Of a DNA stretch of 64,000 bases, positions 1 through 64,000 are shown in pieces. The notes under the pieces are model-generated. The model saw only the letters and a list, made by a program, of their open reading frames with translations. It was not told where the DNA came from and searched no databases. Position numbers and translations under genes: made by a program. This DNA is from Stanieria cyanosphaera PCC 7437. GTDB lineage: Bacteria > Cyanobacteriota > Cyanobacteriia > Cyanobacteriales > Xenococcaceae. Position 1 is the first letter of the stretch. Every line of letters starts with the position of its first letter. The stretch spans positions 574,001-638,000 of the forward strand of contig NC_019748.1 in assembly GCF_000317575.1 (NCBI RefSeq), written 5' to 3'.

Positions 1-649
1 CTGCGGTATGTTTTGCTCTGGCAATAGAACCACCGTGTAGAACTAAAATAGCTCCTGGAAACACAAATTGATTAATATACCAAGCAATAAACTGAGGATT
101 ACCGTGTAAAATCTCATAAGTATCAATGGGAACCATCGAAGCTAACGCTAATTTTAAATTGTAATCAGTACTATCGCCAAGACGTTTGATTGCTTTGAGC
201 ATTTCTTGATTATAAAGACCACGACCAGGACGATACCAGCGAATTTGTTCTAATCCAGTCAAAAATAACAAGCGGTCATGAGCTTCCTTTAATTGTCTCT
301 CGAATTCTTGTGGATGTAACCAAGCATGAGTATCATCAATCATGCCATGATTACCAATTTCATGACCATCTTGAAGAATTCGTTTGAGAATAGTGGAATG
401 CTCACTCAGATGACCACCAATAATAAAAAAAGTAGCACGAGAACGCTCTTCGGGATTAGTAATGCCTTGGTTGTCACAAGCGATCGCATCTAAAATAAGT
501 TGAGTAGAGTAATCGTCAGGATCTTCAGGCGTAGGTGCATCATCAATCGTCAGTGCCACAATTCGTTCTTGTGTCGGTTTATAAAAAAGAGCATCGGGAA
601 ATAGTTTTGATACTCCGAATGCCAATTCTTTTAGTAGTAGCTCAATCAC
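1..649 (-). CDS. Polysaccharide deacetylase family protein (C-terminus cut by window edge)
   Basis: A minus-strand reading frame is open from about 649 to the window start, 216 codons without a stop. It carries NodB-type signatures: TIDDAP at about residues 34-39, HEIGNHGMID at about 96-105 (the H-x-x-x-[HD] metal motif), RPGRG near 140, and a late ILVLHGG segment. The family removes N- or O-acetyl groups from peptidoglycan or other polysaccharides with a bound metal. I place the start at the GTG at 649 because an in-frame stop lies a few codons upstream and no ATG is near. No signal peptide is visible, so it may be cytoplasmic or start elsewhere. The fold call is firm; the substrate is unknown. 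Confidence 0.85.
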   Translation of the reverse strand, partial: MIELLLKELAFGVSKLFPDALFYKPTQERIVALTIDDAPTPEDPDDYSTQLILDAIACDNQGITNPEERSRATFFIIGGHLSEHSTILKRILQDGHEIGNHGMIDDTHAWLHPQEFERQLKEAHDRLLFLTGLEQIRWYRPGRGLYNQEMLKAIKRLGDSTDYNLKLALASMVPIDTYEILHGNPQFIAWYINQFVFPGAILVLHGGSIARAKHTA

Positions 650-916
650 TATTAGTATCTATCAACAAGTTTTAAATTGCTTTTATTTAATTGTAAAAAA
701 CTTTTGTTGTCGCTCATTTATAGTTAATCGCCAAATAATTTACAAAACGTGAGTTCTTTGTTACCTCTTGCCCGTTACCTTGGACAGACGAAAATTGTAA
801 TTTTACCAACCAATAACTATAGTCCAGTTTGATTGACACTTAACTTTTTTATAAGTTAATCTATGCTTCAATTAAATTTAACTTATGTTTAATCTATCTA
901 ATGTGATTTTCTCTAA

Positions 917-1642
917 ATGAACTTTTTGAACAAAAATACACAATTCTTAGCATTATTGGTTTTGTTAGTTGCAACAGATTTGGTTTTTATAGTAGTTGGT
1001 TTTTTCTACGAGTGTTCTAGATTAGAATTAGCAACTTTTTGTCAAAATTTTCCTGTATATCATCACTATTCAATTGCTTCAGATAAAAGCTATGCAGAAC
1101 TTTTCCAATATATCAAAGCTTATTGGATGATTCTTTTGTTTGGCTATTTAATAATTATTAGAAATAAACCAATATATTTAAGTTGGTGTTTCCTTTTTTG
1201 TTATATTCTCCTAGATGATTTAGCTCAGCTACATGAAGAAATTGGATTCAAGATTAGTAACCAATTAAATTTAGTTCCCGCGCTAGGTTTAAGGGCGCAA
1301 GATTACGGAGAATTGTTAGTTAGTAGTGTAGTAGGAATATTTTTTCTATGTGCAATTGGCATTAGTTATCGTTTAGCTCAACCTCAAGAAAAATCTGTAT
1401 TTAAAAAGCTGATTGTAATGTTATTTGCTTTGGCAGTTTTTGGGATAGTCATTGATTTAGTTCATATTTTATTCGACGACTATAAATGGTGGGACGCCAT
1501 TTTTACTATCTTAGAAGATGGTGGCGAACATATAGTTATGAGTGTAATAACTTGTTTTGTTTATTTGCTAGTGATCAAAACACCGCAGTTGAAAGGCGAT
1601 GATTGCGATAAACGCATTCGACGGTCAATTTTTATCAATTAA
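917..1642 (+). CDS. Unrecognised multi-pass membrane protein
   Basis: A 241-residue protein of unknown family. It has about five to six hydrophobic segments: residues 8-29, 68-82, 90-102, 137-153, 164-187 and 208-222. Charged loops lie between them, and the 96-115 region holds LDDLAQLHEE. No transporter or enzyme motif is recognised. The start ATG follows an A/T-rich leader without a clear Shine-Dalgarno. It stands alone, between a minus-strand deacetylase and a minus-strand UPF0182 gene, so it is probably monocistronic. The two acidic loop segments (LDDLAQLHEE and the later DDYKWW) could face the same side of the membrane, but this is only a guess. Confidence 0.75.
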   Translation: MNFLNKNTQFLALLVLLVATDLVFIVVGFFYECSRLELATFCQNFPVYHHYSIASDKSYAELFQYIKAYWMILLFGYLIIIRNKPIYLSWCFLFCYILLDDLAQLHEEIGFKISNQLNLVPALGLRAQDYGELLVSSVVGIFFLCAIGISYRLAQPQEKSVFKKLIVMLFALAVFGIVIDLVHILFDDYKWWDAIFTILEDGGEHIVMSVITCFVYLLVIKTPQLKGDDCDKRIRRSIFIN

Positions 1643-1696
1643 AGCAGCAAATATAGCATTAAGTTTTTAGGTTAGAACATCATATTTTTTGGGTAG

Positions 1697-1716
1697 GGAC
1701 GATTCATGAATCGTCC
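1697..1716. repeat. Perfect 20-bp palindrome between convergent genes
   Basis: GGACGATTCA is followed directly by its reverse complement TGAATCGTCC, flanked by GTAG and TTAC. It lies between two convergent genes, about 55 bases past the stop of the membrane-protein gene. It may act as a bidirectional transcription stop, or it may be one copy of a dispersed cyanobacterial hairpin repeat. There is no strong T-tract. Confidence 0.6.
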
Positions 1717-1803
1717 TTACAGTTATTTTTTTGTCCTACTATGAATTAGTACCGCTTTTAAAGAAACAATTAAAAAAGTAATTGAAATTGCATTCAAGTT
1801 ATT

Positions 1804-4557
1804 TTACTCAACTTTTTGATTGAGTTGACGTAAAATTTGTTCTAATTCTTCCTGATAACGACCATATTCTAACCAATTACCTTGACGCAATGCCGATTGA
1901 GCTTGATTATAGACTCCCCAAGCAGACTGAATCAAACGAGGATCTATATTAGTCAAAGTAGATGGCGATTGTGGGTTTAAAATTGCTTCTCTCTCAAAGA
2001 CAGCAGCTAAAGATTGTTCTAGTGTCGGCATCATAACTATTTCTTTGTCATAAGCTACGATCACTCGTTTTAATTCGGGTAATTGTCCTTGTTCGGCACG
2101 TAAATAAATAGGTTCAATATAAAGTAAAGCACCATCAATCGGAATTACTAAAATATCACCACGAATCACCCGTGAACCTTCTTGACTCCATAAAGTTAGT
2201 TGTTGAGAAATTTCTGGGTTTTGGTTAATACGTGCTTCAATTTGAAAAGGGCCATAAATCAGTTCTTGTTTAGGAAATTCATAAAGAACTAAGTTGCCAT
2301 AATTATCTCCATCACAACGCGCTGCCATCCAGGCAATCATATTGTCTTTATTGACTGGTGTAAAAGGAAGAATCAGTACAAATTCTTCTTTAGGTTGTCC
2401 TGGCAAACGCATAATTAAATAATAAGGTTCAATTGCTTCTCGTTCGCTTTCAGACATTTTGTTAGCAAAACGCCACAAATCTTCGCGATTATAAAATACT
2501 TGAGGATCGCTCATGTGATAAGCAGTATAAATCTGTGCCTGGATGTTAAATAGATCGAGGGGATAACGAAAATGAGCTTTAATGTCGGCAGGAATCGTAT
2601 TGTTTGCTTGGAAAAGATCGGGAAATATTTTGCTGTAGGTTTGTAGTACAGGATCGTTGGGATCGACTACAAAAAACTGCATCGTTCCGTTTTTCGCATC
2701 TACTAAAACTTTAACCGAGTTGCGAATATAGTTGATTTTCTGATCTGTAATTAATTCTGTGCTTTTGTTGCTAACTACTTCTGAATAAGGATAGCGATCG
2801 CTTGTGGTATAAGCATCAATAATCCACTGTAGTTTACCATCGATCAGGGCAATATAAGGATCATGATCATATTGTAAAAAGGGTGCTACATGACGAACTC
2901 GTTCTTCAATTTGTCGATAGTAGTGGATGCGAGTAGAGGCAGTTTGCGAACTGCCCGTACTTAAATAGTTAGAAATGAGAATTTTCCAACTGCCAAGATC
3001 ATAGGCATAAGCTAATTTGCGCCAGAAGGAAGAAAGAGGGACACCACCTGTTCCTTGATAATAAACAAAAGCATTTTCATCACCTTTGGGATAATCAAAT
3101 TCTGGTGTAGTTGTGCCTGTAAAAATATAGCGGTCTTTTTCTTCGCCATAATAAATAGCAGGTTCTTGTATTTGTAAATCTACTTGAGATACGGGAGGAA
3201 TATTTCTAATCAATAAAATCGGTAAACCATCAGCAGCAACTTCGTTAACTGGACTCATTACTAACCCGTAACCGTGAGTATATTTTAAGCGTTGGTTAAC
3301 CCAGGTTTTTGCTTGTTGAGGTACTTGTTCATAGGATAATTCTCTTGCTGCAAGCATGATCTGACGATAGTTGCCATCAAGGGTGTAGCGGTCAACATCA
3401 ACATCATTAAATTGATAATAAAGACGAATTTCTTGAATTTGACGGTAGGTATCTAAAAGGGGTTGATAATCCCAAAGTCTAATATTATCAATTGTGGCTT
3501 GGTTTTCTTGTGAAAGGGTTAATTGAGCAGAAGCAGGATAATCAGTTGCATTGATTTTATCTAAATTGTAAGCTTGACGGGTATATTCCAGATTGTATTT
3601 TATATAAGGTAATTCTTTATTTAATTCATTGGGTTCAACGATAAATTTTTGTTGAAGCGCGGGATAAATTCCATTTACCAAAACCAAAACAGCTAAATAA
3701 ATTGCTACTGCATACAGTGATAGTAAAAATCTGCGCGACCAAATCGTTACAATCAAAATAATACTGAGTAACAAAGACCCAATACTCATAATCCAGTAAG
3801 CAAACAATCTGGCATGAGTATCTGTATAACCAGCACCCCAAACCACACTACGAGAAGAATAAAGCAACTCATAACGCTCTAACCAAAAATAGACAGCAAT
3901 AGTTAAAGCGATCGCAGCAAATAACAAACTAAGATGAGTTTTAATTCTATTATTTAATAACTTTTGCCATTGACGGTCGATAGTCATAGCTTTCCATCGC
4001 CAATCAAATCCAACCGTACCTTTAAACACATAAATTAAACTGGCTAAAATTAATCCTGCTAACAAAAGTATAATCAGCCAATTTTGAAAATCTTTGTAAA
4101 AAGGTAAACGAAACACATAAAAACCGATATTTCTGGCATAAATCGGTTCATTCAGCTTAAATTCAGTAGCATTTAAATACTTTAGGATAGTTTCCCAATG
4201 CGCTGCACTACTACTCGCTGCACTTAAAGAAATCAAAAAAATCAGGATTAAAGCCAAATAATTAGCAATTTTGTTGGTAAATAACTCTAAAGGATTACCC
4301 TCCAGAAACCGAAAAACGCGATCGCGGGTTAAATGAAGAGCAAGTCCATAATTAATTCCTAAAAAAGCAGCATAAATAACAAAAGTAGCCAACCAAACCA
4401 CAATTTGCCAAGAAATTCGCGTCTGAAACACATTACTAAAGCCGACAGCAGCAAACCACCATGATTCTGTTAAAAGGTGAACTAAAGTTGAAGCAATAGT
4501 TAAACAAATTGCCATTACTAAAATTGTGGCGACAATAGCTTTCTGTCGAAGTTGCAT
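1804..4557 (-). CDS. UPF0182 family membrane protein
   Basis: A 917-residue protein with about seven hydrophobic helices in the first 300 residues, including segments near 7-28, 50-72, 100-118, 158-178, 208-224, 252-272 and 280-300. A long soluble region follows. Its conserved stretches fit the UPF0182 family: the WWFAAVGFSNVF stretch early on, YLGTG-like YYQGTGGVPLSSFWRK, PDLFQ, HFRYPLDLF and the late NPEISQQLTLWSQEGS. The length is normal for the family. Function is unknown; members occur in cyanobacteria and actinobacteria. The ATG at 4557 lies at the edge of a 267-base divergent intergenic region shared with mntP. Confidence 0.92.
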   Translation of the reverse strand: MQLRQKAIVATILVMAICLTIASTLVHLLTESWWFAAVGFSNVFQTRISWQIVVWLATFVIYAAFLGINYGLALHLTRDRVFRFLEGNPLELFTNKIANYLALILIFLISLSAASSSAAHWETILKYLNATEFKLNEPIYARNIGFYVFRLPFYKDFQNWLIILLLAGLILASLIYVFKGTVGFDWRWKAMTIDRQWQKLLNNRIKTHLSLLFAAIALTIAVYFWLERYELLYSSRSVVWGAGYTDTHARLFAYWIMSIGSLLLSIILIVTIWSRRFLLSLYAVAIYLAVLVLVNGIYPALQQKFIVEPNELNKELPYIKYNLEYTRQAYNLDKINATDYPASAQLTLSQENQATIDNIRLWDYQPLLDTYRQIQEIRLYYQFNDVDVDRYTLDGNYRQIMLAARELSYEQVPQQAKTWVNQRLKYTHGYGLVMSPVNEVAADGLPILLIRNIPPVSQVDLQIQEPAIYYGEEKDRYIFTGTTTPEFDYPKGDENAFVYYQGTGGVPLSSFWRKLAYAYDLGSWKILISNYLSTGSSQTASTRIHYYRQIEERVRHVAPFLQYDHDPYIALIDGKLQWIIDAYTTSDRYPYSEVVSNKSTELITDQKINYIRNSVKVLVDAKNGTMQFFVVDPNDPVLQTYSKIFPDLFQANNTIPADIKAHFRYPLDLFNIQAQIYTAYHMSDPQVFYNREDLWRFANKMSESEREAIEPYYLIMRLPGQPKEEFVLILPFTPVNKDNMIAWMAARCDGDNYGNLVLYEFPKQELIYGPFQIEARINQNPEISQQLTLWSQEGSRVIRGDILVIPIDGALLYIEPIYLRAEQGQLPELKRVIVAYDKEIVMMPTLEQSLAAVFEREAILNPQSPSTLTNIDPRLIQSAWGVYNQAQSALRQGNWLEYGRYQEELEQILRQLNQKVE

Positions 4558-4824
4558 ATGTTAACGGCTACTGTAGTTAGTTATTTGGCTTACGATCTAA
4601 GCCTAGCTTAATTATGGTTATCTTGATTTCGTTTCCCACAATACTTAATTTCATTATTCTGTGAGTTTTGAGTTTATAGATTAAACAGCCTTAATCATTA
4701 ATTTTTTCCTCCCAAAAATATGAGAAATAAATGAAAAGAAAATGACGAAAAAATGATAAGAAATGTTAAGCAAATCGGGTACACTTAAGTTGATCGCAAA
4801 ATTCTTGATAAATAAAATTAATCT

Positions 4825-5382
4825 ATGGAATTAGCTAATATTTCTTTAATTGGTATCGGTTTAGCTGCTGATGCTTGTGCTGTTTCCTTAAGTAGTGGTT
4901 TAGTTATTAGACATATTAAAATTAATAAAGCCTTAAAAATTGCCCTGGCTTTTGGTATTTTTCAAGGCATAATGCCCTTAATTGGTTGGATTACTGGCTT
5001 AACCTTTCGGGAATTTATTATTCAAATAGATCATTGGATTGCCTTTGTTTTATTAGTCGCGATCGGTGGCAAAATGATTTATGAAACCTTTCAAGAAGAA
5101 AAAGAAAATAAATTTAATCCTTTAGATAATTATACTTTATTAGGACTTGCGATCGCGACTAGTATTGATGCCTTAGCAGTTGGTTTGAGTTTATCGGTCT
5201 TAAAAACTTCTATTTTATCCTCAGCAGGAGTTATTGCTATTATTACTTTTTCTTTATCTTTTATAAGTGTTTATTTGGGTCATAAATGGGGCAATTTATG
5301 CAAGTTTAAATTAGAATTTGTCGGAGGAGTTATTTTAATTTTTATTGGTCTTAAAATTTTAATGAGTCATTTAGTAGCGTAG
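4825..5382 (+). CDS. mntP: Manganese efflux pump MntP
   Basis: A 185-residue, six-helix protein built as two similar halves. Each half carries the family's conserved acidic motif: GLAADACAVSLSSG at about residues 12-25 and ATSIDALAVGLSLSV at about 112-126. MntP proteins export Mn2+ across the inner membrane and protect against manganese excess. Length and topology match the family exactly. The gene stands alone with its own promoter region, divergent from the UPF0182 gene. I looked for a yybP-ykoY manganese riboswitch in the 267-base leader and could not support one. Confidence 0.92.
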   Translation: MELANISLIGIGLAADACAVSLSSGLVIRHIKINKALKIALAFGIFQGIMPLIGWITGLTFREFIIQIDHWIAFVLLVAIGGKMIYETFQEEKENKFNPLDNYTLLGLAIATSIDALAVGLSLSVLKTSILSSAGVIAIITFSLSFISVYLGHKWGNLCKFKLEFVGGVILIFIGLKILMSHLVA

Positions 5383-5550
5383 TTATCAGTAGAGGCAAGC
5401 TTACAAAAAGTAAGTTCTTTACAATTAAGAAGAAAATGCTGGTTTACAGCGATTCATTCCTAAGATTAAATTTTCTTAATTATTTTTTGCATTATATTCA
5501 ATACAATCAACCTACTGTTTTAAAATTGCATCTGTGACTAGCAAAATTAG

Positions 5551-5904
<354 letters not shown>

Positions 5905-6073
5905 ATGGTTTTACTACTGAAAATAAACCTCGGTAAAAACCTAGAAAAAAAAATTAATAGTTTATTGAATCTTTTTATTTAATAGCACTCCTGAGTTTAA
6001 TTACCTGGTTGTCTTTGGGCATTATTTGTTTAGAGATTAACAAAATCAATAATTAACTTAGGAGTATTTTTAA

Positions 6074-6631
6074 ATGAAAAAACTTTTAAATTTATTATTA
6101 ATATCTGTGATGTTTAATCCTATTGGTTTAATTGCTACAGCACAATCTGACTCAGAATGTCTTCTGTTAGATGCTAATGGGAAACCGATGGATCTTGGTT
6201 ATCTTTGTGGCGGTCAAGTTACCCCTAAAACTAACCATTCCAATCTTTCAAATTCTTCTTCCAATTCAGGTGTTTTTACTGTCAAAATTAAAAGAAGAGA
6301 ATTCGGCATTCCTGTAATTGATGTTCAATTTAATAATCAACACACTTTTGAAATGTTAGTAGATACAGGAGCAAGTTTAACCATACTTACTGAAAAAATG
6401 GCACAAACACTTCAAATTCAGCCACAAGGTACTATGTTACTCTATACCGCCAACAATTCTATTACCGTTCCTACCAGTACAGTTTCCTCTATTGCTGCTG
6501 CGGGAATTAGAAGTAAAAATATAGGAGTTGCGATCGCACCTTCTTTAGATATTGGTTTGTTAGGACAAAACTTCTTTGGTCACTACGATATCACAATTAA
6601 ACAAGATGCGATCGAATTTAAAACGAGATAA
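6074..6631 (+). CDS. Secreted retropepsin-like aspartic protease (clan AA)
   Basis: A 185-residue protein. It has a signal peptide (KK, then a hydrophobic stretch to about residue 22, AxA-like ATAQS) and a short Ser/Asn-rich linker at about 53-66. A single retropepsin domain follows, with MLVDTGAS (catalytic Asp97). The late IGLLGQNFFGHYDI matches the second conserved block of the family. Having one Asp-Thr-Gly copy means it would act as a homodimer. An AGGAG Shine-Dalgarno at about 6060-6064 sits well before the ATG. Substrate unknown; probably periplasmic. A poly-A run and hairpin just after the stop belong to the opposite strand's terminator. Confidence 0.88.
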   Translation: MKKLLNLLLISVMFNPIGLIATAQSDSECLLLDANGKPMDLGYLCGGQVTPKTNHSNLSNSSSNSGVFTVKIKRREFGIPVIDVQFNNQHTFEMLVDTGASLTILTEKMAQTLQIQPQGTMLLYTANNSITVPTSTVSSIAAAGIRSKNIGVAIAPSLDIGLLGQNFFGHYDITIKQDAIEFKTR

Positions 6632-6654
6632 AAAAACCCACGTTTAAGCGTGGG
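6630..6654 (-). terminator. Rho-independent terminator, read on the minus strand (for the porin gene)
   Basis: CCCACG (6637-6642) and CGTGGG (6649-6654) form a perfect 6-bp stem with a 6-base loop. On the minus strand the stem is followed by a run of seven T (the A-run at 6630-6636). It lies about 125 bases past the porin stop codon. On the plus strand no T-tract follows, so it is probably one-directional. Confidence 0.7.
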
Positions 6655-6779
6655 CTGTCAACACGAGGTGTGAAGTAAACTTAAACAATTTATGTTTATT
6701 TCTTCTTTTCAAGACAACTATGGCAAGGAATCATCACCAAGAAATCTTACGCCTCTAAAATAAAAACTTTCTTTGAGAA

Positions 6780-8342
6780 TTAGAAAGTAAAGGTGGTTCT
6801 TAAGACACCAATAATGGCATCATCAGCATCTTTGTCTCCTCCAGGAGCATTCAACCAAATTACCCCAGGAGTAACAGAAATATTATCGTTTAATTGGTAC
6901 TTGTAGAAACCTTCGACGTGGAGAGGTATATCATCTGTTTCTCCGTTATAAGGTTCTGCACCAACAATAACACCACCTAAACTACCTTCTTTAATCAAGT
7001 CTGGGAAAGCTAAACCAGCACCATAAGACCAAATTTCAGCTTCATCTCCATCACCTGTTTGACTGGCATCGGTGTACATACCAAAAGCGTTGAAGGCAAT
7101 TTTGTCGGAAAGTTGAAACGAGCCTTCCAAACCAAAAGAGTTAGTATTTAATGCTCCAGCTAAAGGATTTTTGGCATTAGGTGTACCCACACCAAGATCG
7201 AAGATAGTGTTATCCTCGGGGGTAAAGTAACCACGAACGTATGTTGCAGCCAACTGGAGTTTCTCAAAAGGACTAAAAGTTACTTGTCCTAAAGCAGAAT
7301 ATTCACCATTGAACAAACCATTACCTTCGCTAGGATCGGGAGCATTACCACCAAAATAACCAGCACTAACAGTTAATTGCTCGAAGGGAGTAAAGTTAAA
7401 TCCGATACCACCACCAGCACCAAGACCAATTTTATAAATCGGACTAGATTCACCAAAGCTAGATAGAGAACCTGTAGCACCAGTAAAAGAATCTAAATAA
7501 GGACTAACAGTGGGAACAAAATCTTGCCACAAAGGATAAGCTGCGGGTAAATAAACTTGAATTTTGTCGCCGATGGGGAAATAGTAAGCTAACCAACCAA
7601 TTTCAACATTATTATCATTGTCAAAATTGTAAGTCAGAGTACCTTGGTCTAAAGGTTCTGTTTCTCCATTAAAGGTACTAGAATTACCTGCATCTAAACG
7701 AGTGTATAAAGAATCTTTACCAGTAAAACTAGAAACAAAGGCTAACCGAACTCGGTTTTGGAAAACAGCTTGGTTATCGTAGTTAAACTCTTGAGCAAGA
7801 CTAAAAACTGCCTCCCCTTGTAGTTTAGTAGTTGTAGAGAATTGATGGTCTTCTAAGAAAGCAGTACGACTTTCTAAATCATCAACTCTGCCTCCTAGGG
7901 TAGCGAGTTCTGCTTCAAACTCTTGAGTCAGTCGATTAATAGTGTCTAAGTCTTCACGTAAAACTGATTCAGAAGAAGCAATCAAACGTTCGATTTGATT
8001 AAGACAAGAATTTAAGCCCGCAGCAAATTCATAACGCGATAAAGCTTGGCTTCCACGATAGGTCTGATTAGGATAACCGACAATACAACCATAACGATCT
8101 ACCAACGAACGAAGTGCTTCATAAGCCCAATCCGTAGGTGAAACGTCTCTGAGTTGATTAACATTTGTAACTTGATTAATCTGATTTTTTTTGCCTTCTT
8201 GGCTGTAGTTTTCTACTTGATTGAGTAACTGACTATTATCAGTCTGAGCTATTAAAGTTTCAGCGTTGCTAGGAATTGCTGCAATAGCTAAACCAACTAG
8301 TGCTGGACTAACCAATAAAAAACCACGTAGTAATCTATACAT
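6780..8342 (-). CDS. Cyanobacterial outer-membrane porin (SLH domain plus OprB barrel; iron-uptake porin type)
   Basis: A 520-residue outer-membrane protein. Order of parts: signal peptide at residues 1-27; an SLH domain at about 66-120 (DVSPTDWAYEALRSLVDRYG, then SRYEFAAGLN) that tethers to peptidoglycan-linked polymer; a coiled coil at about 122-165; and a beta-barrel to the end, closing with the aromatic terminal strand TTFTF. This matches the SomA/SomB-like porins often annotated as iron uptake porin. Such porins pass small solutes and inorganic iron. It is preceded by a 226-base leader after pepA, so it probably has its own promoter, and it has a terminator at 6654-6630. Confidence 0.92.
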   Translation of the reverse strand: MYRLLRGFLLVSPALVGLAIAAIPSNAETLIAQTDNSQLLNQVENYSQEGKKNQINQVTNVNQLRDVSPTDWAYEALRSLVDRYGCIVGYPNQTYRGSQALSRYEFAAGLNSCLNQIERLIASSESVLREDLDTINRLTQEFEAELATLGGRVDDLESRTAFLEDHQFSTTTKLQGEAVFSLAQEFNYDNQAVFQNRVRLAFVSSFTGKDSLYTRLDAGNSSTFNGETEPLDQGTLTYNFDNDNNVEIGWLAYYFPIGDKIQVYLPAAYPLWQDFVPTVSPYLDSFTGATGSLSSFGESSPIYKIGLGAGGGIGFNFTPFEQLTVSAGYFGGNAPDPSEGNGLFNGEYSALGQVTFSPFEKLQLAATYVRGYFTPEDNTIFDLGVGTPNAKNPLAGALNTNSFGLEGSFQLSDKIAFNAFGMYTDASQTGDGDEAEIWSYGAGLAFPDLIKEGSLGGVIVGAEPYNGETDDIPLHVEGFYKYQLNDNISVTPGVIWLNAPGGDKDADDAIIGVLRTTFTF

Positions 8343-8568
8343 AATTTCCTCACACCTTAGTATTACTACTTACATTAATTGCAAATTTACTATGTAAAAG
8401 TGTAAATTGCTCCAGCTAAATTAGCAAATTTTTTTGAGCTTTTTTTGTATTTTAAGATACAAAAGCCTGTCAATATTGAACTTGATGTGGTATGATTAGC
8501 TCCGCCCGAAGCCGAGACGAAGCGGATTGTTAAATACAGGTGAATTTGAGAAAATTGTCAGGAAATGA

Positions 8569-10041
8569 TTAAGAATTCAGAATCCAGTTCACCAAAGTCC
8601 GTACAGGAAAACCTGTCGCCCCCACATTATTTACACCATTGGGTTTATCTGTCCAAACTGGACCAGCAATATCTAAATGTACCCAAGGAGTATCTTTGAT
8701 AAACTGTTTCAAAAATAAAGCAGCCGTAATTGATCCTCCTGCCCGAGGTCCGGTATTTTTCATATCGGCAATAGCAGATTTCATGCCATCAAAATAAGGC
8801 TCTTCTAGTGGCATTTGCCAAAACTTTTCTCCTGCTAATTCTGCTGCGGTTTTGATTTGATTAGCTAAGTCGTCATCCGTACTCCATAAACCAGCAATCT
8901 GATCTCCTAGGGCAATGATACAAGCTCCTGTTAAAGTTGCTAAATCTACGATCGCGTCTAAGCCTAATTTTTCCGCATAGATTAGCGCATCAGCCAATGT
9001 TAATCTTCCTTCAGCATCAGTATTGTTAACCTCAATGGTTTTGCCATTAGCAGCTTTGAGGATATCACCAGGATGCATTGCACGACCACTAATCATGTTT
9101 TCTGTAGCTGCACAAATAAAATGAACTTCTACATTGGGTTTGAGTTGAGCGATCGCTTTAGCTGCACCAAGCGTAGCTGCACCACCACCCATATCCATTT
9201 TCATGGTTTCAATGCCACTGCCCGAAACTTTGAGATTGAGTCCGCCAGAATCAAAAGTCAAACTCTTGCCCACAATAGCTACTTTACGCTTTGGTGTTTC
9301 TGTTGGTTTGTAGGTAAGATGAATAAACTTAGGTGGGATGTCAGAAGCTTTGGCAACACCTAAAAACGCTCCCATTCCTTGTTCAAACTGCTCACAATCT
9401 TCCTGTTCAAGAATTTCCAGACTCAAACCATACTCAGACGCGATCGCTTCTGCGGTAGCTGCCATTGTCAGAGGAGTAACCTCGTTAGCAGGAGCATTAA
9501 CTAACTCTCGTGCCAAAATCACCCCAGAAGCCACAATTTCAGCCCGTTTAATTGCTGCATCCTGACCATTTAAACCGAGTAAATCAATAGTTTCTAATTT
9601 GATTTCTTTTTCTTCTGGTTCAGACTTAAAACGATTATCTTGATGAAGAGCTAGTAAAATTCCTTCAGTCATTGTTTGAGCAACTGCATCTGGCGAGCCT
9701 TGAATAGGAAAACTTATAGCAAGACTGTGGTCTTTTTTCGCTAATCGAACGACTGTAGCAGCAGTATTCTGATAATTTTCTAGTTTAAATTTATCTGACT
9801 TACCCAAACCTACCAAGATCAGTTTGCGGAGGGAACTATTGCCCATTAAACGAGTTACTGCTGTAGTCCCGCTTTTACCTTCAAATTCTTCTACGGCAAT
9901 TAATTCTTGAATTGTACCTGCTAATTGTTCATTCAGTTGTGCTAGCTCGCCAGTTAATTCTGTTTGTCCTTCAAAAATACCGATAGCGAGTGTATCACCT
10001 GTCCAATCTAATAATGACCGATCTGTAGCTAGAATTTGCAT
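8569..10041 (-). CDS. pepA: Leucyl aminopeptidase PepA (M17)
   Basis: A 490-residue M17 metallo-aminopeptidase. The two-metal active site is visible in [13 protein letters not shown], in the [10 protein letters not shown] segment, and in [15 protein letters not shown], the family signature. The N-terminal macro-like domain (about 1-160) and C-terminal catalytic domain are both complete. It removes N-terminal residues from peptides in the cytoplasm and forms hexamers in known members. The ATG at 10041 is divergent from mreB with 277 bases between them. Nothing suggests linkage with the downstream porin gene beyond shared direction. Confidence 0.96.
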
Positions 10042-10318
10042 TCTTAATTTTTGCTCTCTTGAAATAGGATATGTTTTATTGTGACATTAACTATTTTGCC
10101 GAACATTGCACGCACTAAGAGCGATTGATGAGATAAAATTTTGTCGTAGCGTCGAGGAAAATACGATTAACTTTGCCATTAGTTTAAGCAAAGTACAGTA
10201 ATTTCAACTATTGAAAGATAATTGAGTTTCGACATAATTGCTATATTGGGTGTAAATTGGATTCGACTCATATCAGATCAAGCAATAATACAAAAATTAC
10301 CGGGAGTGATAAATCAAC

Positions 10319-11365
10319 GTGGGGTTTTTTAAACGTTTAACCCTGTCAAGGGATATAGGAATTGATCTAGGTACTGCCAACACGCTTATATACATATCAG
10401 GCAAAGGAATTGTTTTGGAAGAGCCTTCAGTGGTGGCAATTGATAGCAAAACAGAAGAACCAAGAGCGGTAGGCAGAGAAGCTAAATGTTTATTGGGGAA
10501 AGCTCCAGAAAACATCCAAGCAATTCGTCCTCTGAAAAATGGTGTGATTGCCGATTTTGATGCTACGGAAATAATGCTCAAGGAATTTATTCGTCAAGTC
10601 TACGAAGGTAATCCTTTGGTTCATCCTCGAATGGTAATTGGTATTCCTAGTGGGGTGACTAAAGTAGAGCGCAGAGCAGTGATGGAAGCTGCTGCCCAAG
10701 CAGGAGCAAGAGAGGTAGATTTAATAGAAGAACCCCTTGCAGCAGCCATTGGTGCAGGATTACCCGTTACCGAACCGATTGGCAATCTGATTGTTGATAT
10801 TGGTGGTGGAACGACAGAAGTAGCGGTAATTAGTTCTCAAGGTAAGGTTGTCAGTGAATCGATTCGGATTGCTGGTGATGAATTAACTTGGTCAATTGCT
10901 AACTATTTGAAACATACTTATAAACTTGCCATTGGAGAAAATACGGCTGAAAACCTTAAAATTAAATTAGCTTCGGTTCATCCCATCGGTAAAGTAGAAC
11001 AAGACCAATCAACTGTCGAAGTAAGAGGTCTTCATCTTGTTTCTGGATTACCTAGAACGGTTACCCTTAAAGTAGTAGAGATTCGGGAAGCTATCTTAGA
11101 TCCAGTTAAAAAAATTGTCGAAGCAGTTAAAATTACTCTCGAACAAACTCCTCCCGATTTGGCAGCAGATATTATTGATCGAGGAATTATGTTGGCAGGA
11201 GGTGGGGCTAATTTGAAGGGATTAGATGCTTTGATTAGTCATGAAACTGGAATTGTAACTCATATAGCTCCTGAACCATTAAAATGTGTGGCGTTGGGTA
11301 CTGGTCGAGTTCTAGAAGATAAAACTCTTGACAAGGTTTTGAGCGATCGCTCTCAATTAATTTGA
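10319..11365 (+). CDS. mreB: Rod-shape actin homologue MreB
   Basis: A 348-residue actin-fold ATPase. Phosphate loops are visible in RDIGIDLGTANTLIY (residues about 10-24) and LIVDIGGGTTEVAVIS (about 157-172), and the adenosine motif MLAGGGANLKGLD is near 292. MreB filaments under the inner membrane steer elongation-mode wall synthesis with MreC and MreD. The start is a GTG at 10319, about 12 bases after a GGGAG Shine-Dalgarno (10302-10306); no ATG fits the conserved N-terminus. It is first in mreB-mreC-mreD, with 56 bases before mreC. Confidence 0.97.
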   Translation: MGFFKRLTLSRDIGIDLGTANTLIYISGKGIVLEEPSVVAIDSKTEEPRAVGREAKCLLGKAPENIQAIRPLKNGVIADFDATEIMLKEFIRQVYEGNPLVHPRMVIGIPSGVTKVERRAVMEAAAQAGAREVDLIEEPLAAAIGAGLPVTEPIGNLIVDIGGGTTEVAVISSQGKVVSESIRIAGDELTWSIANYLKHTYKLAIGENTAENLKIKLASVHPIGKVEQDQSTVEVRGLHLVSGLPRTVTLKVVEIREAILDPVKKIVEAVKITLEQTPPDLAADIIDRGIMLAGGGANLKGLDALISHETGIVTHIAPEPLKCVALGTGRVLEDKTLDKVLSDRSQLI

Positions 11366-11421
11366 GTTGTCCTAGCTCTTAATTAACTCTTGATAAACAT
11401 TAACCAATTAAGCCTAAACTA

Positions 11422-12177
11422 ATGCATCGTTGGTGGGATCGATACGGTTTTCAAGCAACTGTTACGGTTGCAGTTATTAGCATTGCTTGGTTACTTAGAC
11501 AAAGCCAAACCGCAGTCTTAACTGAAGCTTATTATTTTTTGGTAAGTCCTTTTCAGTCAAAACAGCAGTTGATTTTGGAAGATAGATTAAGTAATGCTCG
11601 TATTTTGGAATTAGAACAGCAAGTTATTGAACTAGAACAGGAAAATCGACAATTTAAACAGTTAATTAATTCTGATACTACCAAAAAATCCTCTCAAATA
11701 ATCGCCCCAATTATTGGACGAAGTATCCAAGGTTGGTGGAATCAAGTTACTTTGGGTAAAGGTAGTAAGGATGGTATTCAACCAGGATTTATCGTTTCAG
11801 GAATTGGTGGAGTAGTAGGTAGAGTTATTCAAGTTACTCCTCATACTAGTAGAGTTGCTTTGATTAGCGATCCTGATAGTCGGATCGGGGCAATAGTAAG
11901 TCGTAATCGTCAGTTGGGATTTATTCAGGGTAAAGATTCTCAAACCTTGGTGATGCGTTTTTTTACTAAAGTTACCGATCTTAAACCTGGAGATGCGATC
12001 GCAACTTCTAATTTAAGTAATCTCTATCCACCCGGTTTACCAATTGGCAAAGTCAAATCGGTTAACTTTGATACTAGTTCAGTTCCCGAAGCAGAAGTTG
12101 AATTAACTGCCCCCATTGATGTTTTGGAATGGGTTGTAGTTGATCCTTTTAAACCAAAAATAAACCTGAGTCCGTAA
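11422..12177 (+). CDS. mreC: Rod shape-determining protein MreC
   Basis: A 251-residue bitopic protein. It has a short cytoplasmic tail, one membrane helix at about 11-27, a coiled coil at about 52-85, and a periplasmic beta-domain with typical MreC strings (VTLGKGSKDGIQPGFIVS, GVVGRVIQVTPHTSRVALISD, then GDAIATSNLSNLYPPGLPIG). MreC links cytoplasmic MreB to the periplasmic wall synthases. Its TAA is followed directly by the mreD ATG at 12178, so the two are translationally coupled. Confidence 0.96.
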   Translation: MHRWWDRYGFQATVTVAVISIAWLLRQSQTAVLTEAYYFLVSPFQSKQQLILEDRLSNARILELEQQVIELEQENRQFKQLINSDTTKKSSQIIAPIIGRSIQGWWNQVTLGKGSKDGIQPGFIVSGIGGVVGRVIQVTPHTSRVALISDPDSRIGAIVSRNRQLGFIQGKDSQTLVMRFFTKVTDLKPGDAIATSNLSNLYPPGLPIGKVKSVNFDTSSVPEAEVELTAPIDVLEWVVVDPFKPKINLSP

Positions 12178-12723
12178 ATGTTCAATCTCACTAAAACTCC
12201 TAACGGTTTCTTACAATTATTAAATGGATTGATTATTTGCACTTCTGTTTGGCTCTGCTCAATCTTAGTTTTACTTCATTTACCAGGGATGAAGTTACTA
12301 GGAATGAGTCCCAATTGGTTTTTAATTTGGCTGGTTGCCTGGAGTGTCAAGCGGAAAGTTTGGCAAGCTGCGATCGCAGGATTAGCCTTGGGTTTAATTT
12401 ATGATGGCATGACTACTTCTGAGCCTTCTCACATCTTAAGTTTTATTTTAGTAAGTGTTTTAACTACTAAACTCAATAAACAGCGATATATCGGCGAAGA
12501 TTTTATTTCTGTAGCTTTAATTGTCTTTTTTATGGCAATTATGACGGAAACTCTCTTAGCAATTCAATCGATTTGGCAATCGACTCTTTCTTTGGGTGTA
12601 ATTTGGCAAAATTATTGGCGTATTGCGATTGTTTCAGCAGTTTTGAGCAGTCTGTGGGCTCCTGCTCTTTATTTTCCTCTAGAAAGATGGTGGGAATATG
12701 TTCGTCAGCAAGAAAGACTCTAA
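12178..12723 (+). CDS. mreD: Rod shape-determining protein MreD
   Basis: A 181-residue membrane protein with about five helices and no soluble domain, as expected for MreD. It begins at the base after the mreC stop, so the gene is identified by position as well as topology. The sequence itself is weakly conserved (PNWFLIWLVAWSVKRKVWQAAIAGLALGLIYDGM). It completes the mreBCD elongasome operon. It ends with ERL and no further gene of the operon follows. Confidence 0.92.
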   Translation: MFNLTKTPNGFLQLLNGLIICTSVWLCSILVLLHLPGMKLLGMSPNWFLIWLVAWSVKRKVWQAAIAGLALGLIYDGMTTSEPSHILSFILVSVLTTKLNKQRYIGEDFISVALIVFFMAIMTETLLAIQSIWQSTLSLGVIWQNYWRIAIVSAVLSSLWAPALYFPLERWWEYVRQQERL

Positions 12724-12873
12724 ATTAATTATTTGTTTAGATCAAAATCAAGGAAAGAAACAGTATTAGAGATTAATATTTTTCCTGCCAATTGTTTTTT
12801 TGCTCAGGAAGATGTTTTAAATAGCGATCGCTTGATTGAAGGGTAAGATCAAGTCTGTTTAATTAATTGATTT

Positions 12874-13275
12874 TTACTCCATATTATTATTATTATCGTT
12901 GCCAAAAACTCGATCTATGATGCGACGATTTTCGACTTGTAATCCTCTCACTTCGCTTTGCATTTCCCTAATGTCTGTTTGCATGGTTTCAATATTGGTT
13001 TGCATAGTCTGAATTACTCTGATTGAATCGATAAACATTTCAGTTGCTCTTCCCATTTGTTCTGTAAGTCGATCTACTCTATTAGTTAAACCAGCGATCG
13101 CTTCAAGATTAGTTTCAACTTTTTGACCGATTCGCTCAATCATTTCATTATTAGTTGCGACTTTTTCGCTTAAACTATTAATCTTGGCTGTATTACTATG
13201 ACTGAGTTTAATTGCTGATTGAAGAATTTTTTCAATTTGGGTTAGTCTTTGTTGAGGGGTTAGCTCTTGGGTCAT
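12874..13275 (-). CDS. Small coiled-coil protein of unknown function
   Basis: A 133-residue, strongly helical, acidic protein. Almost the whole length is predicted coiled coil: heptad-like runs of I/L/M with Q, E and T, including repeated MQTNIETMQTDIREMQSEVRGLQ. It ends in a run of Asn encoded by AAT/AAC repeats. This type of short coiled-coil open frame is frequent in cyanobacteria, and some are annotated DUF4164-like or chromosome-partition-like. I cannot assign one. No membrane helix or signal peptide is present. It may multimerise or be a scaffold; nothing nearby identifies a partner. Confidence 0.6.
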   Translation of the reverse strand: MTQELTPQQRLTQIEKILQSAIKLSHSNTAKINSLSEKVATNNEMIERIGQKVETNLEAIAGLTNRVDRLTEQMGRATEMFIDSIRVIQTMQTNIETMQTDIREMQSEVRGLQVENRRIIDRVFGNDNNNNME

Positions 13276-13331
13276 TTTATCGAAGAATTTTTAAATTTAA
13301 TCCTAATTATAAAGCGATCGCTCTTCGTTTA

Positions 13332-14885
13332 TTACAAGCCGATTTGAGACAACATTTCTAAATGTTGATGTAAAGGTGCAATGGTATTAGCTGCGATCGC
13401 GCCACTGGCTGCTACGGGTGGTAAACCAATCCCTGGAAAGGTTGAATCTCCACAACACAAAAATCCTGCTAAAGGAGTAGTTGAACCTGGAAATAAACCT
13501 TGATTGGCTGCAATAGCAGGGCCATAAGTGCCACGATGACGACGTAAAAAACGTTCGTGGGTTAAGGGTGTACCTACCAAAGTTACTTCACAACGAGAGC
13601 GAATATCGGGGATAATTCTAGCCAATGCTTGCCACATTATTTCTGCTCGTTTTTGTTTTAATTGGGCATAAGCTTCACTACGACGATCTAATCCTTGCCA
13701 AAGAGAATATGGTTCATTGCCAGGGGTATAGACGTGAATCACGTGTTTACCTGGAGGTGCTAGAGAAGGATCTAAAACTGAGGGGATAGAAACTACGACA
13801 ACATTTTGTGGTGCGTTAATACCTTTGTTCCAGTCGTTAACCACAATATAATGACATTGCAAGTCTTCAGCTAATCCTGTTGCGTCGATACCTAAATGTA
13901 GATGAAGAAAACTATCACATTCAGGAGTTGCTTGTCTTTCTTGAATAAAACTGTCTGGTAATGCCGATGATGGTAATAACTTTAAACTGTCCCAAACCGA
14001 AGCATTGGAAACAACGGCTTTAGTCGCTCTAATTTCTTGTCCTCCTCGTAAGCGGACTCCTACCGCACGATTGTTTTTAACTACAATCTCTTTAACGTGG
14101 GCATTGAGTAACAACTTGCCACCATGTTTAGTAAATGCGTTTACTAATGCCTCTACCATCGCACCGCTACCACCTACAGGATAATCTAGTACCACCCCAG
14201 GTTTGTACCATTCAGCAAACATAAAAGCCATTTCTGCCCCACTTGTACCAGTGGCAGGTAACCCTGAGAGGAGAAAACATAATAAATCTAGCCAATTACG
14301 GATAAAGGAATCGCTGACAACTTCATCCATAATCTTGCTAAAAGGTTGTGTTAGTTGTAGAAGATTAGGAGTATGCCGAATTAAAGAAGGTAAGTATCGC
14401 CCTACTGTAATGGTTGCAGCCCAATCATTTCTAATTGCTAAAGTAGGAAGAGCATTAACCGCTTCTGCCAAAGGTTGCATGACGCGCTGTAATTCTCGCC
14501 ATTGTTGTACAGCCTGATTTCCTCGCAGCTTGGCTAAAACCTCACAAAAGTGATCCGCCCCGACAGTTGTGTTGAAATTGCCTTCTGGTAACTGACAACC
14601 CCAAGTATCATAATTAATCCATTTCAAATCTGCTTCAACAGCATCGAAAACTTGACGTAAAGGATTGTTAGAAGGGCTGTAAGACATTCCCGAATAAAGA
14701 GAGGGGCCCGAATCAAACTTGAAACCATTTCGTTCAAAAGCATGGGCTGCACCTCCAGCGATCGCATGACTTTCACAAACTACTACTTGAAAACCATAAC
14801 GTGCTAGTAATGCAGCACAAGATAAACCACCAATTCCGCTACCAATTATTACTACATCTGTTGTTTCTAGATCAGAGGCTGTCAT
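13332..14885 (-). CDS. CrtI/CRTISO-type FAD-dependent oxidoreductase
   Basis: About 517 residues with an N-terminal Rossmann dinucleotide site (VVIIGSGIGGLSCAALLARYG) followed by GGAAHAFERNGFKFDSGPS, the pattern of phytoene desaturase, carotene isomerase and retinol saturase proteins. A C-terminal FAD block, FLCCGDSTFPGIGLPPVAASG, is also typical. It likely acts on carotenoids or related isoprenoids at membranes, but isomerase, desaturase and saturase cannot be separated by eye. I start it at the ATG at 14885; the frame extends upstream to a TTG at 14924, but that extension is not conserved-looking. The HPF-like gene sits upstream on the same strand, 56 bases away. Confidence 0.85.
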   Translation of the reverse strand: MTASDLETTDVVIIGSGIGGLSCAALLARYGFQVVVCESHAIAGGAAHAFERNGFKFDSGPSLYSGMSYSPSNNPLRQVFDAVEADLKWINYDTWGCQLPEGNFNTTVGADHFCEVLAKLRGNQAVQQWRELQRVMQPLAEAVNALPTLAIRNDWAATITVGRYLPSLIRHTPNLLQLTQPFSKIMDEVVSDSFIRNWLDLLCFLLSGLPATGTSGAEMAFMFAEWYKPGVVLDYPVGGSGAMVEALVNAFTKHGGKLLLNAHVKEIVVKNNRAVGVRLRGGQEIRATKAVVSNASVWDSLKLLPSSALPDSFIQERQATPECDSFLHLHLGIDATGLAEDLQCHYIVVNDWNKGINAPQNVVVVSIPSVLDPSLAPPGKHVIHVYTPGNEPYSLWQGLDRRSEAYAQLKQKRAEIMWQALARIIPDIRSRCEVTLVGTPLTHERFLRRHRGTYGPAIAANQGLFPGSTTPLAGFLCCGDSTFPGIGLPPVAASGAIAANTIAPLHQHLEMLSQIGL

Positions 14886-14941
14886 AATTTTGATTCGTTT
14901 GCTAACTTTTAAAAAATGTAACAAACTTCTCTGTTTATCTT

Positions 14942-15256
14942 TTAAGTCAACTCGATAATTTGATGTGTGGCTTTGGTAAAAACGTCTTCAATAATAGATT
15001 CCCACGATTCGTATTCTTGAGCATAATCAGGATTACGAACAACTAGAAATTCTTGATCTGGGGCAACACTGAGATGAAGAGTAACTCGATAAGAAGTTCC
15101 ACTTTTTTGATATTCATGGGCATTTTCAATGGCTATATAACAATTTTGAATGGCATGGCAGACAGATTCTAATTGATTTAGCTGTTCTTTGATTAAGGAA
15201 TTAACTTTTTGATTTTGTTCTAGATTGAGGTAATTGATGGTTGGTGTAATGTTCAT
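14942..15256 (-). CDS. HPF/RaiA-like ribosome-associated protein
   Basis: A 104-residue protein with the beta-alpha-beta-beta-beta-alpha layout of ribosome hibernation factors: an N-terminal strand (ITPTINYLNL), a helix with repeated charged residues, the strand pair YRVTLHLSVAPDQEFLVVR, and a terminal helix with WESIIEDVFTKATHQI. It lacks the C-terminal dimerisation domain of long HPF, so it matches the short single-domain class. Such proteins bind the 30S decoding region and idle ribosomes. The assignment rests on pattern rather than a signature, so it is moderate. Divergent single gene next to a MITE-like repeat. Confidence 0.65.
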   Translation of the reverse strand: MNITPTINYLNLEQNQKVNSLIKEQLNQLESVCHAIQNCYIAIENAHEYQKSGTSYRVTLHLSVAPDQEFLVVRNPDYAQEYESWESIIEDVFTKATHQIIELT

Positions 15257-15684
15257 TGATTCAGTGATAATTTTTTTTATAATAATTTATAGTTTGAAAT
15301 AATTTTTAATTTAGTTCTTCTATCAAAAGCAAGATGCAAAGTTAATTTATTTTTTTGAATAACATTATCTAACTATAGCGTTTCTTATTTTCGTGAGGTA
15401 CATTAGCACCCTGGTTTTTGTTAATGGTTAATTAAAAATTGGTAACTAGTCACGGATAATGGTGTACCTTATAACTTCGAGAATTGCTATATTGTTTTAC
15501 TCCCCTAGATAGATGTATTTTTTGATTTACTTAAATCTAGTTATTATTTTTTATTCGCAAAAAACGAAAACAAATGAAGGCAATAGTTTAAAGCTTGGGA
15601 AAAATTAATCATAATCAAGTCTAACTTTGGACGCGATCGCTTTGATTTTTATCAATTATTTGTTGTAGATTATTTAAAATTAAA
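15257..15684. other. 428-base intergenic region holding a MITE-like element
   Basis: The region separates the minus-strand HPF-like gene from the plus-strand hydrolase gene. It is A/T rich. The only structured content seen is the inverted-repeat element at 15374-15491, plus a HIP1 site near 15632. Promoters for both flanking genes must lie here, but none stands out. Confidence 0.6.
15374..15491. mobile_element. MITE-like element, copy 1 (TATAGC termini)
   Basis: About 28-base imperfect terminal inverted repeats bound a 118-base unit. The left end starts TATAGCGTTTC and runs to GTGAGGTAC. The right end starts GTACCTTATAAC and ends GAATTGCTATA. The same plan, with the same termini, recurs at 44347-44454. 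No coding capacity. TA dinucleotides at both ends suggest a TA target duplication, as with IS630/Tc1-type elements, so it would move using a transposase supplied elsewhere. Confidence 0.6.
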
Positions 15685-16752
15685 ATGTTTAATTCTCAAC
15701 GTCAAAATCAAAAACAATTTAGCACAACAAAGCTGTCTAATTATCTTCCTCCTCGCTCGCTTCAAAATGGTTTATTAATGACGTTATATGTTGCTTTTAG
15801 AGCTAATAAAATTTGGCAAAAAAATATTATAGAAACAGAACCTTTTTATCAAGAAAAGATTTTTTTAGGCGCGCAAGAAGTTCCTATTTATGGATTAGTT
15901 GCTATTCCAAAGCAGGCTAAAGGTACAATTATTGGGACTTATGGAATTACTGGCGATTTAGATAATCAATGGTTTTTGAGAATTTTAGGTAGAAAAGCCT
16001 ACGCTAGAGGTTATGCAGTCGTACTATTTGACTGGCGCGGACATGGAAAAACGGCTTCATTATCTCCCACTCTTACTTCCGATGGTTTGTATGAAGGAGA
16101 AGATTTTGTCAAAATTGCGGGCGCAGCAAAAGAAATGGGATGTCCTGCACCTTTTTGGTTTACAGGATATTCTTTAGGAGGACAATTGGCATTATGGGGA
16201 ATTAAATCAGCTTTAAATCATCCAGATCTTGCTGGTGGTGCAGTTATTTGTCCTAGTTTAGATTCTAATCGCTCTTTAACTTATTTAGAACAACATCCTG
16301 TGGGTAAATATGTGGAACAAAAAATTGCCCAAAGTTTAAAACAACTTGCTTTAAAACTTCATTCTTATCATCCTAACGATTTTGATTTGGCAGCAATTAA
16401 TCGAGCAAATAGTATTAGATGTTTTGACCACGAACTAGTTATTAATAGATTAGGTTTTAGTTCAACTGAAGAATATTATGAAGCTTGTAATGCTCTTTAT
16501 TTATTACCTCAATTAACTAAGCCTACTTTAATTCTTTATGCAGAAGACGATCCTTTATTTAATCCTGCTATTATTCCCGATTTAAAACAAGCTTGTGACC
16601 ATAATCGAGCGATAGACTTAATCTTAACTAAATATGGTGGTCATGTTGGTTATATTAGCAATCAAACTTGTCAACAAAACTACGGCGATCGCGATTGTTG
16701 GTGGGCATGGAATCGAGTTTTAGATTGGTGCGATCAAACTGATTTTAATTAG
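15685..16752 (+). CDS. Alpha/beta hydrolase (YheT/EMB8-like)
   Basis: A 355-residue alpha/beta hydrolase with an apparently intact triad: the nucleophile elbow FTGYSLGGQLAL, an acid in LYAEDDPLF, and a late His in YGGHVGYIS. An upstream oxyanion-side motif, GTYGITGD, and DWRGHGK are also present. Members of this branch are esterases or thioesterases with poorly known substrates. The N-terminal 40 residues are basic and unremarkable; no signal peptide. Its stop codon overlaps the stop of the convergent GalU-like gene by four bases. Confidence 0.85.
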   Translation: MFNSQRQNQKQFSTTKLSNYLPPRSLQNGLLMTLYVAFRANKIWQKNIIETEPFYQEKIFLGAQEVPIYGLVAIPKQAKGTIIGTYGITGDLDNQWFLRILGRKAYARGYAVVLFDWRGHGKTASLSPTLTSDGLYEGEDFVKIAGAAKEMGCPAPFWFTGYSLGGQLALWGIKSALNHPDLAGGAVICPSLDSNRSLTYLEQHPVGKYVEQKIAQSLKQLALKLHSYHPNDFDLAAINRANSIRCFDHELVINRLGFSSTEEYYEACNALYLLPQLTKPTLILYAEDDPLFNPAIIPDLKQACDHNRAIDLILTKYGGHVGYISNQTCQQNYGDRDCWWAWNRVLDWCDQTDFN

Positions 16753-17645
16753 TTTTTAGAATTCTGATAAAAATCAATCATAGTCTGACGATAAAACAAA
16801 GGCATTCCTGTATCAAAATATTGTCCTTGAACTAAATAACCGAGTGTAGCTTGCTCTTGACGTAATTTATCTAAGCAAGTAGTTAACTGAAATTCTCCTT
16901 TAAATCGATAGTTATGATTAATATCCTCTTCTAGTAAATCAAAAATTTTTGACTCAAGAATATACATTCCAAATACGCCTAAAAATTCATCCTTTTTCAT
17001 TCCGTTAACTTTTAAATTTTGACGAGCATATTCTAAACTTGGTTTTTCATATATTTCAGTTATTTTTAAAAGCGAATTTGGCTGTTGCCAAACACCAGTA
17101 ACACAACCTGCCTTGTGGATGATTTCGGCTGACATGATCGTCAAACCAATAATATTTTGTTCAAATTGTTGATAAACATCAAGCATTTGTTTAGCACAAG
17201 AACGCTCTGTATTAGTTGTATAAACATGATCGCCTAGTAACAATAAAAAAGATTCTTGATCAACCCAATCTTTAGCACAATAAACTGCATGACCATATCC
17301 TTCTTGTTCTGTTTGAATCAGAATAGTAATTTGTTTACCTAAATCTTGTAAATATTGACTGTATTTCTGATTTTCAGGAGACAATTTTTTAAATAATTCT
17401 GGTTTAGGTGGAGCTTTAAACAAGTCAGTAAATAATTCTCGATCTTCTGGTTGAACGACAATTCCAACTTCTTCTATCCCTGCATTAATTGCTTCTTCTA
17501 CAATTGCCATAATAATTGGTTTGGCTCGTCCATCACGATCAATAATCGGAAACAATTCTTTTTTGACAATTTTTGTAGCTGGAAATAATCGAGTACCAAA
17601 ACCAGCAGCAGGAATTAAGGCTTTACGGACTTTCTTTTGAGACAT
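16749..17645 (-). CDS. GalU-like UTP-glucose-1-phosphate uridylyltransferase family protein
   Basis: About 298 residues with the nucleotidyltransferase signature ALIPAAGFGTRLFPATK at the N-terminus, where the GTR glycine loop and lysine bind the nucleotide. It continues with KKELFPIID, EQEGYGHAVYCAKDWV and LLLLGDHVY (the metal-binding Asp). It resembles GalU, which makes UDP-glucose, but the ELFPIIDRDGRAKPII insertion is unusual, and another sugar or nucleotide is possible. The frame runs up to a TTG at 17678; I choose the ATG at 17645 because homology begins there. UDP-glucose made here could feed GalE at 54.6 kb, though the genes are far apart. Confidence 0.85.
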   Translation of the reverse strand: MSQKKVRKALIPAAGFGTRLFPATKIVKKELFPIIDRDGRAKPIIMAIVEEAINAGIEEVGIVVQPEDRELFTDLFKAPPKPELFKKLSPENQKYSQYLQDLGKQITILIQTEQEGYGHAVYCAKDWVDQESFLLLLGDHVYTTNTERSCAKQMLDVYQQFEQNIIGLTIMSAEIIHKAGCVTGVWQQPNSLLKITEIYEKPSLEYARQNLKVNGMKKDEFLGVFGMYILESKIFDLLEEDINHNYRFKGEFQLTTCLDKLRQEQATLGYLVQGQYFDTGMPLFYRQTMIDFYQNSKN

Positions 17646-17678
17646 ATTTATATCATAAAAAACTAAATCAATTAACAA

Positions 17679-18252
17679 TCGACTCTCATACTGGAGTGTA
17701 GCTCAGTTTTCAACTTAAGTTCTTTTTTTTCGAGAGAAAGTTTTGCTTTGTTTTTACTTTACTCAACTAAAATGTTAATGAATAAATAAACAAGTCTATT
17801 TTATGTAATCTAGATTTCATTTTAAAACGAGCAATTTTTCTAGCATTCGTTTTCAAGCGCAATTAATATCAAACAATGACTAATAAATTAATTTTTATTG
17901 ATAATTAATAAACTCCAGCTAATAATTATTAATTTTTGTTTCATTTTAACAAGACAAAAAAATCATTTGCTTTCGCAAATAGAGCAAACAAAGAGTATTA
18001 ATAAAGCGATCAGCCAAAGGCTGGCACTGCGTGATCGCGTTTAAATTTGTTTTTTGATTAAAAACAGTAAAAAAAAGAGAAAATAAGTTAGTAAATTAAA
18101 AAGTAATTTTAGTTAAATATTTATATTTCAACATATATTTTAATTTTTCTTTTCTAGATTATTTGTGTTACATTCGATTGTTTACTTCTAACCTTAAATC
18201 AATAAAAACCACTCAGTTTACAAATTAAACAGACAAAAAACTGCATTTAATA
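17679..18252. other. 574-base A/T-rich divergent intergenic region
   Basis: It separates the GalU-like gene from the giant kinase. It is very A/T rich, with long T runs. The only structure seen is a nested inverted repeat at 18006-18038. No small gene of convincing codon pattern was found on either strand. Confidence 0.55.
18006..18038. repeat. Nested hairpin repeat (HIP1-related)
   Basis: GCGATCA at 18006-18012 pairs with TGATCGC at 18032-18038, and inside them AGCC pairs with GGCT around AAA. Short GCGATC-bounded hairpins with an AGCC-AAA-GGCT core look like dispersed cyanobacterial repeats. No gene-terminating T-tract follows. Confidence 0.5.
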
Positions 18253-21200
18253 ATGTTCTTTGATCTTTTAGCAGAAATCGATTTATCAAACGCTTTGATC
18301 CACAATCCTTTGAGCGTAGCATCTAATCTAAAAATTGCTGAAGCTATTTCTTTAATGAGTGCAAGTAGAACAACCTGTGAACTTGATTTAGAAAAGTCTT
18401 CAATTCTTACTGAAGCTCAATCAAGTTGTGTTTTGGTAGTAGAAAATAACCAACTAGTTGGCATCTTGACAGCAGGAGATGTCGTGCGACTGGCGACAAA
18501 AAAACAACTTTTAACAGAAATTACTCTTGCTGAGGTAATCAGTCATCCTGTGGTGACTCTACAACAATCTGAATTGAGTGATTTGTTTGTTGTTTTGAAT
18601 TTGTTTGAGAATCATCAAATTAGCCACCTACCTGTAGTTGATCAACAAGGATTAATAGTAGGATTATTAACTGCTCAAAGTCTAGAACAACTTTTTGTAT
18701 CGATTGATTGGTTACGTTTTCGACAAGTAGCTGAAACCCAGACTTCTCAGGTGATTCATGCTCAACTAACTACTTCCGTTGCTACACTGACTCAACTTAT
18801 GGCAGATCATCAAGTGAGTTCAGTTGTAATTGTAGAGGAAAAAGAAAACCATAAATTGTATCCAATCGGAATTGTCTCAGCCAAAGATCTGGTGCAGTTA
18901 CTACCTTTAGAACTAAATTTGGCACAAGTTCAGGCACAGCAGGTGATGAGTTTTACTGTTTATTGTGTCACACCAGATGACTCTCTCCGAACAGTTTGGA
19001 TGATGATGCAACACAAACAAATTGAGCAGGTAGTGATTCAAGATCATCAAGATTGTTTATTAGGTACTATCACGCTAACTGATTTATTAAAAGCTTTCAA
19101 CCCAGTCGAAATCTATTGTATGGTTGACAAGTTAGAAAAACGAGTGTCACAACTAGAAGCAGAAAAACTAGAACTGATAGAAAGCCAATCACGAGAATTA
19201 GAGAAACAAGTACAGAAACGTACTACCGAATTACAAACTCAGTATCAAAAAGAACGTTTAGTAGCAGATATCACCAGCCAAATTCGAGAATCTTTAAACC
19301 TACAAAATGTTCTCAATACCACAGTAGCTGCGGTACGATCGTTTTTACAATGCGATCGCGTTTTGCTTTACCAGTTCGATCAAAATTGGAATGGCAAGGT
19401 TGTGGTTGAATCGGTGAGTAAGGGTGAGTTATCTATTATTAATCAAGAAATCAACGATCCTTGTCTCATTTCCAAATGGCATAACCTTTATCAACAAGGT
19501 TGGATCACGAGCATTGATAATGTTGAAACAAGCTTGATTGAGTCCTGTCATAAAGAAATGTTGGCTAACTTTCAGGTACGTGCCAATTTAGTCTTGCCTA
19601 TTTTACAAGATGCTCATCTATGGGGATTATTGATTGTTCACGAATGTTGTCAGCCTCGCCATTGGCATCTTTCAGAGCTAGATTTACTGAAACAAATTAC
19701 TGAGCAAGTAGCGATCGCACTACAACAAGCAGCAGCCTATGAACAAGCTCAAATCGAACTAGAAGAACGACGACGCACAGAACAAGCCTTACGAGAAAGC
19801 GAAGCACAACTGAAATTAGCTTTTGCAGCAGCGCGCATGGGAAGTTGGAACTGGAATATTCAGAAAGGCAAAATCAAGTGGTCAGATAACATGGAAAGCC
19901 TATTCGGGCTAGAACCAGGGCAGTTTGATGGCTCTTACGAAATGTTTGTTGCTAGCCTTCATCCCCAAGACCGCGATCGCGTTTTAAGCGCAATCAACCA
20001 TGCTGTTACCACTGGTGCAAATTACGATATTGAATTTAGGGTAGTTTTTCCTGATGGCACAATGCGTTGGGCTTTAAGTCAAGGCAAAGTTTTTTACGAC
20101 CACAACGGGCAACCAGTTCAAATGGCTGGTGTAGATCTAGACATTAGCGCTCGCAAGGAAATTGAAACTGAATTGTATCAACTAAACCAAGAACTAGAAC
20201 AAAGAGTAGCAGAACGTACAGCAGATTTGCAGCAAAGCGAAGCTCGCCTTCAAGAAGCCCAAAAAATAGCTCGGATGGGCAATTGGGAATTTGATGTTAT
20301 TACAGAAAAAATTACTTGGTCACCTGAAGTTTTTCAAATTTTTGGTCTTGATCCAGAAAGCAGTGAACCAATTTACAAAGATTTAAATCAATATATTCAC
20401 CCTGATAGCCGAGATTATCACCAATTTCTAGTCAACAGAGCAATTGTCGACGCTGAATCTTATGAAACAGATCTAAAAATTCTTCGTCAAGACGGAACGT
20501 CAGGTTACATGTTTGTCAAAGGACAAGCATTTTGTAATCAGAAAAATCAAGTAGTTCGGCTGTTTGGAATTGTTATGGATATCACCGAACGCAAACAAGC
20601 AGAAGCAGAAATTCAACTGTTACAAGAACGGTTACAATATTTGCTTTCTTCTAGTCCCACCATGATTTTTGCTTGTAAGCCCGATGGAGACTTTGGAGCA
20701 ACTTTTATCAGTGATAATATTAAAACTATCTTAGGCTACACATCACAAGAATTTATAGCTGATTCAGCATTTTGGTTTAGTCTTATTCATCCAGAAGATT
20801 TAGACAAAGTAAGAGCAACACTAGTCCAAATTTCAGAGTTGGAATACATTCGCTACGAATATCGTTTGTTAGATAAAGATGGTAACTATCGCTGGATGCA
20901 AGAAGAATCTCAACTGATAGTTAATCAAGAAGGACAAGCGATCGAGATTGTTGGCTCTTTGTCTGACATCACAGAACGCAAACAAACAGAAGCAGCATTA
21001 GAGCAATATACTCGCGAAGTGGAAGATTTGTATAATAATTCCCCCTGCGGATACCACTCCCTGGATACTCAAGGACGATATCTCAAAGTCAACCAAACAG
21101 AATTGCAATTGTTAGGCTACACTCGCGAAGAAATGATTGGTAAAGGCATCTGGGAATTTTTTACCGAAGCGAGTCAGCAAAATTTCTTAACAAACTTTTC

Positions 21201-24200
21201 ATTGTTTAAGCAACAGGGTTGGATCAAAGATCTTGAATACGAAATGATCTGTAAAGATGGCAGTGTTTTACCCGTAATGATTAGTGCGATCGCTGTCAAG
21301 GATGAAGCAGGAAAGCTGCTTTATAACCGAGCCACACTGGTTGATATTACAGAGCGTAAACAAGCTGAAGCAGCCATAGCACAATCTGCGCGAGAAGTCG
21401 AAGATTTGTATAATAACGCGCCTTGTGGATATCACTCCCTGGATGCCGAAGGACGGTTTATTAGGGTTAATAACACAGAATTACAATTTTTAGGTTATAC
21501 CCGTGAGGAAATGCTGGGTAGATTTTTTGTTGAGTTTATCACCGAATCTAGTCGCAATAACTTTATCAAGAACTTTCCTCTCTTTAAACAACGGGGTTGG
21601 GTCAAAGAGCTTGAATACGAAATGATTTGTAAAGATGGCAGTATTTTAAATACAATGCTGAGTGCTAGTGCAGTCAAAAATGTAGACGGAACTTTTTTAT
21701 ATAGTCGCTCTACTGTAGTTGATATCACAGAACGCAAACGAGCGGAACTAGCTTTACAAGCTTCAGAAGCCAAACTCCAAGGTATCATTCAGAGTGCGCC
21801 AGGTTTTATTACGACCTTTGATCGTCACGGAACAATCACCTATGTAAATCGTACAACGGAAAGTTTTTCTGTCGAACAAGTCATTGGCAGAAATATCTCA
21901 GAATTTTTATTGCCTCAATATCAAGACTTACAAAACAATTCACTCAAGCGACTCTTTGAGCAAGGAGAAACCGTTCAATTTGAGGTCGAAGGTTATGTCG
22001 ATCAAAAAGGCAATACAACTTGGTATAGAGTGCAAACCAGTCCAGTCTGGGATGGCGAACAAGTAGTGATGGGAATTTCCACCGCGATCGATATTAGTGA
22101 TCTTAAACAGGCAGAAACAGACTTACGAGAAAGTGAAAATCGTTATGCAACTTTAGCCGAAACAGCACCAGTTGGGATTTTTCGGGTTGATACTACGGGT
22201 AAAAGTATTTATGTCAACCATTATTGGGTTGAAATGACGGGAAGATCAAAAGAAGCAGTTTTGGGAGATGGCTGGATCGAAGCTTTACATCCAGAAGACC
22301 GCGAGCAACTCCTCTCCAAATGGTCTGAAAGTATCAAACAGCAACAATTTTATCGCAATGAAGCGAGATTTCTTCGTCCTGATGGTAGTATTGTCTGGTT
22401 TTTCTGTCGGGCATTACCTGAAACTAATCTAGAAGGTAAGATTGTTGGCTACATCGGTACTGTAACTGACATCAGCGAACTCAAACAAACCGAAGCAGCA
22501 TTACGAGAAAGTGAACGCCGTTATGCAACCTTGGCAGAAAATATTCCTGTTGCTCTGTTTCGATTTAATTCAGAAGGCGACTGTATTTATGTCAATGAGC
22601 GTTGGCAAACAATGACAGGAAGACCAACTCAATCGGCATTAGGAAAAGGTTGGCTTGAAGCCGTTCATCCAGAAGACCGCGATCGCATTGTTAAAGAAAG
22701 TAAAAAAAAATTGACTGAGCCAAGTAAATTTCAATCCGAAGGAAGGCATTTGCTTCCCGATGGCACGATTAAATGGTTTTTGACCCAAACACTACCCGAA
22801 ATCGCTCCTGGTGGTCAACAAATTGGTTTCTTTGGCACTTTGACAGATATTACCGAGCGTAAAAAAGCAGAACACATCATTCATCAACAAGCACAAAGAG
22901 AATTATCTTTAAGATTAATTACCCAAAGAATTCGTCAATCTCTTGACCTAAATATCATTTTTGATACGGCTGTCTATGAAATTCGTCAATTTATTCAAGC
23001 CGACAGAGTGGCTATTTATCGCTTTAACTCTGACTGGAGCGGTAACTTTGTCGCAGAATCGATGACAGAAGGTTGGACACCATTAGTAGGAACTTTACCC
23101 AAAATCCGCGATACTCATCTGCAAGAAACTCAAGGTGGTAGGTATGCTCACAATGAAACTTTCGTCGTTAATGATATTTATCAAGTAGGTCATGCTCAAT
23201 GTCACCTGGAGTTATTGAAACAATTTGAAGCCCAAGCTTACGCGATCGCTCCGATCTTTCAAGGCGAAAAGCTTTGGGGATTATTAGCTGCTTATCAAAA
23301 CTCTGCTCCTCGTCATTGGGAAGAAGATGAAATTTCTTTACTACGCCAGATAGGTTGGCAACTTGGAGTAGCTCTTCAACAGGCAGATTTATTTAAACGG
23401 CTACAAAAAGAATTAACAGAAAGAAAGCAAGCAGAAGCAAAACTTCAGCACATGAATCAACAATTAGAATTGAGTAACCAACAATTAGAGCGTGCCACTT
23501 CTCTTAAAGATGAGTTTCTCGCCAACATGAGCCACGAATTTCGCACACCTCTCAACACGATTTTAGGAATGTCCGAAGCTTTACAAGAAGAAGTATTTGG
23601 CAACCTCAACGAAGAACAGCAAAAAACCATTGCTGCAATTGAAAGTAGTGGCAGACACCTGTTGGAATTAATCAACGATATTCTAGATGTAGCCAAAATC
23701 GAAGCAGGTAAATTAGAATTACACCTCTCTGCCATTTCCCTTCAACAGCTATGCCAATCCAGTCTAATCTTTATTCAACAACAAGCTATTAAGAAAAGAA
23801 TTCAACTCAATACTAAGATTACGTCAGATCTAGGAGTGATCCAAGTCGATCAACGGCGGATGCGACAAGTTTTAATTAATTTACTCAATAATGCCGTAAA
23901 ATTTACTCCCTCGGGTGGGTTAATTACTTTGGAAGTTCAAGTAGAGTCAGCCGAACGCTATGACAATGCTCAAACAAATCAATTAATCTGTTTTTCTGTG
24001 ATTGATACAGGTATTGGTATTGCTGCCGAAAACCTCAATCAACTCTTTCAACCTTTTATTCAAATTGATAGTGCCTTAAATCGTCAGTATTCAGGAACAG
24101 GTTTAGGACTCAGTTTAGTCAAGCAAATTACTGAACTGCATGGCGGGTTTGTGACTGTAAGTAGTGAATTGGGTTGTGGTAGTTGTTTTAAAGTATATCT

Positions 24201-24684
24201 ACCCTACACTCCTCAAGCAAACGAAACAAAATCTTCTGAGCTAATTTCTGCTTCCCGTGCCAATGGTTTAGAAACCATCCCAAATTCTGTATTGCTTGAA
24301 ATCCCTCAATCTCAAAGACAACGACCAGTAGTCTTATTAGCAGAAGATAACCAAGCAAACGCTGAAACTTTTGCTGATTATTTAGAAAGTCGGGGCTATC
24401 AAATTATTGTGGCTCAAAATGGGCAAGAAGCGATCGAGTTTGCCATCACGCATAATCCTGATTTGATTATTATAGATATTCAATTGTCAATGATCGATGG
24501 ATTAGAAACTATTCGTCATTTACGCACTATTTCTCAGTTTATTTCTATACCAATTATTGCTTTGACTTGCTCGACTATCGCTCAAGATCGAGAAAATGGT
24601 TTAGCAGCAGGAGCTACAGAATATTTAATCAAACCAGTGAGACTTAAACAGCTTGTAACCACGATTGAACAATTATTAAATTAA
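18253..24684 (+). CDS. Giant hybrid sensor histidine kinase (CBS x4, GAF, PAS x8, GAF, HisKA, HATPase, REC)
   Basis: A 2143-residue soluble signalling protein; no membrane helix is visible. Order: two CBS pairs (about 12-145 and 157-290), a coiled coil, GAF (337-497), eight PAS units (starting near 516, 662, 788, 919, 1045, 1171, 1294 and 1420), GAF (1548-1715), coiled coil, HisKA with His1761 in SHEFRTPL, a HATPase with DTGIGI and GTGLGLSLV, and a C-terminal receiver with phospho-acceptor Asp2075. The CBS domains suggest adenine-nucleotide sensing; GAF/PAS units could bind chromophore, haem or redox ligands. No bilin-type Cys is obvious. PAS 4/5 and PAS 7/8 look like recent tandem duplications. 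A c-di-GMP regulator follows 580 bases downstream. Confidence 0.95.
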   Translation: MFFDLLAEIDLSNALIHNPLSVASNLKIAEAISLMSASRTTCELDLEKSSILTEAQSSCVLVVENNQLVGILTAGDVVRLATKKQLLTEITLAEVISHPVVTLQQSELSDLFVVLNLFENHQISHLPVVDQQGLIVGLLTAQSLEQLFVSIDWLRFRQVAETQTSQVIHAQLTTSVATLTQLMADHQVSSVVIVEEKENHKLYPIGIVSAKDLVQLLPLELNLAQVQAQQVMSFTVYCVTPDDSLRTVWMMMQHKQIEQVVIQDHQDCLLGTITLTDLLKAFNPVEIYCMVDKLEKRVSQLEAEKLELIESQSRELEKQVQKRTTELQTQYQKERLVADITSQIRESLNLQNVLNTTVAAVRSFLQCDRVLLYQFDQNWNGKVVVESVSKGELSIINQEINDPCLISKWHNLYQQGWITSIDNVETSLIESCHKEMLANFQVRANLVLPILQDAHLWGLLIVHECCQPRHWHLSELDLLKQITEQVAIALQQAAAYEQAQIELEERRRTEQALRESEAQLKLAFAAARMGSWNWNIQKGKIKWSDNMESLFGLEPGQFDGSYEMFVASLHPQDRDRVLSAINHAVTTGANYDIEFRVVFPDGTMRWALSQGKVFYDHNGQPVQMAGVDLDISARKEIETELYQLNQELEQRVAERTADLQQSEARLQEAQKIARMGNWEFDVITEKITWSPEVFQIFGLDPESSEPIYKDLNQYIHPDSRDYHQFLVNRAIVDAESYETDLKILRQDGTSGYMFVKGQAFCNQKNQVVRLFGIVMDITERKQAEAEIQLLQERLQYLLSSSPTMIFACKPDGDFGATFISDNIKTILGYTSQEFIADSAFWFSLIHPEDLDKVRATLVQISELEYIRYEYRLLDKDGNYRWMQEESQLIVNQEGQAIEIVGSLSDITERKQTEAALEQYTREVEDLYNNSPCGYHSLDTQGRYLKVNQTELQLLGYTREEMIGKGIWEFFTEASQQNFLTNFSLFKQQGWIKDLEYEMICKDGSVLPVMISAIAVKDEAGKLLYNRATLVDITERKQAEAAIAQSAREVEDLYNNAPCGYHSLDAEGRFIRVNNTELQFLGYTREEMLGRFFVEFITESSRNNFIKNFPLFKQRGWVKELEYEMICKDGSILNTMLSASAVKNVDGTFLYSRSTVVDITERKRAELALQASEAKLQGIIQSAPGFITTFDRHGTITYVNRTTESFSVEQVIGRNISEFLLPQYQDLQNNSLKRLFEQGETVQFEVEGYVDQKGNTTWYRVQTSPVWDGEQVVMGISTAIDISDLKQAETDLRESENRYATLAETAPVGIFRVDTTGKSIYVNHYWVEMTGRSKEAVLGDGWIEALHPEDREQLLSKWSESIKQQQFYRNEARFLRPDGSIVWFFCRALPETNLEGKIVGYIGTVTDISELKQTEAALRESERRYATLAENIPVALFRFNSEGDCIYVNERWQTMTGRPTQSALGKGWLEAVHPEDRDRIVKESKKKLTEPSKFQSEGRHLLPDGTIKWFLTQTLPEIAPGGQQIGFFGTLTDITERKKAEHIIHQQAQRELSLRLITQRIRQSLDLNIIFDTAVYEIRQFIQADRVAIYRFNSDWSGNFVAESMTEGWTPLVGTLPKIRDTHLQETQGGRYAHNETFVVNDIYQVGHAQCHLELLKQFEAQAYAIAPIFQGEKLWGLLAAYQNSAPRHWEEDEISLLRQIGWQLGVALQQADLFKRLQKELTERKQAEAKLQHMNQQLELSNQQLERATSLKDEFLANMSHEFRTPLNTILGMSEALQEEVFGNLNEEQQKTIAAIESSGRHLLELINDILDVAKIEAGKLELHLSAISLQQLCQSSLIFIQQQAIKKRIQLNTKITSDLGVIQVDQRRMRQVLINLLNNAVKFTPSGGLITLEVQVESAERYDNAQTNQLICFSVIDTGIGIAAENLNQLFQPFIQIDSALNRQYSGTGLGLSLVKQITELHGGFVTVSSELGCGSCFKVYLPYTPQANETKSSELISASRANGLETIPNSVLLEIPQSQRQRPVVLLAEDNQANAETFADYLESRGYQIIVAQNGQEAIEFAITHNPDLIIIDIQLSMIDGLETIRHLRTISQFISIPIIALTCSTIAQDRENGLAAGATEYLIKPVRLKQLVTTIEQLLN

Positions 24685-25264
24685 TAAATAGCCTCAAAAC
24701 TTGAGAATGTATTAGTTTTTACGAAGGTGGAGTACCTTCGACCATTTATTCAAACTTCAAAAATCAAAAAATATGTTATAAAAGTGGAACAAATAACGAC
24801 ATAGTTAAGCTAATGAATATTAGTCAGTTAGTTAAAATTGACTATTTTTAGATTTATTTTTATTGAAAATATGTTTTAATCCAGCCACTAAGTTTTATTT
24901 ATGAAACTAGGACTAAACAAAAATTGTTTCACTAATCTGTTATTCAAACTAGACTTCTAAAACTTTTATCAATTTTAACTTCAGTAAAAAAAATAGTTAA
25001 TTGTCCGTAGTTATACGCAAGGGTTAATCTTTAAGATTTTTTCTGAAAATTGATTATTTTAATACTCAAAAATAAAATAAGAAACCGAGCAAAATTTACA
25101 AGAGATTAACTTGTGGTTTTAAAAAGGGTTAAAAATGGTTTCAAAAAGTAAACTAGATTACTTAACTACTTCAAAATTGTCCAATATTTGGCGTTTATCT
25201 TTTACGTAATAATAATTAGAGAAAATATTTAAAACAAAATTTGAAAAATTATTTAGAGTGAATT
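24685..25264. other. 580-base intergenic region between kinase and GGDEF-EAL gene
   Basis: A/T-rich spacer. A perfect hairpin at 24722-24740 lies close after the kinase stop. The remainder holds no coding pattern or repeat I can support. The size suggests the downstream regulator has its own promoter. Confidence 0.55.
24722..24740 (+). terminator. Perfect hairpin after the kinase gene (possible terminator)
   Basis: CGAAGGT (24722-24728) and ACCTTCG (24734-24740) form a 7-bp stem with a 5-base loop, about 40 bases past the kinase stop. No long T-tract follows (ACCATTTATT), so it may be a weak terminator or a mobile hairpin rather than a true stop. Confidence 0.4.
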
Positions 25265-27085
25265 GTGCCAATGAATTCATTTTTTTCCATTATGGTTGTT
25301 GATGATGAACCCAATAATTTTGATGTAATTGAAACTCTTCTTTACACCGAAGGTTATGTGTTGAACTACGCTTCCAATGGTCAAAAAGCGTTAGAGAGAT
25401 TGAATAAGTATAAACCCGATCTTATTTTGCTTGATGTCATGATGCCTGAGTTAAATGGGTTTGAAGTTTGTCAAAGGATCAAAGCCAACCCAACTTCGCA
25501 GCATATTCCCATTATTATGATCACAGCACTTGATTCCAAAGAAACTTTAGCACATTCTTTAGAAGTAGGAGCCGATGACTTTATCTCTAAACCAGTCAGT
25601 GGAATTGAATTAAAAGCAAGGATTCGCTCTTTATTAAGAATTAGTCAACAGCATCAATCAATTCAGGTACTTTGTCAACAACTCCAGGGTGTTAATCAAC
25701 AATTAATCGAACTTAATGCTGTTTTAGAACAACAAGTTGAAGAAAGAACTGCTCGGTTAGAAAAAATAATTTTGTATGATGAGTTAACTCAACTACCTAG
25801 TCGCATATTTTTATTTGAGAAATTAGAAGAAATTCTGCGATACAGAAAAAAACAATCTCAAACCCAAAATATGTTTGCATTGCTCTACCTAGATTGCGAT
25901 CGCTTTAAATTGGTCAATAGTGCTTTAGGATATCAAATGGGCGATCAATTATTAGTTGCGATTGCTCAACGTTTACAACAATATTTATCTCCGCAAGATC
26001 TGCTTGCTTATTTGGGAGGAGATGAGTTTTGTTTTTTTCTAGATCAAAGGAAAAACAAGTCAGAAATCGATCAGTTTGCTCAAACTATTTTAGAAAGCTT
26101 TAATTTACCTTTTATTGTCAAAAACCAGGAAATTTTTACTACAGCTTGTATTGGTATTGCGCTGGAAGATTGTACTTATCAAACGCCTCAACATTATCTA
26201 CAAAATGCAGATACGGCAATGTACAAAGCCAAATTAAAAGGTAAAGGATGCTATCAATTTTTTGATATGCTCATGTACACTTCCAGCATTCAAAACTTGC
26301 AACTCAATAATGATTTGCGACGGGGATTAGAAAGACAAGAATTTTTGGTTTACTATCAACCGATTGTTAAACTTACTACTTTAGAAATTATTGGATTTGA
26401 GGCTTTAATCCGTTGGCAACATCCTCAACGTGGTTTAGTTGCTCCCAGTGAATTTATTCCCTTTATCGAGGAAACTGGGTTGATTATCCCGATTGGATTG
26501 TTAGTTCTTAAACAAGCGTGTCAACAACTTCGACTTTGGGAGCAAAATGGCTATTCGGATTTAATCATGAGTGTTAATTTATCAGTTTATCAATTTGCTC
26601 ATCCTACTCTTTTAGAAGATATTGACCGCATTTTGGCAGAGACTGAGATTTCTCCTGCCTGTCTGAAATTGGAAATTACCGAAACTGCCATTATGGAGAA
26701 CACCAACACGGCAATTTTACTTACTCAAGAGTTACAAGCAAGGCAAATCCAAATTAGTATTGATGATTTTGGAACTGGTTATTCTTCCCTTGGTTATCTC
26801 AGTCAATTTCCTGTTGATAGCATTAAAATAGACCGTTCTTTTGTGAAGAATATTAGTGATAATCAGCAGAATGTCGAAATTATCAAAGCGATTACCAGTA
26901 TTGGACATACACTCTCGATGACAATTATTGCTGAAGGAATAGAAACCCAACAACAACTTGCTTATCTACGAGATTTAGGTTGTGAACTTGGTCAAGGTTA
27001 TCTTTTTGCTAAACCTCTCAATAGCGAACAAGCAACAGCTATATTAAAGCATCGGATTTTAGATACCAACAAAGCAATTAACTAA
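25265..27085 (+). CDS. Response regulator with GGDEF and EAL domains (cyclic-di-GMP turnover)
   Basis: A 606-residue protein. A receiver domain at about 8-130 (Asp57 in LILLDVMMPE, Lys in SKPVSG) is followed by a coiled coil, a GGDEF domain with intact GGDEF at residues 251-255, and an EAL domain with EAL at about 379-381. The EAL domain also has EITETAIMEN, IDDFGTGYSSLGYL, IKIDRSF and EGIET, so it looks catalytically competent. The usual RxxD product-inhibition site before GGDEF is absent (SPQDLLAY). It could make or degrade cyclic-di-GMP on phosphorylation. The upstream giant hybrid kinase is an obvious candidate donor. GTG 25265 and ATG 25271 are both possible starts. Confidence 0.94.
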   Translation: MPMNSFFSIMVVDDEPNNFDVIETLLYTEGYVLNYASNGQKALERLNKYKPDLILLDVMMPELNGFEVCQRIKANPTSQHIPIIMITALDSKETLAHSLEVGADDFISKPVSGIELKARIRSLLRISQQHQSIQVLCQQLQGVNQQLIELNAVLEQQVEERTARLEKIILYDELTQLPSRIFLFEKLEEILRYRKKQSQTQNMFALLYLDCDRFKLVNSALGYQMGDQLLVAIAQRLQQYLSPQDLLAYLGGDEFCFFLDQRKNKSEIDQFAQTILESFNLPFIVKNQEIFTTACIGIALEDCTYQTPQHYLQNADTAMYKAKLKGKGCYQFFDMLMYTSSIQNLQLNNDLRRGLERQEFLVYYQPIVKLTTLEIIGFEALIRWQHPQRGLVAPSEFIPFIEETGLIIPIGLLVLKQACQQLRLWEQNGYSDLIMSVNLSVYQFAHPTLLEDIDRILAETEISPACLKLEITETAIMENTNTAILLTQELQARQIQISIDDFGTGYSSLGYLSQFPVDSIKIDRSFVKNISDNQQNVEIIKAITSIGHTLSMTIIAEGIETQQQLAYLRDLGCELGQGYLFAKPLNSEQATAILKHRILDTNKAIN

Positions 27086-27094
27086 GCAATTTAA

Positions 27095-28198
27095 TCAAAA
27101 TAATAACTCAGTCGCCAAATTTTCTTGCCAATCAACCATAAATTCATTAGCTCTTTGATAATCAAGAGAATCTTTAGGTATTAATTGCGCTGCTGCGATC
27201 GCACCTACAAAATCTCCTTGAGCAGCACGAGAATGAGCAATTAAGTATATTTGTTTACTCCACCTCCCGATCCAATGTTGAGCTAATTGATAATCTTGAG
27301 CATCAACAGGAACTTGTCGTAAAACTGCGATCGCTCGATTATAACTAGAAGCTTGACTAGGCTCGATCATTGTTTGGGCTACAGTTACCAAATTTTGCTT
27401 TCTTCCTTCTATTTGTGCTTGTAACTGCCATTGTCGAACTGCTACTTCGGTTTCCTCGATCAGAGATTGGATTGGAGGTTGTTGTTGCAGAATTAATTGT
27501 GCTGCTGCGATCGCGCCAACCCAATCCCCTTGACTAGCACGTCCTTGAGCAATATCTAAAATTACATGACTCCAACGAATAATATCTGATTGTGCTTCGG
27601 AAAAGAATGGTGAATTTGGTTGAACTTCTTGAGCTTTTTGAATTGCTTTTTGAAAATCAGAAGCTTGACTTGATTGAAGATAGCTTTTGCCACTTTCAGG
27701 AAGAGCAGTTGTTACCGAAGAATCTAAATGAAGATAAATTTTGGCTTTTGATAAAAGCTCATGAGCATCGGAAGTATTCGGTAAAATTAAAATCACGCTA
27801 ATACCCCACAACAACCATTGCCACCAAAATCTTTTGGTTGAAGTAGATATTTTTGGTTTGAAATTATGATTCTGATGAGGAATCACCTCAGCACAAGTCA
27901 TGGCTACCGCAGTTTTAGAATAAATAAATGAAGGTAATTCTGGGTGTTTATGAGTAACCGAATTTTGAGCATTAGCCCGTAGAAACTGTTGATTTGAGAT
28001 GATCTCAAAAGATGTATTGGTGATCCTTACTGGTGAAATTTTAGTCCTAATAGGTTGAGTTTGACCGCCCTTCTCACAGGGCGACGGAACGTCGGATGTG
28101 CCGACGAGGAAACTTCGGCTTACAGAATCGCGGTGTTGGCAAAAAAAAGGTAGAACTGGTTCAGGGTTCTTTTTTAAGGTGGATTCATAGCTATTCAT
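27095..28198 (-). CDS. Membrane-anchored protein with repeated helical units, unknown function
   Basis: About 367 residues from the ATG at 28198 (a GTG at 28213 is also in frame). Residues 1-120 look unconserved and low-complexity. One membrane helix (WWQWLLWGISVILILP) follows at about 125-140, and then a helical region of about 230 residues. In this region the unit AQGDWVGAIAAAQLI / AQGDFVGAIAAAQLIP occurs twice, each after an SR or GR pair, with related spaced segments around them. Such TPR-like repeats suggest protein-protein contact outside the cytoplasm. The unconserved N-terminal part contains two perfect hairpins that look like inserted repeats. The real start might be further in. Confidence 0.65.
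   Translation of the reverse strand: MNSYESTLKKNPEPVLPFFCQHRDSVSRSFLVGTSDVPSPCEKGGQTQPIRTKISPVRITNTSFEIISNQQFLRANAQNSVTHKHPELPSFIYSKTAVAMTCAEVIPHQNHNFKPKISTSTKRFWWQWLLWGISVILILPNTSDAHELLSKAKIYLHLDSSVTTALPESGKSYLQSSQASDFQKAIQKAQEVQPNSPFFSEAQSDIIRWSHVILDIAQGRASQGDWVGAIAAAQLILQQQPPIQSLIEETEVAVRQWQLQAQIEGRKQNLVTVAQTMIEPSQASSYNRAIAVLRQVPVDAQDYQLAQHWIGRWSKQIYLIAHSRAAQGDFVGAIAAAQLIPKDSLDYQRANEFMVDWQENLATELLF
28066..28106. repeat. Two adjacent perfect hairpins inside coding sequence
   Basis: CGCCCT/AGGGCG (28066-28071 and 28078-28083, 6-base loop) is followed seven bases later by CGTCGG/CCGACG (28090-28095 and 28101-28106, 5-base loop). This GC-rich block stands out in an A/T-rich genome and falls within the N-terminal coding region of the 27.1-28.2 kb gene. 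Confidence 0.65.
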
Positions 28199-28357
28199 TT
28201 GCTCAATTTCCACTCAACTATAAGACTAAAAAATATTTGTCCTTACAGTCTACTCGCTTTCTTAAAATCTGGTATAAATTTTTTTTAAGCGGTATATTTA
28301 AGCGAGAAGATTGCATAAGCGCAGAGTTTTAATACGCTCATAATTACAAAAAACTAA

Positions 28358-28855
28358 TTAGCGATCACGCATACCTCTTCTTTGGTGATGTTGTTCAATT
28401 AAATCAGCCATTTGGGTAAGTTGTTCGGGAGTTAACACCTCTCTCATTTGCAACATTGTTTCAAATTTTTGATTTTTTAACTGTTGTTCAAGATTCTGAA
28501 CTTGTTGCTGTTGTTGTCGAAGTTGCTCGACACTAGTATCACTACTAGCTAAAAGCGATCGCATTTGGTCTTTAGCTTGCCGTAATTCTTCACGCAAAGT
28601 TTCGTGATCTGCTTGAGAATTTTGCTTAATTGTCTCAATTTGTTCTGATTGCTCGGGAGTAAGATTGAGTTGCTCAAATAATCTCATAGGCCCTTTTTTT
28701 TCACTTCTAAAATTGTCATCAGGAGGAGTTTGAGCGATTGATTGAGATACTATTGAAGTAGATTTTGTTTGCTGTGGATGGAACTGTGCAGCATAAGCAC
28801 TAACAGGTAGTATTAAAGATAGTGCTGCTACGGTAGAAAGAGTACGCCACTTCAT
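28358..28855 (-). CDS. Spy/CpxP-like periplasmic protein
   Basis: About 165 residues. A signal peptide (residues 1-23, ending SAYAAQ) leads to an LTPEQ-type helical protein. The Spy/CpxP motif appears twice: LTPEQSEQIETIKQ and LTPEQLTQMADLIEQ. A long Gln-rich amphipathic helix lies between them. Family members act as ATP-independent periplasmic chaperones or envelope-stress modulators. I use the ATG at 28855, about 12 bases after a GAGGAA Shine-Dalgarno; the frame continues up to a TTG at 28876. It is divergent from a two-component pair, an arrangement seen for CpxP-CpxRA, which hints that the system may sense envelope or metal stress. Confidence 0.85.
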   Translation of the reverse strand: MKWRTLSTVAALSLILPVSAYAAQFHPQQTKSTSIVSQSIAQTPPDDNFRSEKKGPMRLFEQLNLTPEQSEQIETIKQNSQADHETLREELRQAKDQMRSLLASSDTSVEQLRQQQQQVQNLEQQLKNQKFETMLQMREVLTPEQLTQMADLIEQHHQRRGMRDR

Positions 28856-28876
28856 AATTAATTTTTTCTTCCTCAA

Positions 28877-29057
28877 ATTAAAGGTTGTCTGTTGAATAAC
28901 CCAATCTTAGGCAATTTTGCCTTGAAGCAACTTCGATCCTAATTCCCAACTGATCTATAACTTTGGTACTAAATTAATTTGGTACTTTGGAACTAGAGTG
29001 AATCAATTAATTCAATGACATGATCGTTACATCAGCTTTTTAAGTAAATTTAAACTG
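28877..29057. promoter_or_regulatory. Divergent promoter region between Spy-like gene and two-component pair
   Basis: About 180 bases serve both strands. The sequence shows repeated GGTACT/TTGGTAC-type fragments near 28964-28985 (TTTGGTACTAAATT and TTTGGTACTTTGG), a spaced direct repeat that could be an operator for the NarL-type regulator encoded next to it. This is inferred from position and repetition only. Confidence 0.4.
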
Positions 29058-30344
29058 ATGAATTATGAATGGAAAAAACACCCTTTTCGTTTACTACTTT
29101 ATCTAGAGTGGATTTTGCTTGGAATTGCTTTAGTAGCAGGATTTTCTCTATTTCTAGAACGTCATCGATTGCCATTTCCTGTTCATAACCCAAGCACAAT
29201 CTTTCCTATCGGCGCAACTATTAGTATCATTCTTTTAGGAGTGATGGGTTGGAGATTGCCAATTGGTTCTCGATTGGTACAAGGATTATATATTAGTTTT
29301 GGGTTTGGTTTAAGTTGGTTGGCAGTGCTGTTAGGAGGTAGAGGAGACAGAGTTTTTCCTGCTTTACTTTTAATTGTGGTCATTCGTGCTTGTTTGCTTT
29401 TTCCTTGGAGTGGGAGGATTGTTGTATCGGTTTTCAGTTATCTGAGTTTTCTTTTGCTACAGGTAATGTCTTGGCTCAAAATTAGTCCTTTTGGTATTCC
29501 CCTAGGTAAACCTTTACCGCGAGTAATTAGATATTTGCCCTCCGAAGAATTACAGAATCTTCTTTTGAGTTTAATCATTAACTCGGCATTACTATTTGGA
29601 TTAGTGTTAGCTTTTGTATTGTTATTAGTAGGAGCAGTTTTAGCCGAAAACCAAAGTCGAGAAAAATTAGCTGTTGCCAACCGTCGTTTACGTCAGTATG
29701 CTTTAACCATCGAAAATCAAGCAACTTTACAAGAAAGAAATCGAATTGCTCGTGAAATCCACGATTCTGTAGGTCATTATCTGACTGCTCAAAGTATTCA
29801 ATTAGAAAATACTGCTTTATTCTTATTTCAAGAACCTCAAAAAGCTGCCAATCATCTTCAAAAAGCAAGACAATTAGGTAAAGAAGCCTTACAAAATGTT
29901 CGCAATGCTGTCGCAACCTTGAGAAACGATCCGCTCAAAACGCGATCGCTTTCTATTTCTTTAGAACAGTTAATTACAGAATTTAAACGCAATACTGGGA
30001 TTGAAGTTAAGTCAGAAATTAATTTATCTGTAGGACTTGCTTCAGAAGTTGCATTGGTTTTATATCGTATTATTCAAGAAGCATTAACTAATATTTCTAA
30101 ACATAGTCAAGCCACTTTGGTGCAATTAAGGTTAACCGAACAGAAGCAAATGATTCAACTTCAAATTGAAGATAATGGTCAGGGTTTTAACCCAACTGAC
30201 AACACCACAGGTTTTGGTTTACAAAGTATGCGAGAACGCACCGAAGCACTGAATGGTAATTTTTGCCTAGCTAGTAAACTAGAACAAGGATGCCACATCA
30301 AAGTTGAGATTCCGCTTTGGAGAATAATCAATCGCGATGATTAA
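29058..30344 (+). CDS. Sensor histidine kinase, HisKA_3 (NarX/DesK-like)
   Basis: A 428-residue kinase. The N-terminal half has about six membrane helices (segments near 13-33, 50-66, 76-92, 102-116, 122-138 and 168-195) and no large extracellular domain. The dimerisation/phosphoacceptor helix REIHDSVGHYL puts His at 235. The ATPase has N-box NISKHSQA, DNGQGF and GFGLQSMRER. It is the DesK/NarX class that pairs with LuxR-type regulators. Its stop overlaps the start of the regulator gene by 8 bases, so they are a coupled pair. The membrane-only sensor suggests it detects the state of the membrane itself or an integral partner. Confidence 0.95.
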   Translation: MNYEWKKHPFRLLLYLEWILLGIALVAGFSLFLERHRLPFPVHNPSTIFPIGATISIILLGVMGWRLPIGSRLVQGLYISFGFGLSWLAVLLGGRGDRVFPALLLIVVIRACLLFPWSGRIVVSVFSYLSFLLLQVMSWLKISPFGIPLGKPLPRVIRYLPSEELQNLLLSLIINSALLFGLVLAFVLLLVGAVLAENQSREKLAVANRRLRQYALTIENQATLQERNRIAREIHDSVGHYLTAQSIQLENTALFLFQEPQKAANHLQKARQLGKEALQNVRNAVATLRNDPLKTRSLSISLEQLITEFKRNTGIEVKSEINLSVGLASEVALVLYRIIQEALTNISKHSQATLVQLRLTEQKQMIQLQIEDNGQGFNPTDNTTGFGLQSMRERTEALNGNFCLASKLEQGCHIKVEIPLWRIINRDD

Positions 30345-30963
30345 AGTATTGATAGTAGACGATCAAAGTATAGTTAGGGAAGGATTAACTAGTTTACTGC
30401 AAACCAAACCCGATCTAGAAATAGTCGGAGAAGCAGAAAATGGGCGAGTAGCAATAGAACAAACTTTGGCGTTACAACCCGATGTAGTTTTGATGGATGT
30501 GAGAATGCCTGTGATGGATGGAGTGGCTGCTATTCGGATTCTAACAGAACAAATGCCTGGAGTTAAGGTGTTAGTTTTGACTACTTTTGACGATGATCAA
30601 TACGTCACCCAAGCCATGAGTTACGGTGCTAAAGGCTATCTTCTCAAAGATACTCCTTCTGAAGAACTAGCCCAAGCAATCCGTTCGGTTAATCAAGGCT
30701 ATACTCAATTAGGACCCGGATTATTTGAAAAAGTCATTATTAATCATCACTCTACCAAAAAATCTCCTCCAGAATTAACTTCTCTAACCCCTAGAGAAAA
30801 AGAAGTATTGCAACTGATAGCCAAAGGCTACAATAATCTCGAAATCGCCGAAAAACTCTATATATCAGAACGGACTGTCAAAAATCACGTTAATAGTATC
30901 TTACGACGTTTAAACTTACGCGATCGCACTCAAGCTGCTATCTTTGCGACTAATTATTTATAA
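30337..30963 (+). CDS. NarL/LuxR-type response regulator
   Basis: A 208-residue regulator. The receiver domain covers residues 1-120 with acidic pocket Asp8-Asp9, phospho-acceptor Asp54 (VVLMDVRMPV) and Lys in YLLKDT. A LuxR-type helix-turn-helix covers about 145-205 (LTPREKEVLQLIAKGYNNLEIA, RTVKNHVNSIL). It overlaps the upstream kinase gene by 8 bases. Its likely first target is the divergent Spy-like gene or its own operon, but no binding site can be proved by eye. Confidence 0.96.
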   Translation: MIKVLIVDDQSIVREGLTSLLQTKPDLEIVGEAENGRVAIEQTLALQPDVVLMDVRMPVMDGVAAIRILTEQMPGVKVLVLTTFDDDQYVTQAMSYGAKGYLLKDTPSEELAQAIRSVNQGYTQLGPGLFEKVIINHHSTKKSPPELTSLTPREKEVLQLIAKGYNNLEIAEKLYISERTVKNHVNSILRRLNLRDRTQAAIFATNYL

Positions 30964-31055
30964 AGTTTTTTGTTTTTGATCTTAAAAGCGATCGCGCCTT
31001 CTGATTCTACTGGTTACTGATAATGCGATCGTATTCTATTTAAATCGTTTCAGTA

Positions 31056-31541
31056 CTATTCTAAACTTCCAATGGGAAAGCGATCGCAAATTAAGTTGAT
31101 TATACTATCTGCATCCAAAGTATAAATAAGATCGAGTAATTCTAAAGCAAGATTTTGCAAAGAATTGAAATCAACTAAAGACTTGAGTTCTGTTATTTCA
31201 ATTCCTCCAAAAGTTTCATCAGCAGCTTTAAAAATAGCATCTGCATAAATAGCTTTAAAATGCTCGTTCCATTGATTTGGTTTGATATAGTGCGATCTAT
31301 TACCTAATCTGTTACGTTTTTGAATTTCTCTAAAACTATTTACAATTGAACTACGCCAACTTCGAGTCACTCTTTTTTCTACTTGAATCTTAATAAGATG
31401 AATCAACAAAATAACTAAAAAAGATTCTAAATTATTAATCTTATCTTGTCTGCCCATCAGTTCTAGTTCTTCAACTATAGTCATCGCACGTTCGTATTGA
31501 CGATTTAGCAGACACTCTTTTAACTCTAATATTTCTTCCAT
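31056..31541 (-). CDS. DUF29 family protein
   Basis: A 161-residue helical protein of the DUF29 family, common and multicopy in cyanobacteria and often next to toxin-antitoxin or mobile genes. Recognisable blocks are the N-terminal ELKECLLNRQYERAMTIVEELE, the LESFLVILLIHLIKIQ helix and SWRSSIVNSFREIQ. Function is not known. It is divergent from a paralogue at 31697-32185 that shares the same block order, with 155 bases between them. Confidence 0.8.
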   Translation of the reverse strand: MEEILELKECLLNRQYERAMTIVEELELMGRQDKINNLESFLVILLIHLIKIQVEKRVTRSWRSSIVNSFREIQKRNRLGNRSHYIKPNQWNEHFKAIYADAIFKAADETFGGIEITELKSLVDFNSLQNLALELLDLIYTLDADSIINLICDRFPIGSLE

Positions 31542-31609
31542 AATCTACTCAATCGCGGATTTGGAGGTTTTACAGTTCAATTATAAACAGTTATATTTTT
31601 ATCTTCTCT

Positions 31610-31638
31610 TAGCGATCGCTCTACTTATTCTATTTGTT
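31610..31638. repeat. 29-base direct repeat, copy 1 (upstream of the plus-strand DUF29 gene)
   Basis: Starts TAGCGATCGCTCTACTT and ends CTATTTGTT. An identical 29-base stretch lies at 32296-32324. The two flank the plus-strand DUF29 gene in the same orientation, as expected for a duplicated or recombined segment; a looser match (GATCGCCCTACTTG) occurs at about 34478-34491. Confidence 0.6.
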
Positions 31639-31696
31639 GCTCTAGATAATATAAACTAGAAACAACGTAAGTATAGAGTTCTAAGGTATCGAAACA

Positions 31697-32185
31697 ATGG
31701 AAGAACTCGCAAAATTGAGACAGTTGCTGGTTGCTGGTAATACGAGAGAAGCGATCGCACTTGTTGATGAACTAGAAGAAATGAGCAAGAAAGCGATTAT
31801 TAGAAATATTGAATCCTATTTAGTATTGTTGTTAGCTCATTTAATTAAATATCAAGCAGAACAAAGAATTACTAATTTCTGGTTGGCTTCGATTGTCAAT
31901 GCAGTAGTGGGAATTAAGAAATTAAACCTCAGAGATAAAAACTCTTACTATATTAAAAAAGAAGACGACTGGAATGATTATTTAGAAGAAGCGATAGAAT
32001 TAGCTAGTTTAGAAGCAGCCAAAGAAGCGTTTGGTGGAATTTATTCTGTCGAACAATTATCGACTAAATTTGACCGCGATCGCGTGATAAAAATGGGATT
32101 TCAACTATTGCAATTAACTTATCAAGAAGAAACCAAAAAATTACCACAAATAATACAAGAATTTTTAAGCGATCGGCCTACTTGA
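31697..32185 (+). CDS. DUF29 family protein (paralogue)
   Basis: A 162-residue paralogue of the divergent DUF29 protein. It shares the LRQLLVAGNTREAIALVDELEEM start, the NIESYLVLLLAHLIKYQAEQRIT helix, FWLASIVNAV and a tryptophan-containing turn (DDWNDYLEEAIELA). It is flanked by an identical 29-base repeat on each side. Role unknown; the family is expanded in cyanobacterial accessory regions. Confidence 0.8.
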   Translation: MEELAKLRQLLVAGNTREAIALVDELEEMSKKAIIRNIESYLVLLLAHLIKYQAEQRITNFWLASIVNAVVGIKKLNLRDKNSYYIKKEDDWNDYLEEAIELASLEAAKEAFGGIYSVEQLSTKFDRDRVIKMGFQLLQLTYQEETKKLPQIIQEFLSDRPT

Positions 32186-32295
32186 AAATTTAAAATGCGA
32201 CCGCTGCGAACAAGAGTACTTTTGATTAAATTAGCTAAATCTCAAGTTGAAAACTAGCTACAATGCAATCATTTTATTTATTTCATTTTTACTTA

Positions 32296-32324
32296 TAGCG
32301 ATCGCTCTACTTATTCTATTTGTT
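32296..32324. repeat. 29-base direct repeat, copy 2
   Basis: Identical to 31610-31638. It sits between the DUF29 gene and the hicAB module, about 110 bases past the DUF29 stop. Confidence 0.6.
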
Positions 32325-32413
32325 TTGTTGCTAAGGATGCAATTACGCTTATATTGAGATGGAACATCAAAGTGGTCGCGATTTTACCCAATCATTTTCA
32401 TTGTTGATGGACA

Positions 32414-32626
32414 TTAAGCATAAAGTAAACGACCTTTGGGAGTAGGAATAGTACGCCCTAATTCTTGAGCGGTTTCAATCCATTCTTGGATTACAATTTG
32501 TACATTAGTTACTGCTTCAAGATAAGTTTGACCATCTGCCATGCATCCAGGTAATTCTGGAACTTCTACGATAAAAGCTTGGTCTGACTCACTCCAATAA
32601 ATAATTAATTCGTATTTAATCAACAT
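32414..32626 (-). CDS. hicB: HicB-type antitoxin (module 1)
   Basis: About 70 residues with the compact HicB fold: a strand KYELIIYWSESDQAFIVEVPELPGC, the loop MADGQTYLEAV and a helix ending EWIETAQELGR. HicB neutralises HicA and can repress its own promoter. I choose the ATG at 32626, six bases after an AGGAG Shine-Dalgarno; a GTG at 32629 is too close to it. The start lies within the end of the toxin gene. Toxin-first order is as in classical hicAB. Confidence 0.88.
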   Translation of the reverse strand: MLIKYELIIYWSESDQAFIVEVPELPGCMADGQTYLEAVTNVQIVIQEWIETAQELGRTIPTPKGRLLYA

Positions 32627-32876
32627 CACTATCTCCTAAACCATACTTCACGATGAGATTCCTGATTTGCTTGACTTGATAACCTTTAGCTTTGCCACTT
32701 GTGGGTTGAATGTTAATTATTTCTTCTACATTATCTTTAGTAAAAATGTAATGATCGCCTCTAATTCTCTCTTCAAACCGCAGTTTCTTGAGTAGCTGGC
32801 ATAACTCAGAAAATTTAATATTATGATCAGACGTACCGAAAAGTATTCTTTGCAGTAATTTTTTATATTTTCCCAT
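32616..32876 (-). CDS. hicA: HicA-type mRNA interferase toxin (module 1)
   Basis: An 86-residue HicA-like toxin. The double-stranded-RNA-binding-like fold is shown by KFSELCQLLKKLRFEERIRGDHYIF, with the catalytic His in GDHYIF, then IINIQPTSGKAKGYQVKQIRNLI. HicA cleaves mRNA and arrests translation. It is longer at the N-terminus than typical 60-residue HicA proteins. It overlaps the hicB start by 11-14 bases, so the pair is translationally coupled. Confidence 0.88.
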   Translation of the reverse strand: MGKYKKLLQRILFGTSDHNIKFSELCQLLKKLRFEERIRGDHYIFTKDNVEEIINIQPTSGKAKGYQVKQIRNLIVKYGLGDSDVD

Positions 32877-33010
32877 AATCCCATCTAATCGGCGATCGCT
32901 TTTATCGTTTCTAGCAGAAGAATTGGTTTTTGTTATTGTAAATTATGCTAAATCTGGATAATATTGCTCTACCTGAAAATTTAAAAGATGATCACTGCGA
33001 GCAATACTAT

Positions 33011-33334
33011 CTATGAAGAGGAAACCGTATGAACTTCTAAATTAACATTTAGTTGTTTGCGTAAAACAGTGAAAATAGCAGTCAAATTATTCATGGTTGG
33101 ATTACCTTTTGCCGATAACATTCTGTGTAAACTTTTACTTGGTAATGAAGTTTCACTAGCTAGTTTTTCAAAGCCTGTAGTCGCATTAACCAAGTCTCTT
33201 AAAATAAGTCTGGCTGTTTCTGGTTCGCCGTTCAGAAAAAGAGAAGCAGCTTCATCTAGCAATGCTTTAGCAAATTCAGGTTCTCTTTGAACCCTGGCAT
33301 TAATTGTTTCTTTAAAATTTCTAGTTATAGACAT
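33011..33334 (-). CDS. HigA-type helix-turn-helix antitoxin
   Basis: A 107-residue helix-turn-helix protein of the small addiction-module antidote family: FAKALLDEAASLFLNGEPETARLILRDLV, followed by the HTH FEKLASETSLPSKSLHRML. These antitoxins pair with HigB/RelE-type killer proteins encoded just upstream. Here it starts six bases after the stop of the broken toxin relic at 33340-33673, so it was the second gene of that operon. It looks intact and may still bind DNA. Confidence 0.85.
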   Translation of the reverse strand: MSITRNFKETINARVQREPEFAKALLDEAASLFLNGEPETARLILRDLVNATTGFEKLASETSLPSKSLHRMLSAKGNPTMNNLTAIFTVLRKQLNVNLEVHTVSSS

Positions 33335-33339
33335 AATAA

Positions 33340-33673
33340 TTACCTTTTTTTCTGCTTAGATTTTTTCTTCCGCTCTTTGTATTTTTTGTATAACTCTTTA
33401 GCTCGTTCTAGATCGGCTTGCTGCTTTTTCTTTGTTCCACCACCAAAAAAATTATAAGTTGCTTACCTTCTTGTGCTAGATATATTCGATAACCTGCTCT
33501 CAATTAATCCTGTATTCACCGATTCCATCAAACCATTTAATATTTGAAGTATTACCTAACTCTAGACGAGCTTTGGCAACTGTTACTTTGGCAGCAGCTT
33601 GAGGTTCTAGACTATCGAACCATTTTTGGTATGGGTTTGAACCATCTTCTCTGATATATTCCTGAACTTTCAT
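33340..33673 (-). pseudogene. HigB/RelE-type toxin, broken by two frameshifts
   Basis: On the minus strand the ATG at 33673 opens MKVQEYIREDGSNPYQKWFDSLEPQ-like sequence, reading well to GEYRIN, then a stop. The family pattern resumes in another frame (AGYRIYLAQEGKQLII) and again after a run of seven T in a third frame (GGGTKKKQQADLERAKELYKKY), ending with a stop at 33340. Each break fits a one-base loss. The intact family is about 100-110 residues, and this relic has the right length when joined. The matching antitoxin follows directly. Confidence 0.75.
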
Positions 33674-33741
33674 TTGATTATAGTAACATTTATGTTACCA
33701 TAAATCGCATCCATTTTTAACTCGTTTCAACTCTCTCGTAG

Positions 33742-33768
33742 GTTGGGTAGAACGAAGTGAAACCCAAC
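33742..33768. repeat. Solo REP-like hairpin
   Basis: GTTGGGT (33742-33748) pairs with ACCCAAC (33762-33768) around AGAACGAAGTGAA. The same core (AGAAC-AAGTGAAACCCAAC) precedes both RAYT relics downstream. It lies between the broken toxin gene and hicBA module 2. Confidence 0.55.
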
Positions 33769-33830
33769 ATCAACAAACAAAAGTTATTTTTATTGATACG
33801 ATTTAAGAAATGTAGAGCATAAATATCCTA

Positions 33831-34115
33831 ATGGAACAATCGATTAAAATGGATTTTTACACTGTAGTTTTGCGAAAAAGTTCACTTTACTGGGTTGCTC
33901 TTTGTTTAGAAAATGGAATTGTTGGTCAAGGAGATACGCGAGATGAAGCTATTAAAAAGTTAAAAGAAGCAATCGAATCTGTGCAAGATATTCTTAAAAC
34001 TGATTTTGACAGTCAATCTACTCCTATTTCCATTAAAGAATTACACGAATTTTTAACTGTAGAGTCAGAACAACCTATTACAGAAGCTTACGAACTTAGA
34101 GCTGTTTATGCCTAA
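33831..34115 (+). CDS. hicB: HicB-type antitoxin (module 2)
   Basis: A 94-residue HicB-like protein, antitoxin-first in this module. The core is FYTVVLRKSSLYWVALCLENGIVGQGDTRDEAIKKLKEAIES, the usual HicB beta-alpha pattern, followed by a longer tail than in module 1. The ATG at 33831 is used; an internal ATG at 33849 is also possible. Its end overlaps the toxin gene by 8 bases. Confidence 0.87.
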   Translation: MEQSIKMDFYTVVLRKSSLYWVALCLENGIVGQGDTRDEAIKKLKEAIESVQDILKTDFDSQSTPISIKELHEFLTVESEQPITEAYELRAVYA

Positions 34116-34347
34116 AAATATTCCTTCTCTAAAACTGAAACAACTTATCAAAATTTTGGAGAAAGGAGGCTGTAAATTTTATCGAGAAGGAAAAGGAGAC
34201 CACTGTATCTATATTCGCATTATTGATGATAAAAGATGGATTGTGCCAATCGATCTAGGAGCAAGAGAAATGTCTCCTGCTTATGTACTAAGGATTTTTA
34301 GACAGTTTGGTTTTACAGACAAGGAAATTGAAAAACTACTTAGATAA
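34108..34347 (+). CDS. hicA: HicA-type mRNA interferase toxin (module 2)
   Basis: A 79-residue HicA toxin: LKLKQLIKILEKGGCKFYREGKGDHCIYIR has the catalytic His in the GDH motif, then the strand RWIVPIDLGAREMSPAYVLRIFRQFGFT. It is the second gene of the pair, overlapping hicB by 8 bases. The reversed gene order and low identity to module 1 suggest an independent origin rather than duplication. Confidence 0.88.
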   Translation: MPKNIPSLKLKQLIKILEKGGCKFYREGKGDHCIYIRIIDDKRWIVPIDLGAREMSPAYVLRIFRQFGFTDKEIEKLLR

Positions 34348-34530
34348 GCAGATAACTTGATTTTTGTTGAGTAGATGATTGCCATCGAGTTTTAAGTATT
34401 TATGGCTTTTCCAACAGATAGTTATTTGGTTTTTTGTTTCCACGCTCGCGCCCGTAATTCCAGTTTTCATACATAGGGATCGCCCTACTTGTTTTATTCT
34501 TCCCAATAAATAACGGGATCGCACCCTCCT

Positions 34531-34653
34531 AGGTTGGGGAGCCACTGCGTTGCGGAGGTTTCCTCAAGAGTTTATAAGCCCCGTTCCGTTGTAGCACGTG
34601 GCGTTAGAACAAAGTGAAACCCAACAACCAATATTCTCGGCTATGATTAATTC
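34531..34653 (+). repeat. RAYT-associated upstream repeat, copy 1
   Basis: About 120 bases from AGGTTGGGGAGCCACTGCG through GGCGTTAGAACAAAGTGAA to the start codon of RAYT relic 1. It matches 35594-35740 almost base for base, except that the other copy has an extra segment of about 20 bases. Confidence 0.7.
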
Positions 34654-34854
34654 ATGCAATATCGCCGAGCCAAAGTCCCAGGAAGTACCTATTTTTTTAC
34701 TTTAGTCACTCACAATCGGCATCCTATTCTCTGTGAGCCTGAAAATATCAATTTATTGCGCGATTGTTTTAAAAGAATAATGAATAAGCATCCTTTTACA
34801 ATTGATGCAATTGCAATTTTATGGATAATCAAAGGATTCGGCAATAGGACTTAG
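34654..34854 (+). pseudogene. REP-associated tyrosine transposase (RAYT) N-terminal relic 1
   Basis: The first about 55 codons read as a RAYT/IS200-like start: MQYRRAKVPGSTYFF, then LVTHNRHPILCEPENINLL and HPFTIDAIAIL. The match stops just before the expected catalytic HUH histidines (LPDHIH in intact members). The remaining codons to 34854 are antisense to the hicB relic. It cannot be active. RAYTs normally mobilise REP hairpins; the REP-like sequence just upstream fits. Confidence 0.8.
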
Positions 34855-35022
34855 GGTTGTATCTGTTTGAGATTCGAGCAGTTTTTGGGCAACATCACGC
34901 GCAATTTCTAAAGTTTCAGTGATGGTTTTACCTTGAACAACAAGTCCTTGAAGGTCATCTGTTGTCGCTAAATAGTAACCTTATGGAAGTTTCTCGATGT
35001 GCAAGTTAATAATCTTTTCCAT
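34819..35022 (-). pseudogene. HicB-type antitoxin relic with internal stop codon
   Basis: On the minus strand ATG at 35022 gives MEKIINLHIEKLP, then TAA at codon 14, and then in the same frame GYYLATTDDLQGLVVQGKTI and ITETLEIARDVAQKLLES, a clear HicB-like fold. A final stop lies at 34819. Restoring Glu at codon 14 would give a plain 67-residue HicB-like protein. No toxin partner is beside it. The 3' end lies exactly where the RAYT relic breaks off, so one was joined to the other by a rearrangement. Confidence 0.75.
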
Positions 35023-35052
35023 TGCTATTTATAAAGTGTAGGTTATAAACAA

Positions 35053-35319
35053 TTACTGCTTACGATAAATTTCTCGACGATGACCAACTTTGATAATTTC
35101 TATTGTTAATACAGATGATTTTATATTATAAATAATGCGATAATCTCCTACACGAATACGATAGATAGAGTCACTACCAATCAGTTTTTTACTACCTGAT
35201 GAATAAGGATTATCTGCTAAATCTTCTATAGCTTGTAAAATTCTGAAAATTATTTGCTTATCCAGCTTTTTTAGTTCTTTTTTAGCCGACTGCTTCCATT
35301 CAATTTTATATGATGCCAT
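35053..35319 (-). CDS. RelE/ParE-type toxin
   Basis: An 88-residue RelE-superfamily toxin: YKIEWKQSAKKELKKLDKQI at the start, then DLADNPYSSGSKKLIGSDSIYRIRVGDYRIIYNI, and EIIKVGHRREIYRKQ at the end. The Arg and Tyr positions typical of ribosome-dependent RelE endonucleases (YRIRVGDYRIIY, HRREIY) are present, so it looks functional. It overlaps the antitoxin gene upstream by 14 bases. Confidence 0.92.
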   Translation of the reverse strand: MASYKIEWKQSAKKELKKLDKQIIFRILQAIEDLADNPYSSGSKKLIGSDSIYRIRVGDYRIIYNIKSSVLTIEIIKVGHRREIYRKQ

Positions 35320-35515
35320 CTTGTTTTAACTCAGCAATTAAATCTTGATGGCTAATAGTTGGTTCGTCTCGCCTTTCTGCTACGATTGCTAAATCTTCTA
35401 GATCTTCTAGTAGTTCTTCAAATTGGGCAATAGATAAGATAACTGCTGTTTTTTCCCCTAATTCATTAGTAATGTAATTTAAAGCTAAATCTTTAGTATT
35501 AATCATGCTTGCCAT
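35306..35515 (-). CDS. RelB/Phd-type antitoxin
   Basis: A 69-residue antitoxin partner of the RelE-type toxin. The N-terminal half resembles Phd/YefM or RelB DNA-binding ends (VILSIAQFEELLEDLEDL), and the C-terminus is an extended toxin-binding tail (RRDEPTISHQDLIAELKQDG). Antitoxin-first, coupled by a 14-base overlap. A second ATG at 35506 gives a 66-residue version. Confidence 0.85.
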   Translation of the reverse strand: MASMINTKDLALNYITNELGEKTAVILSIAQFEELLEDLEDLAIVAERRDEPTISHQDLIAELKQDGII

Positions 35516-35593
35516 TATTTAGATTATAGAATTAATTATAAACAGTGATACCTTTGGTTAGCTGCCATCTATGGGATCATCCTCATAGCTTGT

Positions 35594-35740
35594 AGGTTAG
35601 GGAGCCACTGCGTTGTGGAGGTTTCCGAGGGGCTGTCTCTTGAGGAAACCTCAAGAGTTTATAAGCCCCGTTCCGTTGTAGCACGTGGCGTTAGAACGAA
35701 GTGAAACCCAACAAAATTTATTCTCGGCTATGATTAATTT
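35594..35740 (+). repeat. RAYT-associated upstream repeat, copy 2
   Basis: Nearly identical to 34531-34653, with an extra segment of about 20 bases (GAGGGGCTGTCTCTTGAGG) that forms part of an inverted pair with the CCTCAAGAG that follows. It ends at the start codon of RAYT relic 2. Confidence 0.7.
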
Positions 35741-35866
35741 ATGCAATATCGTCGAGCCAGATCCCTAGGAAGCACCTATTTTTTTACTTTAGTCACTCAC
35801 AATCGTCGTTGTTTTCTCTGTAAACCTGAAAATACCGATTGGCATGGATTAGTTTGTATTTGTTGA
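35741..35866 (+). pseudogene. RAYT relic 2 (about 42 codons)
   Basis: MQYRRARSLGSTYFF and LVTHNRRCFLCKPENT match relic 1 and RAYT N-termini. It then breaks into DWHGLVCIC and a stop. The DW tail might be the original C-terminus after a large internal deletion. A REP-like fragment (GAGGAACGAAACCTAACCTAC) follows at about 35869-35890, so the remnant element has repeats on both sides. Confidence 0.7.
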
Positions 35867-36049
35867 GTTGAGGAACGAAACCTAACCTACAAGATCGGCG
35901 ATCAACTAAGATCACACTTTTTGTCAACACTTCAATATATAAATAAATTAATTAATATATGTTTTAAATATATCGTGATTTAAGGATGTATAAAGACAAA
36001 AAAAAATTATTTTTATACATCGAAATTATCACATGGAGTTTTAGTTTCA
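35867..36049. other. Spacer between the RAYT relic and the nuclease-like locus
   Basis: About 180 bases, strongly A/T rich, with a REP-like fragment at its start. It should contain the promoter for the membrane/nuclease locus; nothing else is evident. Confidence 0.45.
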
Positions 36050-36139
36050 ATGAAAAAAGAATATATTAAAGAAAGTATTTTAGCTGCTTCCGCTGCAATG
36101 TTACTTACTGGATTAATAGGATTAATACCATCTAAATAA
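36050..36139 (+). CDS. Short open frame encoding one membrane helix, upstream of and probably once fused to the nuclease-like gene
   Basis: ATG at 36050 encodes 29 residues, ending PSK and a TAA: a basic start (KKEYIKES) and one hydrophobic helix (ILAASAAMLLTGLIGLI). Right after the stop, the next gene's frame, open upstream of its TTG, gives NNPKFFLLLSAVGAGGVTLALKR, a second helix. Removing a single base near 36134-36137 joins the two into PSNNPKFF and one continuous protein. So this is either a frameshifted N-terminus, a sequencing error, or a separate tiny gene. Confidence 0.55.
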   Translation: MKKEYIKESILAASAAMLLTGLIGLIPSK

Positions 36140-36188
36140 TCCCAAATTTTTTCTATTACTAAGTGCTGTAGGAGCAGGTGGAGTAACA

Positions 36189-37478
36189 TTGGCTCTTAAA
36201 AGATTTGAGTTAAAACTTACAGAAAAAATAAAACAAGATATTAAAACACAACTTAATTATCATGAATCTACACAAAATCGACTCCATTATCTTGGAAATC
36301 AGTTGCAAAATCTTGATGATATCTTGCAAAATCTACAAAAAAATATCCCATCAGAAGTTATAACAGAGAATGAAATCAATAGCTTTCTTAATCTACATCA
36401 GGCGGAATTTGAGCAAAAACTACTAAAAATTAATGGACAATTAAAAGCTTCAATAGAAACATTAAATCGTCAGAATCAATCAGCACAAGATCAGATTAAA
36501 AATATCAAACAGAAGTTAAATACTGTTGAACAATCTAACAAACCACAGCCTGCTACTCAGGAATGTTTACCTACAAATATTAACCAGGAAGAAATAGAAA
36601 TTTCTAAAGGTGATGCAGTTATCAAATGGCTAAACGAGCGGGATATCAAAGTTGAAAAACATTTTCTAACAAAAGGTTCGGCGTACGATCAAGCATTCAA
36701 GAAACTAGCAATCTATTTAGGGAAAAACTACGCTAGTCTTGCTCAATTTCATGAAAAACTGATAAATAGTATTAACCAACATGGTAATAAATTTCAGTTA
36801 CCTCTGAGAAATCAAACTCAAAATGATCTTCAAATTCACACTCAATTTGGTTCATATTTAAAAAATGCTGGCTGTTTTTCAACTTATTATTATGATCAAA
36901 AAACTAAAATTATAAATTTTGCCGTTCATGCCAGAGAAGATTTAAAAAGGTTTTTATGTGGTGATTGGTTTGAGCTTTTTATATTTGATAAAATTTCCAA
37001 ATTCTTTAGATCACGAGAATTAAGCTACGAAAGTTTAGTTAATGCCAAAGTAATTTTTCCAAATAATGACATATGTGAATTAGATTTGATTTTTCTAGTC
37101 CAAGAACATCTCTTTTGGATAGAATGCAAAGCAGGTAAGAACTTAGATAATATTGAGCGATATCTGCCTAAATACTCCAATAATCATCAAAATTTTTTAC
37201 AAATTCCTAAACCAAATGCTTTGATAGTGTGTCTGCATCTTAATAACGAAAAAGCAAATATACGAACGGCTGGGTGGAAAAATGTAACAGTAACAAATCC
37301 AGAATTACTTCTAACATCAATTCAATCTGTTCTAGAAGGAACTGTTAACTATGAAATAGCAGACGAGAACAATAAACAACCAATAACACCCAATTCTGAA
37401 AAAAATGGTGATTTAGTTTATCTATATCCTTCAACTATTTCAGAAGATAAATCAAGTGTTCAAGCTTTAGTGTTGTAA
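36189..37478 (+). CDS. Coiled-coil protein with a DUF1887/Card1-like PD-(D/E)XK nuclease domain
   Basis: A 429-residue protein counted from a TTG at 36189; no better start lies in frame. Residues 1-115 are coiled coil. A middle region (about 140-255) looks like a winged-helix or similar linker (YDQAFKKLAIYLGKNYASLAQF). The C-terminal domain at about 256-385 fits the restriction-endonuclease-like nuclease of DUF1887/Card1 proteins: FLCGDWFE with Glu262, ICELDLIFLVQEHLFWIECKAGK with Asp299, Glu312 and Lys314. Known Card1 proteins have an N-terminal CARF sensor; here it is replaced by a coiled coil and, with the upstream frame, two membrane helices. Probably a membrane-linked defence nuclease, inferred. 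Confidence 0.7.
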   Translation: MALKRFELKLTEKIKQDIKTQLNYHESTQNRLHYLGNQLQNLDDILQNLQKNIPSEVITENEINSFLNLHQAEFEQKLLKINGQLKASIETLNRQNQSAQDQIKNIKQKLNTVEQSNKPQPATQECLPTNINQEEIEISKGDAVIKWLNERDIKVEKHFLTKGSAYDQAFKKLAIYLGKNYASLAQFHEKLINSINQHGNKFQLPLRNQTQNDLQIHTQFGSYLKNAGCFSTYYYDQKTKIINFAVHAREDLKRFLCGDWFELFIFDKISKFFRSRELSYESLVNAKVIFPNNDICELDLIFLVQEHLFWIECKAGKNLDNIERYLPKYSNNHQNFLQIPKPNALIVCLHLNNEKANIRTAGWKNVTVTNPELLLTSIQSVLEGTVNYEIADENNKQPITPNSEKNGDLVYLYPSTISEDKSSVQALVL

Positions 37479-37763
37479 TGTGGAGAGAAAAACTTAAGAA
37501 ACGTTAATTTCACCAAAAAATTGGGATTAAATTAAATAGTGATTATTTGTAGGCTTGGCTTAATCAAGTAAATTAGCTTATTTTTAAAAATTTAAAGCTT
37601 TATTAAGGCTTAAGCAGTTAATCAACTCAGCCAATATTTTTAAGATGCCTAAATGATTTAGGAAATTTTACATTGATACAGAGAAATTAAAGGGCGTTAT
37701 GGTTTATCGTTCGGTTGCTATAAAAGGGATAATAAAAATAACCTAGATATTAATTAACTAGCA

Positions 37764-39245
37764 ATGATGCTTCGCAATCTCTTTAAACCGACAGATAACA
37801 AATGGCAACCGATTATTAACCAATTAGAAGCTGCGATTGGTAAAGATGGGGTTGTGCGTCGCAAAGAAGAATTACTTACCTACGAATGTGATGGGTTAGC
37901 TAGTTACCGTCAACGCCCTGCTTTAGTCGTACTACCTCGCACTACCGAACAAGTAGCAGCAGCAGTAAAAATCTGCCATGACAATGATATTCCTTGGGTG
38001 GCTAGAGGTGCAGGTACGGGTTTATCTGGTGGTGCTTTACCTGTAGAAGATTGCGTTTTAATTGTTACGGCTAGGATGAAACAAATTTTAGATATTGATC
38101 TTGAAAATCATCGTATCACCGTACAACCAGGCATTATTAATAATTGGGTAACTCAAGCTGTTAGTGGTGCAGGTTTTTATTATGCCCCCGATCCTTCTAG
38201 TCAAATTATCTGTTCGATTGGTGGGAATGTAGCGGAAAATTCTGGTGGAGTTCACTGTCTTAAATATGGTGTCACTACCAACCACGTAATCGGTTTAAAA
38301 TTAGTTATTCCTGACGGTTCGGTTATTGATGTCGGTGGTACAATTCCTGAAATGCCAGGCTATGATTTAACTGGTTTATTTGTGGGTTCGGAAGGTACGC
38401 TAGGTATCGCTACAGAAGTAACACTACGTATTCTTAAAACTCCTGAATCGATTTGTGTAGTTTTAGCCGATTTTCCAAGCATTGAAGATGCTGGTGCAGC
38501 CGTGGCAGGGATTATCAGTGCAGGGATTATTCCTGCGGGCATGGAAATTATGGATAATCTTAGTATCAATGCCGTAGAAGATGTGGTGGCAACTGGATGT
38601 TATCCTCGCGATGCCGAAGCTATTTTGTTAGTAGAATTGGATGGTTTGGAAGTAGAAGTTGCAGAAGGTAAAAAACGCATAGCAGAAATTTGTCGGCAAA
38701 ATAATTCTCGCAATCTTACCTCGGCTAACGATGCCGAAACCCGTTTAAAATTGTGGAAAGGCAGAAAAGCAGCCTTCGCAGCAGCAGGACATATTAGTGT
38801 TAATTACTTTGTCCAAGATGGTGTAATTCCCCGTACTAAATTAGTTTCGGTACTAAAAGAAATTAATCGTCTTAGTGAAGAATCTGGGTATCGTATTGCT
38901 AATGTTTTCCATGCAGGTGATGGTAATTTACATCCTTTAATTCTTTACGATAATTCTGTCCCAGGTGAGTTTGAAGAAGTTGAGAAATTAGGAGGAGAAA
39001 TTCTTAAACTCTGTGTGGAAGCAGGAGGAAGTCTTTCCGGTGAACACGGTATTGGTTCAGATAAAAATTGTTATATGCCTTATATGTTCAATGAAACTGA
39101 TTTGGAAACAATGGGATATGTACGCAATGCCTTTAATCATAAAGGTTTAGCTAATCCAGGTAAAATGTTTCCTACACCCCGTACCTGTGGCGAAGTTGCT
39201 AATGCAGGGATGATTAAACCAATTAAAGATGCAGAATTGTTTTAA
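37764..39245 (+). CDS. glcD: Glycolate oxidase/dehydrogenase subunit GlcD
   Basis: A 493-residue FAD-linked oxidase. The FAD-binding domain is shown by VARGAGTGLSGGALP and GGNVAENSGGVHCLKYGVT; the C-terminal domain by VFHAGDGNLHPL and the terminal GEHGIGSDK. In cyanobacteria this family oxidises glycolate from photorespiration to glyoxylate, though D-lactate is an alternative substrate. It stands alone without GlcE or GlcF. A terminator-like hairpin follows at 39251-39270, then the IS605-type element. Confidence 0.94.
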   Translation: MMLRNLFKPTDNKWQPIINQLEAAIGKDGVVRRKEELLTYECDGLASYRQRPALVVLPRTTEQVAAAVKICHDNDIPWVARGAGTGLSGGALPVEDCVLIVTARMKQILDIDLENHRITVQPGIINNWVTQAVSGAGFYYAPDPSSQIICSIGGNVAENSGGVHCLKYGVTTNHVIGLKLVIPDGSVIDVGGTIPEMPGYDLTGLFVGSEGTLGIATEVTLRILKTPESICVVLADFPSIEDAGAAVAGIISAGIIPAGMEIMDNLSINAVEDVVATGCYPRDAEAILLVELDGLEVEVAEGKKRIAEICRQNNSRNLTSANDAETRLKLWKGRKAAFAAAGHISVNYFVQDGVIPRTKLVSVLKEINRLSEESGYRIANVFHAGDGNLHPLILYDNSVPGEFEEVEKLGGEILKLCVEAGGSLSGEHGIGSDKNCYMPYMFNETDLETMGYVRNAFNHKGLANPGKMFPTPRTCGEVANAGMIKPIKDAELF

Positions 39246-39250
39246 CGACT

Positions 39251-39280
39251 CCCGCCAACTTTAGTGGGGGATTTTCTCTT
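39251..39280 (+). terminator. Terminator-like hairpin after glcD
   Basis: CCCGCCA (39251-39257) pairs imperfectly with TGGGGG (39265-39270), one bulged G, and is followed by ATTTTCTCTT. It lies immediately after the glcD stop. It could also be the outer end of the IS605-type element. Confidence 0.5.
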
Positions 39281-39349
39281 CACTAGGAAGTGCTAACGTG
39301 CGTAAGTCTTACCTTTTTGTTATTAATGTATTTGGGTTCTTTGACATAC

Positions 39350-40534
39350 TCACTGGGCTGAAGCCACAGTGATTCTTGACACTTCATCGAGTCCTGCCAG
39401 CGAACTGGTCCTACAGTCTCTCTGCGTCCGTTTAAGGTCGTGGCAATGCCCTATCCCGACCATTTCTATATTTTTTGCTGCATTTTCGTCTCTGTCTTGC
39501 TCTATACCGCAACTCAAACAGACTACAAAACGTACTGAAAGATCGATCTTCCCCCACCTGAAACCACAGTCACAGCAAACTTGGCTAGTCGGTTGCCATC
39601 TATCAATCGTTTGAAATGTCCGACCAGACTTTTCCGACTTAGCTTCACACAAATTTCTAAACTCTCGCCAGCCTTGCAAACTAATCGCTCTGGCTAATCG
39701 ACGATTCTTAACCATTCCTGACACATTTAAATCTTCCAAAACAATCACTTGGTTGTCGTTAACTGTTTTAGTCGATAGTTTATGTAGAAAATCTTTCCGA
39801 GTCTCGACAATCCGATTATGCAGTTTGGCAATTTGAAGACGAGTCTTATTTCTCCGTTTAGAGTCCTTTTGTTGGCGTGCTAACTTCTTCTGTAGTTTGC
39901 GAACTTTACGATTCTGTTTCGAGTAGTCGGGGCTTGTTGCCTTAAAGCCATTGCTCATCACAGCAAACGTTTTGATACCCAAATCAATTCCAATACTTTG
40001 ATTTTTAGCCTCAACTTGATTAGGTACAACCTCAACTACAAAGCTTAGAAAATAGCGTCCAGCACAATCTTTAATCACAGTTACAGAACTTGGATGTGAG
40101 GGAAGTTCTCTAGACCAAACTGGCTTTAAATTACCAATCTTAGCTAAATAGACTTCACCATCAGAAACCTTAAAAGCCGTATTGGCAAAGGTTGCTGACT
40201 GGCGACTCACTTTCTTCTTAAATTTAGGTGAGCCTACTTTGCTGCCTTTTCTCTTTCCATTTCTGGACTCGAAAAAGTTCTTGTAGGCAGTGTCTAATTG
40301 TCTTAAGGATTGCTGCAATGGGACAGAAGAAACCTCCCTTAACCATTCTCTTGTTTCGAGTCTTTTGGTTTGAGTCAACCTGGCAGCAAGCTTGTTATAC
40401 CCTGGCAGCTTTTCCGACTCCTTGCAGAAAGCTAAGGCATCATTCCAGACAACTCGAACACAGCCAAACAGTTGAGCTAAACTCACCTGTTGTTGGATGG
40501 TTGGGTAAAATCTGTATTGATATCGAGCTTTCAT
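39350..40534 (-). CDS. tnpB: RNA-guided endonuclease TnpB of IS605 type
   Basis: A 394-residue TnpB, ancestor-type of Cas12. The RuvC triad is visible: Asp184 in SIGIDLGIKTFAV, Glu267 in VIVLEDLNVSGM and Asp349 in DRDENAAKN. The zinc-finger pairs CDCG and CLSCG (Cys320/323 and 339/342) lie between them. The N-terminal KARYQYRFYPTIQQQVSLAQLFGCVR is typical. With a right-end RNA as guide it cuts empty donor sites to favour retention of the element. Ends at SRITVASAQ; the guide RNA would be expected across its 3' end, around 39280-39400 on the minus strand. Confidence 0.93.
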   Translation of the reverse strand: MKARYQYRFYPTIQQQVSLAQLFGCVRVVWNDALAFCKESEKLPGYNKLAARLTQTKRLETREWLREVSSVPLQQSLRQLDTAYKNFFESRNGKRKGSKVGSPKFKKKVSRQSATFANTAFKVSDGEVYLAKIGNLKPVWSRELPSHPSSVTVIKDCAGRYFLSFVVEVVPNQVEAKNQSIGIDLGIKTFAVMSNGFKATSPDYSKQNRKVRKLQKKLARQQKDSKRRNKTRLQIAKLHNRIVETRKDFLHKLSTKTVNDNQVIVLEDLNVSGMVKNRRLARAISLQGWREFRNLCEAKSEKSGRTFQTIDRWQPTSQVCCDCGFRWGKIDLSVRFVVCLSCGIEQDRDENAAKNIEMVGIGHCHDLKRTQRDCRTSSLAGLDEVSRITVASAQ

Positions 40535-40585
40535 CGCTTATAATAAGATTGGTCTGTGATTCGATTATACATTGGTCTGTTAAAA

Positions 40586-40987
40586 ATGACAACTCAACTT
40601 CGCCAGGAAAGACACAGCGTATCTGACCTTAAGATTCACTTGGTCTGTGTAATTAAATACCGTAGGTCGATTCTAACGGCTGAAAGCCTGAGCGTAATTG
40701 AGAAATCTTTTGCGGAAGTTGCGCGAAAGATGAATTTCAAAATTCTGGAATTTAATGGAGAATCTGACCATATCCATGCGCTCATTGAGTTTCCTCCAAA
40801 GTTGTCTGTATCGCAGATGGTTAATGCTTTAAAAGGAGTCTCTAGTCGTCGCTATGGTCAAGCAGGGTTTAAAAAGCCTTACGGAAAGGACGCTCTGTGG
40901 AGTCCAAGCTACTTCACTTCAACCGTAGGCGGCGCACCTCTTGAAGTCTTAAAGAAATACATTCAAAAGCAAGAAAAGCCCTGCTAG
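40586..40987 (+). CDS. tnpA: IS200/IS605 transposase TnpA (HUH, tyrosine)
   Basis: A 133-residue single-domain Y1 transposase. The HUH pair is His62 and His64 in DHIHALIEFP, and the catalytic tyrosine is Tyr125 in KKYIQKQE. It processes one strand at the element ends without target duplications. The frame is open from 40556, but I start at the ATG at 40586, giving the normal length. It ends at a TAG beside the palindromic element end. Confidence 0.93.
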   Translation: MTTQLRQERHSVSDLKIHLVCVIKYRRSILTAESLSVIEKSFAEVARKMNFKILEFNGESDHIHALIEFPPKLSVSQMVNALKGVSSRRYGQAGFKKPYGKDALWSPSYFTSTVGGAPLEVLKKYIQKQEKPC

Positions 40988-41010
40988 AAGCACGGGGTTT
41001 TAAACCCAAA

Positions 41011-41178
41011 ATTTTCGATAAATCAGGCGATCGCTCTTATAATTATCAAACGCCTATTAGTTCTTATACTCATCATTTGTGTCCGTTCTATGGCACTAAT
41101 TACAAACAAATAGCTTCACTGAAAGAATGGAAAGCTAAATTAACGCACATTTCTACATCCGAAAAAGAGAAATTATAA
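41011..41178 (+). pseudogene. C-terminal fragment of an unidentified gene, next to the IS element
   Basis: A 55-codon open frame with no start, reading IFDKSGDRSYNYQ, then SYTHHLCPFYGTNYKQ and KEWKAKLTHISTSEKEKL and a TAA at 41176-41178. Codon use looks coding rather than random. It begins at the right edge of the transposon, so it may be the end of a gene cut by the insertion or a deletion beside it. No 5' part is visible on the other side, where glcD is complete. Not recognised. Confidence 0.35.
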
Positions 41179-41243
41179 CCATAATAAAAATAAGATTCAT
41201 GGGTTTATCTATTTGATTTGCTCTTTAACGAAAAAAAAATTAA

Positions 41244-41912
41244 ATGTTTATTCCTTATCAACCAACTTATCAAACGATTAATCGTAAAAAATATTTTTGT
41301 ATTGATAATTTGATTTATCCTTCAGTTACCAGTATTTTATCTGCTACTAAACCCCAAAAAGATAAACAAGCTTTACAGCGATGGCGTAACAAAATTGGCA
41401 AAGCACAAGCTCAAAAAATTACTATAGATGCTTGTAATCGGGGTATTTCTTTGCACTCAGGCATAAAATCTTTTCTCAATCGACAAGAAATCCCACCAGA
41501 AATTAATGATAATCCTTATTGGCATTCAATTGAGCCTGTTTTAAACCAAATAGAACAAGTTCATCTCATTGAATCTTTTACTTACCACTCTAAGCATCAA
41601 TATGCAGGTTATTTTGATTGTTTAGGAGAATGGCAAGGAGAACTTTGTGTATTTGATTGGAAAACTGCGTCTCGTCCTAAAAAAACTGAATGGATTGGTG
41701 ATTATTTTTTACAAGTTGTAGCTTATCTTGCTGCTATTAACAATTTATATCAGGTGAAAATTAATCAAGGAATTATTGCAGTTGCACTACCCGAAGAACC
41801 AGCCCAAATTTTTACTTTAAATCTAGATAATTTGCAAGTGTATTGGGAGCAATTTTTACAAAGATTAGCTCTTTGGCAACAACTTTACTCCGATAAAATT
41901 GTTGATAATTAA
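41244..41912 (+). CDS. PD-(D/E)XK exonuclease-like protein (MGME1/RecB family)
   Basis: A 222-residue protein with a RecB/MGME1-type nuclease core: AGYFDCLGEWQGELCVFDWKTASRPKKTEW provides the Asp, Asp and Lys of the motif, followed by YFLQVVAYLAAINNLY, the typical Q-x-x-x-Y helix. An early VTSILSATKPQKDKQALQRWRNKIGK matches the family's substrate helix. It probably degrades single-stranded or nicked DNA in the cytoplasm. It stands alone; no helicase partner is nearby. Confidence 0.82.
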   Translation: MFIPYQPTYQTINRKKYFCIDNLIYPSVTSILSATKPQKDKQALQRWRNKIGKAQAQKITIDACNRGISLHSGIKSFLNRQEIPPEINDNPYWHSIEPVLNQIEQVHLIESFTYHSKHQYAGYFDCLGEWQGELCVFDWKTASRPKKTEWIGDYFLQVVAYLAAINNLYQVKINQGIIAVALPEEPAQIFTLNLDNLQVYWEQFLQRLALWQQLYSDKIVDN

Positions 41913-41954
41913 TTGTTTAATTTTTCACTGGTAACTGATAACTGATAACTGAAA

Positions 41955-42215
41955 TCACCCACCACTTACAGGCGGAATAAATACTACTTCATCACCATTA
42001 TGTAAGATAGTATTTTCTTCAACAAATTGCAGATTCACTCCAAAGCGAGTAATTGTTCGCCATTGTTCTAATTGAGGTTTTTCCTGTACCATAAAATCTA
42101 AAACTTCTTGCACAGAAGTATTGATTGGAAAACTTAATTGAAGTTCTGGTACTCCATAGACTTCTTGATAAGCAGCAAATAGCTTTACGGTTATTTGAAT
42201 TGAAGATTCTCTCAT
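41955..42215 (-). CDS. moaD: Molybdopterin synthase small subunit MoaD (ubiquitin-like)
   Basis: An 86-residue ubiquitin-like protein ending in the conserved Pro-Val-Ser-Gly-Gly (VVFIPPVSGG), whose terminal glycine carries thiocarboxylate sulfur for molybdopterin. The earlier FAAYQEVYG and LQLSF fit the fold. It starts 15 bases past the era stop on the same strand, so it may be co-transcribed with era. No moaE partner lies in the window. Confidence 0.9.
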   Translation of the reverse strand: MRESSIQITVKLFAAYQEVYGVPELQLSFPINTSVQEVLDFMVQEKPQLEQWRTITRFGVNLQFVEENTILHNGDEVVFIPPVSGG

Positions 42216-42229
42216 TCAAAAAAAACACA

Positions 42230-43159
42230 TTATTCCTCTACACGATAACCAAACTCTGCCAAATGAAATCTGGATTGTCGCCATTTTGGTTCGACTTTGA
42301 CAAATAATTCCAGATAAACATCTCCAGCAATTAATTTTTGAATTTGCCGACGAGCTTGAATACCTATTTCTTTGAGCATACTACCTTTTTTGCCAATAAT
42401 TATTCCTTTTTGAGAATCTCGCTCAACATTAATAGCAGCATAAACTTTAGTTATTTTGGGAGTTTCTTCCATCCGTTCAATTGTAATGGCAACTGAATGA
42501 GGTACTTCTTGACGAGTGAGTAACAGAATTTGCTCTCGAATTAATTCTGCCATAATAAAACGTTCTGGTTGGTCGGTAACTAAATCGGGAGGATAATAAT
42601 AAGGGCCTGTGGGTAAATTTTCAATCAGAAGTTGTTGTAACTGTTCTATTCCTTGACTGGTAGTAGCAGAAAATTTAATAGTTTGCCAGTTGGTTGCTTC
42701 GATTAATTTGGCGTAACTATCATCAATTAACTGAGAATCATCAGTTGGCAAATCAATTTTATTTAGTCCTACAATCACTGGAAGAGAAGTATTTTGTAAC
42801 AATTGAACGATAAATTTATCTCCTCCTCCTGCTGGCATAGAACTATCAACTACAAACAAAATTAAATCAACAGTATTAATTGCTGCTTGAGCATTTTGAA
42901 CTAAAATCTTGCCAAGTTCGTGATGCGGTTTATGAATTCCTGGAGTATCAACAAAAATAATTTGTGCTTCAGAAGTAGTTAAAATCCCACGCAAACGGTT
43001 ACGAGTAGTTTGAGCAACAGGAGAAGTAATAGCTATTTTTTGTCCAACTAATTTGTTCATTAAAGTTGATTTACCTACATTTGGTCTACCAATAATGCCG
43101 ATAAATCCTGATTTAAATCCTTCTGGTGCAATCGGGATAGTAACTAATTCATTGCTCAT
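42230..43159 (-). CDS. era: GTPase Era
   Basis: A 309-residue Era. Motifs G1 GRPNVGKST, G3 DTPGIH and G4 NKID are intact, and the C-terminal KH domain is shown by GIIIGKKGSMLKEIG. Era binds the 3' end of 16S rRNA and assists 30S assembly. It lies in a minus-strand run with the AstE/AspA-type gene upstream (30 bases) and moaD downstream (14 bases). Confidence 0.97.
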   Translation of the reverse strand: MSNELVTIPIAPEGFKSGFIGIIGRPNVGKSTLMNKLVGQKIAITSPVAQTTRNRLRGILTTSEAQIIFVDTPGIHKPHHELGKILVQNAQAAINTVDLILFVVDSSMPAGGGDKFIVQLLQNTSLPVIVGLNKIDLPTDDSQLIDDSYAKLIEATNWQTIKFSATTSQGIEQLQQLLIENLPTGPYYYPPDLVTDQPERFIMAELIREQILLLTRQEVPHSVAITIERMEETPKITKVYAAINVERDSQKGIIIGKKGSMLKEIGIQARRQIQKLIAGDVYLELFVKVEPKWRQSRFHLAEFGYRVEE

Positions 43160-43189
43160 GGCTAAATTTTAATAGCTAGTTGTCAGAAA

Positions 43190-44311
43190 TTAATCATTTA
43201 AAAGATCGAGAACATATTCACCTTGATTGACACTTTGATTAGTGGAAAGATCGAAAATTAAACCATCTGTTTCTGCATAAACATTAATTACTTCTGGTAA
43301 TTTTTGATGTTTATTAAAACTAAGAAGTTGATAAAGTCTTTCCCCTGTTCGTACTTTTGTTCCCAATGCAACTCTATTTTGAATCATACCGCCCGTAGGG
43401 GCATGGTAGCTTATAAGTTTATTTTTATTAACTAGTTTAATTGATTCTGTTTGAAGTTCGTCTTTTGCTGATAAGACATTTTTATAAGCTAAATAATTTT
43501 TAATTCCTTTAACTCCTTTTACTACTGATAGGGGATTAATTTGCATTCCTGTACCTAATTCTAAAGTCCAGGATTCTAAATCAAATTTAATTACTTTTCC
43601 TAAGTTAGCTAATTCTTTTTCTAAAGCCAACCAAGGTTTTAAAAATGCCTCATCAAAAGCCTCTCCCTCATATTCAGTCATCAAAATTCCATATTCAAAT
43701 AAAAAATATTTAGCACTTTCTTCGCTGCCTTGAAAGCAAAATAAATAATCAATTCCTTGATTACTAGAACTATGAATATCAATTACATAATCAGCATCCA
43801 AACACAAAGATTGAAGTCGATAACGATATTGTTCAGCAAGAGGAATACTACTAGGTTGATTAATTTTTTCTAATTGTTGTTGCCAAGCAAGATAGATTTT
43901 TTCAAGATAATTTTTTCTAATTATTTCTGGTTTTTTATTTAATTGCGACCGCGCAAATTCAGACAAATCTAAACATTCTTTTTCATAATCCCAAAAAATA
44001 CGATTCCAGTTTTTGCCATCGTAGCTACTAAATCTTCCTGTAGAAAAAACATGATGGCGTTGATTAATTCCCAAAGGATTACAAACAGGAACTAACCATA
44101 TTTCTCCTGTAATTTGATTGGGTTCTAAAGTTGATAAGTATTCAATTAATTGGTGAATTACTGCGTTACCAACTATTTCTGAGCCATGAAGATTAGCTTG
44201 AATATAAACCTTTTTTCCTCGTTTTTCACCAATAAATTTATAAACTTGAAGGGATACAAAATCCCCAGACGCAAGTTTACATAATTCAACATTAGAAATA
44301 ATTGGAGTCAT
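43190..44311 (-). CDS. Succinylglutamate desuccinylase/aspartoacylase-type M14 hydrolase
   Basis: A 373-residue zinc amidohydrolase. The first zinc motif is in YIQANLHGSE (H-x-x-E), and a further metal region is DYVIDIHSSS. A C-terminal barrel-like region ends in a lipoyl-like KVRTGERLYQLL segment, typical of the longer AstE/AspA-like group. The family removes acyl groups from N-acyl amino acids or related compounds. The exact substrate is not clear. It sits immediately upstream of era on the same strand. Confidence 0.85.
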   Translation of the reverse strand: MTPIISNVELCKLASGDFVSLQVYKFIGEKRGKKVYIQANLHGSEIVGNAVIHQLIEYLSTLEPNQITGEIWLVPVCNPLGINQRHHVFSTGRFSSYDGKNWNRIFWDYEKECLDLSEFARSQLNKKPEIIRKNYLEKIYLAWQQQLEKINQPSSIPLAEQYRYRLQSLCLDADYVIDIHSSSNQGIDYLFCFQGSEESAKYFLFEYGILMTEYEGEAFDEAFLKPWLALEKELANLGKVIKFDLESWTLELGTGMQINPLSVVKGVKGIKNYLAYKNVLSAKDELQTESIKLVNKNKLISYHAPTGGMIQNRVALGTKVRTGERLYQLLSFNKHQKLPEVINVYAETDGLIFDLSTNQSVNQGEYVLDLLND

Positions 44312-44346
44312 TAGTCATTGGTTGATAGTTAATGGTTGATTATTCA

Positions 44347-44454
44347 TATAGCAGTTTTCATCTTGGTGAGGTACAAAGTTAGTCGTTTTGAGGCAGGGGG
44401 CAGAGGGCAGAAGGCAGGTATTAGTTGTACCTCATCAATTTAAGCAACGCTATA
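44347..44454. mobile_element. MITE-like element, copy 2 (TATAGC termini)
   Basis: About 30-base imperfect terminal inverted repeats bound a 108-base unit. The left end runs TATAGCAGTTTTC to GGTGAGGTACAA; the right end runs TTGTACCTCATC to CAACGCTATA. The layout matches copy 1 at 15374-15491. Between the arms lies purine-rich GGCAGGGGGCAGAGGGCAG, unlike the first copy. It lies between the M14 hydrolase and the M50 protease genes. Confidence 0.6.
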
Positions 44455-44521
44455 GCTGATAGTTAATTGCTACTTGTTACTTAATCTTTGGTAACTGATA
44501 ACTGATAACTGCTCACTGAAT

Positions 44522-46015
44522 TCACCCCCCAATTCCTAATCGACCTGCTAAACTTGGACTTAAAGGAATTAAAGTAGCTAACATTAAAAATAAAGCTAGT
44601 AAACCCCAAGCAGCCCTAGCATCATCTGGTTCAGATAATTCATTCATCGTTGGACGTTCTAATTCTCTTTGAAGAAACAAAATTAAAATTGCCCAATACA
44701 AAGGAATAGGATTACTAGGATTAAATAAAGCTACGATACCTAAAAGAATTAAGGTAGCAATCGTAGCTCGTCTCGCAGTTTTGCGTCCATAAATAGCATG
44801 AACTATTCTGCCTCCATCCAATTGTCCTGCGGGCAATAAATTCAAAGAAGTGATAACTAAACCTAACCAACCAATTAAAACTAATGGATTAACATCAACT
44901 ATATTTGTTTGCAAAGTTGAACCTAAAACTACTTTAGCTAAAGCTCCTACCAAAATTGATCCTTGAAAAAATACAGTAGGAATTTGAAACATACTTCCTG
45001 GATGGGATAAAACTAAACCAATTACTAATAATAATAAAGATATTAAACCTCCTGCTGCGGGTCCAGCAAAGGCAATATCAAATAAAGCAGTACGGCTAGG
45101 TAATAAAGATTCAAAACGAGTAATTGCACCAAAAGAACCAATTTGCCAAGTAGGAAGAAAGAAAGGAACACTTAGACGAATATCATAACGTTTTGCTAGA
45201 ATTCGATGACCAATTTCATGAACAGCCAAAATAGTCCACAATCCTAAACTTAAAGGGATAGCTTCTTGATATCTATTAAAATTACTAAATAAATCAAAGC
45301 CAAGTAATAAACCAGCAGCTTCCAAGCTTGTAACAATTGTAGCTAGTAATAAAACTAAAGCTAAATTTTTTTGTGCCAAGGTAGTAGGCTGGGGATCGTT
45401 TGTACTCGGTAAAATAACTATTACGGGTTTTTCTTCTGGACTTTCAACCAAAAAGAGGCGATATTTATCTCCTAATTGTTGTTTAAGTTTATTCGTTAAA
45501 CTAGTGTGAACTAAATCTGCTTCACCCCTAAGATTGCCTTTAAAAATTGCTCCATCTTGATAAGAAATTGTTTCGGTGGCAAAAAAAGTATCAATCCCAA
45601 AAATTCCTTTGATTTTTGCCAAATCTTCTTCAGGAATTGGTACTACTTCTACTGCAAGAGTTTGATTATCAGTGTTGCTTGACTGTTGTTGAGAGACTGT
45701 TTCTGCTTCAATACGTTGAGCAGCTTTTTGTTTTAAAATAACATCTTGTCCCTCAGCCCGAAGTTGTTTTCCTAACCAAATGTATACGGCAATGGAAACT
45801 ACTAACAGCAGTAAAATTGCCACTAAATTTAAATAAATACCTACTGCAAATAAGCCGAAAAATAGCAGCCAAGGAGTCATTAGTACTACCGACTGCAACC
45901 AAGCTAAAATTCCCAGCTTGCCATAAGCTCTTGAACGGTTGTAACCCCAAGCTAATATGGCAAAAGCAGCTAGGACAATTAAAAATGTTGCTATCGATTC
46001 CGAACCATTAAACAT
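44522..46015 (-). CDS. Site-2-type M50 membrane metalloprotease
   Basis: A 497-residue membrane protease. About three helices precede residue 85, then a soluble linker, then a membrane core with HEIGH (residues 266-270) and LLPAGQLDGGR (about 395-405), the zinc ligands of M50 proteases. The long N-terminal region and topology resemble the chloroplast EGY1 group and its cyanobacterial relatives. Such proteases cut membrane-bound regulators or process chloroplast-type thylakoid proteins. Its target is unknown. It is transcribed alone. Confidence 0.92.
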   Translation of the reverse strand: MFNGSESIATFLIVLAAFAILAWGYNRSRAYGKLGILAWLQSVVLMTPWLLFFGLFAVGIYLNLVAILLLLVVSIAVYIWLGKQLRAEGQDVILKQKAAQRIEAETVSQQQSSNTDNQTLAVEVVPIPEEDLAKIKGIFGIDTFFATETISYQDGAIFKGNLRGEADLVHTSLTNKLKQQLGDKYRLFLVESPEEKPVIVILPSTNDPQPTTLAQKNLALVLLLATIVTSLEAAGLLLGFDLFSNFNRYQEAIPLSLGLWTILAVHEIGHRILAKRYDIRLSVPFFLPTWQIGSFGAITRFESLLPSRTALFDIAFAGPAAGGLISLLLLVIGLVLSHPGSMFQIPTVFFQGSILVGALAKVVLGSTLQTNIVDVNPLVLIGWLGLVITSLNLLPAGQLDGGRIVHAIYGRKTARRATIATLILLGIVALFNPSNPIPLYWAILILFLQRELERPTMNELSEPDDARAAWGLLALFLMLATLIPLSPSLAGRLGIGG

Positions 46016-46491
46016 TGATAAATATTAATTAGTTGTTATGAGATTTTCTCTTATGAGGATCGGTTAGAGTTAATTGAGGTTTTGTTTTTGGTTTGTTTTG
46101 CCCACTCACTTCAATGACAAACAACTGACGACCACTAAACTAATCTCTATTACCTTGCCTTCTGTTTTTTTATCATATTATCTAGATTGAATCCCCACAG
46201 ATATTATTTTTAATCTCAATCCAATCATCTTGGCACAACTTACTAATTGACAAAGTTCCTTCGTTCCTTGCGCACACAATAACCTAACTTACTCAAGTAA
46301 ATCTTGTGTAATGTAACCAAAAAAGAGCATCTCTATGGCAGTATAAACAAATATGATGATGATGCCAATCAATTTACGTAGGTTAAGATTGGTTTAATTG
46401 TGGTACTAATTTTTTGAACGACGAACAAGATTCTTTTAAAGAGAACGCGATCGCGCTACCAACAGTTGATAATAAAAGTAAAGATTCAATT
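46016..46491. other. 476-base intergenic region between the M50 gene and the chromate-transporter relic
   Basis: A/T rich, with scattered repeats of a few bases and a HIP1 site just before the relic. I see no coding pattern or RNA structure that I can support. A frame running into the relic (from about 46412) is open but has no recognisable protein. Confidence 0.5.
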
Positions 46492-46818
46492 ATGAAAATA
46501 CTGGGAGCGATCGCTGGTACAATTGGCATTTTTTTGCCTGCTTTTGTGCTAGTTTGGGTAGTTAACCCCTGAGTTTCTAAATTACGTCAATCTGCTTGGG
46601 TAAGTGGATTTTTAGATGGTGTGAATGCAGCTTCTTTAGGATTAATGGTAGGAGTCGCCTACACACTGGGACAAACAGCATTGGTAGATTGGTTAACTAT
46701 TATTTTAGCAATTTTGAGTGCGATCGCACTTTTCCGTTTCACTATCAATTCAGCCTGGTTAGTAGTAGCAGGAGGAGCAATCGGGCTTTTCTCACATCTA
46801 TTGAAATTGATAAACTAA
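46492..46818 (+). pseudogene. Chromate transporter (ChrA) C-terminal relic with internal stop
   Basis: One frame from the ATG at 46492 reads GAIAGTIGIFLPAFVLVWVVNP, then TGA (46570-46572), then VSKLRQSAWVSGFLDGVNAA and LIN to a stop at 46818. This is the last transmembrane segment group of the chromate-transporter family (FLDGVNAASLGLM is characteristic). The first three-quarters of a ChrA protein is missing and the remaining part carries a stop where another codon is expected, so the gene is dead. The in-frame TGA is not plausibly a special codon in this context. Confidence 0.75.
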
Positions 46819-46988
46819 AAAATCAAAAGATATGTTTTCTCCACTATTAGTAAGATGTTTGATCCTTGCAACTTAGTTTAGATCATAAGTAAGCAATTGC
46901 TAATTGTTTTTTTACTCTTATCAAAAAATTATTATTTAGTATGAGCAATTAGCATCCACAAACACCAAAATAAAATAGGAAAAAACTA

Positions 46989-47903
46989 ATGTTTATACCA
47001 GTTGGCTTTAATCAAAACTCAATCTCAACCAGTCTTGGGACGATGGTTTACTACACTAATGAAAGTAATCCTTGGCATGAGACGAAAAATTTTCAGCAAA
47101 AAACTTTAGTCTTTTTACACGGTTTAGGTGGTGGTTCTTCTGCTTATGAATGGTCAAAAGTATATCCAGCTTTTGCTGCTGATTATCGTATTCTGGCACC
47201 AGACATGATTGGTTGGGGTAGATCCGAACATCCAGAACGTAATTATCGGGTTGATGATTATGTCAAAACTATAATCGAGTTCATGGAAAAAACTTGCGAT
47301 CAGCCAACTACAGTAATCGCTTCAGCTTTGACTGCTGCCTTTACTATTCGTGCTGCGATCGCTCGTCCAGAACTATTTAAATCTTTAATTCTTACTACCG
47401 CAGCAGGATTATCTGAATTTGGCAAAAATTATCAAGACAACTTTTTTACCAAGATAGCTGCTACACCTTTAATCGATAGATTACTTTATAGTACTGGTGT
47501 ATCTACCAGTTTTGGCATTCGCAGTTTTTTAGAACAACGTCAGTTTGCTCGTTCAGAACGAATTTATCCTGAAATAGTAGAAGCTTATTTACAATCTGCT
47601 CAACAACCTAACGGAGAATATGCAGCCCTTTCCTTTGTTCGTGGCGATCTTTGTTTTGATTTAACTAAATATATTACTCAACTCACTATTCCAACTGCTT
47701 TAATTTGGGGACAAAAATCTGAATACACAGGACCAGAAGTAGGTCGTCGTTTAGCTGAGATGAATCCTCAAGCAATTCGGTTCTTTTATCAGTTGGATGA
47801 TGTTGGTTTTACTCCGCAACTAGAACTTCCTGCCGTCACAATTGGACTAATTCGTAAATTCTTACCAATGCTTGAAGAAAAAACAACTTTAACTAAATTA
47901 TGA
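46989..47903 (+). CDS. Alpha/beta-fold protein without a catalytic triad (pseudohydrolase)
   Basis: A 304-residue alpha/beta hydrolase fold: oxyanion-side HGLGGGSSAYEW, DMIGWGRSEHP and typical strand spacing. The nucleophile elbow reads ASALTAA instead of GxSxG (Ala at 113), the acid position WGQKSE has Ser/Glu, and the His position reads VGFTPQLELP with Phe at 274. All three catalytic residues are thus replaced, which makes enzymatic activity of the usual type unlikely. The fold is otherwise well kept, suggesting a binding or structural role. No signal peptide. No relation to the ChrA relic upstream is apparent. Confidence 0.75.
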   Translation: MFIPVGFNQNSISTSLGTMVYYTNESNPWHETKNFQQKTLVFLHGLGGGSSAYEWSKVYPAFAADYRILAPDMIGWGRSEHPERNYRVDDYVKTIIEFMEKTCDQPTTVIASALTAAFTIRAAIARPELFKSLILTTAAGLSEFGKNYQDNFFTKIAATPLIDRLLYSTGVSTSFGIRSFLEQRQFARSERIYPEIVEAYLQSAQQPNGEYAALSFVRGDLCFDLTKYITQLTIPTALIWGQKSEYTGPEVGRRLAEMNPQAIRFFYQLDDVGFTPQLELPAVTIGLIRKFLPMLEEKTTLTKL

Positions 47904-48030
47904 TCTTAAGAGCGATCGCTTTAGCTCAAGCAATGAGTTATTTATTTGCTGTTTTCTACATCTTAGTCCTCAATCAAGATGGTTGTTGTTTGAACGATTT
48001 CAAAAAAAATCTACCGTAGTTTAGTTAATC

Positions 48031-48453
48031 ATGAATAAATTTTTATTCTTAGCCAAAATCTTATTAGTTCTGATCGTAATTGCGTTCGCTCAGACTAATA
48101 ATCATTGGACAATTGCTGAAGCTAATTCATTACCTAGTTTAGTTCCTGCACCTAGTTTACAAACAGAACAACCAGTCAAAGAAAATATTTCCGAGCCAAC
48201 TACTTTACCACTTGAAATTCAAAATGCTGTCTTGGAAGATATTAGTAAGCGAACCAGTAAAAATGTAGCTACTTTTCGGATCGCTGAAGCTGAGAAACGT
48301 ACTTGGTCCGATGGTTGTTTAGATTTGTCTGAACCGAACCAGTTTTGTACTCAAGTTCTTACACCTGGATGGCAAGTAATCGTTACTGATGGTGAAAGCA
48401 AATGGGTATACCACACTAATAGTTCAGGCAATTTAGTTAAATTAGCCAAATAA
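48031..48453 (+). CDS. Secreted small protein with a conserved Cys pair (unknown function)
   Basis: A 140-residue protein with a signal peptide (residues 1-28), a Pro-rich linker to about 60, and a C-terminal domain. The domain has ISKRTSKNVATFRIAEAEKRTWSDGCLDLSE and NQFCTQVLTPGWQVIVTDG. The two cysteines are well spaced for a disulfide, and the WSDGCL and GWQV blocks are characteristic of a small cyanobacterial secreted family. I do not know its function; a periplasmic inhibitor-like or cofactor role is possible. Confidence 0.7.
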   Translation: MNKFLFLAKILLVLIVIAFAQTNNHWTIAEANSLPSLVPAPSLQTEQPVKENISEPTTLPLEIQNAVLEDISKRTSKNVATFRIAEAEKRTWSDGCLDLSEPNQFCTQVLTPGWQVIVTDGESKWVYHTNSSGNLVKLAK

Positions 48454-49104
48454 TTAACCCAATCTACCAAATATTTTCAGATTTATAATCAATTTTTCTT
48501 GACAGGTAGTTTAGGTCGCTATTACTCTGTAATCAACCCCCAAACAGAAATCAGAGACTTGCGATCGCTAATTACCAAAGGCTTTGTTTTCAAAAAAAAT
48601 CAAACTAGTTACCTTCACTGAACTTTTTCCGTCTCTGATGTAGAAATAAATAAATACCAAAATTATTTGTACGCTTTTGATCTCCTTTTACCTATTCCCC
48701 ATTGGATGTTCCCTATACTTACCATCTAATTAATTTGGCACGACATAGTAAAAGACAAAAACTTTATAGTTTTTTTACACTCCAGCAAAAATTTTGTTCA
48801 TAACTTTATATACAGAATTAGCTTAATTGCCTGATAATAAGCTAAATATTACTTAAGTTACCTTGATATTCGATATTAACCGCCTAAAAAGATGGTATTA
48901 GACTTTTATTTAAGTATTTTCCTATTTTGCTTAGATTTTTAAATCAGTGATTATACTTGACTTCAATTTTTTCTTGAAACTAAAGCAGAAACAAAAGCTA
49001 AAAATATTGCGCTGTAAGTTAGTGGAGGTTTAAAACTTTATTGTCTTGCTTCAGATGATTTTCTTAGTTTTCAGTTATTTAACTTATTTTTAATCTATTG
49101 AACT
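48454..49104. other. 651-base intergenic region before the glycosyltransferase gene
   Basis: A/T rich; one HIP1 site near 48562. No RNA gene, repeat or convincing small gene was found on either strand. It presumably contains the promoter for the glycan group at 49-55 kb. Confidence 0.5.
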
Positions 49105-49995
49105 ATGTCTAATCCTCGTTTAGTTATTGCTTTAGCTGTGTATAACGGTGAAAAATATCTTAGCCAAGCAATCGAATCTATTTTAAATCAAACTTTTTCC
49201 GATTTTAAGCTTTTAATTGGTGATAATGCTTCAACTGATGCCACACCAGTAATTTGTCAAAAATACGCTCAACAAGATTCCCGTATTACTTATTACAGAC
49301 ATCCTAAAAATATTGGTGCTTCTAGTAATCACAATTTTTTATTTCAGCCAGGAGACGCACCCTATTTTAAATGGGCAGCCCACGATGATGTGTTAAAACC
49401 AGATTATCTAGAAAAGTGTATTGCATTGCTAGATCAAAATCCCTATCTCGCGATCGCCCATAGCTTATCTGTTGAAATAGACGCTAATGGCAAACAACTA
49501 AAAACCTACGACTACGAACTCCGACTTAATGGTGTTCTTCCCAGAACAAGATTTTGGAGTATACTTTGGACAAATTATTTTAATGAAGTATTTGGTGTAA
49601 TGCGTACCCAACTGATCAAAAATACCAATTTATATGGTAGTTATGTCGGTGCCGACCGCAACTTTACCGCAGAAATGGTTCTTCAAGGAGATGTTGGTTA
49701 CGTTGACGAATACCTCTTTTTACGCCGTCATCATCCTCAAGCTTTCACTGCTGAATTACTAGATGATGCTTCTCGACTGAAATGGTTTGATCCCGAAGCT
49801 AAAACTCCAACCTTCCTAACTTCCGTGGTTAAATTTCAAAAGTATTTTGATTCAATTTTTCAATTACCTCTACCACTTTCGGAAAAAATTGCTTGCTTCA
49901 AACTTCTGTTAGACTGGGCAATGCGGAGAGGTATAAGATTACCTTTTACTAAAGATAATCAGTTCCAAGACAAACTTATTTCTAAGCATTCATAG
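49105..49995 (+). CDS. Family 2 glycosyltransferase
   Basis: A 296-residue GT2 enzyme: VIALAVYNGEKYLSQAIESILNQ at the start, GDNASTDATPVICQKYA, and the DxD-like motif AAHDDVLKP. A soluble protein; no membrane helix. It probably adds a sugar in an exopolysaccharide, lipopolysaccharide or glycoprotein pathway. The following DUF6492 gene, the beta-helix protein and GalE form a loose glycan-related group, each with its own spacer. Confidence 0.9.
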   Translation: MSNPRLVIALAVYNGEKYLSQAIESILNQTFSDFKLLIGDNASTDATPVICQKYAQQDSRITYYRHPKNIGASSNHNFLFQPGDAPYFKWAAHDDVLKPDYLEKCIALLDQNPYLAIAHSLSVEIDANGKQLKTYDYELRLNGVLPRTRFWSILWTNYFNEVFGVMRTQLIKNTNLYGSYVGADRNFTAEMVLQGDVGYVDEYLFLRRHHPQAFTAELLDDASRLKWFDPEAKTPTFLTSVVKFQKYFDSIFQLPLPLSEKIACFKLLLDWAMRRGIRLPFTKDNQFQDKLISKHS

Positions 49996-50341
49996 TTATC
50001 TCAGTTTGTTTTTTAGTTGATTCAAATGGTCAACCAAAGGTCAAAGTAGGTCTCATAACGGTCTTGTTTTAAGGAAACTCCAGAACTTTGTCAACCCAGT
50101 TTAGTTTGAGTTTATCTTAAGTTTGGAGTCTGCTTTGACTAAACGCAATATGGAAACAAGAAAAACAACATTATTATACATATTTACTTTTATTTTTTTA
50201 ACTAATTCTTTGCAGGAATATCACTCTTCTAATCTTTAAATTTAACAAAAAAAGATTTGTTCGTTCTTGACACCGAAAACAAAGGCAGACTCATTGTCAG
50301 TTAGTGTAATAAACCCAAATTAAGCCAATAGCTAATAGTGT
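49996..50341. other. 346-base intergenic region
   Basis: A/T rich, between the GT2 and DUF6492 genes on the same strand. A few short direct-repeat fragments (GGTCAA types) occur near 50028; nothing structured or coding was found. The long spacer argues against one operon. Confidence 0.45.
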
Positions 50342-51283
50342 ATGAGTAAAATAAGGAACTTAACTGTGAACTATTACCAGGAAACAACTTTGACTACATC
50401 AAAATCAAAGATAAATAGCTTTGGTATCATAACACCTAGTTATGCACCTGACTTTCAAAGATGCCAACTTTTGTGTCATAGCATTGATAAATTCCTCAGC
50501 CCTAGCGTCAATCATTATATTATTGTTGATCAAAAAGATTTATTATTATTTCGCCAATTAGAAACAGCAAATCGACAAGTAATTACTAAAGAATCAATTT
50601 TACCTTGGTGGATTAAACGGTTACCCACTCACAAAAACTTATGGCTCAGTTTTAAAACCCTTCCAGTTAGAGGCTGGTTAATTCAACAAATAATTAAAAT
50701 AGCAGTAGCGCAACAAATTAAAGAAGAAATATCTGTCTTTGTAGATTCAGACGTAGTTTTTGTCCGTCCTTTCAATTTAAACAATTTTATTAAAAATAAT
50801 CAAGTAAGGCTGTTTCGCGAAACTGTTGGGAATGAAGTACAGAAAAACATCCAATATAAATGGCACAAAGCAGCAAGTCGTTTACTTGCTCTTCCAGATG
50901 TAGACGATAAAATTCCTGATTACATCGGTCAAATTGTGACTTGGAAAAAATCTCACGCAATTCAATTATGCAATTATCTTGAACAAATATGGAGCAAAAG
51001 CTGGGTAGAAATTTTAGCTAATTCTTGGCACTGTTCTGAATATACTTTATATGGGATTTTTGTAGATCGTATTTTGAAAGAACAATCGGAACATTATTAC
51101 GATTCTCAAATTATTAGTCATGATTACTGGGAGCCGGTTTTTTTATCGGAATCTCAGTTAGAAAACTTTATTCAACAAATTAAACCAGAACAAATAGCTA
51201 TTATGATCTCGGCTAAAGCAAAAATATCTCCCCAGTCTTATCAGCCTATAATTGAAAAAAATTTTAGCTTAACAACAACTTAA
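50342..51283 (+). CDS. DUF6492 family protein, probable glycosyltransferase-related
   Basis: A 313-residue soluble protein. SFGIITPSYAPDFQRCQLLCHSIDK, a YIIVDQKDLLLF strand, and a FVDSDVVFVRPFNL motif (DSD, like the metal-binding DxD of GT-A enzymes) suggest a nucleotide-sugar transferase fold. This matches the DUF6492 family found in polysaccharide loci. Donor and acceptor are unknown. It starts at an ATG with a weak upstream A/G-rich element. Confidence 0.75.
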   Translation: MSKIRNLTVNYYQETTLTTSKSKINSFGIITPSYAPDFQRCQLLCHSIDKFLSPSVNHYIIVDQKDLLLFRQLETANRQVITKESILPWWIKRLPTHKNLWLSFKTLPVRGWLIQQIIKIAVAQQIKEEISVFVDSDVVFVRPFNLNNFIKNNQVRLFRETVGNEVQKNIQYKWHKAASRLLALPDVDDKIPDYIGQIVTWKKSHAIQLCNYLEQIWSKSWVEILANSWHCSEYTLYGIFVDRILKEQSEHYYDSQIISHDYWEPVFLSESQLENFIQQIKPEQIAIMISAKAKISPQSYQPIIEKNFSLTTT

Positions 51284-51858
51284 TAGTTAATTTCAATATA
51301 AAGCTCGGAAAGAAGTATTTACAAAGATTCTAAACTTCTTAAAATTACTTTTGTTACTTACCTCTTAAATTGAGCTAATTTTTACTCGAATTTGAAGAAA
51401 ATTTGATTGTGATAATAATCACTAGTTTTTTTATGATTTCATCACATTAATATTTATCAAAATTTTACAAAATAGAAGTGTAAATCAAGAATTTGTAAAG
51501 AAATAGATAAGTTCCCACAAATAGCAATGCCATGAAAAGTTAAACACCAATTACTCAAGTGTAATTAGCTTAAATTAACTACAACTTTATCGAACTAGCA
51601 TCATCAATTATATTTGAATGGCAGCCAACAAAAATAGTAATTGTTATATTGATATCGAATTATCAACCGCTACGTCAAAAAAGTTTTGACACTGGTATTT
51701 TTTCTAGAAGTTAGAGTAAAACCTCAATTAAAACTAAATGCTAATCTCAAGTCTAAGACTAATATATTTACTAAATAGTCTAAAATTAAAAATCAGATTT
51801 AATTACACAAATCTTAGATAAAACCAATTAGCTACAGTTTACTTTAATTGAGTTTGAT
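51284..51858. other. 575-base intergenic region before the beta-helix gene
   Basis: A/T rich. No coding pattern, repeat or riboswitch is supported. The long spacer implies an independent promoter for the secreted protein. Confidence 0.45.
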
Positions 51859-54258
51859 ATGGTCTGGAAAAAGAAAAAAAGTTTATCTATTTCTTTATAT
51901 TTTTTTCTTGGTTTGATTGTGTCGTTATTATTGTTTCAACCAATGAATAAATCTACTCAATTAAATCAATCTATTCGTATAGAAGCCGAAGATTATTTAT
52001 CTGGTAATCAAGGTATTACTTATTATGATTCATCTATTGGTAACTACGGTCAAGCCTATCGTCAAGATTGGGTAGATCTTGAAAAAACTACTGATGCTGG
52101 TGGTGGTTACAATGTTGGTTGGATTGACTCAGGAGAATGGCTAACCTACGATTTACAAGTTCCTGTTGATGGTACCTATGAAATAGTTGCTCGTGTTGCT
52201 TCACCAAAGGATGACAATCACAATTTTGGCATTTCTGTTAATGGAAAAGAATTAGACCGTCTCAATTTCAATAGTACTGGTGGATGGCAATCATGGCAAA
52301 ATGTGCGAGGGAAAAAAATTAACTTAACTGCTGGGAATCACAAACTGCGGTTAGATATGTATAGTTCTTTATTTAATATCAACTATCTTGAACTAATTCC
52401 TGTTACTTCACCCGCAACAGAAGGCAATAAAGATATTAGAATAGAGGCGGAAGATTATCAGACTTTTTCTGATTTAACTTCAGGAAATATTGGTCAAGCA
52501 TATCGTCAAGATGACGTTGATCTTGAAAAAACTAGCGATGCTGGTGGTGGTTATAATGTCGGTTGGATTGACTCAGGAGAATGGTTAACCTACGATTTAG
52601 AAGTTCCAGAAAGTGGTGTTTATAAATTAGTAACTCGGATTGCTTCTGACTATAATATTGACCACGGGATTAAATTTTCTCTTGATGGTAAAAGTATTGA
52701 TCAAATTAACTTTCAAGATACTAATGGATGGCAATCTTGGCAAGATGTGGCTGGAAAAGAAATTTATTTAACTGAAGGTAGTCATCAACTTCGGTTAGAT
52801 GCCGTTAGTTCTGGGTTTAATATTAACTACATAGATTTTGAATACGTCTCGCCTCATCAGGCAAATAATCCGCCAAAACCAATAGATAATCTGCCACAAC
52901 CAGTAGAAAATCCGCCAACACCGATAGAAAATCCACCACTACCAGTAGAAAATCCTCCCTCTCTCGAAGGAGCTACTTATTATCTTGCTCCCTACGGTAA
53001 CGACTCTAATGATGGCTCATTGGAAAATCCCTTTTTTAGCTTAGAAAAAGTCTCTAGTATTGCTAAACCGGGAGACGTAATTTATTTAAGAGGAGGAGAA
53101 TATAAATATACTACACCTCAATGGCTCTCAGCCCAAGGAACGGAGGAAGCCCGTATCACTTTTATGTCAGCCCCTGGAGAAACTGCAATTCTTGATGGCT
53201 CTTATATATCTGATCACATCTCAGTCAAAGATATAGTTGGCATTACTGGCAAATATCTTGATTTCAAAAATTTGGAAGTTACAAATTCTAAGCGTCATGG
53301 TATTAGTGGTTGGGGAGCATCGCACGTTAGACTGATCAATAATTATCTGCATCATAATCAACATTCTGGTGCTTGGTTTGGTTATCAAGACTTAACTACT
53401 AGTACTGGTATAGTCTTTGATGGCAATTTGGTTGAATATAATGATCTCGTCAGTCAATATGATGCTCCTGCTGGACATCCAGGTGCATTGGTTACGATGG
53501 GCGCAAGTAATAGTACCTTTGTTAATAATATTGTCCGTAAAAATTATGGGGAAGGTATTATTAGCGTACTTACCAAAGGAAGCTACATTGCCAATAATCA
53601 AATATCAGATAATGTCAGTGTTAATCTCTATCTTGATAATACTTCTGATGTAATAGCCGAAAAAAATCTGATCTACAATACTGGCGATACTCGTTTTCAT
53701 GTGGTTGGTAGAGCAGCTTCAGGAATTCAAGTTGCCAATGAAAAATACGATTTTTACTTTAATCTTTCTAATCAAGAAGGAGGATTTAAAATCGTTAACA
53801 ATATTATTGCTGATAATGCTTATGGGTTTTTCTACGGTAGTTACGATCAAGGTGGAGGATTAAGAGATTCGCTTATTGCCAATAATACTTTTTATCATGC
53901 AGATAATACTCTACTGTTTATTTCAAAGGATACTGGTCATCAAAATACCACCTTTGCTAACAATATTTTTATTCAAGAACCTGACGATAAGTTACTCTCG
54001 TTTGAAGGATCATCGGGCATTAATTGGTCAAATAATGGTTGGGTTGGTGGAAATCCAGGTGCAGCGACTGGTGCAAACGATGTGATTACGAATAATCCTG
54101 TATTGATTGCTCCTAATTTAGACAATATTTCAGGATTTGGATTGCAAAATAATTCTCCTTTTCTTGGTAAAGGACTTAGTAATTTTGGGATCGCAGAAGA
54201 TTATTTTGGTACTGCAAGAGATGGCTCTATTGATTTGGGAGCAATTCAAAATTCATAA
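51859..54258 (+). CDS. Secreted CBM6-CBM6-beta-helix polysaccharide protein
   Basis: A 799-residue secreted protein. Signal peptide or short anchor at residues 11-26; two CBM6-type carbohydrate-binding modules (starting near 40 and 193, each with IRIEAEDY, GWIDSGEWLTYDL and HQLRLD- or HKLRLD-like strings); a Pro-rich linker of repeated PPxPxxN units at about 335-368; and a right-handed parallel beta-helix from about 370 (ATYYLAPYGNDSNDGS, then repeating NN and SGIx turns) ending LGAIQNS. The helix resembles those of polysaccharide lyases and adhesins. It may bind or cut a cell-surface glycan. No catalytic residue can be named from the sequence alone. Confidence 0.88.
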   Translation: MVWKKKKSLSISLYFFLGLIVSLLLFQPMNKSTQLNQSIRIEAEDYLSGNQGITYYDSSIGNYGQAYRQDWVDLEKTTDAGGGYNVGWIDSGEWLTYDLQVPVDGTYEIVARVASPKDDNHNFGISVNGKELDRLNFNSTGGWQSWQNVRGKKINLTAGNHKLRLDMYSSLFNINYLELIPVTSPATEGNKDIRIEAEDYQTFSDLTSGNIGQAYRQDDVDLEKTSDAGGGYNVGWIDSGEWLTYDLEVPESGVYKLVTRIASDYNIDHGIKFSLDGKSIDQINFQDTNGWQSWQDVAGKEIYLTEGSHQLRLDAVSSGFNINYIDFEYVSPHQANNPPKPIDNLPQPVENPPTPIENPPLPVENPPSLEGATYYLAPYGNDSNDGSLENPFFSLEKVSSIAKPGDVIYLRGGEYKYTTPQWLSAQGTEEARITFMSAPGETAILDGSYISDHISVKDIVGITGKYLDFKNLEVTNSKRHGISGWGASHVRLINNYLHHNQHSGAWFGYQDLTTSTGIVFDGNLVEYNDLVSQYDAPAGHPGALVTMGASNSTFVNNIVRKNYGEGIISVLTKGSYIANNQISDNVSVNLYLDNTSDVIAEKNLIYNTGDTRFHVVGRAASGIQVANEKYDFYFNLSNQEGGFKIVNNIIADNAYGFFYGSYDQGGGLRDSLIANNTFYHADNTLLFISKDTGHQNTTFANNIFIQEPDDKLLSFEGSSGINWSNNGWVGGNPGAATGANDVITNNPVLIAPNLDNISGFGLQNNSPFLGKGLSNFGIAEDYFGTARDGSIDLGAIQNS

Positions 54259-54601
54259 GTAAACTGAATTTCTTTGCCAGCTAAAATTTTATTTATTAAT
54301 CGTTACCTGCTTGATATGTTTGCTGCCTTTTGGGCAGTTTTTTTTGACAAAAATTTGCTGTTAACAAAGATCAAATTGCTAAATTTCTGCTACCAATAAA
54401 TTTAGTACGGACTTAACAGTACCAAACTCTACCCACGATCTGTAACAAACAAAAAGCAAATTAATATAAAATTATCTCCAAGATAATATTTAAGTAAAAT
54501 TACTGATTTTTTACTACCGAAATTGATTGACTTAGGTATAATCATTTAAATATGAATTTTTATCTAAAAATAAGTTAGTCATAATATCGAGAGTAAAACT
54601 T
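54259..54601. other. 343-base intergenic region before galE
   Basis: A/T rich, between two plus-strand genes of the glycan group. Nothing coding or repeated is visible. A TTTTGGGCAGTTTTTTT stretch near 54327-54346 might be a weak stop signal but lacks a clean stem. Confidence 0.4.
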
Positions 54602-55666
54602 GTGTTTGCAACTAAACCCACTATTCTAGTAACTGGAGGAGCCGGTTATATTGGCTCTCACGCAGTTGAATCTTTACAACAAGCTGGTTATAACGTCATT
54701 GTTTTAGATAGTCTTGTGACTGGTCATCGAGATTTTGTAGAACAGCGTTTGCAGGCAAAATTAATTGTTGGAGATCTTAACGATAGCAATCTTTTAGCTG
54801 ATATTTTTAATAGTTATCAAATTGATGCAGTGATGCATTTCGCTGCTTTTGCTTATGTAGGCGAATCGGTAGTTAACCCAGCTAAATACTATTGGAATAA
54901 TGTTACTGGAACTTTAAATTTGCTGCGAGCAATGACTCTTGCCTCAGTCAAAAAAATTGTTTTTTCTTCTACTTGTGCAACTTATGGAGTTCCTAGCATC
55001 GTACCAATTCCTGAAGATCATCCTCAAGTACCAATCAATCCCTATGGCACTAGTAAATTGGTGGTGGAAAAAATGCTGGCAGATTTTGAGGTAGCTTATG
55101 GTTTAAAATCAGTTATTTTTCGCTATTTTAATGCTGCTGGAGCGCATCCCAACGGTTTATTAGGTGAAGACCATTATCCTGAGACTCATTTGATTCCTTT
55201 AGTACTGCTTACTGCTTTGGGTGTTAGAGAATCAATTTCTGTTTTTGGCACTGATTATTCTACCCCAGATGGTTCTTGTATTCGCGATTATATTCATGTC
55301 AGTGATCTAGCTGATGCTCATGTTTTAGGATTGGAATATCTTTTGAAACAAGACCGCAGTGAAATATTTAATTTGGGTAATGGCAATGGTTTTTCGGTTA
55401 AAGAAGTCATCAAAGTTGCTCGGCAAGTTACTGGCAAGACTATTACTGTTGTCGAATGCGATCGCCGTCCAGGAGATCCACCCATTTTAGTAGGCAGTAG
55501 TGAAAAAGCAAGAGCTTTATTGGGTTGGCAACCTCAATATTCACAATTAGAAACAATGATTGCTCATGCTTGGTCTTGGCATCAACAACGTCATAGTCTA
55601 CCTAGAAGTGAGCAAGTTACAAAATTGTCTTTAGTTTCTAAGCCAATTTATAATACTGGCACTTAA
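54602..55666 (+). CDS. galE: UDP-glucose 4-epimerase GalE
   Basis: A 354-residue short-chain dehydrogenase-fold epimerase. The NAD site is GGAGYIGSHAVESL, followed by the substrate block FSSTCATYG and YGTSKLVVEKML (catalytic Tyr and Lys). GalE interconverts UDP-glucose and UDP-galactose and supplies galactose for envelope glycans. The start is a GTG at 54602; it directly follows the CBM6-beta-helix gene in the same direction, consistent with a glycan role. A perfect hairpin follows the stop. Confidence 0.95.
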   Translation: MFATKPTILVTGGAGYIGSHAVESLQQAGYNVIVLDSLVTGHRDFVEQRLQAKLIVGDLNDSNLLADIFNSYQIDAVMHFAAFAYVGESVVNPAKYYWNNVTGTLNLLRAMTLASVKKIVFSSTCATYGVPSIVPIPEDHPQVPINPYGTSKLVVEKMLADFEVAYGLKSVIFRYFNAAGAHPNGLLGEDHYPETHLIPLVLLTALGVRESISVFGTDYSTPDGSCIRDYIHVSDLADAHVLGLEYLLKQDRSEIFNLGNGNGFSVKEVIKVARQVTGKTITVVECDRRPGDPPILVGSSEKARALLGWQPQYSQLETMIAHAWSWHQQRHSLPRSEQVTKLSLVSKPIYNTGT

Positions 55667-55670
55667 TTAA

Positions 55671-55691
55671 ACGAGCTTCAAACAAGCTCGT
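55671..55691 (+). terminator. Perfect hairpin after galE
   Basis: ACGAGCTT (55671-55678) pairs with AAGCTCGT (55684-55691) around CAAAC, four bases after the galE stop. There is no strong T-tract, so it may be a weak terminator or stability structure. Confidence 0.5.
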
Positions 55692-55840
55692 AACTCTTCG
55701 ATGGTTAGTACTCAGGCAAAATCAATAAATGCGATCGCCGTTGAGCTTATTTTTGATTTATTGTCCCGATTTAGTAATAGTGGATCAAGCTAATACTGCC
55801 AGTAATTTGGCTAGCGCAAAGCGATTACTACAAAGGCTCG

Positions 55841-55990
55841 TATAATAAATTAAAAGATTATCTCCAGCGTGTCATGGTAGCTATTGACTGTTTGAGTGAA
55901 GGGATCAATCTCCAAAAACATTTTACTGCTACTATTGAATACGATTTGCCTTGGAATCTCAATAGATTAAGAACAAAAAGATGGTATTGA
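55841..55990 (+). pseudogene. SNF2-type helicase relic
   Basis: A short frame reads [24 protein letters not shown] and [17 protein letters not shown], ending KRWY and a stop at 55990. [10 protein letters not shown] and YDLPWN are the motif V-VI area of SNF2/HepA-type helicases. The rest of the gene, at least 700 codons in normal members, is absent. The frame looks open further upstream (from about 55823), with no recognisable protein. A clear decayed remnant. Confidence 0.65.
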
Positions 55991-56012
55991 TTGGTTTATC
56001 TATAGAAACGAT

Positions 56013-56639
56013 TTAACTAATTTCCTGTAAAAAAGCTTTTTTTAGTATTCTTGGATTACCAGTTAATACCTGACTAACATATTTATTTAATAACTTCACA
56101 TCTAAGTCAGCTAAGTTATCGCTGTTGTTCTGTTTTTGATAGCTATCATCGACAAGTACGTAAATTTCTAGCCGATTATTAATCCAAAACCAAACTTCTT
56201 TAACACCTAAACTTTGATATTTTTCTAAATCTTCGATACTGCCACTACTAAAAATTATTTCTACAGCTAAGTCAGGAATTTGTTTCAAATTATTAAAACA
56301 AAAACTAGTATCTGGTTCTTTACCTACAGATTTATCTTTTTGTTTGAGTGTTGTTGAACCTAGAGGATAATAATCCAATTCAATCGCATCGCAATAAGCA
56401 ACTATAAGTAAATAAATAAAATCTTTAATGATTTCATGATTGCGACTGGGGGACATTATTTTGAGAACCCCATTGAAAAAAGAAATTCTGTATGCTGAAG
56501 AGTTAGCTTTTTGTTGTAAAATTGCCTCATAATCATCCCAAGAAGTATTAGAACAAATAAATAATTTGTCTTTTTGCTGTAAATTGTCTCGTTCAATAAA
56601 ATCTACAAACTTTAACTGAGTCAAGTTACTTTGCTCCAA
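56013..56639 (-). CDS. Uma2 family endonuclease-like protein
   Basis: A 208-residue Uma2 (DUF820) protein. Conserved blocks: SSYRISFFNGVLKIMSP-like start (SAYRISFF), EPDTSFCFNN, DLAVEIIFSSGS and KYQSLGVKEVWFWIN. These fit a PD-(D/E)XK-like nuclease fold. The family is highly multicopy in cyanobacteria and of unproved role. The start is a TTG at 56639; no ATG is nearby in a sensible position. Between two relics. Confidence 0.88.
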   Translation of the reverse strand: MEQSNLTQLKFVDFIERDNLQQKDKLFICSNTSWDDYEAILQQKANSSAYRISFFNGVLKIMSPSRNHEIIKDFIYLLIVAYCDAIELDYYPLGSTTLKQKDKSVGKEPDTSFCFNNLKQIPDLAVEIIFSSGSIEDLEKYQSLGVKEVWFWINNRLEIYVLVDDSYQKQNNSDNLADLDVKLLNKYVSQVLTGNPRILKKAFLQEIS

Positions 56640-56805
56640 TAAAATCTTCTGGATTAAAATTTTACTTTTAGTATATTATCTTTAGATCTTAAAATTGCCG
56701 TTCTTACCAAGAATAAAGGTATTTCCATCTTACCGCGATCGCTTACCGACAGAAATCTTTGATAAAGATATTTTGCCAACCTAAAAGAGGAGAAATATCT
56801 GATAC

Positions 56806-57093
56806 GAAATCCGATTACCAAAACATATTTTTGCTCAAATTGTGGTGAATTTGAAGCTTTTTTGTGCGATCGCACAAGGGGAACTACCAATGCTTTGTCC
56901 TAGCTGTAATGAAATTTTGCAGCGGATTTTTTCACCACCTAATATAAATTTAAATTCTGGTAGTCTTGCTGCCATTGGACGTTCTAGTTCTGAACTTCGG
57001 TTAATTAAAGGAAAACTAGAACCAGCTAAACCTAAATCTCAAAGGGATAATCAAGGAAGACCTTGGATGTTCTCTCATGTATCTAAACTAATG
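56806..57093 (+). pseudogene. FmdB-type zinc-ribbon relic with a frameshift
   Basis: In one frame, NPITKTYFCSNCGEFEAFL at about 56806-56865 gives the first Cys pair and CGEFEAF core of FmdB proteins. A one-base shift in the T-run near 56860 then moves to a second frame reading AIAQGELPMLCPSCNEI, FSPPNINLNSGSLAAIGRSS and GRPWMFSH. Together these match the FmdB family (zinc ribbon, often beside formamidase), but no single frame encodes it and no sensible stop follows. The 3' end runs into the opposite-strand fusion gene. No formamidase gene is nearby. Confidence 0.7.
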
Positions 57094-57095
57094 AA

Positions 57096-59624
57096 TTATG
57101 TTCCGACAATGATTTGCCACATTGCGATCGCTAAAGTTATGGTAACTAGATGTTGTGGTAATAGTAATTGTAATGGTTGACGAGCAATTTTTTGGGTTAA
57201 AAGAATTGAGAACAATACACCAAAAATTAAACTGACTCCTTGTAAAAAAGCAATTACCGCAGGATGAGCAATTACGACAGGTAAACTATTACCATTTAAA
57301 CCAAAGGTAGCAAAAGCAACGGGTATAATTTTGCCTCCTTCACCCAAACCTAAACGTAAATAATGAGCTACATTTCCTGCTAAAACTAAGGGTAAATAAC
57401 CGTAAGCTATTTGAACAAATTGTAACGATTTAGTTTTGCCTTTGACTTTAGTTAATAAACGAATTAAACCATGAGCAAGTAAAGGTAAAAGCACAGGTAA
57501 ACTCAAAACAGCAACAGAAATAATCGCATGATTAGCAAATTTTTCTAGATGCAAATTCCATCCTAAATAACTTTCTATTTCGGGTAAACGATGTAAAAAT
57601 ATTACATTTAAAAGTAAAAATAATAAAGCAACTTCATAACTATGAGCTATGTGAGTAGTCCATAATTCTATTCCTGGTGGACGTAAATTAAATTCTACCG
57701 AACGATGAGGACAAGCTTTGAGACAAGTCATACATAAAACACAATCTCGATTGTCTTCTAATTGAGCAGGATGAGAATATAAAGGACAACCATCAGTTGC
57801 CATTCCTTCTCCTTTTTGAGGGCCACCTTTATAACATTGGTAAGTAGTACATTCTGCCGAACAAATTCCCTGTTGCGCTCTTAATTCGGTCATAGAAAGT
57901 TTAGCAAACATCCCATTCATTCCACCAATAGGACATAAATAACGACACCAAAATCTGCGTTCAAAAATTGCTGAAAATATCATTGCGCCCGCAGTGATTA
58001 ATAACAGTAAACAAGCAGAAAGATAGGCAGTATTTTCTAAATTCCATAATTCTTCCCATAACAAAATTAAAGCAAAAAAACCGAATAAAAACCAACCACC
58101 CCATTGTTCTGCTGAATGTCTGGGCCATTTTTTTAGTTGCCTAGGAAATAGCCATAAAGATAGTTTTTGAGTTATTTCTCCATAAATCATAAAGGGACAA
58201 ACTGCACACCATAATCTGCCGACAAAAGGAAAACCAATTAAAACCAAAGGCCACCACCAAGCCCAAAACATATTAAGAGCAAAATTTTCTTGTCGATTTT
58301 GTGGAGCAATAAATAAAATTAAAACAATGAAAGCAAAAAAGCCAAAAGTAAAGCCATAATTAAGGCGCTCAGGATACCAATCACTGCGAAGAAAATGACG
58401 TAAATCAGGATATTTATTTAAAAGATTGAGACGATATTGTTTTTTCTTACTTTGAGATTGCCAAACAATTTCTTCGGTAATATCTGTACAACCTTGTAAT
58501 TGAATTAAAGCTCGTTCAACTATACTTTCTAATTCACGTAAATTATTAGGAAAGTCATAGGTTTGTAATTTTCTTAAAGCTTCAGGAGTAGTTTTAGGTT
58601 TAGTAAGACATTTATTGCGACTAATTAGATTAATATAATATTTTACTTGTTCAGAGATATCTTCTTTTCTGACTCTTAAAGGCGGAACTTTGATAAAGTT
58701 TTTAACAACAGAATTTAAGGCAGGAATATTTTTTTCTGAGACAATAATAATTCGAGCTAAACACACTTTTTCTTCAACTAAATTTTCTCCTGGACGATTA
58801 ACCAAAGTATATTTATTAGTTTTAACTAACTCAATAATACTTGGTAATAATTCTTGAGGAAGTTGTTGGATATTATTAAAAATTAAAGTCCCTTGTCCTA
58901 GAGCCTCAATTAATCCGGGTTTACCTCCAACTCTGCCAAATAACTCTGCTCCACTAGCCTGTATTTTTGAACAATCTACTTTAATAATTGGCTCACGACG
59001 AGCATTAGAACCAAAATGAATTAAAGCTGCTAAATTATCTTTTTCTAATCCTGGTTCACCAAAAATTAGAACTGAATCTTTAGAAGAAGAGGCTTGTTTT
59101 AATTGCGATCGCAATCGAACTGCATAACGACTTTTACCAATTACTCCTCGTTTAGCTTTATTAACTAAATATGGTCTTAAAATTAGTTGTCTTTCTTGTT
59201 CAAAGTTTAATTGGGATGATAATTTATCAACTTCTTCTGCTAGTTGTTGAGAAAAAGCTTTAGTAATTTCGGGATAATTATTAATTAATTCCTGGATTTC
59301 TTTTGTAGGAATAAACCAAAATTGACTTTCATTGAGGGTTTTTACCGTATATTGAGCATTACGATTTAATAGTAAAGCGTATAAATTAAGAACTGTACCT
59401 GGTAATAAACTAATAGTTTTATTTTGAATTTTACTAAAACTTTCTAAATGTCCCGATCGCAAGATGTATAATCCTGTTGGTGTGGTATCTTCTTCAATGA
59501 CAGTTTCTTGCTCAGGAATTGTTTGCTCTTGTAGTTTGGGAACAAGATTTTCCAGAATATCATCTGGTAAAACAGCTAAAGCAGTTCTTTCTTTTAAAAA
59601 AGTTACTAGATCGGGAAAACTCAT
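57096..59624 (-). CDS. Membrane fusion: CRP-like domain, degenerate AAA+ (sigma-54-type) and NapH-like iron-sulfur protein
   Basis: An 842-residue fusion. Residues 18-125 form a cNMP-binding (CRP-like) fold. Residues 155-385 resemble a sigma-54 activator AAA+ domain but are degraded: the Walker A site reads GEPGLEKD, Walker B has Asn250-Asn251 instead of DE, and the GAFTGA loop is absent (ELFGRVGGKPG). From about 425 come membrane helices and four cysteine clusters: Cys473/476, Cys560/564, Cys588/592/597 and the ferredoxin motif Cys628/631/634/638, a NapH/NosR-like electron-transfer module. It probably passes electrons at a membrane with an effector-sensing input. Cyanobacteria lack sigma-54, so the AAA+ part must serve another purpose. 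Confidence 0.85.
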   Translation of the reverse strand: MSFPDLVTFLKERTALAVLPDDILENLVPKLQEQTIPEQETVIEEDTTPTGLYILRSGHLESFSKIQNKTISLLPGTVLNLYALLLNRNAQYTVKTLNESQFWFIPTKEIQELINNYPEITKAFSQQLAEEVDKLSSQLNFEQERQLILRPYLVNKAKRGVIGKSRYAVRLRSQLKQASSSKDSVLIFGEPGLEKDNLAALIHFGSNARREPIIKVDCSKIQASGAELFGRVGGKPGLIEALGQGTLIFNNIQQLPQELLPSIIELVKTNKYTLVNRPGENLVEEKVCLARIIIVSEKNIPALNSVVKNFIKVPPLRVRKEDISEQVKYYINLISRNKCLTKPKTTPEALRKLQTYDFPNNLRELESIVERALIQLQGCTDITEEIVWQSQSKKKQYRLNLLNKYPDLRHFLRSDWYPERLNYGFTFGFFAFIVLILFIAPQNRQENFALNMFWAWWWPLVLIGFPFVGRLWCAVCPFMIYGEITQKLSLWLFPRQLKKWPRHSAEQWGGWFLFGFFALILLWEELWNLENTAYLSACLLLLITAGAMIFSAIFERRFWCRYLCPIGGMNGMFAKLSMTELRAQQGICSAECTTYQCYKGGPQKGEGMATDGCPLYSHPAQLEDNRDCVLCMTCLKACPHRSVEFNLRPPGIELWTTHIAHSYEVALLFLLLNVIFLHRLPEIESYLGWNLHLEKFANHAIISVAVLSLPVLLPLLAHGLIRLLTKVKGKTKSLQFVQIAYGYLPLVLAGNVAHYLRLGLGEGGKIIPVAFATFGLNGNSLPVVIAHPAVIAFLQGVSLIFGVLFSILLTQKIARQPLQLLLPQHLVTITLAIAMWQIIVGT

Positions 59625-59648
59625 TTAATTTACTCTACTATTTATTTA

Positions 59649-59735
59649 ATGATTGAACCAATTAATTTTTTAGTTCCTCTAGCTTTATTGTTTTTAATTA
59701 TCTTAGCTGCTATCTTTTTTGCTAATAGTAAATAA
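59649..59735 (+). CDS. Possible 28-residue single-helix membrane peptide
   Basis: ATG at 59649 gives MIEPINFLVPLALLFLIILA and ends FFANSK before a TAA at 59735. One hydrophobic helix with a short polar head and tail, like small photosystem or cytochrome subunits, but it matches none I know. It lies divergent from the CRP-AAA-NapH fusion gene, 24 bases from its start. No clear ribosome binding site precedes it. It may be real, or a chance open frame in A/T-rich DNA. Confidence 0.3.
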   Translation: MIEPINFLVPLALLFLIILAAIFFANSK

Positions 59736-59929
59736 AACTTTTAGTAGTTATCGACAGATATTTTAATACTTGGGTTTTTTGTCGATAGTTAATGGTTGAT
59801 TGTTAATTAAGGATACAGAAAATTTTGCCTTTTGAATTTTGAACTATTATCATAGACCTATAAAAAACGCTATAAATTAGATTTAAATTATCTAAAATTA
59901 TTGATTTACGCTTGAACGATTAAAATAAA

Positions 59930-60706
59930 ATGACACAACAGGTACAATCAGACTATTTACTATCAGCAACTGGACTCAATAAAAACTTCGGTGGTATCAA
60001 AGCAGTAAGTAATGCCGAAATTAAAGTTAATCAAGGAAGTATCACAGGTTTAATCGGGCCTAATGGTGCAGGAAAAACTACTTTATTTAATTTATTATCC
60101 AACTTTATTCGTCCCGATCGCGGTCAAGTTATTTTCGATCATCAACCTATCGATCATTTGCAACCTCACGAAATTGCCCAACGAGGATTTATTCGTACTT
60201 TTCAAGTAGCAAGAGTACTCTCTAAACTTACTGTACTCGAAAATATGTTACTTGCTACTCCCAAACAAACAGGCGAAAATTTTTTTCAAGTCTGGTTAAA
60301 TCAATCACAAGTCAGACAAGAAGAACGGGAAAATAAGCAAAAAGCTTTAGGAATTTTAGAATCGGTTGGTTTGATTGAAAAAGCTTATGATTATGCTGGC
60401 GCATTATCTGGAGGACAACGAAAACTCCTGGAAATGGCACGGACACTCATGACTAATCCTAAACTGATTTTACTTGATGAACCAGCAGCAGGAGTCAATC
60501 CTACTTTAATTAATCAAATCTGTGAACATATTATTAATTGGAATCGTCAAGGAATTACTTTTCTGATTATTGAACACAATATGGATGTGATTATGTCTTT
60601 GTGTAACCATGTTTGGGTATTAGCCGAAGGAACTAATTTAGCTGATGGTACACCAGAAGAGATTCAAACCAATCCTGATGTTTTGGAAGCTTATTTAGGA
60701 GAGTAA
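59930..60706 (+). CDS. LivG-type ABC transporter ATPase
   Basis: A 258-residue ATPase: Walker A GPNGAGKTTLFNLLS, Q-loop region FIRTFQVARVL, signature LSGGQRKLLEMART, Walker B LILLDEPAAG, switch His in IIEHNMDVI. It has the high-affinity branched-chain/neutral amino-acid or urea family pattern (LivG, NatA or UrtD). No permease or binding-protein gene lies beside it, so its substrate cannot be named. In many cyanobacteria such genes belong to the Nat amino-acid system. Confidence 0.92.
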   Translation: MTQQVQSDYLLSATGLNKNFGGIKAVSNAEIKVNQGSITGLIGPNGAGKTTLFNLLSNFIRPDRGQVIFDHQPIDHLQPHEIAQRGFIRTFQVARVLSKLTVLENMLLATPKQTGENFFQVWLNQSQVRQEERENKQKALGILESVGLIEKAYDYAGALSGGQRKLLEMARTLMTNPKLILLDEPAAGVNPTLINQICEHIINWNRQGITFLIIEHNMDVIMSLCNHVWVLAEGTNLADGTPEEIQTNPDVLEAYLGE

Positions 60707-60806
60707 ACTATTAGTGGTTAAGTTTGACAGAGAGACAACAAGATAGGGAGATACGGGAACGCGGAGAAAAAGTTTACTCATCGTTAATTAATTGACGAAA
60801 CACTGC

Positions 60807-61910
60807 TTAAGCATTTGAATCAAGTCCAGATGAGGTTTCCTCCAGTATTTTTAAACGTACTAAGCGATCGCCATCTTCATCTAGATGAACTTCAATCGTT
60901 TCGTTAGTGAGAGTTTCTAAACAAGTTAAAAGCGATCGCAAATGGGGATTAGAAGCCCCTGTTTCTACGTATAAGCGATCAGCTACACTACCTAACTTTT
61001 TCCAGGTAGTATAAAGTCTAGCCACAGTTTGTTCTAAGGTAGTAGCTTGTTTAACTAGATCGGCTGCGGTATTCAAACAATCAATTCGCAAAGCCTCTTC
61101 TAATGCCATTTCCATATCAATGGTGGCATCTCTAAGGGTTTGTACCTGGGCTGCTGCATCGAGATATTTAGCTAAATTACGCGCCTCCGTAGTCATTAAC
61201 TTAACCGTATCGATATCGGGACTAGCAGCAATTTCTTTTTGAATTTCTTCCAAATGGGAATCTGGTAACTTTTCCAACTCCTTTACTAAAGGTGCTAAAT
61301 GACGAGGCGGTAATGCACCTTCGGCTGCTTTATCTTTAACTTCTTCTGGTAGTAAATCTGAACTCATCGCTGTCCATTCATCAGCAAGTTGTTTAACTTC
61401 TTTTCTGGTAATGCGATCGCCTCTTTGGGCTGCTTCACTTACCAATTGTTGTACTTCTGGTTCAGCTTTAGCAGTTTCAATAAAAGCTCGTTTACTAAAA
61501 TTATTAATACTATTAGGATCGAGTTGCCCTTCTGCAAGTAAGGTATCCGCACTATTAGCCAGTTGAATCAAAGCATAAGCTTGAGATTTAGTAATTTCGC
61601 GATTTTTTAACCAATTAAGAAAACCCGAACCTCTACCATCACCACCCTTTTTCTCTCGATCTCTAACAGTACGTAAAATTCGACCGCGCCAGATATCCGT
61701 TTGTAGATCAAAGCGATCGCATACTTCCCAAATACTGTCTACTTGCTGTTGAAATTCAAATTCTTGGATTTGTTCATCTTCAGGATCGGGTAATTGAAAA
61801 TTGAAATCTACTGGTGTTTTAAGGGCAGCTACAATTTCTTCCTGAGATCTAGAACTATTTTCATCTTTGAGGGAGGTAACTTCAGAAGTTGGTAGGGTTA
61901 TTTCTTCCAT
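60807..61910 (-). CDS. Conserved cyanobacterial protein of unknown function
   Basis: A 367-residue helical, acidic protein. Residues 50-150 include WEVCDRFDLQTDIWRGRILRTVRDREKKGGDGRGSGF, LNWLKNREITKSQAYALIQLANSA and NNFSKRAFIETAK, which resemble a small DNA- or protein-binding helical bundle; the remainder is coiled-coil-rich (IDMEMALEEALRIDCLNTAADLVKQATTLEQTVARLY). No membrane helix or signal peptide. It reads like a well-kept cyanobacterial protein, but I cannot assign a function. It is convergent with the LivG-type gene and may share transcription with pfkA upstream. Confidence 0.75.
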   Translation of the reverse strand: MEEITLPTSEVTSLKDENSSRSQEEIVAALKTPVDFNFQLPDPEDEQIQEFEFQQQVDSIWEVCDRFDLQTDIWRGRILRTVRDREKKGGDGRGSGFLNWLKNREITKSQAYALIQLANSADTLLAEGQLDPNSINNFSKRAFIETAKAEPEVQQLVSEAAQRGDRITRKEVKQLADEWTAMSSDLLPEEVKDKAAEGALPPRHLAPLVKELEKLPDSHLEEIQKEIAASPDIDTVKLMTTEARNLAKYLDAAAQVQTLRDATIDMEMALEEALRIDCLNTAADLVKQATTLEQTVARLYTTWKKLGSVADRLYVETGASNPHLRSLLTCLETLTNETIEVHLDEDGDRLVRLKILEETSSGLDSNA

Positions 61911-62001
61911 GAATTAATTATTTCAATTTCAACAGCCGACATATTATTGTACAGGATAGGCAAAAGGCAGAAAGTAAAAACTGGTAACTGGTCACTGATT
62001 A

Positions 62002-63126
62002 TCAGTCTCCCAAACAAATACCCAATCCTCTCGCTGTTTTAACTAATGTATCTTGAGGATCGACTGCTCGATACCTTGCGATCGCATCTAGAATCGGAAC
62101 ACTGATCACCTGTCGATTTTGCCAAGTAACCATATAATCATATTTTTCATGAGCAATTAAATCTACGGCTGCCACACCAAACGCAGAAGCTAAAATTCGA
62201 TCCAAAGGTGAAGAAATACCGCCTCGTTGAGTATGTCCTAAAACTGTTACTCTAGTTTCTGCACCACTTTCCTTGCTAATACGATCCGCAATATACTGCC
62301 CAATCCCACCAAGAAGACATTGTCCAAATTGTTGCATACGAGCGATCGTTTCACCAGCTTCAGTACAAACTGCTTCGGAAACTACCACAATTGAATAATC
62401 TTGTCCTTGTTCCTGTCTTTTTTTAATATAATTACAAATATTTTCTAAGCGATAGGGTATTTCAGGAATCATAATAATATGTGCGCCTCCAGCAATACCT
62501 GCATTCAGAGCGATATGCCCAGCATCTCTACCCATGACTTCAACAATCATTACTCGACTGTGACTAGCAGCAGTAAATTGCAAACGATCTATTGCTTCAG
62601 TAGCAATATTAACTGCCGTATCAAAACCAATCGAACGTTCGGTAAGATCGACATCATTATCAATAGTTTTGGGAATACCAACAAAATTCATTCCCCCTTG
62701 TTGAGCTAACTTGCGTAAGATCGCTAAACTACCATCTCCTCCAACTCCAATCAAAGCATCCAACCCAAGCAGATGATAGCCTTCAATAATTTCTTCAGAG
62801 CGGTCTATTATCTCACCATTCGCCATTGGATAAGCAAACGGATTACCTTTATTAGTAGTACCTAAGATAGTACCGCCCATTGTTAAAATTGAATCTACTT
62901 GATTGACTGTTAGCTGCATTACTTGGGGAGGACGACTCATCAAACCAAGCGTTGCTTTACAAATCCCGAAAACTTCCCAATCATAAACATTAATAGCACA
63001 ACGAGTTACTGCCCGAATTACAGCATTTAAACCTGCACAATCTCCACCACTCGTAAGAATCCCAATACGTTTATGAAGCTTTTTGGGTGAAATTTTTTGA
63101 TATGAAGTCTTTTCGGCGTTTTCCAT
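62002..63126 (-). CDS. pfkA: ATP-dependent 6-phosphofructokinase
   Basis: About 374 residues. The N-terminal GILTSGGDCAGLNAVIRAV, then VGGDGSLAIL (GDGS favours ATP over pyrophosphate), PKTIDNDV (catalytic Asp) and MGRDAGHIAL are standard PfkA motifs. It phosphorylates fructose 6-phosphate in the upper glycolytic pathway. The frame is open upstream to a TTG at 63153; I start at the ATG at 63126, which gives a normal N-terminus. Confidence 0.96.
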   Translation of the reverse strand: MENAEKTSYQKISPKKLHKRIGILTSGGDCAGLNAVIRAVTRCAINVYDWEVFGICKATLGLMSRPPQVMQLTVNQVDSILTMGGTILGTTNKGNPFAYPMANGEIIDRSEEIIEGYHLLGLDALIGVGGDGSLAILRKLAQQGGMNFVGIPKTIDNDVDLTERSIGFDTAVNIATEAIDRLQFTAASHSRVMIVEVMGRDAGHIALNAGIAGGAHIIMIPEIPYRLENICNYIKKRQEQGQDYSIVVVSEAVCTEAGETIARMQQFGQCLLGGIGQYIADRISKESGAETRVTVLGHTQRGGISSPLDRILASAFGVAAVDLIAHEKYDYMVTWQNRQVISVPILDAIARYRAVDPQDTLVKTARGLGICLGD

Positions 63127-63378
63127 CTTATCTGTTTCTCTCTTGTTCCTCAATCAATGCTAAAACAACGAACTTACAGGCATTTTGACTGATTATTCTA
63201 ATACTGTAGATTTCAAACTAATTAGAGTACCTGTTGTATATTACCAGATAGGCTTAAGGCTACATAAAACTCAATATTTTCTTATTGATAATCTGGTTCT
63301 AAGCTTAAAGTTGCACAACTGCATCCAATAATTGCGATCGCCTATTTATTTAAAATCAACAAATACACTTGTAAATTG

Positions 63379-63807
63379 TTACTGTAATACACTCAACCAG
63401 ATTCCGACAAAAGCTATTGCTGTGACTATTAAGGAAACAATAAAAGCATTTTTAGTCTTTGGAGAAATCTGTGCTTGCTCTCGAAGCTCTTCAGTATTAG
63501 CACTAATAAAACGTTGTCTTTGAATAGTGAAGTAAAATACTTGTACAGCCACCAATAAACTGAGAGGAAAAATAACCAAGCGACTTGCGATCGCTAAACC
63601 AATACCACTAAGCAAAGTGAGTAATGAACTAATCAATAAAAATTGACTGACTAACTTGTCTTCTTTTTCTTGAGTAAGGGATTCGATTGCAGAATCAATA
63701 AAATTAGCTTCTTGAGCCATTTTAAAAGCGATCAAACCACCAACAATCCAGAAAATTCCAAAGATACGAAAGAACCATTCCAACAATAAAATTAATATAT
63801 CAGCCAT
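63379..63807 (-). CDS. Small four-helix membrane protein, unknown function
   Basis: About 142 residues with hydrophobic segments at about 6-28, 53-72, 76-92 and 119-137, and a short charged region (QAQISPKTKN) before the last helix. No motif is recognised. I start at the ATG at 63807 rather than the TTG at 63813. The neighbouring partial GNAT gene on the other strand shares a short divergent promoter of about 40 bases. Confidence 0.7.
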   Translation of the reverse strand: MADILILLLEWFFRIFGIFWIVGGLIAFKMAQEANFIDSAIESLTQEKEDKLVSQFLLISSLLTLLSGIGLAIASRLVIFPLSLLVAVQVFYFTIQRQRFISANTEELREQAQISPKTKNAFIVSLIVTAIAFVGIWLSVLQ

Positions 63808-63847
63808 AATCAAGTGCTATCAAAGTAAAGTTAGGTAAAGTTGTTCA

Positions 63848-64000
63848 ATGAGCTTAGTATTTGAAACTCAGAGATTACTATTAAAACCGATCTTAAAAAG
63901 TGAGCTTGATAGATTACACAATATTTTGATTGACCCTTACGTGCGAAAATATTTGTGCGATGACAAGATTTTTTCTTGGCAGCAAACTGAAGCGATGTTA
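63848..64000 (+). CDS. GNAT-family N-acetyltransferase (cut by window edge)
   Basis: The first 51 codons read MSLVFETQRLLLKPILKSEL, DRLHNILIDPYVRKYL and FSWQQTEAML, which matches the start of RimJ/RimL-type acetyltransferases (ETERLLLRP pattern, then DP-x-V-x-x-YL). Such enzymes acetylate ribosomal proteins, antibiotics or small molecules. Only the N-terminus is present. Confidence 0.75.
   Translation, partial: MSLVFETQRLLLKPILKSELDRLHNILIDPYVRKYLCDDKIFSWQQTEAML

Follow-up and report, generated by a model that had tools for sequence, protein, structure and literature searches.

The open reading frame and its surroundings

We have analyzed a candidate nuclease gene of Stanieria cyanosphaera PCC 7437 within a stretch of 64,000 nucleotides of genomic DNA, referred to here as the window. 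The open reading frame lies on the forward strand (36189-37478), begins with TTG and encodes 429 amino acids; the frame has no earlier start than this TTG, and the next ones are found 38 codons downstream. All parts of the gene described here are on the + strand. Residues 1-118 (36189..36542) form two long helices in the AlphaFold model, a possible coiled coil, and the N-terminus is modelled as helices only. Residues 142-250 (36612..36938) correspond to a middle domain, the counterpart of the wHTH-like domain found between CARF and nuclease in Card1 and Can2, and residues 251-384 (36939..37340) to a PD-(D/E)XK nuclease domain. The remaining residues 385-429 and the stop codon (37341..37478) make up a tail of low pLDDT. 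An earlier note on this DNA had described the N-terminus as a coiled coil of about 110 residues; the long helices, which span about 118 residues, agree with that description, and a crude heptad test for a coiled coil was not significant (289 of 2000 shuffles did as well).

Two hydrophobic segments are encoded 5' of the start codon, in different frames. The first, TM1, occupies a frame of 29 codons (MKKEYIKESILAASAAMLLTGLIGLIPSK*; 36050..36139) that opens with an ATG at 36050, reaches a stop at 36139 and is out of frame with the nuclease ORF. The second, TM2 (NNPKFFLLLSAVGAGGVTLA; 36126..36188), is in the nuclease frame but precedes the TTG. TM1 resembles the first segment of intact homologues, in which TM1 and TM2 form one N-terminal hairpin of a single protein; the window copy is therefore frameshifted between the two. 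The frameshift may be a mutation or an assembly error; no evidence for a programmed frameshift between TM1 and TM2 was found. Because of it the protein made from the window copy is possibly soluble, or the gene decaying, and the copy may be soluble, damaged or misassembled. It is not the best specimen of its protein kind.

Decay could have gone further, so that the window copy would be the remnant of a pseudogene that has lost the TM1 frame and a C-terminal domain. The frameshift and the position of the available starts point in this direction, as do the absence of a copy from a genome of the same genus (G001) and the RAYT fragments and IS elements that flank the gene. Against this, all 429 codons are still open, every catalytic residue is intact, and short forms that end before the C-terminal domain are common among the relatives. 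On balance we regard a pseudogene as a real possibility, though the less probable account of this copy.

The genes around the nuclease, named by reading, include HicBA, RelBE, RAYT fragments, a glycolate-oxidase-like gene and an IS200/IS605-type pair. Two REP-associated (Y1) transposase-like fragments (34654-34854 and 35742-35870) flank RelBE upstream of the nuclease. Neither MoxR nor VMAP genes were seen near the window gene, which stands alone. Type III CRISPR is likewise absent beside it, the neighbours being toxin-antitoxin, IS and housekeeping genes; a GGDD-bearing Cas10 ORF is present in the host 79 kb away.

Fold and catalytic residues of the nuclease core

The window protein matches the Pfam Card1_endonuc family (PF09002) with an E value of 7.8e-6; its score of 25.9 bits in the protein scan is just under the curated cut-off of 26.4 bits and its score of 27.4 bits in the genome scan just over it. 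This is the single PF09002 match of the genome scan in the host. The PADLOC CARF_PDDEXK model matches the protein with E=1.9e-11, and a profile of 56 relatives matched the PDB sequences of Can2 (2e-9), Card1 (2e-8) and VC1899 (3e-7). The AlphaFold model, built with these 56 relatives, is confident across the greater part of the core (residues 142-384), and this part of it matches the structures of Cdn1 (Z 17.6), Can2 (15.8), VC1899 (14.3) and Card1 (12.9 and 12.4), with a Foldseek match of the model at E 1.3e-10. In nearly all the matched structures the matched chain range starts just past the CARF domain. No CARF domain was found in the window protein by the Pfam scan up to E=1 or in the AlphaFold model. 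The window ORF is the complete post-CARF, or effector, half of Card1/Can2, namely the middle domain and the PD-(D/E)XK nuclease. The Card1-type nuclease fold and the loss of the CARF sensor, both proposed in the earlier note, are thus borne out by the structural comparison and the domain scan.

The alignment of the 56 relatives, which are drawn from many phyla, keeps ten of the 243 core positions in at least 95% of rows, far from what is expected by chance: G178, L224, F255, G258, W260, E262, E297, D299, E312 and K314. The FLCGDWFE motif and the residues Glu262, Asp299, Glu312 and Lys314, singled out previously, lie where they had been placed, and these four residues are invariant in all 56 rows. 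Their codons, with that of Glu297, are located on the + strand at 36972-36974 (Glu262), 37077-37079 (Glu297), 37083-37085 (Asp299), 37122-37124 (Glu312) and 37128-37130 (Lys314). Glu297, Asp299, Glu312 and Lys314 align with Glu276, Asp278, Glu291 and Lys293 of SthCan2 and with Glu292, Asp294, Glu308 and Lys310 of Card1, and Asp299, Glu312 and Lys314 map onto catalytic residues of Card1/Can2. The inactivated nuclease variant of SthCan2 is E276A/D278A (PMC7969007), and a D294N structure of Card1 is present in the PDB. The window protein displays the Card1/Can2 pattern of a wHTH-like middle domain and a PD-(D/E)XK domain with E-x-D...E-x-K. The assignment of the window protein as a nuclease is well supported, and activity is predicted for it from its sequence and model; for the family as a whole we infer nuclease activity from homology, fold and catalytic residues.

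Relatives, exchanged front ends and a C-terminal domain

A scan of genome contigs with the single protein gave zero matches, while a motif-alignment search of the genome collection identified 106 loci, of which 80 were kept; the 106 belong to Cyanobacteria, Chloroflexota, Deinococcota, Bacillota, Pseudomonadota, Synergistota and other phyla. The distribution is patchy, with a homologue in 18 of 139 good genomes of relatives and a match in 38 of 336 good genomes of the class. Cores lacking CARF are set apart (100/100) in a maximum-likelihood tree from eight of the nine cyanobacterial CARF proteins; the ninth (L158) has a very long branch and its placement is unsure. The window protein belongs to a clade of mostly TM-type proteins with support of 99/99. 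Some of the cyanobacterial CARF proteins (L153-L155, L159, L161, L167, L170 and L175) carry a degenerate nuclease motif, AISCTT-like in place of IECKT, and judging by these residues they are possibly inactive or regulatory.

The middle and nuclease domains are constant across the family, while the N-terminus varies. A hydrophobic segment or hairpin is found at the N-terminus of 24 of the 29 cyanobacterial homologues versus 4 of 62 elsewhere (three interior segments and one from an upstream-extended start), and the cyanobacterial order of hydrophobic hairpin, helical linker and nuclease is conserved among the relatives. The membrane anchor suggested earlier fits the cyanobacterial relatives; in the window copy the frameshift splits the two segments, with TM2 in frame but ahead of the start codon. 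The expectations of a PD-(D/E)XK fold, of homologues without CARF and of a conserved TM/helix/nuclease order all agree with what was found.

Other front ends are diverse. Thermus copies have a UPF0150/HicB-like N-terminus (E 5.6e-16), Methylococcaceae copies (L105, L109, L117 and L130) have TerD fused directly to the Card1-like core (E 4.6e-51), and copies from Thiotrichales and Methylococcales have zinc ribbons, identified by reading and with weak Pfam support in L111. A MarR-like segment precedes the core in Synergistota, short helical segments serve as the front end in some non-cyanobacterial copies, and three copies (L135-L137) look receptor-like, with a TM segment, a presumed periplasmic domain, a second TM segment, a coil and the nuclease core. 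A possible TIR domain in L099/L106 reached just E=0.039, below the cut-off, and had no PDB match. In sister copies that nest inside the clade of the window protein (99/99), a SAV_2336 N-terminal domain (E 3.8e-114) and an FGE-sulfatase domain are fused to the core, and upstream of these copies lie genes for a MoxR-like AAA ATPase and VMAP-C (L131-L133). In this setting the fused copies are effectors of VMAP ternary conflict systems, described by Kaur et al. 2020 (PMC7159879), who also reported a new, unnamed REase clade; that clade may or may not be the same nuclease core. The core is a transferable module.

An extra domain of about 160 residues follows the nuclease in many TM-type relatives and in some from Chloroflexota. 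In the model of one of them (L051; pLDDT 84) this domain (residues 382-540; 7043-7564 of that locus) matches ROQ domains of Roquin from human and mouse with Z 12.0-11.2 in thirteen entries; the best match covers 141 of 149 residues, and the next unrelated match to the region has Z 7.1. Foldseek comparison with isolated ROQ chains gave a probability of 1.00 and target TM scores of 0.6-0.67. Sequence methods gave no support for ROQ identity, and for that reason the domain is called only ROQ-like. Where the frame can be read it occurs only with the Card1-like nuclease. The window protein ends before this domain and lacks the ROQ fold. The earlier note had missed the TM1/TM2 frameshift, the exchange of further N-terminal modules, the fusion of VMAP type and the ROQ-like domain.

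Genomic context, and proposed activation and role

The neighbourhoods of the relatives consist of housekeeping genes and not defence islands. Among 102 neighbours of 16 relatives no Pfam family is common to more than three; the recurring PADLOC matches among those listed come mostly from PD-T4-6 models, in two proteins that read as protein kinases, and include cas1, and apart from cas1 the listed matches include no clear defence gene. A toxin-antitoxin island had been taken to fit a defence role; HicBA and RelBE are indeed close to the window gene, but they are not conserved beside the relatives: no conserved adjacent antitoxin was found, the cyanobacterial relatives have no recurrent neighbour, and both the toxin-antitoxin link and a fixed operon partner were rejected. 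A search for mobile or phage-borne copies in the phage, plasmid and viral contig collections gave no match. Copies of Thermus, Clostridia and Methylococcales are syntenic inside each group, which fits resident genes rather than mobile defence genes. The family is chromosomal and has no fixed partner; partner genes being absent, it should be called a protein family and not a system.

Card1 and Can2 are usually seen as effectors that serve type III CRISPR in response to cyclic oligoadenylate, with cA4 or cA3 as the activator. The wHTH-like middle domain and a metal-dependent PD-(D/E)XK domain would together be the effector of the present family, where hairpin and long helices occupy the position of CARF. 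The hairpin of intact relatives would anchor the protein to a membrane and leave the nuclease on the cytosolic side. Can2 is a homodimer whose composite active site forms once the CARF dimer binds cOA (PMC9704534); the helices might replace this CARF dimerisation and bring two nuclease domains together. Since helices and hairpin stand in the place of CARF, dimerisation or clustering at the membrane is the simplest model. Rather than a nucleotide, some disturbance of the membrane, clustering or a protein partner would act as the trigger; the earlier note had likewise proposed activation by membrane or protein contact. Once active, the enzyme would nick or degrade DNA, RNA or both, stalling the cell or the invader. 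The VMAP and TerD contexts favour a role in stress or conflict, and the ROQ-like domain of the relatives, as modelled, favours RNA as at least one target. We infer both the mode of activation and the stress or defence role, and give a probability of roughly 60% to this reading: a Card1/Can2 effector half whose CARF has been replaced by hairpin and helices, in which a non-nucleotide trigger leads to cutting of DNA, RNA or both in stress or defence.

A membrane-held nuclease aimed at structured RNA by its ROQ-like domain could instead serve regulated turnover of RNA under stress and not antiviral defence. This is suggested by the ROQ fold match, by the restriction of the domain to this nuclease and by the cutting of single-stranded RNA by Can2 (PMC7969007). 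Genes for NYN RNases with a membrane segment and long helices also lie nearby in some genomes: in Microseira (L054) and UBA11372 (L056) the nuclease gene directly follows such a gene, and in L087 one is about 7 kb away. The predicted RNA binding follows from a structural model whose ROQ assignment is not seen at sequence level, though, and the window protein and many relatives do without the domain, which makes RNA turnover as the main function rather unlikely. NYN RNases that have the plan of the nuclease itself, an N-terminal membrane segment followed by long helices, are encoded at 7803-8876 of L054 and on the - strand at 16754-18073 of L195. NYN as a general partner was rejected; the L195 TM-coil-NYN protein is unmatched in 149 other relatives and plain NYN genes are everywhere, so that the link is merely local. 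A broader proposal joins the two functions: a membrane-tethered RNA-decay or defence enzyme made of a Card1-type nuclease and a Roquin-like, stem-loop-binding ROQ domain, in a family whose sensor is freely exchanged (membrane hairpin, TM receptor, TerD, UPF0150, zinc ribbon, VMAP). We hold this only tentatively, as an improbable combination.

An abortive-infection or antiviral gene that is tied to type III CRISPR or to the toxin-antitoxin island, and perhaps switched on by cyclic oligoadenylate from another source, appears unlikelier still, for although the kinship to Can2/Card1, the patchy distribution, the VMAP fusion, the distant Cas10 ORF of the host and the position of the L087 nuclease gene between a GGDD-bearing Cas10-like locus and an RT-cas1-cas2 cluster speak for it, there is no CARF to receive the messenger, no recurrent family among the neighbours and no conserved HicBA/RelBE. 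In L087, a gene at 9862-13314 that combines a DUF4407 membrane domain with a penicillin-binding-protein-like transglycosylase/transpeptidase lies between the nuclease and RT-cas1-cas2.

The reading of a Card1/Can2 effector half without CARF can be set beside known systems. The CRISPR ancillary nucleases Can2, Card1 and Cdn1 (DUF1887) have the same wHTH-like middle and PD-(D/E)XK domains and the same catalytic residues, but the window family has hairpin and helices instead of CARF, and the window gene is not beside type III CRISPR. The PADLOC model PDLC01131 PD_DExK (PDB 1XMX; 'same family as the one fused to CARF') matches the window protein with E=3.3e-4, so that 'undescribed system', for which the locus had been proposed as a candidate, was an overstatement, all the more as partner genes are lacking; just 10 of 56 members reach E 0.001 with this model, however, and it includes no membrane or N-terminal architecture. 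VMAP ternary conflict systems (PMC7159879) have sister nuclease cores in effector position with SAV_2336, FGE, MoxR-like AAA and VMAP-C, whereas the window gene has neither MoxR nor VMAP. The transmembrane CRISPR effectors Cap1, Cam1 and Csx23 are membrane-associated likewise, and Cap1 also has a pair of TM helices; these effectors answer to a nucleotide messenger and exert their effect at the membrane, while the window family is a nuclease with no recognisable nucleotide sensor. The Roquin ROQ domain shares its fold with the C-terminal domain of intact relatives, but sequence similarity was not detected and the window protein does not have it.

The window protein is a Card1/Can2-like nuclease variant; it falls outside the family that is defined by a CARF domain and does not make up a multi-gene system. 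A CARF-less subfamily may already have been described in the CARF classification of Makarova 2020. The comparison points to a nuclease family that has been little described and that responds to some signal other than the alarm molecule of CRISPR. The existence of a broad chromosomal branch in which this effector half is kept while the front ends are exchanged implies that the nuclease is a general-purpose output module. If so, Card1 chemistry would be coupled to many signals apart from cyclic oligoadenylate, and the family offers natural chimeras for asking what switches a Card1-type nuclease on. The ROQ-like fold, if genuine, would mean that bacteria, unexpectedly, have a counterpart of the RNA-binding domain known mainly from human Roquin. 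Elsewhere in the window, an ORF of 222 amino acids on the + strand (41244-41912) contains a PD-(D/E)XK exonuclease-like VFDWKTA motif.
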